From Bacteroidota bacterium (GTDB lineage: Bacteria > Bacteroidota > Bacteroidia > Bacteroidales > B18-G4), in assembly GCA_013202965.1 (NCBI GenBank), contig JABMQZ010000181.1, positions 1-40,466 on the forward strand: 40,466 nt of DNA, in the 5' to 3' direction. This document shows positions 1 through 40,466 of the stretch, piece by piece. The position numbers and the translations under genes are program-made. Within the stretch, counting starts at the first letter, position 1; every line of letters starts with the position of its first letter. Under the pieces are notes generated by a model that made no database searches, was not told the origin of the DNA, and saw only the letters and a program-made list of their open reading frames with translations.

Positions 1-7
1 GAACCCC

Positions 8-2206
8 TTAAAGACTTGCACTAGCAATTGAATCTACGAGGAGATTTTTATATAGAAAATCTGTTATTCTCTTATATAGATGATACCTGGTGTTGCCTCC
101 GTAAATACCATGGTTCTTATTTGGATAGAATTGCATTTCAAACTGCTTATTAGATTCTGTAAGAGCTGTGATCAGATCAATGGAATTCTGAATATGCACA
201 TTGTCATCAGCAGTTCCATGTATAAGAAGGAATTTTCCTTCCATCTGATCAGTGAAATTTATAGGTGAATTATCCTCGTAACCATCCGGGTTTTCCTGAG
301 GTGTCCTCATGAATCGCTCTGTATAGATATTATCGTAATACTTCCAGTTTGTGACAGGAGCCACCGCTACACCAAGGTCAAAAATATCCGCACCTTTAGT
401 CATGCACAATGTTGCCATGAATCCGCCGTAACTCCAGCCGAAAATTCCAATATGTCCATCATCGATCCAGGAGAGGGAAGCGAGATATTTTGCTGCGGCA
501 ATCTGATCTATGGTTTCGTATTTCCCTAACTCCAGGTAAGTCATTTTCTTAAACTCTTCGCCTCTGGCTCCGGTGCCCCGGTTATCAACAGATATACAAA
601 ATATTCCGTTTTGGGCCAGCATCTGGTACCAAAGATTTCCGCCACCCCAGCTATTTAAAACAGTTTGGGAGCCGGGACCTCCATAAACATACATCAAAAC
701 AGGGTATTTTTCGTTTTTGTCAAAATTATGCGGAAGGATCCTCCATGCATTGAGGCTTATGCCATCCTCTGTTGTAATAGTCAGGAATTCTCTCTCTCTA
801 TAGCCATATTCCTGAAGTTTGTCAATTAGCGCCTGATTGTCTTCCAATACCCTGATCTCTTTGCCATTTGATTTGTTCATGCTAATATAGGGTGGCGTAT
901 TGGCATTGGTGTAAGTGTTGATATAATAATCAAAATTTTTGCTGAAGCTGGCACTGTTCGAGCCTTCTTTCGATGAAATCATGCTTATTTCTCCTTTCAG
1001 ACTTACAGAAAGAAGGTCCTTGTTTAGAGCAGAAGTCTTAGCTGCTTCAAAAAATATAAGCTTTCTCTCAGGATCATATCCTTTCAGGTCTGTAACATCC
1101 CATCTCCCTTTCGTGAGTTGTTGCACCAAATTGCCTTGCATATCATAATAATATATGTGATTGTATCCATCTGCTTCACTTGTGATAAGAAAATGATCCG
1201 AATCTATAAAAATGAGGTGATCAGTTATATCGATATAATATTTGTTCTCTTCAGCATATATTACATGGCTCATTCCGGTTTCAGTATCTGCAAGTAAGAT
1301 CTCAAGTCTGTTCTGTAATCGGTTCATGCGTTGGATGGAGAGTATTCCTTCTTTTTTAGTCCATTTTATCCTGGGAATATACTGGTCTGGTTCAGTACCT
1401 ATATCAACGGGAATGCTTAATCCTTTTTCAAGATCATAAATATGAATACTTACCAGAGAGTTGTCTTCACCAGCCTTGGGGTATTTATAGCGGTGCATTT
1501 CCGGATAAAGTTCTCCCCACAGTTGCATTTCGTATTCCACAACATTACTTTCATTAAAACTGTAATATGCAATTTTTGATCCATCGGGCGACCAGAAAAA
1601 TCCTTTGGTAAAACCAAATTCTTCTTCATACACCCAGTCAGTGGTACCATTAATGATGAATCGGTCTTTACCATCTACTGTTATCTGAATTTCCTCTCCG
1701 CTTGACAATTCCTTGTAATAAAGGTTATTTTCACGAACGAAAGCTATTTTGCTTCCATCAGGAGAAAAATGGGCGAGCCGTTGTTTTCCATGATCAGATA
1801 ATGCTGTGAGCTGCTTTGCCTGAAGGTCCCAAATATAAAACCTGGATTTACTTGACCATCTGTAGATACGTTCCGTTTCTGTTGGGATAAGCATTTTTTG
1901 CTCATCCTCGCTAAATGTGTAATTACGCAATTTTATGGGTTCTTCAGAGTTCCGGGGAGTTAGATCAGAACCATTTACGAATATTTTTACCAATTTTCCT
2001 GTTTTGTAGGAGTAAATATTTATATCTCCATTCTCAAGAGTGGTATAATGCTTGCCGTCAGCAAGCGACTTGATGCCATAAACCCCTTGTGAACGAAACT
2101 CATTTCTTTTAATGACATTATCAAGGGTGAAGGTTTTTTCTGTTTCCTGGGCAACTATTAAGGAAACAATTAGTCCAATAAGTAGGGAAAATAATAATTT
2201 CTTCAT
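8..2206 (-). CDS. S9 family dipeptidyl-peptidase IV-like serine peptidase
   Basis: This 732-residue protein begins with a Sec signal peptide (MKKLLFSLLIGLIVSLIVAQ) and is expected in the periplasm or outer envelope. The first two thirds match the eight-bladed beta-propeller of the DPP-IV family, including the substrate-amine-binding DWVYEEEF segment. The C-terminal third is an alpha/beta hydrolase with the nucleophile Ser592 in GWSYGG, the acid in ADDNVH (residues 666-670) and His699 in NHGIYG. The family removes X-Pro or X-Ala dipeptides from peptide N-termini and is typical of proteolytic Bacteroidota. The length is normal for the family and no motif is missing. The gene is divergent from the PorP gene and carries its own -7 element upstream. 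The exact substrate preference within the DPP family is inferred. Confidence 0.93.
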   Translation of the reverse strand: MKKLLFSLLIGLIVSLIVAQETEKTFTLDNVIKRNEFRSQGVYGIKSLADGKHYTTLENGDINIYSYKTGKLVKIFVNGSDLTPRNSEEPIKLRNYTFSEDEQKMLIPTETERIYRWSSKSRFYIWDLQAKQLTALSDHGKQRLAHFSPDGSKIAFVRENNLYYKELSSGEEIQITVDGKDRFIINGTTDWVYEEEFGFTKGFFWSPDGSKIAYYSFNESNVVEYEMQLWGELYPEMHRYKYPKAGEDNSLVSIHIYDLEKGLSIPVDIGTEPDQYIPRIKWTKKEGILSIQRMNRLQNRLEILLADTETGMSHVIYAEENKYYIDITDHLIFIDSDHFLITSEADGYNHIYYYDMQGNLVQQLTKGRWDVTDLKGYDPERKLIFFEAAKTSALNKDLLSVSLKGEISMISSKEGSNSASFSKNFDYYINTYTNANTPPYISMNKSNGKEIRVLEDNQALIDKLQEYGYREREFLTITTEDGISLNAWRILPHNFDKNEKYPVLMYVYGGPGSQTVLNSWGGGNLWYQMLAQNGIFCISVDNRGTGARGEEFKKMTYLELGKYETIDQIAAAKYLASLSWIDDGHIGIFGWSYGGFMATLCMTKGADIFDLGVAVAPVTNWKYYDNIYTERFMRTPQENPDGYEDNSPINFTDQMEGKFLLIHGTADDNVHIQNSIDLITALTESNKQFEMQFYPNKNHGIYGGNTRYHLYKRITDFLYKNLLVDSIASASL

Positions 2207-2237
2207 CCTAATGTTTTATTAGTAATTGCTGAATATG

Positions 2238-2245
2238 CAAAGATA
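2238..2245 (-). promoter_or_regulatory. Bacteroidota -7 element for the DPP-IV-like gene
   Basis: The minus strand reads TATCTTTG, an exact match to the TAnnTTTG -7 element of the Bacteroidota housekeeping sigma factor, about 32 nt before the start codon. No clear TTTG -33 partner is visible. Confidence 0.5.
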
Positions 2246-2337
2246 TAATAATCGGGTAAGCCTAGGATGATTAATTTATTTTCATTATTAATAAGCGCAT
2301 GCTTTTTTTTAGTATTTTCACGATCCCAATTAAAAAT

Positions 2338-2345
2338 TATCTTTG
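2338..2345 (+). promoter_or_regulatory. Bacteroidota -7 element for the PorP/SprF gene
   Basis: TATCTTTG matches TAnnTTTG. A near -33 element (TTTC) lies about 18 nt upstream. It would give a 5' leader of roughly 110 nt for the gene at 2460. Confidence 0.5.
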
Positions 2346-2459
2346 AACATTTTATCGTTAAGGTTTTGTAACATATTACTGATGTTTACGTAAGAATAGT
2401 TCAATATATTAACGGTAAATAATAAACAGAACTAAATCATTTCTAATTAGGGGGCAGCT

Positions 2460-3530
2460 ATGAAGCGCAAAATTACTTTTTTGATTCTTTTTAACTTTCT
2501 TATAAGCTGTGGATTAACAGCACAGGATTTTGATTTCTCCCAGTGGTATAATAACCCGACTTATTATAATCCTGCATATGTTGGCCTCACGCCTGGGTTT
2601 AAAGCCCGATTTACTTATCGCAGGCAAATGGTTAAGATCGCTGGCGATTTTAAAACCTATGCTTTTTCAGCGGATATTGCTGAACGTAACTTGCCGGGTG
2701 CAGGTGGTATTGGGATTCTGGTTGATAATTATAATGCTTCACAGGGCTTGGTAAATCATACGATCGTTGGGGTCATGCCATCGGTCCGGGTGCCAATTGC
2801 AGAGTATATGGTGATGCAGTTAGGTATTCAGGCTGCTTTCGTACAGAAAAGACTGAATTGGGATAATCTTATTTTCCCCGATCAATTAGATCCACGATAT
2901 GGTAATATTTATCAAACAGGATTTATAGCTCCGAACAACGATAAGGTTACATATCCCGATTTTACTGCCGGATTGCTGTTTCAATTCAAAGGGAACAATG
3001 TTTCCGGAGTGGTTGGCGGAGCCTGGCATCATCTGACAAGGCCGAATGAATCATTTTATGAGGGCACCTCACCACTTGCACGAAAATGGGTTGTTCATAT
3101 GGATCTGATCTGGGAACTTGATCAGAATAACAGGGGAGGGTATCACAAACGGCGCACTGCCGGGTTTAAGGTAAATCCTGGTTTTATCTTTCAGAACCAG
3201 GCCACTTTAAGTCAGTATGCCATTGGCGTAAACTTTTATTTTACCAGTGTTTACCTTGGTATGTGGTATAAAAACGAGGCCTTCCAATATGACACCTACA
3301 GTACATTTTCTGTAATGGGTGGTGTCAGGATTCCCTTCTCTGAAGTTGCAAACATGAAAGTCATATATAGTTACGATTTCGTGATCTATCCTGAATATTC
3401 CTTTACAGGGCCGACTCATGAATTTACACTTTTGTTTGAATTCGATGACATTGGATTATTTCAGCCTAAGACTATCGGAACCGCCCGGCATCGCGGGAAT
3501 GGATCTGTAATGGAATGCTCACCATTCTAA
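2460..3530 (+). CDS. PorP/SprF family type IX secretion membrane protein
   Basis: This 356-residue protein has a signal peptide ending near TAQDFDF, followed by the family's characteristic QWYNNPTYYNPAYVGL opening, in which the NPA motif is strongly conserved. Alternating hydrophobic strands indicate an outer-membrane beta-barrel. The C-terminus ends in MECSPF, close to the usual Cys-Pro-x-Phe tail. PorP/SprF proteins bind at the outer membrane and serve particular T9SS cargo with type B C-terminal domains, as SprF does for SprB. The large PKD protein ending at 3910 has such a domain and is the likely partner, although the two genes converge rather than form the usual co-directional pair. The family call is firm; the pairing is inferred. 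Confidence 0.92.
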   Translation: MKRKITFLILFNFLISCGLTAQDFDFSQWYNNPTYYNPAYVGLTPGFKARFTYRRQMVKIAGDFKTYAFSADIAERNLPGAGGIGILVDNYNASQGLVNHTIVGVMPSVRVPIAEYMVMQLGIQAAFVQKRLNWDNLIFPDQLDPRYGNIYQTGFIAPNNDKVTYPDFTAGLLFQFKGNNVSGVVGGAWHHLTRPNESFYEGTSPLARKWVVHMDLIWELDQNNRGGYHKRRTAGFKVNPGFIFQNQATLSQYAIGVNFYFTSVYLGMWYKNEAFQYDTYSTFSVMGGVRIPFSEVANMKVIYSYDFVIYPEYSFTGPTHEFTLLFEFDDIGLFQPKTIGTARHRGNGSVMECSPF

Positions 3531-3549
3531 GCCTAAGCAACAAATTCTT

Positions 3550-3635
3550 TGCCCTTCCTCGTGATACCATACTCCTGCACTGAAGCCTCCGCCAAGACTA
3601 CGACTGCCACCGGAAGTTTCGACGCAAGCGTATGT
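3550..3635 (-). repeat. Copy A of a GC-richer dispersed intergenic repeat
   Basis: Read on the minus strand, this stretch contains GCTTGCGTC and, further on, TTGGCGGAGGCTTCAG and GAGTAT in the same order and similar spacing as the element at 28426-28530. It is noticeably richer in G and C than the surrounding intergenic DNA and does not hold a believable gene. It lies just after the PorP stop codon. Confidence 0.4.
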
Positions 3636-3756
3636 TTTACCGCACTCATTCATAGTTTCTCGAAGGCCAGGACGGAAGCAGAATAACATGGATGAATTCG
3701 CCAAACAGATTTACTGCTACTTCGTAAATTATAATTGAGTCTCATTGATGAGAAGA

Positions 3757-3790
3757 GTGGGTGTGAATTTTGAACTAAATTCACACCCAC
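3757..3790. terminator. Perfect 14-bp hairpin after the PorP gene
   Basis: GTGGGTGTGAATTT and AAATTCACACCCAC are exact inverted repeats around the 6-nt loop TGAACT. No U-run follows on either strand, so this may be an RNA stability or non-canonical termination structure. A smaller hairpin (TCTCAT/ATGAGA) sits at 3740-3753, and two near-identical 17-bp direct repeats beginning TCAAGCAAA lie at 3801-3834. Confidence 0.4.
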
Positions 3791-3855
3791 TGAAACCAAT
3801 TCAAGCAAAGAAACATCTCAAGCAAATAAACAAATAAGAATACCAATGAAGACAA

Positions 3856-3890
3856 AAAACCCGGCATGTGATTACACCATGCCGGGTTTT
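3856..3890 (-). terminator. Intrinsic terminator of the PKD protein gene
   Basis: A 13-bp perfect stem (AAAACCCGGCATG with CATGCCGGGTTTT) encloses a 9-nt loop. On the minus strand it is followed by a T-rich tract, 20 nt beyond the stop codon at 3910. Confidence 0.85.
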
Positions 3891-3909
3891 CAGATAATGA
3901 AATTGAATT

Positions 3910-6900
3910 TTATCTAATAAGCGTGACTACACCGGATGTATGATAGTTTCCATCTTCATCCAGCATACCGCGCCATATAGTGCCATCAACAAAGGTACCT
4001 GATGCCTTCCAGATATAATTGCCAACTGAAAGAAATACTGTGTTTCTGTCATTATCCTTCCAACCATTCCAGCTGCCAGTAGGCACACCATTACCAGTTA
4101 ATTGTGTTGAAGACCATACAAGATTACCCCATTGTGTATATACGGCGATCTTAAACTTCTTTAGGTTTATTCCCGTCGGCCTGAACCTTCTCAATTCGGA
4201 CTTGCCCCTAGGCTGAAAAGCATTCGGAATAAAAAGGCCTTTGAATAGGATCTCGTATTCGAGAATGCTTGAATCGGGGCAGCCAAAATCGTTATAGGAC
4301 ACCAGCAAAATTGTGTATGTGCCATCTCCCAGGTACTTGACCACCGGACTGAATTCATCTGATGTTTCCCCGTTGCCAAAGTCCCATTCATATTCCACAG
4401 CTCCCAAAGTGGTGTTTTCAAGCAATATCTGTCCCTGTGTGTTTTCATAATTGTCTACAATAACGAAACTGGCATCTGGTACATCATGGACATCAATTGT
4501 TTTTTGAATGGTATCAAGGCACTGATTCATATCCTCAATGATCAAAGTAACAGTATATGGCCCGGCAGCAGTATATGTGTATGTTGGGTCCTGGAGGACA
4601 GAGGTATCGTTTGCTGAAAATGAATCTCCAAAACTCCAATTCCATTGGTAGATCTCAGAACCGGATTGGATTGATTCATCAAAGAATTCTGTCGAAATTT
4701 CAAGACAGGAACTTGTATTGCTGAATTCTGCCTCAGGCGGTTCAAATATATCAATGGGGTTCACCAGTGTATCTGTACAGCCGTTGTCGCTGGTAACGAT
4801 CAACTCCACATCATATGTGCCGGCTGCCGGATAATTATAGCCTGGATTCTCCAGTGTTGAGGTATCATCAGGATTGCTTAGGTCACCAAAATTCCATTCC
4901 CATCCGATAACATTACCGCCATTGCCTTCTGCACGGCTTTCGAAGAAGGTAGTATGATTGTAACATGTAGCAAAGGATAAGAAGTCAGAAACAGGTGTAG
5001 GGCTGATTTCCACTTGCATAAACGCTGTATCCCTAAAAGTATTTCCATTGACATTTGCAAAAATAATAAAGGCAACTGTATAGGTGCCGGGGTCCTCAAA
5101 TACGTGGCAAATGGTATCCGGTTCAGAAGTAAATATATCAACATTGCCATCTCCATAACTGAATTGCCATTGGTTGATACCGCCGGATGATCCGTAGAAT
5201 TCTGCTGTGTTCACGAAACACACTGGTTGAGCAGAACAGAATGGCGGATCAATGACTTCAAAGGAAGCGGCAACACATGGCCCTTTGTATACAGCTTTGA
5301 TAATAGAATCATAACATCCCAGGTAATTAGACACCAATAATGTTACATAATAAATACTGTCGCTGCCTGAGTATACATGGGTTGGATATTGTTCTGTTGA
5401 AGTATTGCCGGAACTGCCAGGATCACCGAAATCCCAATACCAGGATTGGATGAAGGTACCATTGCCCACTGAGAGATCATAGAATGATGTAGGCGTGTCA
5501 CAATATGCAGTATCTGTAATAAAGTCGGGTGTTGGCAATGAATCAACGGTAAGCTGATGATATGATGTGGCTGAGCAGCCGTAAATATCCGTAGCATCCA
5601 AATATACAAGGTAGGTTCCCGGTGCAGGATAGAGATAGGATACAGTATCACTTGGAGTGGAAAATACAGGTGATCCGTCTCCAAAGTCCCAATTCCATTC
5701 TGCAATGGAATCATTGCTTGGCATAAAACTGCCTTCAAACAATGTCCTTTCCCTGTAACAGACTTGATCTGCAATAAAATCAACACTTACCTGGCCGAAT
5801 AAACACACTGTATCAGAATAAGTACTGGTACAAAGGTTTTCATCAGTTACAGTGAGGTTTACAATGTAACATGAATCCAGGTTATCATAAATATATGAAG
5901 GGTTGATCTCGGATGAGAAATAACCGTCGTCCAATTCCCATTGCCAGGACTGCAGCGGACTTCCGCTTGATCCGTATGTTGACTCATCATTAAACTGGAC
6001 AAGACCAGGAGGTTCACAAAACTGGTTAAAAGTGAAAGCAGCCTGCGGCACGTCATACACTTCCACCCATTGCCCGATCGTGGCAGCGCAAGCATTATTG
6101 TCTGTAACTGTCAATTCTACGAAATAATTATCTATGGCAGAAAACAGAAAACCGGTGTTTTGTAAATCGGAAGTGTCACCGGGAGCAAGGCCCGGATCAT
6201 TAAATTTCCAGAACCAGCTGCTTATTATGGCATCGCCAGGTATTGATTGATCCGTAAAGAAAGTGGAATCATTAAAGCAGCCCGGTGTGAATGTATAATC
6301 AGCTGTAGGAATCTGGAATACACTTACAGGAAGTATTATTATATTCTCACATCCTGCCGTATCTGTGATGGTGAGTGATACATCGAAAACTCCTGAAGTA
6401 GTGAAAAGATGCCATGGGTTGGCCAGGGATGATGTATCGCTGGTTCCTGAAGCGGGATCACCAAAGTCCCAGAAGTAACTCATCACTGTAGCAATATTGG
6501 TGGTATCAGGATCGACACTGAAATAAGCTGCTTCGTTCTGACATACTCCTCCAGCTGGTGATACATTAAAATATACCGGAGGTGGAGGGTAAATTTCTAT
6601 CTGGTGTGATATTGAATCAAAACAACCATTTGAGTTCATTACTTCAAGGAAAATAGTATATATTCCGGCATTTGCGAACAAATGGTAAGGATTTTGAAGA
6701 TTTGAAGTATTATTGGAACCAGAAGCCGGATCACCGAAATCCCAACTCCATGTTTGTATATTCGTGCCAAATCCGAGTGACAAATCAAAAAACTGAATAA
6801 GGTTGCCCTCGCACCTGGGTTCTCCTGCAGTGTACTCAGCCTGTGGAGAGATACTTACCACGATCTCGTGTGTGGTCGAGTCAATGCAGCCCGCATTCGA

Positions 6901-8727
6901 AGTAATTACCAGAGAAGCGATGTAGTATCCGGGTATTGCATATGTATGTGTAACATTCGGAGGATCAGGAAAGAGAACAATGGTGTCAGAACCGTCGCCG
7001 AAGTACCAGTGCCATTCCGTTACCCAGCCGTTTGGTGCCAGTGACAGATCGAAAAAGTCGACTGGAGTTCCTTCACAGGATGGGGAAGATGTGTTGAAAT
7101 CAGCATATGGCAAAGGATTTACAGTCATGGTATGAGTGGCTGTGCTATCACAAGCATTAGCATCCACGGCTGTGAGCGTAACAGTATAAACACCGGGTGC
7201 AGCGTAGACATACTGTGGATTCTGAAGTACAGAGGTTCCCCCATCTCCGAAGGTCCATGCCCAGGTAACGATATTCGGTGAGCCTGAACCGTAGAAATTA
7301 GCTATTGCGTTTACACAAATTGTATCTGCATCTGTCGTGATCGTAACATCAGGGAGCGGATTAATATCAACAGGGTATGTAATGGTGTCTGTGCAACCGT
7401 CTGTATTTGTAACGATCATTAAAACAGAGAATGTTCCCCCTGAAGAAAATAAGTGTGAAGGATTCTGCAATGTAGAGCTATTAAATATGCCAGATGCAGG
7501 GTCACCAAAATCCCAATACCAGCTTACAAGGCTATTTCCCCCATTGGTTGAGGAAAGATCGATGAAAGATACTGGCTCTCCATTACACCCTGAGGTAAAG
7601 GTGAAATCAGCAATCGGATTGGCTACAATGATCACATCCCTGAAGGTGCTATTGGTACAACTATCAGAATCAGTTACGCTTAAGGTAACCTGGAAGGTTC
7701 CCGTATTAGAATACAAATGGGCAACATTCGGATTATCCGGAAAATTAACTGTGAGGTTGGTATCATCACCAAAATCCCACACCCATTGGGTAATGTATCC
7801 ATTTGGTGAAGTTGAGATATTGACGAAGTTTACAGAATCATTCATACAGGTCGGGCCGTCATGAAAGAAGTTTGCTGTTGGCAATTCGTTTACTGTAACA
7901 GGATAGCTGATGGTATTTGTACATCCTGATGTATCTTCTATCAAAAGGCTTGCATTATAAATGCCCGGCGAAAGATATGTATGGATAGCATCCTGTGTAT
8001 AAGCTGCCCCGCCATCACCGAAATCCCATGTCCAGGAGGTGATAACCGTGGAAGTGCTGCTGCCATAAAAATTCGTAATACTGTTAAGACAGGTCGGATC
8101 CGGGCTGAAAGTGAAATCAACATCAGGTATGGCAGCCACATTCACCTGATGAATGGCTGTATCTGAACATCCGTTGACATCATTTACCATTAAGATAACA
8201 GTGTATGAGCCAGGAAGGGCATAAAGGTGTATAGGATTTTGGATAGTCGAAAATTGTCCATCACCGAAATCCCAGTCCCAGGTGACGATAGGATTTCCGG
8301 AGGTTCCGAAAAAAGAAGTGGCTCCACCATCGCATGTAGGTTCAGGATCCCATGTAAAATATACAGTTGGGAGACCAGGAACCGTCATAACGTTGGTGGC
8401 AATATCTGTACATGTAACACCGCTGGAGTCTGCAGTAACAGTCAGGGTTACAATGTAGGGAGATCCCGGTACATAAACATGTACAGGGTTCTGAAGCGTT
8501 GATGTATTGCCATCACCAAAATCCCAGTCCCAGGCTACAATGGTATAGTTTTGGGCGGCAGTTGATAAATCTGCAAATTGAATCGTAGAACAAGCTATTA
8601 ATGAGCCATTAAATGCAGCATTGGCACTGCATTGTCCGTAAGTATTTGCGTGGCCCAGAAATCCAAAGATCAGTATAAATAGTAATTTTGGAAAAAACAG
8701 CTTTTTAAGTTTGTGCCTGGCTTCCAT
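3910..8727 (-). CDS. Giant PKD-repeat surface protein with T9SS type B sorting domain
   Basis: From the chosen ATG the product is 1605 residues, starting MEARHKLKKLF with a signal peptide that ends near NTYGQC. An earlier in-frame ATG at 8766 would place 13 extra residues before this signal and is less likely. I count 17 consecutive PKD-like domains of about 85 residues, most with a WxWDFGDG or WYWDFGDP core. Nearly all repeats carry one Cys near the start and one in a GCxD motif near the end, suggesting a disulfide per domain; the last repeat lacks the first Cys. The C-terminal ~100 residues (IPNAFQPRG... WNGWKDND... VGNYIWKA) are a CHU_C/type B T9SS sorting domain. It is probably exported across the outer membrane and displayed or released as an adhesin or gliding-type filament. 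No enzyme domain is visible. Confidence 0.92.
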   Translation of the reverse strand: MEARHKLKKLFFPKLLFILIFGFLGHANTYGQCSANAAFNGSLIACSTIQFADLSTAAQNYTIVAWDWDFGDGNTSTLQNPVHVYVPGSPYIVTLTVTADSSGVTCTDIATNVMTVPGLPTVYFTWDPEPTCDGGATSFFGTSGNPIVTWDWDFGDGQFSTIQNPIHLYALPGSYTVILMVNDVNGCSDTAIHQVNVAAIPDVDFTFSPDPTCLNSITNFYGSSTSTVITSWTWDFGDGGAAYTQDAIHTYLSPGIYNASLLIEDTSGCTNTISYPVTVNELPTANFFHDGPTCMNDSVNFVNISTSPNGYITQWVWDFGDDTNLTVNFPDNPNVAHLYSNTGTFQVTLSVTDSDSCTNSTFRDVIIVANPIADFTFTSGCNGEPVSFIDLSSTNGGNSLVSWYWDFGDPASGIFNSSTLQNPSHLFSSGGTFSVLMIVTNTDGCTDTITYPVDINPLPDVTITTDADTICVNAIANFYGSGSPNIVTWAWTFGDGGTSVLQNPQYVYAAPGVYTVTLTAVDANACDSTATHTMTVNPLPYADFNTSSPSCEGTPVDFFDLSLAPNGWVTEWHWYFGDGSDTIVLFPDPPNVTHTYAIPGYYIASLVITSNAGCIDSTTHEIVVSISPQAEYTAGEPRCEGNLIQFFDLSLGFGTNIQTWSWDFGDPASGSNNTSNLQNPYHLFANAGIYTIFLEVMNSNGCFDSISHQIEIYPPPPVYFNVSPAGGVCQNEAAYFSVDPDTTNIATVMSYFWDFGDPASGTSDTSSLANPWHLFTTSGVFDVSLTITDTAGCENIIILPVSVFQIPTADYTFTPGCFNDSTFFTDQSIPGDAIISSWFWKFNDPGLAPGDTSDLQNTGFLFSAIDNYFVELTVTDNNACAATIGQWVEVYDVPQAAFTFNQFCEPPGLVQFNDESTYGSSGSPLQSWQWELDDGYFSSEINPSYIYDNLDSCYIVNLTVTDENLCTSTYSDTVCLFGQVSVDFIADQVCYRERTLFEGSFMPSNDSIAEWNWDFGDGSPVFSTPSDTVSYLYPAPGTYLVYLDATDIYGCSATSYHQLTVDSLPTPDFITDTAYCDTPTSFYDLSVGNGTFIQSWYWDFGDPGSSGNTSTEQYPTHVYSGSDSIYYVTLLVSNYLGCYDSIIKAVYKGPCVAASFEVIDPPFCSAQPVCFVNTAEFYGSSGGINQWQFSYGDGNVDIFTSEPDTICHVFEDPGTYTVAFIIFANVNGNTFRDTAFMQVEISPTPVSDFLSFATCYNHTTFFESRAEGNGGNVIGWEWNFGDLSNPDDTSTLENPGYNYPAAGTYDVELIVTSDNGCTDTLVNPIDIFEPPEAEFSNTSSCLEISTEFFDESIQSGSEIYQWNWSFGDSFSANDTSVLQDPTYTYTAAGPYTVTLIIEDMNQCLDTIQKTIDVHDVPDASFVIVDNYENTQGQILLENTTLGAVEYEWDFGNGETSDEFSPVVKYLGDGTYTILLVSYNDFGCPDSSILEYEILFKGLFIPNAFQPRGKSELRRFRPTGINLKKFKIAVYTQWGNLVWSSTQLTGNGVPTGSWNGWKDNDRNTVFLSVGNYIWKASGTFVDGTIWRGMLDEDGNYHTSGVVTLIR

Positions 8728-8890
8728 CTTTGTGTTTGGTTTTAGTTTATTATTAATGACCATCATGCGCCTATCCTTGAATTAATACGCAGGATCGCCT
8801 TATAATATTTATTTATCCTATGTACGTATTAACTTTAAAAAGGTTCTGCAAAATACACTATATTTTAGACTTTAGAAAGTATCCAGATCA

Positions 8891-10288
8891 TTAGTTTTTT
8901 GTTTTTTCATGCCTGCTTAAAAATGCCGGTATGCTTTCTGCCGCCAAGCGTTTTGCAATAATACGTTTTCTGTCATCCAATACATATATCACAGGAGTGC
9001 TGTAAATATCATACAAATCATGATAATCGCTTGTCAGACTGAGGTTTCCGTTAACATTTATCCAATCCAGGTTCTTTCTGGATATATAGTTTTTCCAGCT
9101 AATAAAAACGGTATCCGTATTCACGGCATAGATTTTTAGATTAAGATCTGTTGATTTGTAAAAATCATTGAGGATTTTTACTTCCTGTTTGCATTCTCCA
9201 CAGCTGCCGGACCAAAAAATTACAACAATATATTCTGCAACTATATCGTGCAGTGAAATAAACTCATTAAGAGTATCTGCCATGATCAGTAGCGGAGCGT
9301 ATTCACCCAATAATAAATATCGTAGTTGCTCAACCCGCTCAATCATGTTATTCTGTACAACAGGATTAAGCCATTCATATGTTTCATTGGTGAAGTATTG
9401 ATCGACCATATGAACAAAAATCCGGTCGTATCCCATGATATTGGAGACTTCATAAGTATTGGTGAAATACCATAAGAGGTAATCTCTCATCTCATGGTTC
9501 TCTGCAGTACTTTGGATCATTTTATCTATTTCCACTATTAGGCTGTCTGGTTGTTTAGGGATTACATCTGTCATATATCTTTCAAGCTTTGTGTGAAAAA
9601 CAGGAGTTCTTAAAACCCTGTCATCCGAAAGGTCGATGTTATCCCAATAATGTTTCCTGTAGTATAGATATGCTGATAAGGTATCATGGCGTCCGTTTTC
9701 AAGAAAAAAATCAGGAACCTCAGGATTACGCATTGTATTAAATAATAATGTAGTCAGAGATCCAGGGTTTTCTTTCATCAATTTAAGCTTGTATTCTATG
9801 CTCGCTGTATTTATGCTATCTATTTGCTGTTTGATCATTGCAGTACTTCCTTCATCAGGTGAAGATGAGATTGAGCTTTGGAGGCTTTTTATTTCACCAT
9901 AACATTGCCTGTTATATTTCAGGTAATTATAAAACAGGGTGTTTTCTTCAGAACCTTTTATGATCATGTCTTCTATGGGTGATTCCAAACTGCTTCTGAG
10001 AGAAAAATCCTGGTTTGCATCAATAAGGAATTCGAACAGTTTTTTCTTTTCTCCGCTAATAAAGAAATATACGCCTTGCTTTAAGGCTTCATGGCCTTCA
10101 AAAACGATCTTCCCATTTTTCGCATCTGCCGTATCTGAAATAGACAGTTTATTTCCGTAATAATGCCCGAGGAAGCCTATTGTATCTGAGTAAGCACGGA
10201 GGTTTATCCTGATTTTATACGGGGAATTCTGAGCAAAAACGGATAAAAATGACAGTGTTATGAATAGGATCAGGATTAGCTTTTTCAT
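8891..10288 (-). CDS. Thioredoxin-fold envelope protein (TlpA/DUF4369-like)
   Basis: This 465-residue protein has a signal peptide (ending SVFAQ) and three parts. Residues ~22-110 resemble the DUF4369-type beta domain of Bacteroidota thioredoxin-like proteins (YKIRINLRAYSDT... KIVFEGHEALKQGVYFF). A helical middle part follows. The C-terminal ~130 residues are a thioredoxin fold with the redox motif CGEC in FWSGSCGECKQE and the cis-proline motif STPVIYVLD. It probably acts as a periplasmic thiol-disulfide oxidoreductase; the partner is unknown. The CGEC active site differs from the common CPPC or CPHC of TlpA-like proteins. The gene is single and has a -7 element just upstream, back to back with the tRNA-Val promoter. 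Confidence 0.8.
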   Translation of the reverse strand: MKKLILILFITLSFLSVFAQNSPYKIRINLRAYSDTIGFLGHYYGNKLSISDTADAKNGKIVFEGHEALKQGVYFFISGEKKKLFEFLIDANQDFSLRSSLESPIEDMIIKGSEENTLFYNYLKYNRQCYGEIKSLQSSISSSPDEGSTAMIKQQIDSINTASIEYKLKLMKENPGSLTTLLFNTMRNPEVPDFFLENGRHDTLSAYLYYRKHYWDNIDLSDDRVLRTPVFHTKLERYMTDVIPKQPDSLIVEIDKMIQSTAENHEMRDYLLWYFTNTYEVSNIMGYDRIFVHMVDQYFTNETYEWLNPVVQNNMIERVEQLRYLLLGEYAPLLIMADTLNEFISLHDIVAEYIVVIFWSGSCGECKQEVKILNDFYKSTDLNLKIYAVNTDTVFISWKNYISRKNLDWINVNGNLSLTSDYHDLYDIYSTPVIYVLDDRKRIIAKRLAAESIPAFLSRHEKTKN

Positions 10289-10318
10289 CTTAAGTTTATA
10301 TATTCAGTAAATACAGGG

Positions 10319-10326
10319 CAAAATTA
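10319..10326 (-). promoter_or_regulatory. Bacteroidota -7 element for the thioredoxin-fold gene
   Basis: The minus strand reads TAATTTTG (TAnnTTTG), 30 nt before the start codon at 10288. No convincing TTTG -33 element is seen. Confidence 0.5.
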
Positions 10327-10337
10327 AGAATAATTAT

Positions 10338-10345
10338 TATTTTTG
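10338..10345 (+). promoter_or_regulatory. Bacteroidota -7 element for tRNA-Val
   Basis: TATTTTTG matches TAnnTTTG and ends 12 nt before the mature tRNA 5' end, a spacing that would start transcription close to the tRNA. Confidence 0.6.
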
Positions 10346-10357
10346 CCACATTCAGAA

Positions 10358-10432
10358 GGGGTGTTAGCTCAGTTGGTTTAGAGCGCATGCTTGACAGGCA
10401 TGAGGTCACTGGTTCGATTCCAGTACATCCCA
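10358..10432 (+). tRNA. tRNA-Val (anticodon GAC)
   Basis: All four arms fold. The acceptor stem pairs GGGGTGT with ACATCCC (one G-T). The D-arm is GCTC...GAGC, the anticodon stem is CATGC/GCATG around loop TTGACAG, and the T-arm is ACTGG/CCAGT around TTCGATT. Anticodon GAC reads GUC and GUU valine codons. The 3' CCA is not encoded; the discriminator A is followed by CAAAA. Confidence 0.96.
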
Positions 10433-10433
10433 C

Positions 10434-10463
10434 AAAAAACCCGAAATTTTTCGGGTTTTTTTG
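10434..10463 (+). terminator. Intrinsic terminator of tRNA-Val
   Basis: An A-run, the stem CCCGAAA/TTTCGGG with a 2-nt loop (effectively CCCGAA with a small loop), and then a run of seven Ts directly follow the tRNA. Confidence 0.85.
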
Positions 10464-10593
10464 TTTTTTCTTCCCCTTTTTCAGCTGTTTATTGAGAAAT
10501 CTTCAGTTTTTTTTAAAAAAAATCACATTTTATATATCTCATAACTAAGCAGTTATAAGATACTTTAACAAAAAATGATATTTTTTTTGTTTT

Positions 10594-10629
10594 ACAGGGT
10601 TACCTTTTTGACTTAATCGGTATTAATAA
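10594..10629 (+). promoter_or_regulatory. Candidate alternative-sigma promoter of the GG-peptide/CHAT unit
   Basis: ACAGGGTTACCTTTT (10594-10608), 6 nt, then AATCGGTATTAATAA (10615-10629). The first half is identical over 15 nt to a sequence just upstream of the sigma gene, and the second half matches there in 13 of 15 positions with 5 nt between the halves. This is the pattern of -35 and -10 boxes recognised by one sigma factor, here probably the one encoded at 14555-15127. Transcription would start roughly 70-80 nt before the peptide gene. An operator for a shared regulator is the alternative. Confidence 0.6.
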
Positions 10630-10708
10630 GTAATTGAAAGGAGAATTTCCTTTATAGTTTAATTCAAAAGTCTTAATTCAATTTTTACTTAATAAAAAGC
10701 CCTATCGG

Positions 10709-10828
10709 ATGAAAATTTTAACAGAAGACCTCAGGAACATTACAGTACTCAGTGAAATTGAAATGAACAAAATCTTTGGTGGTGACAATACAGGCACCAC
10801 GACTGAAGATGACGAGGCTTGGTTATAA
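10709..10828 (+). CDS. 39-residue double-glycine leader-type peptide
   Basis: ATG to TAA encodes a 39-residue acidic peptide. Residues 1-25 (MKILTEDLRNITVLSEIEMN then KIFGG) look like the GG-type leader common in Bacteroidota, with a hydrophobic L/I/M pattern and a Gly-Gly at 24-25. The remaining 14 residues, DNTGTTTEDDEAWL, are rich in Thr, Asp and Glu and end in Trp-Leu. There is no Sec signal and no cysteine in the tail. Known GG leaders are cut after Gly-Gly by C39-type transporters or similar proteases, or direct modifying enzymes; neither is encoded nearby. The next gene downstream, 120 nt away on the same strand, is a CHAT protease, so the peptide may be its signal or substrate, which is inference. 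A sigma-type promoter lies about 80 nt upstream. Confidence 0.62.
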   Translation: MKILTEDLRNITVLSEIEMNKIFGGDNTGTTTEDDEAWL

Positions 10829-10903
10829 ATTCCTTTCAAAATAATTTCTGAAGATTATCCTGCTATCGGACAAAGCTTTAAGTTGTTCGAAGCAAAGTTT
10901 TCG

Positions 10904-10925
10904 TAATAAAAGCATTATTTTATTA
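10904..10925 (+). other. AT-only hairpin between the peptide and CHAT genes
   Basis: TAATAAAA and TTTTATTA form an 8-bp perfect inverted repeat around GCATTA, 24 nt before the CHAT start codon. It could weakly attenuate read-through from the peptide gene or be a chance feature of AT-rich DNA. Confidence 0.25.
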
Positions 10926-10948
10926 ACTTTCGTTCCTAAATTAGCAGA

Positions 10949-13714
10949 ATGGAACGGAGGTTATTTTTTATTTCCTTAATAATTTTTCTTTTTTGTTTTT
11001 CTTTCCATGCTCATGCTTTTCAGGAAGATTCCCTTGGAATTATTCAATTAAACAAAAATGGCCGGCAATTAGCAATATCCGGCGATTTTGACGGTGCTGA
11101 AAATGCATACCTCGCGATTCTCCGGATTGATCCTAATTCATTTATGGCCAGAAACAATCTCGGGAATGTATATAAATACCTTGGGCGCTATAATGATGCA
11201 TTAAGAGTGTTTTTTGAAGCTACGGAGATTTTAATAGAAGAATGCGATCAGAACTGTTCGGATCTGCCATCAATGTATATGAACATTGGAATAATTTATA
11301 AGCAAAAGCAGGATTATGAGCTCGCACTTCAGTATCTGAATTATGCTGAGGGCTTATTCAATGCATCTTCGTCGATAAGCAATGAGTCAGCTAAGATCTA
11401 CAATAATCTGGGGAATATTTATTTTGGACTGAAGGATTGGCGCAAGGCACTTGTATCATATCAGAAAGGCATCCAGGTGAAAAAAATGCTGAATTCCGGA
11501 GGCTTGGATATTTCATACGCCAATTGTGCCAGTGCTTATGAGAACCTTGGCTTGTTGGATTCAGCAAAATTGTATTATAATTATTCTATCCAGGATAAAA
11601 TCAATGTATATGGTGATACGAGTTATAAATTGATAAGTGTATATAATAACTATAGTTGGCTTTTGCAACGTATGGGTGAAGATGAAAAAGCTTTTCAATA
11701 TCTGAGTGAAGCGCTGGGTTTTGCACAGGGATACTATGCTGAAAAACATCCAATAACATCAGAATGCCATAAATCCCTTGGATACTGGTATCTTGCTGAG
11801 GGTGATGTCGAAGAGGCCATTAAGTATTTCCAAAATGCTATAACAGCTGTGGTATTTGATTATTCCAATAATAATTATTTTGATAATCCCGGCCCGGGCA
11901 ATGAAATCATCTCTGAGCCTGTTTTGCTGGAAGCATTCAGGGGAAAAGCTCTTGCATTGGCAGAACAGTACAGGCAGACGCACGATCCCCAATTTTTGAT
12001 GGCCTCTCTTGAAACCCTGGAACTTGCAAATATGCTTGCAGAGAAAATGAGGTCTGCCTATTTAAGCCAGGAAAGTAAGTTATTAATTACAGAGAATTCC
12101 AGGATTGGCTTCGATAGGGCTATTAATACTGCTTTTGAACTGTATAAGATCACAGGTGAACTCGAATATGCGAATAAGGCCTTCATTTTTGCTGAGAAAA
12201 GCAAATCTTCGGTTTTGCTGGCATCTTTGCAGGAAGTTGAAAACAAAAAAAACCTCGGGATCCCTGTGGATTTGCAAAACTTTGAGCAGGATCTCAGGGC
12301 TGAAACAGATGTTTATAAAAAAAGGCTTTACGAGGAAAGACAAAGGGAAATAGTCGATTCTGCCAGGATAGGAATCTGGCAGGGAAAAATACTCTCACTG
12401 AGCCAGCAGCTGGATAGTCTTGCCAAGGTAATAAATGATGAATTTCCTGAGTATGCCTCTAAATATGATAATGAAGTTATAGACCTTGAGGGTGTAATGA
12501 GTAAGCTGAGGGCAGATCAGGTTCTTTTGGAATACACTATTACTGATACATCTCTATTTATCTTTGTGATCAAAAATGACAATTATTATATTAGCAGACA
12601 CACAATAGATTCAGGATTCTTTTCTATGATTGACATTCTTAGCAGGTTTCTGAGGAATAATGATTTTGCAAATAACACCATATCTGATTTCAAGGCCTAT
12701 AAGACAGCAGCATATTCACTGTTTACATATTTGTTTCTCCCGGTTCTTGACCAATTGGCTGACAAAGCCCTGCTTATTGTTCCGGATGGCCAGCTGGGCT
12801 ACATTCCCTTCGAAGTCTTATTGACTGAACTGGATGATAATGAGTCTATGGACTACAGGTCATTGCCATACCTGATCTATAAATACAGAACCAATTATTC
12901 ATATTCTGCCACGCTCTTATTCAGTGAAAAAAATAGCGAGGAAGCCAGATATGACCGCTTGCTTGCTTTTGCACCGACTTATGAAAATCTTTCGCAGATA
13001 AACAGTGAGAAGTTTCCTGCATGCCGTGATTACGCCACATATCTTGTTCCTCTGAAATTTACTTCGCAGGAGATAGAGAACATCAGTGCACTTGTTGAAT
13101 GCGATAAGTATGAATTTTATGAAGCAACCGAACAGGCTTTCAGAGATCAGGCACCCTATTATGATATTCTGCACCTTGCGATGCATACATTGATCAATGA
13201 TGATAATCCAATGTATTCACAGCTTGTTTTTACCCTTAATAATGATACTATTGAAGAGAATGACGGCCTTCTTAATACATATGAGATATTCAATATGACG
13301 CTCAGGGCAAGAATGACAGTCCTAAGTGCATGTAATACGGGTTATGGAAAACTCAGGAAAGGGGAGGGGATTATGAGTTTAGCCAGGGGATTTATTTTTG
13401 CCGGTATACCTACAATAATTATGACATTGTGGGCTGCTGAAGATCAGTCCGGATCTGTTTTGATGAGTAGTTTTTATGAAAATCTTGTTGACGGCATGGA
13501 AATAGATGAGGCATTAAGGAAAGCTAAGCTGCAATACCTTAAGAATGCGGATCAGCTCAGAGCGCATCCATATTTATGGTCGGGTTATGTAAGCATAGGC
13601 GCCACCAGACCCTTGTTACAACCGCAGAACTCAAGAATTCTTTTTCTTATCACAGGAATTCTGGGATTTGTGGTTTTAATAAGCCTGCTGTTTGCATTTT
13701 TTAGAAAAAAATAA
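10949..13714 (+). CDS. TPR-CHAT caspase-like protease, secreted and membrane-anchored
   Basis: This 921-residue protein has a signal peptide (residues 1-24, ending HAHAFQ) and then tetratricopeptide repeats over about residues 30-300, with motifs such as ARNNLGNVYKYLGRY and YNNLGNIYFGLKDWRKAL. A helical, coiled-coil-like linker follows. The CHAT peptidase domain covers about 560-885, and a C-terminal transmembrane helix at ~895-917 is followed by RKK. The expected dyad is present: His746 in HLAMHT and Cys795 in LSACNTG, with the GEGIMSLARGFIFAGIPTIIMTLW segment after it. The topology predicts that repeats and protease face the periplasm. CHAT proteins cut specific partners after sensing through their repeats; the substrate here is unknown. 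It probably shares a transcript with the upstream GG peptide and converges on the anti-sigma gene. Confidence 0.9.
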   Translation: MERRLFFISLIIFLFCFSFHAHAFQEDSLGIIQLNKNGRQLAISGDFDGAENAYLAILRIDPNSFMARNNLGNVYKYLGRYNDALRVFFEATEILIEECDQNCSDLPSMYMNIGIIYKQKQDYELALQYLNYAEGLFNASSSISNESAKIYNNLGNIYFGLKDWRKALVSYQKGIQVKKMLNSGGLDISYANCASAYENLGLLDSAKLYYNYSIQDKINVYGDTSYKLISVYNNYSWLLQRMGEDEKAFQYLSEALGFAQGYYAEKHPITSECHKSLGYWYLAEGDVEEAIKYFQNAITAVVFDYSNNNYFDNPGPGNEIISEPVLLEAFRGKALALAEQYRQTHDPQFLMASLETLELANMLAEKMRSAYLSQESKLLITENSRIGFDRAINTAFELYKITGELEYANKAFIFAEKSKSSVLLASLQEVENKKNLGIPVDLQNFEQDLRAETDVYKKRLYEERQREIVDSARIGIWQGKILSLSQQLDSLAKVINDEFPEYASKYDNEVIDLEGVMSKLRADQVLLEYTITDTSLFIFVIKNDNYYISRHTIDSGFFSMIDILSRFLRNNDFANNTISDFKAYKTAAYSLFTYLFLPVLDQLADKALLIVPDGQLGYIPFEVLLTELDDNESMDYRSLPYLIYKYRTNYSYSATLLFSEKNSEEARYDRLLAFAPTYENLSQINSEKFPACRDYATYLVPLKFTSQEIENISALVECDKYEFYEATEQAFRDQAPYYDILHLAMHTLINDDNPMYSQLVFTLNNDTIEENDGLLNTYEIFNMTLRARMTVLSACNTGYGKLRKGEGIMSLARGFIFAGIPTIIMTLWAAEDQSGSVLMSSFYENLVDGMEIDEALRKAKLQYLKNADQLRAHPYLWSGYVSIGATRPLLQPQNSRILFLITGILGFVVLISLLFAFFRKK

Positions 13715-13719
13715 ACAAG

Positions 13720-13745
13720 AAAAAACACGCCGAAGCGTGTTTTTT
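13720..13745. terminator. Bidirectional terminator between the CHAT and anti-sigma genes
   Basis: An 11-bp perfect stem (AAAAAACACGC/GCGTGTTTTTT) with tetraloop CGAA has A-run and T-run flanks, so it works in both directions. It starts 5 nt after the CHAT stop codon. Confidence 0.9.
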
Positions 13746-13787
13746 CAAAAGTCTGTCTTAATTCAATAAAGCTTGATAGAAGAAATA

Positions 13788-14558
13788 TCAGTCTTGAATA
13801 CTTTTTAGTATTTCATGCGCCCTGTCTTTGTAAAAACTATTGCTAAGACTGATATTACGGAAAAGATTCAATGCATTATCATCCTCATTCAGTTTAAGGT
13901 GGCATAGTGCGGCGTACCATTCTGCGCGCTCTATGTACAGGTTTTGTTTATGATCCATAATAAACTGGAATGGGAGCAATGCATCTTGGTATTGCCCTAA
14001 TTCAATATTTGAGATTCCCGAATAAAACTGCACAGGAATATTTTCTTTATCTGCATCCAGAACCTGAGAGAATAGTTCAAGTGCTGCGGGATAATCCATA
14101 TTTTCATATTTCTGGAATGCCTGGATCAATGTGGCATTCTGGCTGTTTGCGCCCCTGATGAGCATGGCTGCATCAGGCTGATAATATATTTTGAACAGGC
14201 TGTCATTCGATATATTCGAATCCGGACGCAGGAAATACAGCGACAAACTGGTAAAGATAAGCAGTACTACAAATGATGCTGCAGCAATTCTGGATAGCTT
14301 ATGCCGAAGTATTGTACGTAACAGGCCTGGCTGTTTCTTGTTTTGGGTGAGGTCGTGGACCAAATCAAGTTTCTTTCTTAATTCGATAACCTCACTTTCC
14401 TGGATTGCTTCATCTATTTCTTTGTGAAGCTCAAACTCAGCATTAAGTTCTGGATCATTTTGAAGGTCCAGATCGAAGTCCTCCAGGTCTTTCGCACTTA
14501 ATTCTCCGCTAAGTTTTTCATCGATAAGTTCAAACAGATCTTTTTCTAATGTTTTCAT
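13788..14558 (-). CDS. Membrane anti-sigma-like protein with periplasmic TPRs
   Basis: This 256-residue protein has an acidic cytoplasmic N-terminal region of about 80 residues (KLSGELSAKDLEDFD... LNAEFELHKEIDE), like the N-part of Bacteroidota anti-sigma proteins that lack a zinc motif. A single transmembrane helix at ~91-110 (IAAASFVVLLIFTSLSLYFL) follows, then a C-terminal region of about 140 residues with TPR-like helices (YPAALELFSQVLDADKENIPVQFYSGISNIELGQY). Its start codon overlaps the sigma stop codon in TCAT on the plus strand (ATGA), so the two are translationally coupled. It most likely holds the sigma factor at the membrane and senses an envelope signal through its TPRs. The CHAT protein also has periplasmic TPRs, so direct contact or cleavage between the two is possible but unproven. 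Confidence 0.75.
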   Translation of the reverse strand: MKTLEKDLFELIDEKLSGELSAKDLEDFDLDLQNDPELNAEFELHKEIDEAIQESEVIELRKKLDLVHDLTQNKKQPGLLRTILRHKLSRIAAASFVVLLIFTSLSLYFLRPDSNISNDSLFKIYYQPDAAMLIRGANSQNATLIQAFQKYENMDYPAALELFSQVLDADKENIPVQFYSGISNIELGQYQDALLPFQFIMDHKQNLYIERAEWYAALCHLKLNEDDNALNLFRNISLSNSFYKDRAHEILKSIQD

Positions 14559-15127
14559 TGCTTTATTTTATTGAATTCAGGGTCATTTTTAATCCTTTTC
14601 ACCAGTATTTCTTTACATTGGAATTTGCGTTTTTTGGCATACTTTTCACTTCCGAAACCCATGACCTGTGAGATATCCTCTAATGATTGTTTGGCAAAAA
14701 ACAATCTTAGTACTTTCTGGCAATCCTCACTTAGCGTGAGGAAATGCTTTTGATAAAGGTTGAATCTCTCACTCTTTTGATCATAAAATGATCTTTCAAG
14801 AGGTTCTTCAGCGAGTACAAATTCGCTGCCAGTGATCAGCTTTACATCGCCGGTTCTGCGTTTCTCAAGCTCCTTCAGCCAAAGGTTTTTAATAATGGCA
14901 TAAACATAAGTCTTAAAAGAGCATGTGATTACAAAATCCTTCTCGTTCACCTTTCTGTAAATAACAATTACAGCTTCCTGAAACACATCCTTGGCGTCAT
15001 CATCAGTGCCACTGTTGTTATTTACGAAACCTTTAACCGAAGGATAAAACTTCTTATATATGTACTCCAATGTATCGGAGTCATGTAACCGTATACCCTC
15101 CAGTAACGATTCTTCGATGTAATGCAT
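14555..15127 (-). CDS. Sigma-70 family (ECF-like) RNA polymerase sigma factor
   Basis: From the ATG at 15127 the product is 190 residues (MHYIEESLLEGIRLHD...). Sigma region 2 is visible in DVFQEAVIVIYRKV and FKTYVYAIIKNLWLKELEKRR. Region 4 is visible in CQKVLRLFFAKQSLEDISQVMG followed by the recognition helix around SEKYAKKRKFQCKEIL. An in-frame TTG at 15178 lies within the promoter-like repeat and is rejected as a start. The gene is followed by a membrane anti-sigma gene with a 4-nt overlap. The same bipartite motif lies before this gene and before the GG-peptide/CHAT unit, suggesting autoregulation and a specific local target. The leader would be unusually short, a few nucleotides to about 15. 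Confidence 0.88.
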   Translation of the reverse strand: MHYIEESLLEGIRLHDSDTLEYIYKKFYPSVKGFVNNNSGTDDDAKDVFQEAVIVIYRKVNEKDFVITCSFKTYVYAIIKNLWLKELEKRRTGDVKLITGSEFVLAEEPLERSFYDQKSERFNLYQKHFLTLSEDCQKVLRLFFAKQSLEDISQVMGFGSEKYAKKRKFQCKEILVKRIKNDPEFNKIKQ

Positions 15128-15138
15128 CACATTTCCAA

Positions 15139-15173
15139 TTATTAATTCTGATTTTTTGAAAAGGTAACCCTGT
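15139..15173 (-). promoter_or_regulatory. Candidate autoregulatory promoter of the sigma gene
   Basis: On the minus strand ACAGGGTTACCTTTT (15173-15159), 5 nt, then AATCAGAATTAATAA (15153-15139). It matches the element at 10594-10629 in 28 of 30 motif positions. It ends about 11 nt before the sigma start codon, so the mRNA leader is very short. Confidence 0.6.
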
Positions 15174-15348
15174 TTCAATAAAAATTTTTAAACATTTTTT
15201 CTACAAATAATGCTTAATGAATGAAAATCAGTGTGATAGTTAATAAATTATTTTTACTTTTTTTTTATATATACGACAAAAATAGACTTTTGTTCCATTA
15301 ATCTACAAATGCCTTTAATATTTTATGAATAATCGGGCTCAAATTCCA

Positions 15349-15356
15349 TATATTTG
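15349..15356 (+). promoter_or_regulatory. Bacteroidota -7 element for the EEP-family gene
   Basis: TATATTTG matches TAnnTTTG and lies 16 nt before the ATG at 15373. It falls downstream of an alternative in-frame ATG at 15325 and so argues for the later start. Confidence 0.5.
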
Positions 15357-15372
15357 TTTTAAACTAAGCTTC

Positions 15373-16422
15373 ATGAATTCGATTATTAAGGCGCTTTTCA
15401 CATTTGCATTGTCAATGATCATTTGGGGCCATGGTTTTAATGCCGAAGCATTTGGTCAGGATGATCAATCCATGCGTTTTGTATTCTATAATATTGAGAA
15501 TTTATTCGATATTGATGATGATTCACTGACAAATGATGAGGAATTCACACCGGATGGAGAAAAAAGGTGGACATATTCAAAATATATCAAGAAGTTAGAC
15601 CAGCTTGCCAAAACCCTGACTGGTATCGGTGAATGGCAGATACCTGCAATTGTTGGGCTTTGCGAAGTTGAAAATAGAAATGTTTTAATGGATCTGACAG
15701 CACACAGACTGCTTAAAGACTACCGCTATCATATCATTCATAGAGATTCGCCTGATCGGCGTGGAATTGATGTTGCATTATTGGTTCAAACTGATATTTT
15801 TGAACCCCTTGGCAGCATGTGGCTGGAAGTTAAATTTCCTTTTGATACAGCACTGACAAGCAGGGAAATTCTGTATGTTAAGGGCTTGCTCTTCGGCTCA
15901 GACACCTTGCATATTTTTATCAATCACTGGCCCTCCCGCTGGGGCGGAAAAGAGTACACTCAGACCAAAAGGATACAGGCGGCCAGGGTTCTTAAATATT
16001 ATACGGATTCTTTGTTCAAGGCTTTAAGCGATCCTTCTATCCTTATTGCGGGCGACTTCAATGATACACCCCTTGATTCATCCGTACACAAAATTTTGAA
16101 TGCCAGGGCTGAAATTTCTGAAGGAACGCAGGGTTTATTCAACCTGATGTTTCCCATTTATTCAGCAGGATCATCAGGGACTTTAAAATACAGGGCAAAT
16201 TGGGAAGTATATGATCAGATCATTGTTTCCGGAGCATTACTGGATTCAAAGGGGCTGAAAGTAGAAGGGAAAAAGGCACATATTTTTAAGCAGGATTATT
16301 TGTTGATCGAGGATGAAAAGTACATGGGTTATAAACCATTTCGTACCTATTCAGGGCCTTCATACAAAGGCGGGTTCAGTGATCATTTGCCTGTTTACAT
16401 TGATTTGCTTCGTTCCAGGTAA
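15373..16422 (+). CDS. Endonuclease/exonuclease/phosphatase family protein, secreted
   Basis: Using the ATG at 15373 (supported by the -7 element and by a signal peptide beginning MNSIIKALFTFALSM), the product is 349 residues. The EEP fold is marked by FYNIENLFD, GLCEVENRNVL, RRGIDVALL, NHWPSRWGG, IAGDFNDTPLD and FSDHLPVYID, which together supply the metal-binding Asn, Glu, Asp/Asn and the catalytic His/Asp. The family hydrolyses phosphodiester bonds in nucleic acids or phosphate esters in lipids and inositides. Close Bacteroidota relatives are exported and may act as extracellular nucleases or phosphatases; the exact substrate cannot be read from the sequence. The gene stands alone and converges on cysH. 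Confidence 0.88.
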   Translation: MNSIIKALFTFALSMIIWGHGFNAEAFGQDDQSMRFVFYNIENLFDIDDDSLTNDEEFTPDGEKRWTYSKYIKKLDQLAKTLTGIGEWQIPAIVGLCEVENRNVLMDLTAHRLLKDYRYHIIHRDSPDRRGIDVALLVQTDIFEPLGSMWLEVKFPFDTALTSREILYVKGLLFGSDTLHIFINHWPSRWGGKEYTQTKRIQAARVLKYYTDSLFKALSDPSILIAGDFNDTPLDSSVHKILNARAEISEGTQGLFNLMFPIYSAGSSGTLKYRANWEVYDQIIVSGALLDSKGLKVEGKKAHIFKQDYLLIEDEKYMGYKPFRTYSGPSYKGGFSDHLPVYIDLLRSR

Positions 16423-16446
16423 TCCGGACAAGTTCGATAAGCTTAT

Positions 16447-17169
16447 TTAATCATTCTTTTGGTGAAGGCCACATTCTTTGTGCTCCGGTTGTTCCCACCA
16501 CCATCGTCCTGCCCTGATGTCATCACCGGGATTTACAGCCCTGGTACATGGCTGGCAACCGATACTTGGATAATTATTATCGTGTAACTTATTATATGGA
16601 ATGTTATGCGTGTGAATATATTCCCAAACTTGCTCTTCCGACCAGTTTCTCAAAGGATTAATTTTAATTAAATTAAAATTGCTGTCCCATTCAAGTAGCT
16701 TCAAATCCTTTCGTGTAACAGATTGTTCAGACCGCAGTCCACTAATCCAGGCTTCTGTTCCGCTCATAGCACGCGTTAAGGGTAGTATCTTACGAATGTG
16801 GCAGCATTCTTTTCTGTTCTCAATGCTTTCATAGAACAGGTTTATCCCTTTTGTATTTACCATTGATTCTACCTGCCCGGCATCAGGGAAGAAAACTTTT
16901 ATGTTTATGTTATATCGTAAGTTGGTTGTTTCGATCAGGTCAATGGTCTCAGGAAAAAGTCTGCCTGTATCGAGTGTAATGATCCTGGTTTGCGGATTGA
17001 TGCCGGCAATGATGTGAGTGAGTATCTGGTCTTCAGCACCCAGGCTTGTTGCAAAGGCAATTTTATCGCCGTATTTATTTATAAAAAATGAAATAACCTT
17101 CTCCGCTGGGCTGTCGGAGAACAGATCGTTGAGTTCTTTGATCTGCTGTTCTATTTCTGAGGTGAGCAT
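16447..17169 (-). CDS. cysH: Adenylyl-sulfate/PAPS reductase, 4Fe-4S type
   Basis: From the ATG at 17169 the product is 240 residues (MLTSEIEQQIKEL); an upstream in-frame TTG at 17205 is less likely. Residues of the PAPS-reductase fold are clear: FATSLGAEDQIL, LDTGRLFPET, GLRSEQSVTR and the NPLRNWSEEQVWEYI segment. The paired Cys-Cys in KECCHIRK and the CxxC in GCQPCTR mark the [4Fe-4S] form that usually reduces adenylyl sulfate directly. The C-terminal ECGLH carries the catalytic Cys. It makes sulfite for assimilatory sulfate reduction with thioredoxin as donor. No other cysteine genes are adjacent. It is divergent from the Mur ligase gene. Confidence 0.92.
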   Translation of the reverse strand: MLTSEIEQQIKELNDLFSDSPAEKVISFFINKYGDKIAFATSLGAEDQILTHIIAGINPQTRIITLDTGRLFPETIDLIETTNLRYNINIKVFFPDAGQVESMVNTKGINLFYESIENRKECCHIRKILPLTRAMSGTEAWISGLRSEQSVTRKDLKLLEWDSNFNLIKINPLRNWSEEQVWEYIHTHNIPYNKLHDNNYPSIGCQPCTRAVNPGDDIRAGRWWWEQPEHKECGLHQKND

Positions 17170-17193
17170 AAATAAAATGGATAATAAGCTTAA

Positions 17194-17201
17194 CAAAGGT
17201 A
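17194..17201 (-). promoter_or_regulatory. Bacteroidota -7 element for cysH
   Basis: The minus strand reads TACCTTTG (TAnnTTTG), 25 nt before the cysH ATG. It supports the start at 17169. Confidence 0.5.
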
Positions 17202-17212
17202 GCAAAATAAAT

Positions 17213-17220
17213 TAACTTTG
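17213..17220 (+). promoter_or_regulatory. Bacteroidota -7 element for the Mur ligase gene
   Basis: TAACTTTG (TAnnTTTG) lies 30 nt before the ATG at 17251 and only 11 nt from the divergent cysH -7 element, so the two promoters overlap. Confidence 0.5.
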
Positions 17221-17250
17221 AATGCTGTATCAATAAGGTCAAATAGAGGT

Positions 17251-18618
17251 ATGAAGGTTCATTTTATTGCCATAGGCGGGAGTGCAATGCATAATCTGGC
17301 ATTGGCATTGCATCATAAAGGATATTCAGTGACAGGCTCTGACGATGAAATATTTGAACCATCAAGAGGGCGATTAAAGAAACAGGGATTATTGCCGGAT
17401 GAATTTGGCTGGTTTCCTGATAGGATCAGCCGGGATCTGGATGCGGTGATCTTGGGAATGCATGCAAGAGAGGATAATCCGGAACTAATCGAAGCCAGGG
17501 AAAAAGGTGTGAAAATTTATTCTTACCCTGAATTTCTGTACGAACAGTCCAAAGATAAAAAAAGAGTGGTCATTGCCGGCAGTCATGGAAAAACCACCAT
17601 CACTGCTATGGTTATGCATGTGCTGCAAGATGCGGGGCTAGACTTCGATTTTATGGTAGGTGCGCAATTGGATGGCTTTGATGTGATGGTGAAAATATCA
17701 AAAGACGCAAAGATCATGCTTTTTGAAGGGGATGAGTATCTGACATCAGCCCTGGACTCCAGGCCCAAATTTCACCTTTACAAACCACATCTTGCACTTA
17801 TTACGGGGATTTCCTGGGACCATATCAATGTATTCCCGACATTTGAAATTTATATCGATCAATTCCGGAAATTCATACAGCTTATTGAGCCCGGCGGGAA
17901 GCTGATATTTTATAGTAGTGATGATCTGTTGGCGGAACTGCTCAGGGAAAACGATACACTGTCTGCAATCCCTTATAATCTTCCTGATTATATCTGCAGG
18001 CAAAACACAAACTATTTGTCAGTGAATGGGAAAGAGTATCCGATACTTATTTTTGGCGATCATAATCTGCAAAATATTCAGGGAGCCATGCTGGTATGTG
18101 AAGAACTGGGCATTGCCCGGGATGATTTTGCCAGGGCTATTTCAAGCTTCGAAGGTGCATCGCGAAGATTGCAATTGATCGATGAATCAGAAGATACTTC
18201 AGTATACCTGGATTTTGCCCATGCACCTTCAAAGCTCAAGGCAACAGTAGATGCTGTGAAAGGCCATTTTCCCAACAGAAAACTGGTAGCTTGCATGGAA
18301 TTGCACACCTTCAGCAGCCTTAGCAAGGAATTCCTGTCACAGTATCGTGGGACCATGGATCAGGCAGATATTGCCCTGGTATATTTCAATCCACATACGC
18401 TAAGCCTCAAAAAACTTCCTGAAATAACAAGCAGGGAAGTTAAAGAAGCTTTTGGACGTGACGACCTGGCTGTTTACAATGATTCCTCCCTGATGCTTGA
18501 AGATATTCTGAATCAAAGCTGGAAGAATGCCAATTTGTTGCTAATGTCATCCGGGAATTTTGATGGACTGGATCCTTCAGTCATTGCGTCCTTAATTCTG
18601 GATAATAATCAGGCATAA
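17251..18618 (+). CDS. Mpl-like UDP-MurNAc:tripeptide (Mur) ligase
   Basis: From the ATG at 17251 the product is 455 residues (MKVHFIAIGGSAMHNLA); an in-frame TTG at 17218 overlaps the -7 element and is rejected. The N-terminal Rossmann-like part has IGGSAMHNLALALHHKGYSVTGSDD. The ATP-binding P-loop is AGSHGKTTITAMV, and the central Glu/His motif is FEGDEYLTSALD with ISWDHINVFPT. The C-terminal domain contains YLDFAHAPSKLKATV. The GGSAMHNLA and GDEYLTSA signatures fit Mpl, which recycles murein tripeptide onto UDP-MurNAc, more than MurC. Bacteroidota members are often called peptidoglycan synthetase. It acts in the cytoplasm. Recycling as the role is a family inference. Confidence 0.85.
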   Translation: MKVHFIAIGGSAMHNLALALHHKGYSVTGSDDEIFEPSRGRLKKQGLLPDEFGWFPDRISRDLDAVILGMHAREDNPELIEAREKGVKIYSYPEFLYEQSKDKKRVVIAGSHGKTTITAMVMHVLQDAGLDFDFMVGAQLDGFDVMVKISKDAKIMLFEGDEYLTSALDSRPKFHLYKPHLALITGISWDHINVFPTFEIYIDQFRKFIQLIEPGGKLIFYSSDDLLAELLRENDTLSAIPYNLPDYICRQNTNYLSVNGKEYPILIFGDHNLQNIQGAMLVCEELGIARDDFARAISSFEGASRRLQLIDESEDTSVYLDFAHAPSKLKATVDAVKGHFPNRKLVACMELHTFSSLSKEFLSQYRGTMDQADIALVYFNPHTLSLKKLPEITSREVKEAFGRDDLAVYNDSSLMLEDILNQSWKNANLLLMSSGNFDGLDPSVIASLILDNNQA

Positions 18619-18622
18619 AAAA

Positions 18623-18651
18623 AAGGTACAGGATAAACTTGTCTGTACCTT
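18623..18651 (-). terminator. Intrinsic terminator of rho
   Basis: A 9-bp perfect stem AAGGTACAG/CTGTACCTT with an 11-nt loop is followed on the minus strand by eight Ts. It sits between the convergent Mur ligase and rho genes and, lacking a T-run on the plus strand, mainly serves rho. Confidence 0.75.
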
Positions 18652-18682
18652 CATCTATGTTTCAGCCTCAGCTTAAATAATT

Positions 18683-20374
18683 CTATCCATTCATCGATAT
18701 AAGAAATTCTTCATTTGATTGTGTGAATTTCATTTTATCTTTCAGGAATTCCATGGCTTCAATCGGATTCATATCTGCAAGGTGGTTCCTGAGTATCCAG
18801 ATTCTCTGAAGGGTTTCTTTATCAAGTAAGAGGTCATCCCTACGTGTACTGGATGCAACGATGTCAATGGCAGGAAAAATCCTTTTATTGGAAAGCTTAC
18901 GATCAAGCTGGAGTTCCATGTTACCGGTTCCTTTAAATTCCTCAAAGATAACTTCATCCATTTTTGATCCGGTGTCAATAAGGGCAGTAGCGATGATCGT
19001 GAGGGAGCCTCCCCCTTCGATCTTTCTTGCAGCACCGAAAAAGCGTTTTGGTTTCTGAAGTGCATTTGCCTCTACGCCACCTGAAAGCACTTTCCCAGAA
19101 GCAGGGGAAACTGTGTTGTAAGCACGTGCCAGCCGGGTGATCGAATCCAGCAGGATCACTACATCATGCCCGCACTCTGTCAGCCTTTTTGCTTTTTCAA
19201 GAACAATGTTGGCAATTTTCACATGCCGTTCTGCAGGTTCATCAAAGGTTGAGGCGATCACTTCTGCCTTTACACTTCTCTCCATGTCTGTGACCTCTTC
19301 AGGACGCTCATCGATCAAGAGTACGATCAGGTATGCTTCAGGGTGATTATGAGCAATGGAATTAGCCACTGATTTCAGCAATACCGTTTTCCCTGTTTTT
19401 GGTTGGGCAACGAACAGGCCACGCTGGCCCTTTCCAATCGGAGTGAACATGTCGATGATCCTTGTCGCAACTACTTCATCAGGATTGGGATTGCCTGTAA
19501 GGTCAAATTTCTCTATGGGGAAAAGAGGGGTCAGGTAATCAAAGGGGATTCTGTCACGTACCTCTTCAGGTGATCTTCCGTTGATGTTTTCCACTTTGAT
19601 CAAAGGGAAATATTTCTCACCCTCTTTGGGAGGCCTGATGCTTCCACGGACAGTATCTCCTGTTTTTAGTCCAAATAATTTGATCTGTGACTGAGATACA
19701 TATATATCATCAGGTGAATTCAGGTAATTATAGTCTGAAGAGCGCAGGAAACCATATCCGTCAGGCATGATCTCTAATACGCCTTCGCTTGTTATAGCGC
19801 CATCAAATTCATTGTAGGCGTCATCTTCTTTTTTGCTTTTCCAGTCTTTCTGTCTATCCTTGCTATCTTTTTCTGAAAAAGAAGGGTAAGATGTTTTCTT
19901 ATCCCTAGTAAGGGCTTGATCAGTATCTTTAGTAATGACAGGCAGTGTGGTATTTTTTATATCGTCTTTTGAGACCTCAGTATTTGCTGCTTTCGGTTTT
20001 CTGCCTCTCCTTCGTGTTATTTCCTCCTGTTGTTTCGAAGGTTTATTTTCTGTCTTAACTACTGTTTGTTCATGACGTGGACGATTTTCATTTTTATTTA
20101 TAACTTGTTTGTCCCGCGGACGATCGTCTTTTTGGTTTACAGCTTTCTTTTCCCGCGGACTATCTTCTCTCTTTTTTTTACTGTGACGTTTGTTGTGAGT
20201 ATCTGACCTTTCTTTGTTTAGAATGTCTTTTGAGGGATTGAGAGCCTGGTGATCAAGAATCTTATAAATCAGATCCTGTTTTAACAGCTTTTCATACTTG
20301 GGAATGTTCAGTTCTTTAGCAATATCTTTAAGTTCTGATACAAGTTTGCTGTTTAGTGAAATAATATCGTACAT
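18683..20374 (-). CDS. rho: Transcription termination factor Rho with a long charged insertion
   Basis: From the ATG at 20374 the product is 563 residues ([20 protein letters not shown]), matching the usual Bacteroidota Rho N-terminus; an in-frame GTG at 20410 would add 12 residues. Domains in order are a Rho N-terminal helical domain (1-45), a disordered Lys/Arg/Asp/Glu/Asn-rich segment (~49-190), the cold-shock-like RNA-binding domain ([16 protein letters not shown]) and the RecA-like ATPase. The ATPase shows Walker [12 protein letters not shown], Walker [17 protein letters not shown], and the Q- and R-loop region [28 protein letters not shown]. It unwinds and releases nascent RNA as a hexamer. 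The insertion makes it longer than the ~420 residues of E. coli Rho and contains a 13-residue tandem repeat. The roughly 140-nt leader could allow autoregulation. Confidence 0.97.
20012..20167 (-). repeat. Four 13-residue tandem repeats inside the Rho insertion
   Basis: The charged insertion contains four consecutive 13-residue units: [39 protein letters not shown] and [13 protein letters not shown]. The Pro at position 4 is kept in all four, and Arg at position 5 in the first three. At the DNA level the unit is 39 bp. Confidence 0.6.
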
Positions 20375-20519
20375 AAGTTGAATTGTTTGTTCTGGGGAAT
20401 ATGCCTCCACATGTTATGGCCATAAAAGGCAGCATGCGCAATAGGATATAAAAAATAAATGGTTTAAATGTTTTACGGATATAGGAATATATCTGGAAAA
20501 TATATCACAATTGACGCTG

Positions 20520-20527
20520 CAAATATA
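20520..20527 (-). promoter_or_regulatory. Bacteroidota -7 element for rho
   Basis: The minus strand reads TATATTTG (TAnnTTTG), 145 nt before the rho ATG. This leaves a long untranslated leader (about 20375-20513), which contains no other gene and would suit Rho-dependent autoregulation, as known for E. coli rho. Confidence 0.45.
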
Positions 20528-20612
20528 GTAATATTTTAACAATGCAAGGGTTTTTAAATTTAAATGCAGAAAAAAATACCGGATACTGGATAGTGTAGGG
20601 TGTTGCGTGAAG

Positions 20613-20668
20613 CTGCCTTATGCCCTCTGCCTTATGCCCTCTGCCCTTTGCCCTACACCCTGTGCCAT
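20613..20668. repeat. Heptamer tandem array 1 (NTGCCYT)
   Basis: Eight successive 7-nt units: CTGCCTT, ATGCCCT, CTGCCTT, ATGCCCT, CTGCCCT, TTGCCCT, ACACCCT, GTGCCAT. A weaker 7-nt phase (GGATACT, GGATAGT) can be followed upstream from 20581. The array lies between the rho and DUF4293 promoters; the 364-bp gap holds nothing else. Confidence 0.8.
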
Positions 20669-20712
20669 ATCAACCTAATGAAATAGATACCGAACATAAT
20701 ACTGCAAATTGT

Positions 20713-20720
20713 TATCTTTG
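20713..20720 (+). promoter_or_regulatory. Bacteroidota -7 element for the DUF4293 gene
   Basis: TATCTTTG (TAnnTTTG) ends 18 nt before the ATG at 20739, implying a very short leader. Confidence 0.5.
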
Positions 20721-20738
20721 TAAAAATAATTTTGTCCT

Positions 20739-21209
20739 ATGATACAACGTATTCAAACCTTATTACTAATTATTGTATTTGGAGCTGGTTTAGCAGCGTT
20801 TTTTTTTCCAATTGCGAATTTCTTTTCTTCCGCCCTGTATACCATTGAACTTGGAGTTTTCGGTGTAAAGGAATATGCTGATTACGGTATTGATTACCCT
20901 GATACTGTACTCTTAGCTGTCGTACTTGGACTGATCACTATCCTGGTTTTCGTAACTATTTTCCTCTATAAAAGGAGGATGGTGCAGGTTAGACTCATCA
21001 GGTTTAATATGTTGCTGAATATTGTTTACCTCGGGTTGGTATTTTTCTTTTATGTGCCTGAACTGGAAAAACTAAGCCAGGTTAGCGCTGATTATGTTAA
21101 CGAACCGGGGATTTACCTGTCGATTGTTTCGGTGGTTTTCTTATTTCTCTCCAGCCGTTTTATTATGCGTGATGAAAAGCTTGTCAGGTCTGCTAACAGG
21201 CTCAGATAA
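20739..21209 (+). CDS. DUF4293 family four-helix membrane protein
   Basis: This 156-residue protein opens with MIQRIQTLLLIIVFGAGLAA, the typical start of DUF4293 proteins, and has four hydrophobic segments at about residues 7-30, 52-76, 88-107 and 122-142. The family is restricted to Bacteroidota and its function is not known. There is no catalytic motif. It ends 6 nt from the convergent phosphodiesterase gene. Confidence 0.8.
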   Translation: MIQRIQTLLLIIVFGAGLAAFFFPIANFFSSALYTIELGVFGVKEYADYGIDYPDTVLLAVVLGLITILVFVTIFLYKRRMVQVRLIRFNMLLNIVYLGLVFFFYVPELEKLSQVSADYVNEPGIYLSIVSVVFLFLSSRFIMRDEKLVRSANRLR

Positions 21210-21215
21210 AGGCAG

Positions 21216-21716
21216 CTATAAGGATTTCCTTTCTTTTTCCAGAATTTCCAGCTCTTTGATCTCTTTTCCGTCAATAATGAAGCGGATACATGTGATCACT
21301 TTATGAAGGCCTGATTTTCCGGCTGCACCGGGGTTCAAGTGAAGCAAGCGTTTTTCATCGTCATATATGACTTTCAGAATATGGGAGTGGCCGCTGATAA
21401 ACAGTCCGGGTTTTTCAAGGTTTATAAGTAACTGTATGCTTTTGTCATAACGGCCCGGATATCCTCCGATATGTTTCATGAGCACTTTCACATCTTCACA
21501 ATAAAATGATTGAATTTCAGGGCACAACATACGGATATCCTGACCATCAATATTCCCATAAACAGCTTTCAGTGTTTTAAAATTGTTCAGAATTTCAAAG
21601 CTGTTCTCGCTCCCGATATCACCGGCATGCCATATTTCATCACAATCTTTGAAGAAATTTAAAATTCCGGGGTAAATCCAGGAATGTGTATCTGATAATA
21701 GTCCGATCCGCTTCAT
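21216..21716 (-). CDS. YfcE/MJ0936-type metallophosphoesterase
   Basis: This 166-residue protein has the full calcineurin-like metal-binding set of the small YfcE subgroup: LLSDTHSW (Asp, His), WHAGDIGS (Asp), VYGNIDG (Asn), KHIGGYPG and SGHSHI (His, His). It is a normal length for the family. Members are cytoplasmic Mn-dependent phosphodiesterases active on model substrates or 2',3'-cyclic nucleotides; the natural substrate is uncertain. The TonB-domain gene lies 20 nt upstream on the same strand, so the two may be co-transcribed. Confidence 0.9.
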   Translation of the reverse strand: MKRIGLLSDTHSWIYPGILNFFKDCDEIWHAGDIGSENSFEILNNFKTLKAVYGNIDGQDIRMLCPEIQSFYCEDVKVLMKHIGGYPGRYDKSIQLLINLEKPGLFISGHSHILKVIYDDEKRLLHLNPGAAGKSGLHKVITCIRFIIDGKEIKELEILEKERKSL

Positions 21717-21736
21717 AATGCCACTGAAAAGCTTAA

Positions 21737-22546
21737 CTACATTGTGGTGTTGTTGTTATTTGGAAGGTACTGGTGGTCGGAACTGTCGGACAGACTGAAG
21801 CTGATACTGGCAGTCATAAAGGATCGAACAGCCATTCCGTCAAGGATGCCGGGCGTCCACCTAATCTGTTTTAACAGATAGATTGCCTCTTCTGAACAGC
21901 CTCCACCCAGTGCTTTGATAACTTCAATATTTGAAATTCTGCCACTGGTTTCCACAACAAAACTGAGTGTAACTTTTCCGGCGATATTTTGTTTAAATGC
22001 GGTTTCCGGGTATTTAATATTCTCCATGATAAAGCGAGAAAAGGTCATTTTCGGATCATCAAAAACTGGGAAGGGCGCATGCTTAAGTACCTGGGTTGCA
22101 TAAACTAACATACTTGTATCGATAGGCCAGTCAGACAATTCAAATATCTCAAATCCTTTTTTCTTGCGATTTCTCTTATACTTTTTAATATTAAATTTAA
22201 CAGGAAGAACAACATCGGTAGTAATATAATTCATAGACTTGACCGCAGGGTAGTACATGATCAGTTTGCATATCCTGATGGCTTCCCTATCCAGTTCCGT
22301 AGAAACTGATTCAATGATACGGTAATTAACTTTTTTGCCATCATTCATCACTGTAAACTTGATTTTAACAGTTCCTTCGATCTTATTTTCAAGTGCTTGC
22401 CCGGGGTAGATCATCTCATCACAAATAAACTCCCGCATTAATTTATTTCCGCCATAAGGCTCAGCTTGCGTATCCATCTGGCTAAAAACGCTATGCGGAG
22501 CAAAAAATATGAGCAGGACAAGTGAAGTTTGAAGGAAGAATTTCAT
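21737..22546 (-). CDS. Protein with two TonB C-terminal domains, secreted
   Basis: From the ATG at 22546 the product is 269 residues, with a cleavable signal peptide (MKFFLQTSLVLLIFFAPHSVFSQ) rather than a classic TonB membrane anchor. Two TonB_C-like domains follow, at about residues 35-125 (GTVKIKFTVMNDGKKVNYRIIES... REAIRICKLI) and 170-255 (GKVTLSFVVETSGRISNIEVIKALGGGCSEEAIYLL). An upstream ATG at 22609 would put non-signal residues first and precedes the -7 element, so it is rejected; an ATG at 22555 is also possible. Such tandem proteins are common in Bacteroidota and probably act in the periplasm in envelope contacts. A true energy-transducing role is doubtful because the proline-rich stalk and anchor are missing. 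Confidence 0.78.
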   Translation of the reverse strand: MKFFLQTSLVLLIFFAPHSVFSQMDTQAEPYGGNKLMREFICDEMIYPGQALENKIEGTVKIKFTVMNDGKKVNYRIIESVSTELDREAIRICKLIMYYPAVKSMNYITTDVVLPVKFNIKKYKRNRKKKGFEIFELSDWPIDTSMLVYATQVLKHAPFPVFDDPKMTFSRFIMENIKYPETAFKQNIAGKVTLSFVVETSGRISNIEVIKALGGGCSEEAIYLLKQIRWTPGILDGMAVRSFMTASISFSLSDSSDHQYLPNNNNTTM

Positions 22547-22587
22547 AGTTTCCATACCATCAAAATGTTTTTTTGGACGAGCATTCC

Positions 22588-22595
22588 CAAAAATA
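22588..22595 (-). promoter_or_regulatory. Bacteroidota -7 element for the TonB-domain gene
   Basis: The minus strand reads TATTTTTG (TAnnTTTG), 41 nt before the ATG at 22546. It excludes the upstream ATG at 22609 if used. Confidence 0.45.
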
Positions 22596-22648
22596 AGAAT
22601 AATTATCATTAAAGAAGTGTATCTGTAAAATGATTTTTATTTTTCAAG

Positions 22649-22676
22649 CAGCAGTCAGCAACCAGCAACCATCAAA
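22649..22676. repeat. Heptamer tandem array 2 (CAGCAAC)
   Basis: Four 7-nt units: CAGCAGT, CAGCAAC, CAGCAAC, CATCAAA. The array lies between the divergent TonB-domain and rmuC genes. Confidence 0.6.
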
Positions 22677-22757
22677 TGTATCTCATCCGCCTCAACTACC
22701 CGCTCGGAATTAGCCCGTCTTAATGATTTTTATTAATTTTACACGGAAAAGAGTCTT

Positions 22758-24077
22758 ATGGAATTCATTTTTTTAGCAGCAGGATTATTAGCAGGAGCGG
22801 CGATAGCTTGGTTTTACGCCAGGAACCGTGCAATTACTGCCTCAAAAGAACTTGAAAAGGAGGTTGAGATCAGCAGGGAGAAACTGCAGATAGCAGAATC
22901 AAAGCTTGATGACACGGAAACCAGGATTGAAGAGGAGCGGAATATTAATTCCGAATTGAATACAAAGCTTGCAATTGCTGGCGAGCGAGAAAGGTCCTTG
23001 CAGGAAAAATATGATAATTACCAGCAGGAACTGGATAAGCTTCAGCAAAAGTTTACACTGGAGTTTGAAAATATTGCGGGTAAGATATTAAAGCAGAACA
23101 CACTGGATTTTTCCCAGGCAAATCAAAAAAATATCACAAACATTCTTCAGCCTCTACGGGAACGGATTGAGTCCTTCGAAAAAAAAGTTGGAGAAACTTA
23201 TGTCAATGGGATGAAAGACCGGGAGGGCCTGCGGACTGAAATTAAAAAACTACACGAGCTAAACCTGAAAATGGGTGAAGAAGCCAGCAACCTCACCCGG
23301 GCATTAAAGGCAGATACGAAGAAACAGGGCAACTGGGGAGAACTGGTTTTAGAAAAGGTGCTTGAACGCTCAGGCCTCATAAAAGGTGAGGAGTATACTA
23401 TTCAGCCTTCTTTCAGGAATGAGAAGAATGAACTCATCAGGCCGGATGTGATCATCAACCTTCCGGATGATAAACATATCATAATAGATTCAAAAGTCTC
23501 TCTGATCGCTTATGAGGCATATGTAAATGCAGATACAGATGTTGACAGGGCGAAATTCCTGAAAGCGCATATCGACTCATTGAGGGAGCATGTAAGAGGG
23601 CTTTCCGACAAAGATTATCAGCTTGCACGTGAGCTGGATACTCCGGATTTTGTGTTATTATTCCTTCCTATTGAATCAGCTTTCAGTATTGCAATCCAAG
23701 AAGATAATGCCTTGTTTTCCTTTGCCTGGGACAGGAAAATTGTAATCGTCAGTCCGACAACATTACTTGCTACACTCAAGACAGTTGAATCAATCTGGAA
23801 GCATGAAAAACAAACCAGGAATGCTATTGAGATCGCAAGGCAAAGTGGTAACCTGCATGATAAATTTGTTTCCTTTCTTCAAGACATGGAAAAAATAGGT
23901 GTTCAGCTACGCACCACCAATAAAACATACGAAGGAGCCTACAATAAATTGACTTCCGGGAAGGGAGACCTGATCGGCAGGATCAAAAATCTCCAGGAAC
24001 TTGGTGCGAAGACTTCCAAGGAGATCCCGCAAAAATACTTACGAACCGATGCTCAGGAAGATGATGACACAGCATAA
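22758..24077 (+). CDS. rmuC: DNA recombination protein RmuC
   Basis: This 439-residue protein has one N-terminal transmembrane helix (residues 3-20), a long coiled coil (~25-125, many Glu/Lys heptads) and the RmuC nuclease-like core: GNWGELVLEKVLERSGL, RPDVIINLPDDKHIIIDSKVSL, ESAFSIAIQED and VSPTTLLATLKTVESIW. The Asp and the DSK triad resemble PD-(D/E)XK nucleases. RmuC limits rearrangements at inverted repeats in E. coli. The stop codon overlaps the start of the GWxTD gene by one base (TAATG), so the two form an operon. Confidence 0.94.
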   Translation: MEFIFLAAGLLAGAAIAWFYARNRAITASKELEKEVEISREKLQIAESKLDDTETRIEEERNINSELNTKLAIAGERERSLQEKYDNYQQELDKLQQKFTLEFENIAGKILKQNTLDFSQANQKNITNILQPLRERIESFEKKVGETYVNGMKDREGLRTEIKKLHELNLKMGEEASNLTRALKADTKKQGNWGELVLEKVLERSGLIKGEEYTIQPSFRNEKNELIRPDVIINLPDDKHIIIDSKVSLIAYEAYVNADTDVDRAKFLKAHIDSLREHVRGLSDKDYQLARELDTPDFVLLFLPIESAFSIAIQEDNALFSFAWDRKIVIVSPTTLLATLKTVESIWKHEKQTRNAIEIARQSGNLHDKFVSFLQDMEKIGVQLRTTNKTYEGAYNKLTSGKGDLIGRIKNLQELGAKTSKEIPQKYLRTDAQEDDDTA

Positions 24078-25312
24078 TGAAGCGGATATTTTACATACTT
24101 GTTACCCTTGTTGTCTTATCAGCTTGTTTCAAACTGAACAGTCTCAGTTTATTTAATCTTTCATCCCAATACAGCAATACACCCTTCACCAAACTACAAT
24201 CTGCAGTTTTTAATATTAACGACTCTACGGCCAGGCTTTGGGTATTGATATTCATGGATGATATGATTGCAGATTATGATAGCTTATCCGGAAAAAGTTA
24301 TACCCGGGTGCAACTTAAATATGAGCTGTTTGATACATATGAGTCGAAACAAATACTTGATAGTGCGAGCCTTATTATTTCTGACAGTTCATTGAAAATC
24401 GGGGATACCCTGATCTATATTGATTTTGAATATCCCGGCAGGAATAAATATATCCTTAAGATCAGCCTGACAGACCTGAACAGGATTGATTTTGTTGATT
24501 CCTATTTATGCCTTGACAATACTTCTGAAGATTCCCGTAATTCCTTCTTGTTGCAAGATCAGATTGGGAATTTATTGTTTAGAAATGTTATTTCTGCTGA
24601 TGAGGAAGTGATTTTTCAACTAGCAGATAAAAATGTGAGGAAGGTTTTCGTCAGATATTACAAGAGGGATTTCCCGCTTGCACTGCCTCCATTCCTGGAG
24701 GAAGCAGAAGCGAGTTTTAATTATATGGCTGACAGTACTTTTACAGTAACTGCAAATGATGGTAAGATGGCAGGCATAAGGCTGTCCCGGCAAGGATTTT
24801 ACCATTTCCAAACAGACAGCAATCAGCGCAACGGCTTTACCATTTACAGATTTAATAATGATTTTCCTGAGATTACAAATGCTGTTCAGATGCTTGGACC
24901 CTTAAGGTATATTACGACCCGAAAGGAGTATGCAAAAATTGATACTTCCGAAGATAAAAAACTTGCAATCGATAACTTCTGGCTTGACAATGCCGGCAAT
25001 CCCAGCAGAGCCAGGGCCATGATCCAGAAGTATTATGGCAGAGTTGTTGACGCCAATGATTATTTTACTTCATACCTGGAAGGATGGAAAACTGACCGGG
25101 GATTGATCTATATCGTATATGGCCCGCCCAAAATTGTATACCGGGGGAAAAATCTTGAAGAATGGCTCTATGGGGAAAAGGGAAATTCCAATTCCATCCG
25201 GTTTCAATTTGTGAAGGTGAGCAATCCTTTTACTGATAATGATTACAGCTTGATCAAATCTCCATCTTACAAAGAGAAGTGGTATAATATCGTAAACACC
25301 TGGCGCAGGTGA
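24077..25312 (+). CDS. GWxTD domain lipoprotein
   Basis: This 411-residue protein has a lipoprotein signal (VVLSAC at residues 12-17), so it is likely anchored in the envelope. The C-terminal part carries the defining motif in EGWKTDRGLIYIVYGPP, followed by EEWLYG. The N-terminal half is beta-rich without other recognisable motifs. The GWxTD family is found mainly in Bacteroidota and Acidobacteriota and has no established function. It is translationally coupled to rmuC. A short inverted repeat TGATGCG/CGCATCA (25310-25333) spans its stop codon and that of the convergent protease. Confidence 0.85.
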   Translation: MKRIFYILVTLVVLSACFKLNSLSLFNLSSQYSNTPFTKLQSAVFNINDSTARLWVLIFMDDMIADYDSLSGKSYTRVQLKYELFDTYESKQILDSASLIISDSSLKIGDTLIYIDFEYPGRNKYILKISLTDLNRIDFVDSYLCLDNTSEDSRNSFLLQDQIGNLLFRNVISADEEVIFQLADKNVRKVFVRYYKRDFPLALPPFLEEAEASFNYMADSTFTVTANDGKMAGIRLSRQGFYHFQTDSNQRNGFTIYRFNNDFPEITNAVQMLGPLRYITTRKEYAKIDTSEDKKLAIDNFWLDNAGNPSRARAMIQKYYGRVVDANDYFTSYLEGWKTDRGLIYIVYGPPKIVYRGKNLEEWLYGEKGNSNSIRFQFVKVSNPFTDNDYSLIKSPSYKEKWYNIVNTWRR

Positions 25313-25322
25313 TGCGATGGTG

Positions 25323-26939
25323 CTAACGCATCAGGATCATTCTGCCTGATTCACTCCGGCCATTAACAGATAAGCGATATATATAGACACCATTGTTGTT
25401 TTTACCGGCATTCCAGTATACTGAATGATCACCCGCATTTTGGGGTCCGTCAATAAGCTTATCTATAATTTTCCCACTCCTGTCGTAAATAGTCAGCAGT
25501 ACCTTGGCATCTTCCGGCAAAGTGTATTCGATGCGGGTGGAAGAATTAAATGGATTTGGTGCATTTTGCTTCAGCATCGTTCCGGTAGCAGGCTTAACTA
25601 CTTCATTCAGTCCAACCGGGTCGGCCACTGTCAGTGCTTTAATGCAGAAATTTCCTGTATTCTGATACCCGGAGGGATCAACATAATCGTAAAAATCTTC
25701 CCAGCCTTTGGCAGTCATATAATAGCTTTCACCAGGACTAGCAGCTGATTCCACAAGGGTTTTTGAATCAGATCCAAGTAATACGGGTATAATGGATGTG
25801 CGGTCATAGGGGTGGCCGCCATCGGAAAGGGAAAGATATACGTAGAAATCATCCCCGTTTGCAATTTGAATATCCTGGTCGAGCAAGATGGTATGAAAGC
25901 CGGAGTATTCAATATTTCCTGACTGGGAGATCAGTTCATCGCCCAATGCTCCACCTGAGAAGTTATCATAGACCTTGACTGTATAATCTACATTATGAAC
26001 TGCAGTAAAAAAGCTAAGTGCTTTGATCAGCTCATCCTGGGTGGAAATAAATGCGTTGAAAGCTTCTTCTGTACCGGGTTTTGTATCACGCCAACCATGG
26101 TAATCATGGTAATATGCCTTGTCATATTGCAAGGGTTCAACATCCTGGAAGGAGATGGCTCCCATTTCCGGATGCTGGCAAGCATGTTTATCATAATAAG
26201 AAATCCAGAAATAGCCGTCATATCCCCAGCCTTCGCCCCATGAATTCTTAACAATCCATGCTCCTGGTTCCGGTGCCTGGGTTACCCTGTTATCATCCCA
26301 TCCGACAACGGATATGGCATGGTTGGGATCCTCGTTGCTTGAAGGTGGCTGATAATGCTCATACTCGCCATTAATAAATGAGCCTGAATAACACATGCAA
26401 ATGCCGAGTACACCGTAATCCATGATCACCTGTTTGATAACGTCAATATTTTCAAGGTTTGCACCGGCTATCAGCCAGGTGACATCTGTTGGATAATAAT
26501 AATGATAGCTATCATTATACCTCTCAGGCGGGGTGGCATAGGATTGCCCGTCAATATCCCTGACAGCACCTTCCAGTCTGGAAAGATATGCCGTAGTAAC
26601 CCGGTAATCGCCACCATAATGGACTTCGAGTCCGGAGCCTGTCGGTGGGTCAAGGTCGTCATTATTATGCTGATTGAATCCATTCCACCAGTCGAGGTGG
26701 TATTCTGCAAGAGCGGGTTCACCGGTTTCCCCGGCGGCAGCCCAAACACCCGTCATCAACAGATTGCCTTCTATGGCAGCCATGGCCCCATGTGCCCAGC
26801 AGGTGCCGCCCTGCTGTGATTTAACACTTGTTACATAATTCTCTCCGTTATAATCACGCAGGTCAAAGGTTTCGGGGAGCTGTGCGATAAGAAAAGCTGG
26901 TGTAAGTCCGAGGATAAAGAGTAAAAATGATTTTTTCAT
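25323..26939 (-). CDS. Papain-like (C1) cysteine protease with T9SS type A tail
   Basis: This 538-residue protein starts with a signal peptide ending [13 protein letters not shown]. The papain core begins directly after it without a long propeptide. It shows the oxyanion Gln and catalytic Cys47 in [10 protein letters not shown], His in [13 protein letters not shown] (near residue 210) and Asn in [16 protein letters not shown] beta-sandwich 'lectin-like' domain of the C1 family follows at ~290-440. The last ~80 residues ([19 protein letters not shown]... [11 protein letters not shown]) are a FlgD-like/type A T9SS C-terminal domain. It is probably secreted to the cell surface or medium to degrade proteins. 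The short pro-region is notable for a C1 enzyme. Confidence 0.92.
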
Positions 26940-27115
26940 AATTTTTTTTTTGTAAAAATAAGGTTTATTTCAATATGCAAAAAAAAAGCCTTGAAAAACG
27001 GATGGAAGTATACATGAAAGTCAAATGGAAGACCTCTCAGAATGTTCGAACCGGGTTGTTTTTCAAAGCTTTTATAATGATTGCTCAAATATCAGACAGT
27101 CATTAGTATAAAAAG

Positions 27116-27146
27116 GTTGCACACTCGGAGGTATTTTTTATCTTTG
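27116..27146 (+). promoter_or_regulatory. Bacteroidota promoter of rlmB
   Basis: A -33-like GTTG (27116-27119) is followed after 19 nt by TATCTTTG (27139-27146), which matches TAnnTTTG. The element lies 17 nt before the ATG. Confidence 0.6.
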
Positions 27147-27163
27147 ATTTTTCAACAACGAAC

Positions 27164-27901
27164 ATGAAAAGAGAAAAATTAATTTTTGGGATCAGGCCTG
27201 TCCTTGAAGCAATAAGTGCTGGAAAGGAGCTTGATAAAATAATACTTCAAAAGGGCTTAAGAGGGGAGTTGTTTACCCGCCTCATGGCTGAGGCCAGGGA
27301 AATGGATATCCCTCTGCAGATGGTTCCCATTGACAGGCTTAACAGGATAACTGCGAAAAATCATCAGGGAGTGATCGCCCTGCTGTCGCATATTTCATAT
27401 TTCAAACTTGAGCAAATATTACCTGGTGTGTACGAAAGAGGGAGAACCCCTCTCTTTCTTATTCTGGACCATATTACCGATGTCAGGAACTTTGGTGCGA
27501 TTGCGCGCACTGCTGAGTGTTCAGGTGTAGATGCTATCATTATTCCGTCTAAGGGTGCTGCAGCTATCAATGAAGATGCTATGAAAACTTCCGCCGGTGC
27601 ACTGAATCTTATTCCGGTATGCAGGGCCGACAATCTTTTGTCTGCCGTAAAGTATTTGAGGGACAGTGGGCTGAAAATTGTTTCTACAACTGAGAAGGGG
27701 AGTATTGATTATTATGAGGAAGATCTCAGGGTTCCACTTGCGGTGATCATGGGTTCTGAAGATGATGGTGTGTCGACACCTCTTTTAAAGCTCAGTGATG
27801 GTCTTGTCAGAATTCCCCAGGCCGGACAGATAGAGTCACTGAATGTTTCTGTGGCAGCTGGGATTATCCTTTTTGAAGTATTCAGGCAGCGGAAGGCATA
27901 A
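27164..27901 (+). CDS. rlmB: 23S rRNA (guanosine-2'-O)-methyltransferase RlmB (TrmH/SpoU family)
   Basis: This 245-residue protein opens with the RlmB start (MKREKLIFGIRPVLEAI) and the small RNA-binding N-domain (to ~75). The SPOUT methyltransferase motifs are complete: motif 1 in DVRNFGAIARTAECSGVDAI, motif 2 in VIMGSEDDGVS, and motif 3 in IPQAGQIESLNVSVAAGII. It methylates G2251 (E. coli numbering) of 23S rRNA, or a related tRNA site in some members. It is a single-gene unit with its own promoter and terminator. Confidence 0.92.
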   Translation: MKREKLIFGIRPVLEAISAGKELDKIILQKGLRGELFTRLMAEAREMDIPLQMVPIDRLNRITAKNHQGVIALLSHISYFKLEQILPGVYERGRTPLFLILDHITDVRNFGAIARTAECSGVDAIIIPSKGAAAINEDAMKTSAGALNLIPVCRADNLLSAVKYLRDSGLKIVSTTEKGSIDYYEEDLRVPLAVIMGSEDDGVSTPLLKLSDGLVRIPQAGQIESLNVSVAAGIILFEVFRQRKA

Positions 27902-27902
27902 A

Positions 27903-27927
27903 AAAACTCCGGTGGGACCGGAGTTTT
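27903..27927. terminator. Bidirectional terminator between rlmB and rplS
   Basis: An 11-bp perfect stem AAAACTCCGGT/ACCGGAGTTTT with loop GGG, flanked by A and T runs, lies between the convergent genes. Confidence 0.88.
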
Positions 27928-27940
27928 AAAATATCTGAAT

Positions 27941-28294
27941 TTAAACTCTTTTTTCTTTGATCCTTGCCTTTTTGCCGGTAAGTTTCCTGAGGTAAAAAAT
28001 CCTTGCCCTTCTTACCACGCCTTTTTTGTTCACCTTAATGGCATCAATAAAAGGTGAAGCGAGCGGAAAGATCCTTTCTACACCTATACCGCTCGAAATC
28101 TTTCTTACTGTAAAGGTTTCTGTAGGGCCGCTACCAACTCTTTGCAGGACAACGCCCTGAAAATTCTGTAAACGCTCCTTGGCTCCCTCTATAATTTTAT
28201 AGGTAACGGTGACTGTATCACCTGCTTTAAAATCAGGAAAAGTTTTTATTTCTACCTGGTCTTCGACAAACTTCATTAATTCGTTCTTACTCAT
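27941..28294 (-). CDS. rplS: 50S ribosomal protein L19
   Basis: The ATG at 28294 gives 117 residues ([13 protein letters not shown]); the GTG directly before it is unlikely to be the start. Typical L19 signatures are [46 protein letters not shown] and [22 protein letters not shown]19 sits at the 30S-50S interface. In most bacteria rplS directly follows trmD; here a LamG protein gene and repeats separate them, and rplS has a strong promoter of its own. Confidence 0.97.
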
Positions 28295-28332
28295 CACACC
28301 TTAATATTAATAGGATTCTTTAAAAATGGCTG

Positions 28333-28363
28333 CAAAAATACATCTCTTTTCTATAATATCAAA
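28333..28363 (-). promoter_or_regulatory. Strong Bacteroidota promoter of rplS
   Basis: On the minus strand TTTG (28363-28360), exactly 19 nt, then TATTTTTG (28340-28333). Both boxes match the consensus, 38 nt before the rplS start codon. Confidence 0.8.
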
Positions 28364-28388
28364 ATGAATTTTAAATAAAGAGGAAAAT

Positions 28389-28423
28389 AGAAGTCAGAAT
28401 TCAGTAGTCAGAAGTCAGAATGC
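28389..28423. repeat. Heptamer tandem array 3 (AGAAGTC)
   Basis: Five 7-nt units: AGAAGTC, AGAATTC, AGTAGTC, AGAAGTC, AGAATGC. It lies just upstream of the rplS promoter and abuts the dispersed repeat at 28426. Confidence 0.8.
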
Positions 28424-28425
28424 TA

Positions 28426-28530
28426 TTGAGTGTTCCTCCTTCGCTAAACTCAGGCTTGCGTCCAGGCTTCCACAGGCGGTCATAGCCTTTGGCGGAGGCC
28501 TCAGCGTATGAGTATAGCGGAAGGAGTGAA
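28426..28530. repeat. Copy B of the dispersed repeat, with fold-back ends
   Basis: The ends are imperfect inverted repeats: CTCCTTCGCTA (28436-28446) against TAGCGGAAGGAG (28515-28526). The left end shares TTGAGTGTTCC-N-CCT-N-CGCTAAA (21 of 23 positions) with the copy at 30604. The right part shares TTGGCGGAGGC-N-TCAG with the copy near 3590. It is G/C-richer than its surroundings and shows no gene. Confidence 0.5.
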
Positions 28531-28581
28531 TGCCGGAATGCCAGGAAAATTTGATGATAAAAGGAGTTTTATAGAAGATTT

Positions 28582-29568
28582 CTATCGCTGTACGATAATC
28601 TTTGCAGTATAAATCTCTCTTTCAGTTGAAACTGTCAGGAAATACATTCCATTGGGTTGATCAAACTCTATTACTGTTTTATCAGTTCTTAAATTAAGTT
28701 CTTTAACTTTTTCTCCAATATAATTATGTATTGTTAAATGTGCTTTTGTATATTCAAGCGAAGAAATATCAATGGAAAAATTCCCTGAAGCCGGATTTGG
28801 ATATATCAGCAAGGATGATGAATTGGTGTTTTCATCAATACCTATCGGGTAACAAAAGTAGTTAGATACACTTCCATTAAAATATGGATTTGGAGTATTA
28901 ACTACCTGATTACCATTAACCGTACCATTATACGCGGGATTTCCCTGAAGGTTAATATAATTTCCCTCAAACTTGTAATATGCCAGTAGGCCGGCTTGTG
29001 AAGTTGGATCCGGAAGATCAAACATGTTAGCTTCAATGTCAGCAGCTGAACGAGCAATATTCCAAATACGGACTTCATCAATGTAACCAATAAACTGCTC
29101 ATAATGATTTGATTGCATGAACAGCTGTCCAATTCCTGTGGTATGGCTGTTTTGGGTTAAATTACCTGTCCAATGGTAGGATGCTACCTGAACTCCATTT
29201 ATTAAGTATTTAATACTGTCACCATCATATGTGCCAGCAACATGATAAGTTGTATCAAAGCAAAATGGCATGGAGTGCCCCAGAGCTTTATACCCTGTTT
29301 CTGTCCGAATTGAAAATGTTTGTGCGCGCAGGAGATAATTACAATCAAAGCCATCGAAATGTTTAGAAACTATATCATAAGCAACAGGTGCTGGATCTGA
29401 ATACTCTATTGTTATTAAAGCTTCAATTGTTATTAAATGTCCAGTAACAGCTAAGTTGCCAATATCGATCCTGTTATCATCACTACCAGGAGCAAAATAA
29501 ATCCATTGGCTGAATGAGGATATTGATAAAACGACTGCAAAAGCAGTAAATAATATTTGTTTTTTCAT
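28582..29568 (-). CDS. LamG-like jellyroll protein with T9SS type A tail
   Basis: This 328-residue protein has a signal peptide ending ISSFSQW. Residues ~25-235 are a LamG/concanavalin A-like jellyroll, marked by DSIKYLINGVQVASYHWTG, QFIGYIDEVRIWNIARSAADIEANM and LLAYYKFEGN. The last ~75 residues (LLIYPNPASGNFSIDIS... NGMYFLTVSTEREIYTAKIIV) are a type A T9SS sorting domain. It is likely a secreted or surface-bound carbohydrate- or protein-binding protein with no catalytic domain. It lies between trmD and rplS, where no gene is normally found, with repeats on both sides, which hints at insertion. Confidence 0.88.
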   Translation of the reverse strand: MKKQILFTAFAVVLSISSFSQWIYFAPGSDDNRIDIGNLAVTGHLITIEALITIEYSDPAPVAYDIVSKHFDGFDCNYLLRAQTFSIRTETGYKALGHSMPFCFDTTYHVAGTYDGDSIKYLINGVQVASYHWTGNLTQNSHTTGIGQLFMQSNHYEQFIGYIDEVRIWNIARSAADIEANMFDLPDPTSQAGLLAYYKFEGNYINLQGNPAYNGTVNGNQVVNTPNPYFNGSVSNYFCYPIGIDENTNSSSLLIYPNPASGNFSIDISSLEYTKAHLTIHNYIGEKVKELNLRTDKTVIEFDQPNGMYFLTVSTEREIYTAKIIVQR

Positions 29569-29838
29569 GCTGTTCTTGTTTTATTTTTTTCTTTTGATCT
29601 TTCCGGTTTTCAGCATTTCCTTTTGAATATACTGTGTAACCAAAGCATATCCGATAAGGTTCCGCAGGCATAAGTTTTAGCTCGCGTACTGCATCTTAAT
29701 CGAATAAAGATACGTAATTCTTAGATATTAGTTACATGGTTTTATAAAAATACGTGTTATTGCTTATGCCACTTGCGTTGAATGCGTAGGTTTTTTTAAT
29801 ACAAGGCGTACAATAGGAGTTGGTTTTCTTGGAATTGA

Positions 29839-29908
29839 GCACCTGGCACATTTTTCTTCACATACCTCATTCCCCAAACCACATACATTCCCATCAATGC
29901 ATCAGCAC
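29839..29908. repeat. Degenerate heptamer array 5 (CACATAC-like)
   Basis: A 7-nt phase can be followed through GCACCTG, GCACATT, TTTCTTC, ACATACC, TCATTCC, CCAAACC, ACATACA, and then shifts to an 8-nt phase (CATCAATG, CATCAGCA, CATCAATC) that runs into the trmD stop codon. It occupies the 3' side of the 341-bp gap at 29569-29909. The rest of that gap is AT-rich leader of the LamG gene with no recognised element. Confidence 0.4.
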
Positions 29909-29909
29909 A

Positions 29910-30593
29910 TCAATCGTCTTTATCAAGGAGATCCGGTCTCCGTGTCCTGGTCCGCTCAATGGCCTTCTCCAGCTTCCAATCGTCAATCTTTGCCTGATGC
30001 CCTGAGAGAAGAATATCGGGCACTTTTAATCCTTTGAATTCCCTTGGCCGGGTATAAACAGGAGGTGATAATAAATTGTTTTGAAATGAATCGGAAAGGG
30101 CAGAGGTTTCGTCGCCAAGTACTCCCGGGATCAATCTTACTATACTATCCACCAATACCGCAGCGCCAAGTTCCCCTCCGCTCAATACATAGTCACCAAT
30201 GGAAATTTCCCTGCTGAAATATAATTCCCTTAGCCTTTCATCCACGCCTTTATAATGACCACACAACATCATCAGGTTTCCTTTCATGGATAATTCATTT
30301 GAGAGGCCCTGATTCAGTAATTCTCCGTCAGGTGTAAGAAAGATAATTTCATCGTAATCGCGCTCAGCTTTGAGCTTTTCAATGCATCTTGCAATGGGTT
30401 CAATGCGCATCACCATCCCGGCCCCACCCCCGAAAGCATAATCATCCACGCTGCGGTGCTTATCCGTAGTATAATCCCGAAGATCATGAAGGTATATCTC
30501 CGCCAATCCTTTATCAATGGCTCGCTTTATAATTGAATGGCTGAAAGAGCCTGTAAACATGTCAGGGAAGATACTGATGATATCGAAGCGCAT
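29910..30593 (-). CDS. trmD: tRNA (guanine37-N1)-methyltransferase
   Basis: This 227-residue protein opens with [13 protein letters not shown] and has the SPOUT knot motifs of Trm[43 protein letters not shown] and [21 protein letters not shown]. These are followed by the C-terminal ...[28 protein letters not shown]. It places m1G37 next to the anticodon and prevents frameshifting. The length is normal. The last codons border a degenerate tandem array. rpsP and rimM are not in the window. Confidence 0.97.
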
Positions 30594-30603
30594 AGAAAAA
30601 GTT

Positions 30604-30642
30604 TTGAGTGTTCCACCTACGCTAAAGCTTCGGCGGACAAGG
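30604..30642. repeat. Copy C (short) of the dispersed repeat
   Basis: TTGAGTGTTCC-N-CCT-N-CGCTAAA, then GCTTCGGCGGACAAGG, lies 10 nt before the trmD start codon on the other strand. The first 23 nt match the left end of the element at 28426. Confidence 0.45.
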
Positions 30643-30821
30643 TTACATTTTAAGTTTAAATTACCTCCTTAATCAAAATCCGTCATTCACAAAAAATATG
30701 AAATGTTTTTGTCCATTTATTCCAGCATATATTATTCTACAGCATAAAACGTCCATAAAATAATTGCTACTACGTGTATTATAATGATGCAGATTTTTTA
30801 ATTCGGGATAAAAGTAGGAAA

Positions 30822-30896
30822 TAAAAAAAGGACTGTGCAAAAAGCAGACGGGAAAAGCACAGTCCTTAACCAAATCTTATAACTTAATCAAAAAGC
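30822..30896 (-). ncRNA. Candidate small RNA of about 75 nt
   Basis: On the minus strand a consensus promoter at 30934-30902 is followed, after about 35 nt of unstructured sequence, by an intrinsic terminator at 30867-30828. No start codon with a meaningful reading frame lies between them. The transcript ends are estimated: start about 6-10 nt after the -7 box, end in the U-run. It does not resemble 6S, tmRNA, SRP or RNase P RNA. The 529-bp gap at 30594-31122 holds this unit, the short repeat before trmD and the promoter of the subtilase gene. Confidence 0.42.
30828..30867 (-). terminator. Intrinsic terminator of the candidate small RNA
   Basis: An 11-bp perfect stem AAGGACTGTGC/GCACAGTCCTT with an 18-nt loop is followed on the minus strand by a run of Ts. 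No annotated gene on that strand ends here. Confidence 0.75.
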
Positions 30897-30901
30897 TGCC
30901 T

Positions 30902-30934
30902 CAAAAATACAACTGATAAGGGTTGAATGGCAAA
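30902..30934 (-). promoter_or_regulatory. Consensus promoter of the candidate small RNA
   Basis: On the minus strand TTTG (30934-30931), 21 nt, then TATTTTTG (30909-30902). Both boxes and the spacing fit the Bacteroidota housekeeping promoter. Confidence 0.6.
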
Positions 30935-31053
30935 TAATTCACCTCACAAATACTCTACATCAAAATCTGAACAAAATGCAGTCTGAATCTGTTCTTTATA
31001 TGTGTTTTATAATGAGGTAATTATAAATGGACATCTTTCATGATTAATTTTTG

Positions 31054-31080
31054 TATTTTTGCAGCCTCATATGTATGAGG
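31054..31080 (+). promoter_or_regulatory. -7 element and start-site palindrome of the subtilase gene
   Basis: TATTTTTG (31054-31061) is followed 3 nt later by the palindrome CCTCATATGTATGAGG (31065-31080), with 7-bp arms and 2 nt between. Transcription would begin inside or beside the palindrome, which could be an operator or a 5'-end hairpin of the mRNA. Confidence 0.5.
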
Positions 31081-31122
31081 CATGGACACTGTAGCTAATT
31101 TAAAACAAAATCTTTTATCACA

Positions 31123-32796
31123 ATGAAAAATATTTCCCTCTTTATTATTGGTTTACTATTATCCACAAGCCTTCTGGCTCAAGTTGCACCCGATAAATAC
31201 TACGTTCAGTTCACTGATAAAGACAATTCCCCATATTCGATCCAGAATCCTGAGGCCTACCTCTCTCAGAGAGCTATTGATCGCAGGCTGGCTTATGATA
31301 TTCCCATCGACATAAAAGACCTGCCTGTGAATCCACAGTACCTGCAAGCTGTTAAGGATGCAGGGGCATTAATTCTGAACCCCACAAAATGGCTTAATGG
31401 TGTAAGCGTGCAAACTTCAGATCCTTCTGTGATCGATGCCATTGAAAGCTTGCCTTTTGTGCAAGGAATTGTAAAATCCCCGGTATATCCGGGCGGAAGC
31501 AGTATTGAGAAACCATTCTTCAGCCAGGAAATATTTTCCCGTCTTGCCCCATATAATAGCAATGGTACAAAGGAATTTTCGAGTTTTGATTACGGTCCCT
31601 CGTTCAACCAGATCAATATGTTGAAAGGGGATCAAATGCATGAATTGGGATATACGGGTGGAGGCATGATCATTGCAGTGCTGGATGCCGGTTACGACAA
31701 TGCGGATAACCTCCCTGTATTTGACAGCCTCTGGAGCAATGGACAAATTCTCGCTACACACGATTTTGTTGATGGTGGAGAGATCACGTTTAACAAACAT
31801 TATCACGGTACAATGGTCCTTTCCACAATGGGAGGCCATTATCCCGGCGAAATCGTAGGTACAGCTCCTTATGCCTCCTATGTGTTGCTCCGTACAGAGG
31901 ATGGAGGTTCTGAATATATTATAGAAGAGTATAATTGGGTTTCGGGTGCTGAGTATGCTGACAGCCTGGGTGCAGATGTCCTGAATACTTCCCTGGGCTA
32001 CAGTGAATTTGATGATCCTTCACATAACCATACCTATGAGGATATGGATGGAAATACAACACCCATTACCATTGGTGCTGATATTGCAGCCAGCAGGGGA
32101 ATGGCTGTCGTAAACAGTGCCGGAAATTCAGGAACCTCCGCATGGTATTATATCACTGCTCCGGCCGACGGAGACAGTGTATATTCTATCGGGGCTGTTA
32201 ACTGGGCGGGCAATTATTCTGCTTTTAGTGGTCATGGCCCGACCTCTGATGGCAGGGTCAAACCCAATGTGGTTGCACAGGGTGAGGGAGCATACTTTGC
32301 CTCAACGGATGGTAGTTTTATTTATGGGAATGGAACATCATTCTCATCGCCCATCCTTGCCGGTATGGTGGCCTGTTTGTGGCAGGCAAATCCCAACATG
32401 AACAACATGGATCTGCTCAATGCCATCCAGGCCAGCGGGACCATGGCCAACAATCCTGATGATAATGTTGGTTATGGGATTCCTGATTTTATGGCAGCAC
32501 ATAATATTCTGACCTTCATCATTGGAGATAACACTGAATTGGTCACCAATATGACGCTTTATCCCAATCCGTTCTCCACTTCTTTTGAACTCAGTTTCAG
32601 GGCGGAAATGAACCTGGAAAACAGGCTCGTACTCACTGATCTGACCGGAAGAAATGTATTTGAACAGCATTATAAATCCAAACAGGGGATGAATCATTTA
32701 AAGATCACCGACCTTCAAAATATCCCTTCCGGGATCTATTTTCTGCGCATGGAAACAGGGAATACCGTAAAAACTTTGAAGTTGATCAAGCAGTAA
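31123..32796 (+). CDS. Subtilisin-like (S8) serine protease with T9SS type A tail
   Basis: This 557-residue protein has a signal peptide (ending SLLAQ) and a propeptide region (~20-140, with VQFTDKDNSPYSIQNPEAYLSQRAI typical of Bacteroidota S8 precursors). The catalytic domain has Asp188 in AVLDAGYDNAD, His228 in HYHGTMVLS, oxyanion Asn in NSAGNSG and Ser406 in GTSFSSPILAG. The last ~80 residues (LYPNPFSTSFELSF... IPSGIYFLRMETGN) are a type A T9SS sorting domain. The enzyme is likely exported and matured outside the cell for protein breakdown. It stands alone with its own promoter. Confidence 0.94.
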   Translation: MKNISLFIIGLLLSTSLLAQVAPDKYYVQFTDKDNSPYSIQNPEAYLSQRAIDRRLAYDIPIDIKDLPVNPQYLQAVKDAGALILNPTKWLNGVSVQTSDPSVIDAIESLPFVQGIVKSPVYPGGSSIEKPFFSQEIFSRLAPYNSNGTKEFSSFDYGPSFNQINMLKGDQMHELGYTGGGMIIAVLDAGYDNADNLPVFDSLWSNGQILATHDFVDGGEITFNKHYHGTMVLSTMGGHYPGEIVGTAPYASYVLLRTEDGGSEYIIEEYNWVSGAEYADSLGADVLNTSLGYSEFDDPSHNHTYEDMDGNTTPITIGADIAASRGMAVVNSAGNSGTSAWYYITAPADGDSVYSIGAVNWAGNYSAFSGHGPTSDGRVKPNVVAQGEGAYFASTDGSFIYGNGTSFSSPILAGMVACLWQANPNMNNMDLLNAIQASGTMANNPDDNVGYGIPDFMAAHNILTFIIGDNTELVTNMTLYPNPFSTSFELSFRAEMNLENRLVLTDLTGRNVFEQHYKSKQGMNHLKITDLQNIPSGIYFLRMETGNTVKTLKLIKQ

Positions 32797-32852
32797 AGGG
32801 ATTCCGCAAGAGGGAATGTCAGAATGCACCTTGTACAAAAACAGGAAATTGC

Positions 32853-34583
32853 TCAAAGATCCAGGCCTTCAACAATTTTTTCGATCTTAGTTTGTAACTC
32901 AGCTTGCACTTTCTCATAATCGGCGAGATTATTTAGTGCGGCTTTCACTCCAAAATAGAACTTTATCTTGGGCTCGGTACCGGAAGGACGCATACTGATC
33001 TTGCTTCCGTCTTCAAGGAAGAATTGCAAGACATTGGACTTCGGAAGTGATATGTTATTTTCTGTTCCCGTTTTTATTTCCCTTGCAATACCGGATTGAT
33101 AATCTTTGATCATCACCACCTTGCTGTCGTTGATCAGCATGGGTGGATTTTCCCGGAAGCGTTCCATGATCTTGCGGATCTCTTCTGCACCCGACATTCC
33201 TTTTTTGACAACAGAAATAAGGCCTTCAAGGTAAAACCCAAACTCCATGTAGATATCAAGAAGAACATCAAAAATGGTTTTTCCCTGTCCTGCAGCCCAG
33301 GCTGCCGTTTCAGCAATCAGGGCACATGAACTTACGGCGTCTTTATCCCTCACAAAGTCACCGATCATATATCCATAACTTTCTTCGCCACCGGCAATGA
33401 AAGTTTTCTTTCCTTCATTTTTTCTGATGATGTCGGCAATCCATTTAAAGCCTGTAAGTACATCGTAACTCTCAACATTATACTTATTGGCAAGATCAAG
33501 CAGTAACTCAGAGGTTACAATGGTTTTAATGATATATTCTTTGCCTTTTATCAGGCCGTTCTCCTGCCATTTTCTAAGGATATAGTAGAGTAGCACTGCA
33601 GCAGTTTGATTTCCATTGAGGAGGATGAAGTTGTCGTGATGGTCCTTTACTGCAATGCCCACCCTGTCAGCATCCGGGTCTGTCGCCATGACAAGTGATG
33701 CACCTTCCTGAATTGCCTTTTCGATGGCCATCTCCAGGGCTGATGCTTCTTCCGGGTTCGGTGACTTTAAGGTTGGGAAATTCCCGTCGGGGATGGCCTG
33801 CTCTTCAACAACACTGACATTGGTGAATCCAAAGTTTTTCAGGCAACGTGGCACCATGGTAGCACCTGTCCCATGTAGCGGTGTATATACTATTGGAATA
33901 TCATGATATTGTTTGATCAGTTCCGGGCTTAGAGAAAGCTTCCTGATCTCTTCAAGATAGAGCGCATCAGTTTCCTCTCCTATGATCTGGATCAGTTCCT
34001 CTTTGCCATTAAATCTTACATCATCGAATGAAGTAATATTGCGTACTTCTTCTATCACATTATTATCATGAGGGGGAATCATCTGGGCCCCATCATTCCA
34101 GTATGCCTTATAACCATTGTACTCTTTTGGATTATGGGAAGCAGTGATCACTATACCGCTCTGACATTTATAATGCCTGATGGCAAACGATAACTCCGGA
34201 GTAGGACGAAGGCCATCAAAGAGATATACTTTTATGTCGTTTGCAGAAAAAACCTCGGCTGTGATACGTGCAAAATATTCACTCTTGTTTCTCGAGTCAT
34301 GAGCCACAGCAACACTGATACTGGCATCATCTCCGTATACTTCTCTTAAATAATTGGCCAGTCCCTGGGTGGCCATGCCTACCGTATATTGATTCATCCT
34401 GTTTGTGCCCGCACCCATGATGCCCCGCAAACCTCCTGTACCGAATTCAAGATCTTTATAAAAAGCCTCATTCAGTTCCTGGGGATCATGCTTCATCATA
34501 TACAAGATCTGATCTTTAGTCTCCTGATCAATATTACCTTGCAGCCACTTATTGGCACTGTCAATTACATCTGATTTATTCAT
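32853..34583 (-). CDS. Phosphohexomutase (phosphoglucomutase/phosphomannomutase)
   Basis: This 576-residue protein belongs to the alpha-D-phosphohexomutase family. The phosphoserine loop is TASHNPKEYNGYK, the metal loop is TDPDADRVG, the sugar loop is GGEESYGYMIGD and the phosphate-binding loop is RPSGTEPKIKFY. The length fits the long PGM2-like form common in Bacteroidota. It interconverts hexose 1- and 6-phosphates and so supplies glucose 1-phosphate for UDP-glucose and dTDP-rhamnose. It is the last gene of a four-gene operon, starting 4 nt after the reductase stop codon, which supports a sugar-nucleotide role. Confidence 0.94.
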   Translation of the reverse strand: MNKSDVIDSANKWLQGNIDQETKDQILYMMKHDPQELNEAFYKDLEFGTGGLRGIMGAGTNRMNQYTVGMATQGLANYLREVYGDDASISVAVAHDSRNKSEYFARITAEVFSANDIKVYLFDGLRPTPELSFAIRHYKCQSGIVITASHNPKEYNGYKAYWNDGAQMIPPHDNNVIEEVRNITSFDDVRFNGKEELIQIIGEETDALYLEEIRKLSLSPELIKQYHDIPIVYTPLHGTGATMVPRCLKNFGFTNVSVVEEQAIPDGNFPTLKSPNPEEASALEMAIEKAIQEGASLVMATDPDADRVGIAVKDHHDNFILLNGNQTAAVLLYYILRKWQENGLIKGKEYIIKTIVTSELLLDLANKYNVESYDVLTGFKWIADIIRKNEGKKTFIAGGEESYGYMIGDFVRDKDAVSSCALIAETAAWAAGQGKTIFDVLLDIYMEFGFYLEGLISVVKKGMSGAEEIRKIMERFRENPPMLINDSKVVMIKDYQSGIAREIKTGTENNISLPKSNVLQFFLEDGSKISMRPSGTEPKIKFYFGVKAALNNLADYEKVQAELQTKIEKIVEGLDL

Positions 34584-34587
34584 GTTT

Positions 34588-35457
34588 CTATTGGTCTTTC
34601 TTTAATTTAGAAATGCATACTTTTAATGATGTTTTCCATTCCGGGATAACAATATTAAATTCATTCCTGATCTTCGATTTATCCAGCACACTGTATGCCG
34701 GCCTGATCGCTTTCGAGAGCCTGTATTCTATGGTGCTCACCGGAATCACTTTGCAGTCGATGCCGGAAAATTCAATGACAGCCTGCGCAAATTCAGCCCA
34801 GTTGGCGGTGCCCTCATTTGAATAGTTATATGTTCTTACACCATTGAAAGAATTCACCGAAGGAAGTAAACCCAAGATCACTCCGGCAAGGTCGGCAGCA
34901 TAGGTGGGAGTTCCTGATTGATCGTTCACCACCCTGATCTCATCTCTAGATCCGGCGACCTTTCTGATTGTTTTGACAAAATTATGCCCGAATTCGGAAT
35001 ACAGCCAGGAGGTCCTGATAATTGCAGCATTGGGATTTACCGTGCGTACTGCCTGCTCGCCGATAAATTTTGAGTGTGCATATCTTGATTGTGGATTTGG
35101 ATCATCCAGTTCGGTATATGGCGTGTTTTTTTTCCCGTCAAAGATAAAATCACTTGAGATATGGATAAGTCCTGCTCCATGTTTCCTGGCAAGTCCTGCC
35201 AGTCCTTGTACGGCAGTTCCATTGATCCTTATAGCAAGTTCTGGCTCCTCTTCCGCCTGGTCCACCGCATTATAAGAGGCACAATTGACGATGACATCCG
35301 GATGAAACGAAAGGATCAGCTTTTCTGTCTCTTCATAATTTGTGATATCAAGTTCATCTACGTCTGTGAACAGGAATTCATGTTCCGCTTGATTATCAGT
35401 GAGTGACCGGATGGCCATTCCTAATTGCCCGTTTGCTCCTGTAACAAGTACTTTCAT
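34588..35457 (-). CDS. rfbD: dTDP-4-dehydrorhamnose reductase
   Basis: This 289-residue extended SDR protein has the NAD(P)-binding start [52 protein letters not shown] and the Tyr/Lys pair [10 protein letters not shown], followed by [16 protein letters not shown] and [14 protein letters not shown]. It reduces dTDP-4-keto-L-rhamnose to dTDP-L-rhamnose. The other rfb genes (A, B, C) are not in this window. The catalytic motif reads YAHSK rather than the usual YGxSK, a mild variation. Its ATG overlaps the end of the decarboxylase gene by 4 nt. Confidence 0.92.
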
Positions 35458-36398
35458 TGTGATGCAATTAACTCCCTAAAATAATGAATGGTTTTTTCCA
35501 GCCCTGTTTTTAAAGGCGTTTGCGGTTCCCATTGAAGTTCCTTTTTTGCAAGACTGATATCCGGTTGTCTTTGCAGGGGGTCGTCTTCAGGCAGATCCAT
35601 ATAGCTAATGCCTGATCCTGAGCCGGATAATTCCCTGATGATCTCAGCGAGTTCGAGCATGCTCATTTCATTTGGGTTTCCAAGGTTTACAGGTCCTGTA
35701 AATGAATCATCGGTATTCATCAGCCTGATCAGCCCCTCAATCATGTCATCAACATAGCAAAAACTTCTGCTTTGTTTACCCTGTCCGTAAATTGTCATAT
35801 CCTCACCGGCGAGGGCCTGGGTGATAAAATTTGAGACTACTCTTCCATCATGCGGATCCATTCTGGGCCCGTAAGTGTTAAAGATCCTGGCAATTTTGAT
35901 TTTTACATTGTTTTGGTTCTTATAATTCACGAATAATGCTTCAGCGCATCTTTTCCCTTCATCATAGCAGGCGCGTGAACCGATAGGGTTTACATGGCCC
36001 CAGTAATCTTCAGTTTGAGGATGAACCTGTGGGTCCCCATATACCTCACTGGTGGATGCCTGGAGTATTCTGGCTTTGATCCTTTTTGCAAGTCCCAGCA
36101 TGTTAATGCTTCCGGCAACAGATGTTTTAATGGTCTTTATGGGATTGAACTGATAATGAATAGGGGAGGCCGGGCAGGCAAGGTTAAAGATCTCATCAAC
36201 TTCGATAAAGAAAGGCATGATTATGTCATGCCTGATGACCTCAAAATACGGGTTCTCCTGCAGATGCAGGATGTTTCTTTTATTCCCGGTAAAAAAATTG
36301 TCCAGACAGATGACTTCATTGCCATCATTTAAAAGCCTTTCGCAAAGATGGGAGCCGAGAAAGCCTGCACCTCCGGTCACCAGAATTTTCTTTTTCAT
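35454..36398 (-). CDS. UDP-glucuronic acid decarboxylase (UDP-xylose synthase)
   Basis: This 314-residue extended SDR protein starts with [21 protein letters not shown]. It has the UXS features [22 protein letters not shown], the [14 protein letters not shown] segment, catalytic Tyr/Lys in [13 protein letters not shown], and [24 protein letters not shown]. It converts UDP-glucuronate to UDP-xylose in the cytoplasm. The gene lies directly downstream of UDP-glucose dehydrogenase, which makes its substrate, and overlaps rfbD by 4 nt (ATGA). The length matches bacterial UXS enzymes. Confidence 0.93.
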
Positions 36399-36436
36399 AT
36401 GTGTATTGTTCTATCCTGTAATTATTTACTCCCGGA

Positions 36437-37750
36437 TCACTTTCCAATGGCAATATGATCAAAGCCTGCTGAGATTAATTCTGCACGATCGTAAATATTA
36501 CGTCCGTCGAAGATAACAGCCCTCTTCATACGTTCTTTCATCAGTTCAAGCCTTGGTACCCTGAATTCCTTCCACTCCGTAACAAGCAATAGGCAATCAG
36601 CATCGTAAAGGGCTTCATATTGGTCTTCAACGATCTTGATTTTATCTCCGAATATCCGTTCAGCCTCTTTCATGGCAACCGGGTCATAAGCCGTAATATG
36701 ACAAGCGGCTTCTGAAAATAAATCGATCAGAACCCTGGAGGGAGCATCACGCATATCGTCGGTTTGTGGTTTAAAGGAAAGTCCCCAGATCGCTATCTTT
36801 TTTCCTTTCAGATCATTATTGAAATATTTCTTCACTTTGTGAAACAGGATTTCTTTCTGCTTTGCATTCACATCTTCAACAGCCTGCAGTAAGTTCATCC
36901 GATAATTGTTTTCATCAGCCGTACTGATCAGCGCTTTTACATCCTTGGGAAAGCATGAACCTCCATAGCCGATCCCCGGGTATATAAATTTTGACCCGAT
37001 GCGTGGATCGCTGCCGATACCTTTTCTTACCTTATCAATATCAGCTCCCACGATCTCACAGAGGTTGGCAATTTCGTTCATAAAGCTAATCCTTGTGGCA
37101 AGCATGGCATTGGCGGCATATTTTGTCATTTCGGCAGAAGGAATATCCATAAAAATAATAGGATGGCCGTTCAGCGTGAAGGGCTTATAAAGTTTCTGCA
37201 TGATCTTTTCAGCCTTTTCCGATTCCCTGCCGATCACAATCCTGTCCGGTTTGAGGAAGTCTTCAATGGCAGCACCTTCTTTCAGGAATTCGGGATTTGA
37301 AGCGACATCAAATGCAATGTTTGCACCCCGCTTATTCAATTCTTCCCTGATAAGCGTCTTGACCTTCTCCGAGGTTCCTACAGGTACTGTGCTTTTTGTT
37401 ACCACCAGAATATAGTCATTTATTTTCCTGCCCACTTCACGTGCAACATCCAGCACATATTTCAGCTCAGCACTTCCATTTGCATCAGGGGGTGTGCCAA
37501 CTGCGTTGAAAATAACATCACATCCCTTAAGCGATGTGGCAAGGTTTGTACTGAAATGTAAGCGGCCTTTTTCCAGATTACGCTGTATCATGATTTCCAG
37601 CCCAGGCTCATAAATCGGTACAATTCCCTTTTTCAATCCATCGATCTTTTCTGCGTCAATGTCTACGCATGTGACATCAATACCAACCTCGGCAAAGCAC
37701 GTTCCGGTGACAAGGCCTACATATCCTGATCCGACAATGGTGATTTTCAT
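36437..37750 (-). CDS. ugd: UDP-glucose 6-dehydrogenase
   Basis: This 437-residue protein has the NAD-binding start MKITIVGSGYVGLVTGTCFAE, GTPPDANGSAEL, VTKSTVPVGTSEKV, SNPEFLKEGAAIEDFLKPDRIVIG, the catalytic Cys in GIGYGGSCFPKDVKAL and the UDP-binding part GLSFKPQTDDMRDAPS. It oxidises UDP-glucose to UDP-glucuronate with 2 NAD+. It is the first gene of the operon ugd, decarboxylase, rfbD, phosphohexomutase. A weak -7-like TATCTTTA lies 39 nt upstream (37796-37789). Confidence 0.96.
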   Translation of the reverse strand: MKITIVGSGYVGLVTGTCFAEVGIDVTCVDIDAEKIDGLKKGIVPIYEPGLEIMIQRNLEKGRLHFSTNLATSLKGCDVIFNAVGTPPDANGSAELKYVLDVAREVGRKINDYILVVTKSTVPVGTSEKVKTLIREELNKRGANIAFDVASNPEFLKEGAAIEDFLKPDRIVIGRESEKAEKIMQKLYKPFTLNGHPIIFMDIPSAEMTKYAANAMLATRISFMNEIANLCEIVGADIDKVRKGIGSDPRIGSKFIYPGIGYGGSCFPKDVKALISTADENNYRMNLLQAVEDVNAKQKEILFHKVKKYFNNDLKGKKIAIWGLSFKPQTDDMRDAPSRVLIDLFSEAACHITAYDPVAMKEAERIFGDKIKIVEDQYEALYDADCLLLVTEWKEFRVPRLELMKERMKRAVIFDGRNIYDRAELISAGFDHIAIGK

Positions 37751-37828
37751 AGTTTATATAAAGTGATATTTAATTTGAAATGAGGGAGTAAAGATAGAGA
37801 AAATTTAGGTTTTGCCTATTGGGTTGAC

Positions 37829-37870
37829 ATTCGATATTCGATATTCGTTCCTCGATATTTGTTCCTCTTT
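37829..37870. repeat. Heptamer tandem array 4 (ATTCGAT)
   Basis: Six 7-nt units: ATTCGAT, ATTCGAT, ATTCGTT, CCTCGAT, ATTTGTT, CCTCTTT. The array is between the guanine-deaminase-like gene and the ugd promoter region. Confidence 0.75.
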
Positions 37871-37893
37871 GTTCAAAAAGGGTATTCTGTCCA

Positions 37894-38370
37894 TTAATAC
37901 TTGATCTTCAGCTCACTCTCATCCCATCGGCGGAACACATCGCGTGCCTCATCCCTCATCTTGTTCACGAATGGAATTTTTCTTTCACCGGGTTTGCGGT
38001 CGATTTCCTTATAAATAAATGCGTCATCGAAACCTGATGCTGCTGCATCTTCTTTGTTTGCAGCATAAAAGACAGCCGAAGGCCTTGCCCAGTAGATGGC
38101 TCCGAGGCACATCGGACAGGGCTCGCAACTGGAATAGATCTCACAGCCTTCCAGCTGGTATGACTTTAATTCGCTGCATGCTTTTCTGATGGCCACGACT
38201 TCAGCATGGGCAGTAGGATCAACAGCAGTTGTAACCTCATTTACTGCAGTTGCTATGATCTGTCCATCTTTCACAATTACAGCCCCGAATGGGCCTCCGT
38301 TGCCCTTGAAAATATTTTCTTCTGCGAGCCGGATGGCTTTCTCCATAAATTTGGGATCGTATTTATACAT
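37894..38370 (-). CDS. Zinc nucleoside/guanine deaminase
   Basis: From the ATG at 38370 the product is 158 residues (MYKYDPKFMEKAIRLA). A longer frame from 38448 would overlap aat by over 70 nt and is rejected. The zinc deaminase core is HAEVVAIRKAC and SSCEPCPMCLGAIYWARP. The C-terminal half (ASGFDDAFIYKEID... RKIPFVNKMRDEARDVFRRW) matches the GuaD-type guanine deaminases related to B. subtilis GuaD, including the terminal KIxY. It would convert guanine to xanthine, though other purine or pterin substrates are possible. It starts 4 nt after aat. Confidence 0.88.
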   Translation of the reverse strand: MYKYDPKFMEKAIRLAEENIFKGNGGPFGAVIVKDGQIIATAVNEVTTAVDPTAHAEVVAIRKACSELKSYQLEGCEIYSSCEPCPMCLGAIYWARPSAVFYAANKEDAAASGFDDAFIYKEIDRKPGERKIPFVNKMRDEARDVFRRWDESELKIKY

Positions 38371-38374
38371 AATC

Positions 38375-39061
38375 TTAAAGATAATTATTCCAGTTTCCTT
38401 TTTTTGTCGGCTTGGTGACCGCCATTTCGAGTTTATCAAGAAACTCATTCCTGGGGATGCTTATTGCCCCGAGACTTCGTAAATGTTCAGTGTCCTGTTG
38501 GGCATCAATCAGTTCAAAATCCCATTTTTTCAGCAAATCTATTAAGTGGTACAATGCAAATTTAGATGCATCCCGCATATCATAAAACATGGATTCACCG
38601 AAAAATGCTTTGCCAAGTGATATTCCATAAAGTCCGCCCACGAGTTCATTTCCAAACCAGGTTTCCACTGAATGGGCAAATCCTGCCTCATGGAGATTTG
38701 CATATGCTTTTAGCATTTCCCTGGTGATCCAGGTGGTATTCTGGCCTTTTCGGGATATTTCCGCACATTTTCTGATAACCCTATCAAAATCCTTGTCGTA
38801 GGTAAAGGTATATTTATCGCTTCTGACAAGCTGCTTCAGGCTTTTCGAAACTTTAAATCTATCAGGGAACAACACCATTCGAGGATCCGGTGACCACCAA
38901 AGGATCGGGGAATCTTCTGTATACCAGGGAAAGATACCATTGGCATAGGCTAGTACCAGGCGGTCAACAGAAAGATCACCACCAAGGGCCAGTATGCCTT
39001 CTTCTTCAGCATAAGAGGGATCTGGGAATGCCAGTTCTTTATTTAATCTAAATATTGCCAT
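38375..39061 (-). CDS. aat: Leucyl/phenylalanyl-tRNA--protein transferase
   Basis: This 228-residue protein has the family signatures LALGGDLSVDRLVLAYANGIFPWY, ILWWSPDPRMVL, TTWITREMLKAYANLHEAGFAHSVE, GGLYGISLGKAFFGESMF and DAQQDTEHLRSLGA. It adds Leu or Phe to proteins with N-terminal Lys or Arg in the bacterial N-degron pathway that feeds ClpS/ClpAP. The length is typical. It sits between the aminotransferase (22 nt upstream) and the deaminase gene in one operon; the three functions are not obviously linked. Confidence 0.96.
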   Translation of the reverse strand: MAIFRLNKELAFPDPSYAEEEGILALGGDLSVDRLVLAYANGIFPWYTEDSPILWWSPDPRMVLFPDRFKVSKSLKQLVRSDKYTFTYDKDFDRVIRKCAEISRKGQNTTWITREMLKAYANLHEAGFAHSVETWFGNELVGGLYGISLGKAFFGESMFYDMRDASKFALYHLIDLLKKWDFELIDAQQDTEHLRSLGAISIPRNEFLDKLEMAVTKPTKKGNWNNYL

Positions 39062-39083
39062 GTAATATAAGTCTTACAGGCTG

Positions 39084-40271
39084 CTATAACTTATCAAGGC
39101 ATTGCAGGATCGCCTGTGATGTTTCTATTATCTGTTCGGATGAGATTGTCAATGGAGGAGCAATCCTGAAGGCTGAAGACCTGAAAAGAAAGCGGTCTGT
39201 GATCAAGCCTTCTTCAGCAAGGCACCTGCTCAATGTAGTGGCCGCAGATTCATTTTCAAGTTCAATTCCCATCATAAGTCCCCTGTATCGTATTTCTTTA
39301 ATTGCCGGGTGCCCTTTTAATAGTTCATAAAATTGCTTTCCCTTTTCATTCGCTGCTTCTGCTAGGTGATCCTCAAGAATGACCTCAAGGTTTGCCAATG
39401 CTGCTGCACAGGATACCGGATGTCCGCCAAATGTCGTGATATGGCCAAGTGCCGGCTTGAAGGTCAGCTTCTGCATGATTTCCAGGGAGGAAATGAATGC
39501 ACCTATGGGCATGCCGCCGCCCATGCCTTTGGCCAGGCAAAGTATATCGGGCACCAGCCCGAATTGTTCAAAGCTGAAGAGACTGCCGCTACGGCCAAAT
39601 CCCATCTGTATATCATCAATAATAAGAAGTGCTTCGCTTGAATCACATTGTTTTCTGAGCGCTTGCAGAAAGCCATCTTCAGGCAGGATGATCCCGGCTT
39701 CTGCCTGTATACACTCTACAACTACGCAAGCCGTGTTTTCGCTGATCTCATTCAGCATTTCCTTATTATTAAATTCCAGGAAGCGTATATCCGGGATCAG
39801 GGGACGGAAAGCATTTTTTAATTCTTCATTTCCAAGAAGGCTTAATGCGCCCGCGGTTCCGCCATGATATGCATTTTTGAAAGCCACCACTTCTGAACGT
39901 CCGCTAGTGCGTTTTGCCAGTTTCAGAGCTCCTTCTATGGCTTCACTGCCGGAGTTTACAAAATATACTGCCTCAAGATTTGCAGGCAGGTGTTGTGTCA
40001 GCTTATGTGCCAGCAAAACCTGTGGGGACTGTATGTATTCCCCGTAAACCATCAGGTGCATGTATTTGTCCAGCTGATCCTGAATGGCCTTAAGCACCCT
40101 GGGATGCCTGTGGCCGATATTGCTGACTGCCACCCCGGATACCAGGTCAGTATATCGCTTACCTTTATTATCATAAAAGTAAATGCCTTCTGCTCTTTCC
40201 ACCTCAATGGCAAGAGGGGTGGAAGAGGGAAGTCCCAGATGACGAAAATATAAATCCCGAAGACCAGACAT
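39084..40271 (-). CDS. Class III PLP-dependent aminotransferase
   Basis: This 395-residue protein has the fold-type I class III motifs FVNSGSEAIEGALKLAKR, NAYHGGTAGALSL, the PLP Asp region LLIIDDIQMGFGRSG and the Schiff-base Lys in CLAKGMGGGMPIGAF, followed by TTFGGHPVSCAAALA. It resembles the Bacteroidota aspartate aminotransferase family/ornithine aminotransferase group. Two positions are unusual for that group: DDIQ instead of DEIQ, and CIQAEAG instead of PxQGEAG. DDIQ is typical of diaminobutyrate aminotransferases (EctB), but no ectoine genes are near. The exact amino donor cannot be told. It is first in an operon with aat. Confidence 0.88.
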   Translation of the reverse strand: MSGLRDLYFRHLGLPSSTPLAIEVERAEGIYFYDNKGKRYTDLVSGVAVSNIGHRHPRVLKAIQDQLDKYMHLMVYGEYIQSPQVLLAHKLTQHLPANLEAVYFVNSGSEAIEGALKLAKRTSGRSEVVAFKNAYHGGTAGALSLLGNEELKNAFRPLIPDIRFLEFNNKEMLNEISENTACVVVECIQAEAGIILPEDGFLQALRKQCDSSEALLIIDDIQMGFGRSGSLFSFEQFGLVPDILCLAKGMGGGMPIGAFISSLEIMQKLTFKPALGHITTFGGHPVSCAAALANLEVILEDHLAEAANEKGKQFYELLKGHPAIKEIRYRGLMMGIELENESAATTLSRCLAEEGLITDRFLFRSSAFRIAPPLTISSEQIIETSQAILQCLDKL

Positions 40272-40291
40272 AATTTCTGAATTTCTTAATA

Positions 40292-40299
40292 CAAAAGTA
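40292..40299 (-). promoter_or_regulatory. Bacteroidota -7 element for the aminotransferase operon
   Basis: The minus strand reads TACTTTTG (TAnnTTTG), 20 nt before the ATG at 40271. Confidence 0.5.
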
Positions 40300-40371
40300 A
40301 TGAAAGATGTTAGTTATTTTGTTCATAAAAATATTCATGCAATAATCAAAATTGCTTTATACTTGCAACCT

Positions 40372-40466
40372 ATGTTCAAGACAATGAAAGACAAGGTAGT
40401 TATCATCACGGGGGCATCTTCCGGAATCGGGAAAGCTCTTGCCCTGGAATATGCCACAAGGGGCGC
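40372..40466 (+). CDS. SDR family oxidoreductase, N-terminal fragment cut by the window end
   Basis: The visible 31 codons read MFKTMKDKVVIITGASSGIG and continue KALALEYATRG. The TGASSGIG motif is the NAD(P)-binding loop of classical short-chain dehydrogenases. A start at the second ATG (40384) is equally likely. A TATACTTG (one mismatch to TAnnTTTG) lies at 40358-40365. The substrate cannot be told from this fragment. Confidence 0.85.
   Translation, partial: MFKTMKDKVVIITGASSGIGKALALEYATRG

Follow-up and report, generated by a model that had tools for sequence, protein, structure and literature searches.

The locus described here raises the question of whether four neighbouring genes, encoding a sigma factor, a membrane protein that is its putative inhibitor, a short peptide and a TPR-CHAT protease, act as one signalling module, and what part the protease would play in it. 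The genes lie in the window (the whole stretch of 40,466 nucleotides that was analysed), which is contig C157 of a 3.32-Mb genome that is 93% complete. In a genome scan with seven sigmas, the named relatives nearest to it were metagenomic, uncultured Bacteroidales. A sequence-only reading had placed the genes in two convergent arms meeting at a bidirectional terminator, and all of these features are present where it had put them (Table 1), the terminator being a perfect 12-bp stem that has a T-run on each strand and whose folding z-scores are -4.8 and -7.0. A gene for tRNA-Val (gac), together with a terminator of its own (10358-10433, +), lies immediately 5' of the peptide promoter. An interpretation of the locus as a defence system was rejected, PADLOC having returned only weak TPR matches and no Cas genes having been found beside the module.

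Table 1. Positions in the window of the features of the sigma-CHAT locus.
Feature	Position	Strand	Remarks
Promoter of the peptide-CHAT arm	10594..10628	+	-35-like ACAGGGTTACCTTTT, -10-like CGGTATTAATA; relatives keep both position and sequence; nearly exclusive to the two arms
GG-leader peptide, 39 aa	10709..10828	+	Leader residues 1-25 ending GG, then core DNTGTTTEDDEAWL
TPR-CHAT protease, 921 aa, predicted periplasmic	10949..13714	+	Signal peptide ~1-23, TPR ~40-300, CHAT 590-885, C-terminal TM 897-915
His746 codon of CHAT, catalytic	13184..13186	+	Invariant across 24 aligned CHAT relatives
Cys795 codon of CHAT, catalytic	13331..13333	+	Invariant across 24 aligned CHAT relatives
Bidirectional intrinsic terminator	13719..13746	both strands	Common to both convergent arms
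Putative anti-sigma factor, 256 aa	13788..14558	-	Predicted cytoplasmic N-terminus, TM 91-109, periplasmic TPR domain
Arg135-Gly136 codons of anti-sigma	14151..14156	-	Juxtamembrane loop; candidate site-1 cleavage site
ECF-like sigma factor, 190 aa	14555..15127	-	Length from conserved ATG
Promoter of the sigma/anti-sigma arm (autoregulation)	15140..15173	-	Same element before the sigma ATG in most relatives

The sigma factor scores above the cut-offs of its families (TIGR02937, 54.8 versus 42.9 bits; PF04542, 35.4 versus 24 bits). Its ORF as listed reaches back as far as a TTG at 15178. As that codon lies inside the gene's own promoter and the ATG at 15127 is conserved in relatives, translation more likely begins at the latter. 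The next gene overlaps it by 4 nt and encodes a protein with a predicted cytoplasmic N-terminus, a single transmembrane (TM) helix and a periplasmic domain, which on sequence and modelling is a putative membrane anti-sigma factor, in agreement with the pairing first proposed. All structure predictions were of one chain each. The anti-sigma model (mean pLDDT 76.5) resembles TPR chaperones such as PcrH/SycD as well as peptide-bound TPR domains of known structure, a likeness that is generic to TPR folds.

The protease carries a CHAT domain well above the cut-off of its family (PF12770, 177.8 versus 24 bits), and its His-Cys dyad is intact. As the protein has both a signal peptide and a C-terminal TM helix with a basic tail, its protease domain is expected on the periplasmic side of the inner membrane, to which it would be anchored; nearly all sigma-linked CHAT proteins have a signal peptide or lipobox together with a C-terminal TM helix. 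The structure model (pLDDT 85.9, pTM 0.82) finds Csx29 of Craspase as its first fold match in the PDB (8eey_B, E 1.5e-14), DdvA second and then separase. When PDB sequences were searched with a profile of the CHAT domain only, full-length queries being swamped by TPR proteins, DdvA ranked first with a weak E-value of 0.017.

In the peptide, a hydrophobic-acidic leader that ends in GG precedes an acidic core of 14 aa. It does not reach the cut-offs of the GG-leader families (TIGR04149, 16.7 versus 25 bits; PF10439, 12.7 versus 27.1 bits), but dN/dS values of 0.04-0.15 among genus members show it to be a coding gene under purifying selection. The arm had first been read as a double-glycine peptide followed by a secreted, membrane-anchored TPR-CHAT protease, and that observation holds. 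The peptide is at the same position in four members of the genus and in G007 of the same family, with cores among relatives that end in EDDEAWL, EDEDAWM, EDEDVWM or EDDDIWL. At two further loci, L083 and L122, the gene of a related peptide (with a core that ends in EEDIIL or ESDIIL) precedes those of a C39-peptidase ABC exporter and of an HlyD protein, in an operon that has the same promoter and is divergent from CHAT. The only C39 exporter of the window genome, also with HlyD, is on contig C232, unlinked to the module, and presumably exports the window peptide. The module resembles the known C39 (PCAT) GG-leader peptides in its leader, in the exporter beside the peptide in relatives and in the one C39 exporter of the genome, but differs from them in its very short acidic core and in that the window peptide is co-transcribed with a protease and not with an exporter.

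The same motif opens both arms, as had been claimed. ACAGGGTTACCTTTT occurs exactly in each, at 10594 on the forward and at 15173 on the reverse strand, and a second block, CNGNATTAATA, is also common to them. A stricter form of the promoter pattern has four occurrences in the whole 3.32-Mb genome, namely both arms, C32 and C179, and its reversed-pattern control has none there; a looser pattern matches at C121 and C164 in addition, and a copy with two mismatches lies at 30637 of the window. Among eight members of family f1, 10 of the 13 motif sites are in the two arms of the sigma-CHAT locus, and neither the two sigma-less genomes of this family nor its reversed-pattern controls gave any site. 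It had been proposed that relatives in which the sigma pair and the CHAT unit occur independently, without the motif, would count against a single module; instead, the close sigma clade keeps both motif and CHAT linkage, and the sigma-less sister genomes lack the motif. Over loci with close sigmas (1.24 Mb, both strands), 56 of 60 composite sites are directly upstream of the sigma or the CHAT/partner operon and the reversed pattern has 8 matches, in counts for which the pattern was derived from the same loci and in which related loci are not independent. Site counting took the place of a shuffle test that compared the upstream regions of both arms locus by locus; this test has too little power at most loci, since AT-rich leaders match each other by chance.

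The -35 block is GGGTTACC or GTATTACC depending on lineage, and its type is identical between the two arms at 25 of 25 loci (9 GG/GG and 16 non-GG/non-GG; Fisher p 5e-7, uncorrected for shared descent). Variation in the two arms is thus coupled, as is expected if one sigma reads both, and with the site counts this suggests that both arms very probably do answer to the same sigma. In most relatives the promoter is ~36-41 nt 5' of the sigma ATG, and ~40 nt in the window, so that the sigma message would be almost without a leader. No such promoter was found at the diverged sigmas of the order (L074, L077-L081, L090, L091 and L097), which presumably read another one.

Counts of the wider regulon rest on pattern searches. 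The extra sites in family f1 include one in G002 that precedes a T9SS-sorted protein of 1375 aa, one in G001 (L158:1501) that precedes a LytTR-domain protein followed by a large, conserved membrane protein, and a further one that precedes a possible small RNA. A degenerate site on C164 of the window genome (L112 at 1501; L161 ~2447) stands before a membrane protein homologous to that of G001. Near-perfect motifs at G000:C121:6493 (L111:1501-1640) and G003:C293 (L147) are followed ~85 nt on by a strong terminator with no ORF in between, the stem of which varies on both sides between species (GGAGGACAC.. versus GGAGAGCGA..); this element (fold z-score -4.5) is a candidate sigma-driven small RNA and has no Rfam match above cut-off. 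The sites at C32, C179 and G002:C82 (L006:7830-7900; L007:215-300 reverse; L156 past 1501) precede long 5' leaders that have a conserved element, with CCCCCTT..AATTGAA and AAAGGAGGCAAKGGCAAA, in common, ahead of secreted-protein genes.

From the sigma and CHAT matches listed for 392 genomes of the phylum, at least 47 sigma-CHAT pairs within 12 kb were counted, in at least 36 genomes, against ~0.9 expected. Seventeen of the listed pairs are convergent, many with a gap of ~720 nt, which is the size of an anti-sigma gene. At the 20 loci inspected across the phylum there is a sigma, a TPR anti-sigma and a CHAT protein that is mostly membrane-anchored, and the partner slot is usually filled by a lipoprotein or outer-membrane-type protein. 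Within the order, the peptide-CHAT unit may be convergent with the sigma/anti-sigma pair as in the window (layout A), the pair may be convergent with CHAT and divergent from a peptide-exporter unit (layout B), or it may be divergent from a T9SS-sorted protein of ~410 aa that is followed by CHAT (layout C). Since the partner slot elsewhere holds a T9SS-sorted protein or a lipoprotein, the GG peptide is the exported partner of one lineage and not a universal component. On these sequence comparisons, the set of sigma, anti-sigma and CHAT is a real and old module that recurs far beyond the genus, across much of the Bacteroidota. The proposal of a four-family system thus holds in that one module is widely conserved and its layout recurs, often as in the window; it does not hold for the exact set, which is lineage-specific with the GG peptide as one of several partners, nor for every sigma/anti-sigma pair, as some have a C39 exporter and no CHAT (L079, L081, L123 and L124). 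Each family is also found alone in some genomes.

Several features of the wider loci were also observed. The sigma/anti-sigma pair is tandemly duplicated beside CHAT and a T9SS-sorted protein at L138, L139, L140 and L142. In layout C (L075, L125-L143), a MutS2-type Smr protein of ~810 aa comes after CHAT, and in many of these loci a small membrane protein with CAITSNP is next, neighbours that probably reflect conserved synteny. At L077 (G015), an anti-sigma-like gene lies beyond CHAT, away from the sigma, between a GG peptide and a histidine kinase. The lipoprotein partners of CHAT in one genome group (L227, L228, L232 and L233) have a conserved tail, (K/R)PRPP(C)(I/V)IIxx, and at L232 and L233 a second lipoprotein, adjoining the anti-sigma, has a similar one, (R/G)ED..TLxQ; such C-terminal tails may be a recognition element for CHAT or a TPR domain.

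The nearest described systems are Craspase and DdvA. In Craspase, of type III-E CRISPR, the TPR-CHAT protease Csx29 cleaves Csx30, the inhibitor of CASP-sigma (PMC10028731), and the module is similar in that a TPR-CHAT protease, for which Csx29 is the best fold match, is encoded with an ECF sigma and its putative inhibitor. Craspase is cytoplasmic and RNA-guided, however, whereas the CHAT protein of the module is predicted to be periplasmic and membrane-anchored and its anti-sigma is a membrane TPR protein; neither gRAMP/Cas7-11 nor a CRISPR array nor other Cas genes were found in the module or in the neighbouring genes that were mapped, be it in the window or in relatives. DdvA, of the DdvA/DdvS system of Myxococcus xanthus, is a transmembrane anti-sigma of an ECF sigma (PDB 8rot, 8rw5; PMC4374960), the chain of which is named CHAT domain-containing protein and is the second-best match; it is one fused protein, whereas the module has separate anti-sigma and CHAT genes and an exported partner. 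CHAT, subtilase or carboxypeptidase proteins are conserved in the context of ECF54 sigmas, for which proteolytic control has been proposed (PMC8999054), but these are described without an anti-sigma (PMC8999054), and by that description they are set apart from the module, which has an adjoining anti-sigma in nearly all sigma-CHAT loci. No description of a sigma-CHAT module in Bacteroidetes was found in the literature searched, which did not take in the 2021 ECF classification, and an earlier bioinformatic notice is possible.

Comparison between genomes shows the parts, their order, the sharing of the promoter, the coding status of the peptide and, as a prediction, the membrane topology; from these we infer the target of the protease, its activation by the partner and the sign of the feedback. 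The reading that we tentatively favour is of an envelope-signalling module in which CHAT would cut the anti-sigma and so free the sigma to drive both arms. Besides the operon that encodes it, the sigma would drive that of peptide and CHAT and a small number of genes for secreted proteins; the TPR-CHAT protein would become active, most likely on binding or loss of its exported partner, and would cut the anti-sigma between the membrane and the TPR domain, with Arg135-Gly136 as the candidate site. What is left of the anti-sigma would then be broken down in the manner of regulated intramembrane proteolysis, and the sigma, once released, would reinforce both arms. The proposed periplasmic site-1 cut of a single-pass anti-sigma is similar to that of RseA/DegS-type proteolysis, from which it differs in that the protease would be a CHAT protein (clan CD) whose gene is part of the module and answers to the same sigma.

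What makes such cleavage plausible is the topology, a conserved juxtamembrane Arg and the two precedents, Craspase and DdvA; CHAT and anti-sigma are both predicted to be tethered to the inner membrane with periplasmic domains, in keeping with an action of CHAT on the anti-sigma. An Arg with a small residue is present between the membrane and the TPR domain in 58 of 60 CHAT-linked anti-sigmas (~29 would be expected with any Arg), and Lys is depleted in this loop. Proteases of clan CD are often specific for Arg. The loop with Arg135-Gly136 is among the low-confidence parts of the anti-sigma model, and an Arg is present in 11 of 12 anti-sigmas without CHAT on the contig, several of those contigs being merely short, so that the residue may be structural.

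Nearly as likely as cleavage of the anti-sigma by CHAT is that CHAT and its exported partner are no more than outputs. Envelope stress or a ligand would then be sensed by the sigma/anti-sigma pair through the TPR domain, with the anti-sigma untouched by CHAT, and the protease and partner so induced would process surface proteins or kill or protect the cell. This is consistent with the position of CHAT and partner downstream of the sigma promoter, with the large T9SS-sorted proteins also in the regulon, with the varying identity of the partner and with the pairs that lack CHAT, some of which have a C39 exporter instead. CHAT is, however, kept beside the sigma/anti-sigma pair throughout the phylum more tightly than an output would need, and the TPR-CHAT protein of Craspase acts on a sigma inhibitor, whilst DdvA has CHAT within the anti-sigma itself. 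Considerably less probable is a function of the GG peptide as a small bacteriocin or as a modified peptide, which CHAT would mature or to which it would give immunity, the sigma pair regulating production only. The double-glycine leader and the C39 exporter and HlyD protein in the peptide operon at L083 and L122 agree with this, but an acidic core of just 14 residues, the lack of an adjacent modification enzyme, scores below the GG-leader family cut-offs and the pairing of CHAT with a non-peptide partner in most relatives do not. That the arms are unrelated neighbours with a motif in common by chance was rejected as very improbable, for although each family also occurs alone, the excess of sigma-CHAT pairs, the arm-matched -35 variants and the motif-free sigma-less genomes all speak against it.

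Returning to the reading in which CHAT releases the sigma from its anti-sigma, it is conceivable, if rather unlikely, that the acidic core is itself an exported signal, read in the periplasm by the TPR domains of CHAT or the anti-sigma and triggering anti-sigma cleavage and a self-reinforcing sigma response, with lipoproteins or T9SS-sorted proteins taking the same part elsewhere. If so, it would be a Gram-negative counterpart of TPR-peptide (RRNPP-type) signalling without re-import.

To our knowledge, CHAT proteases are widespread in bacteria and few have a known substrate. What recurs in much of the Bacteroidota is a unit of a membrane-tethered CHAT protein, a sigma, the putative membrane inhibitor of that sigma and a partner for export; its promoter can be read from the sequence, and one definite site is a candidate for cleavage. 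The recurrence of switch, brake and protease under matching promoters suggests a circuit for envelope signalling that is not yet described and in which the brake may be released by the protease. Taken with Craspase and DdvA, the unit suggests by analogy that control of ECF sigmas may be a general job of TPR-CHAT proteins.
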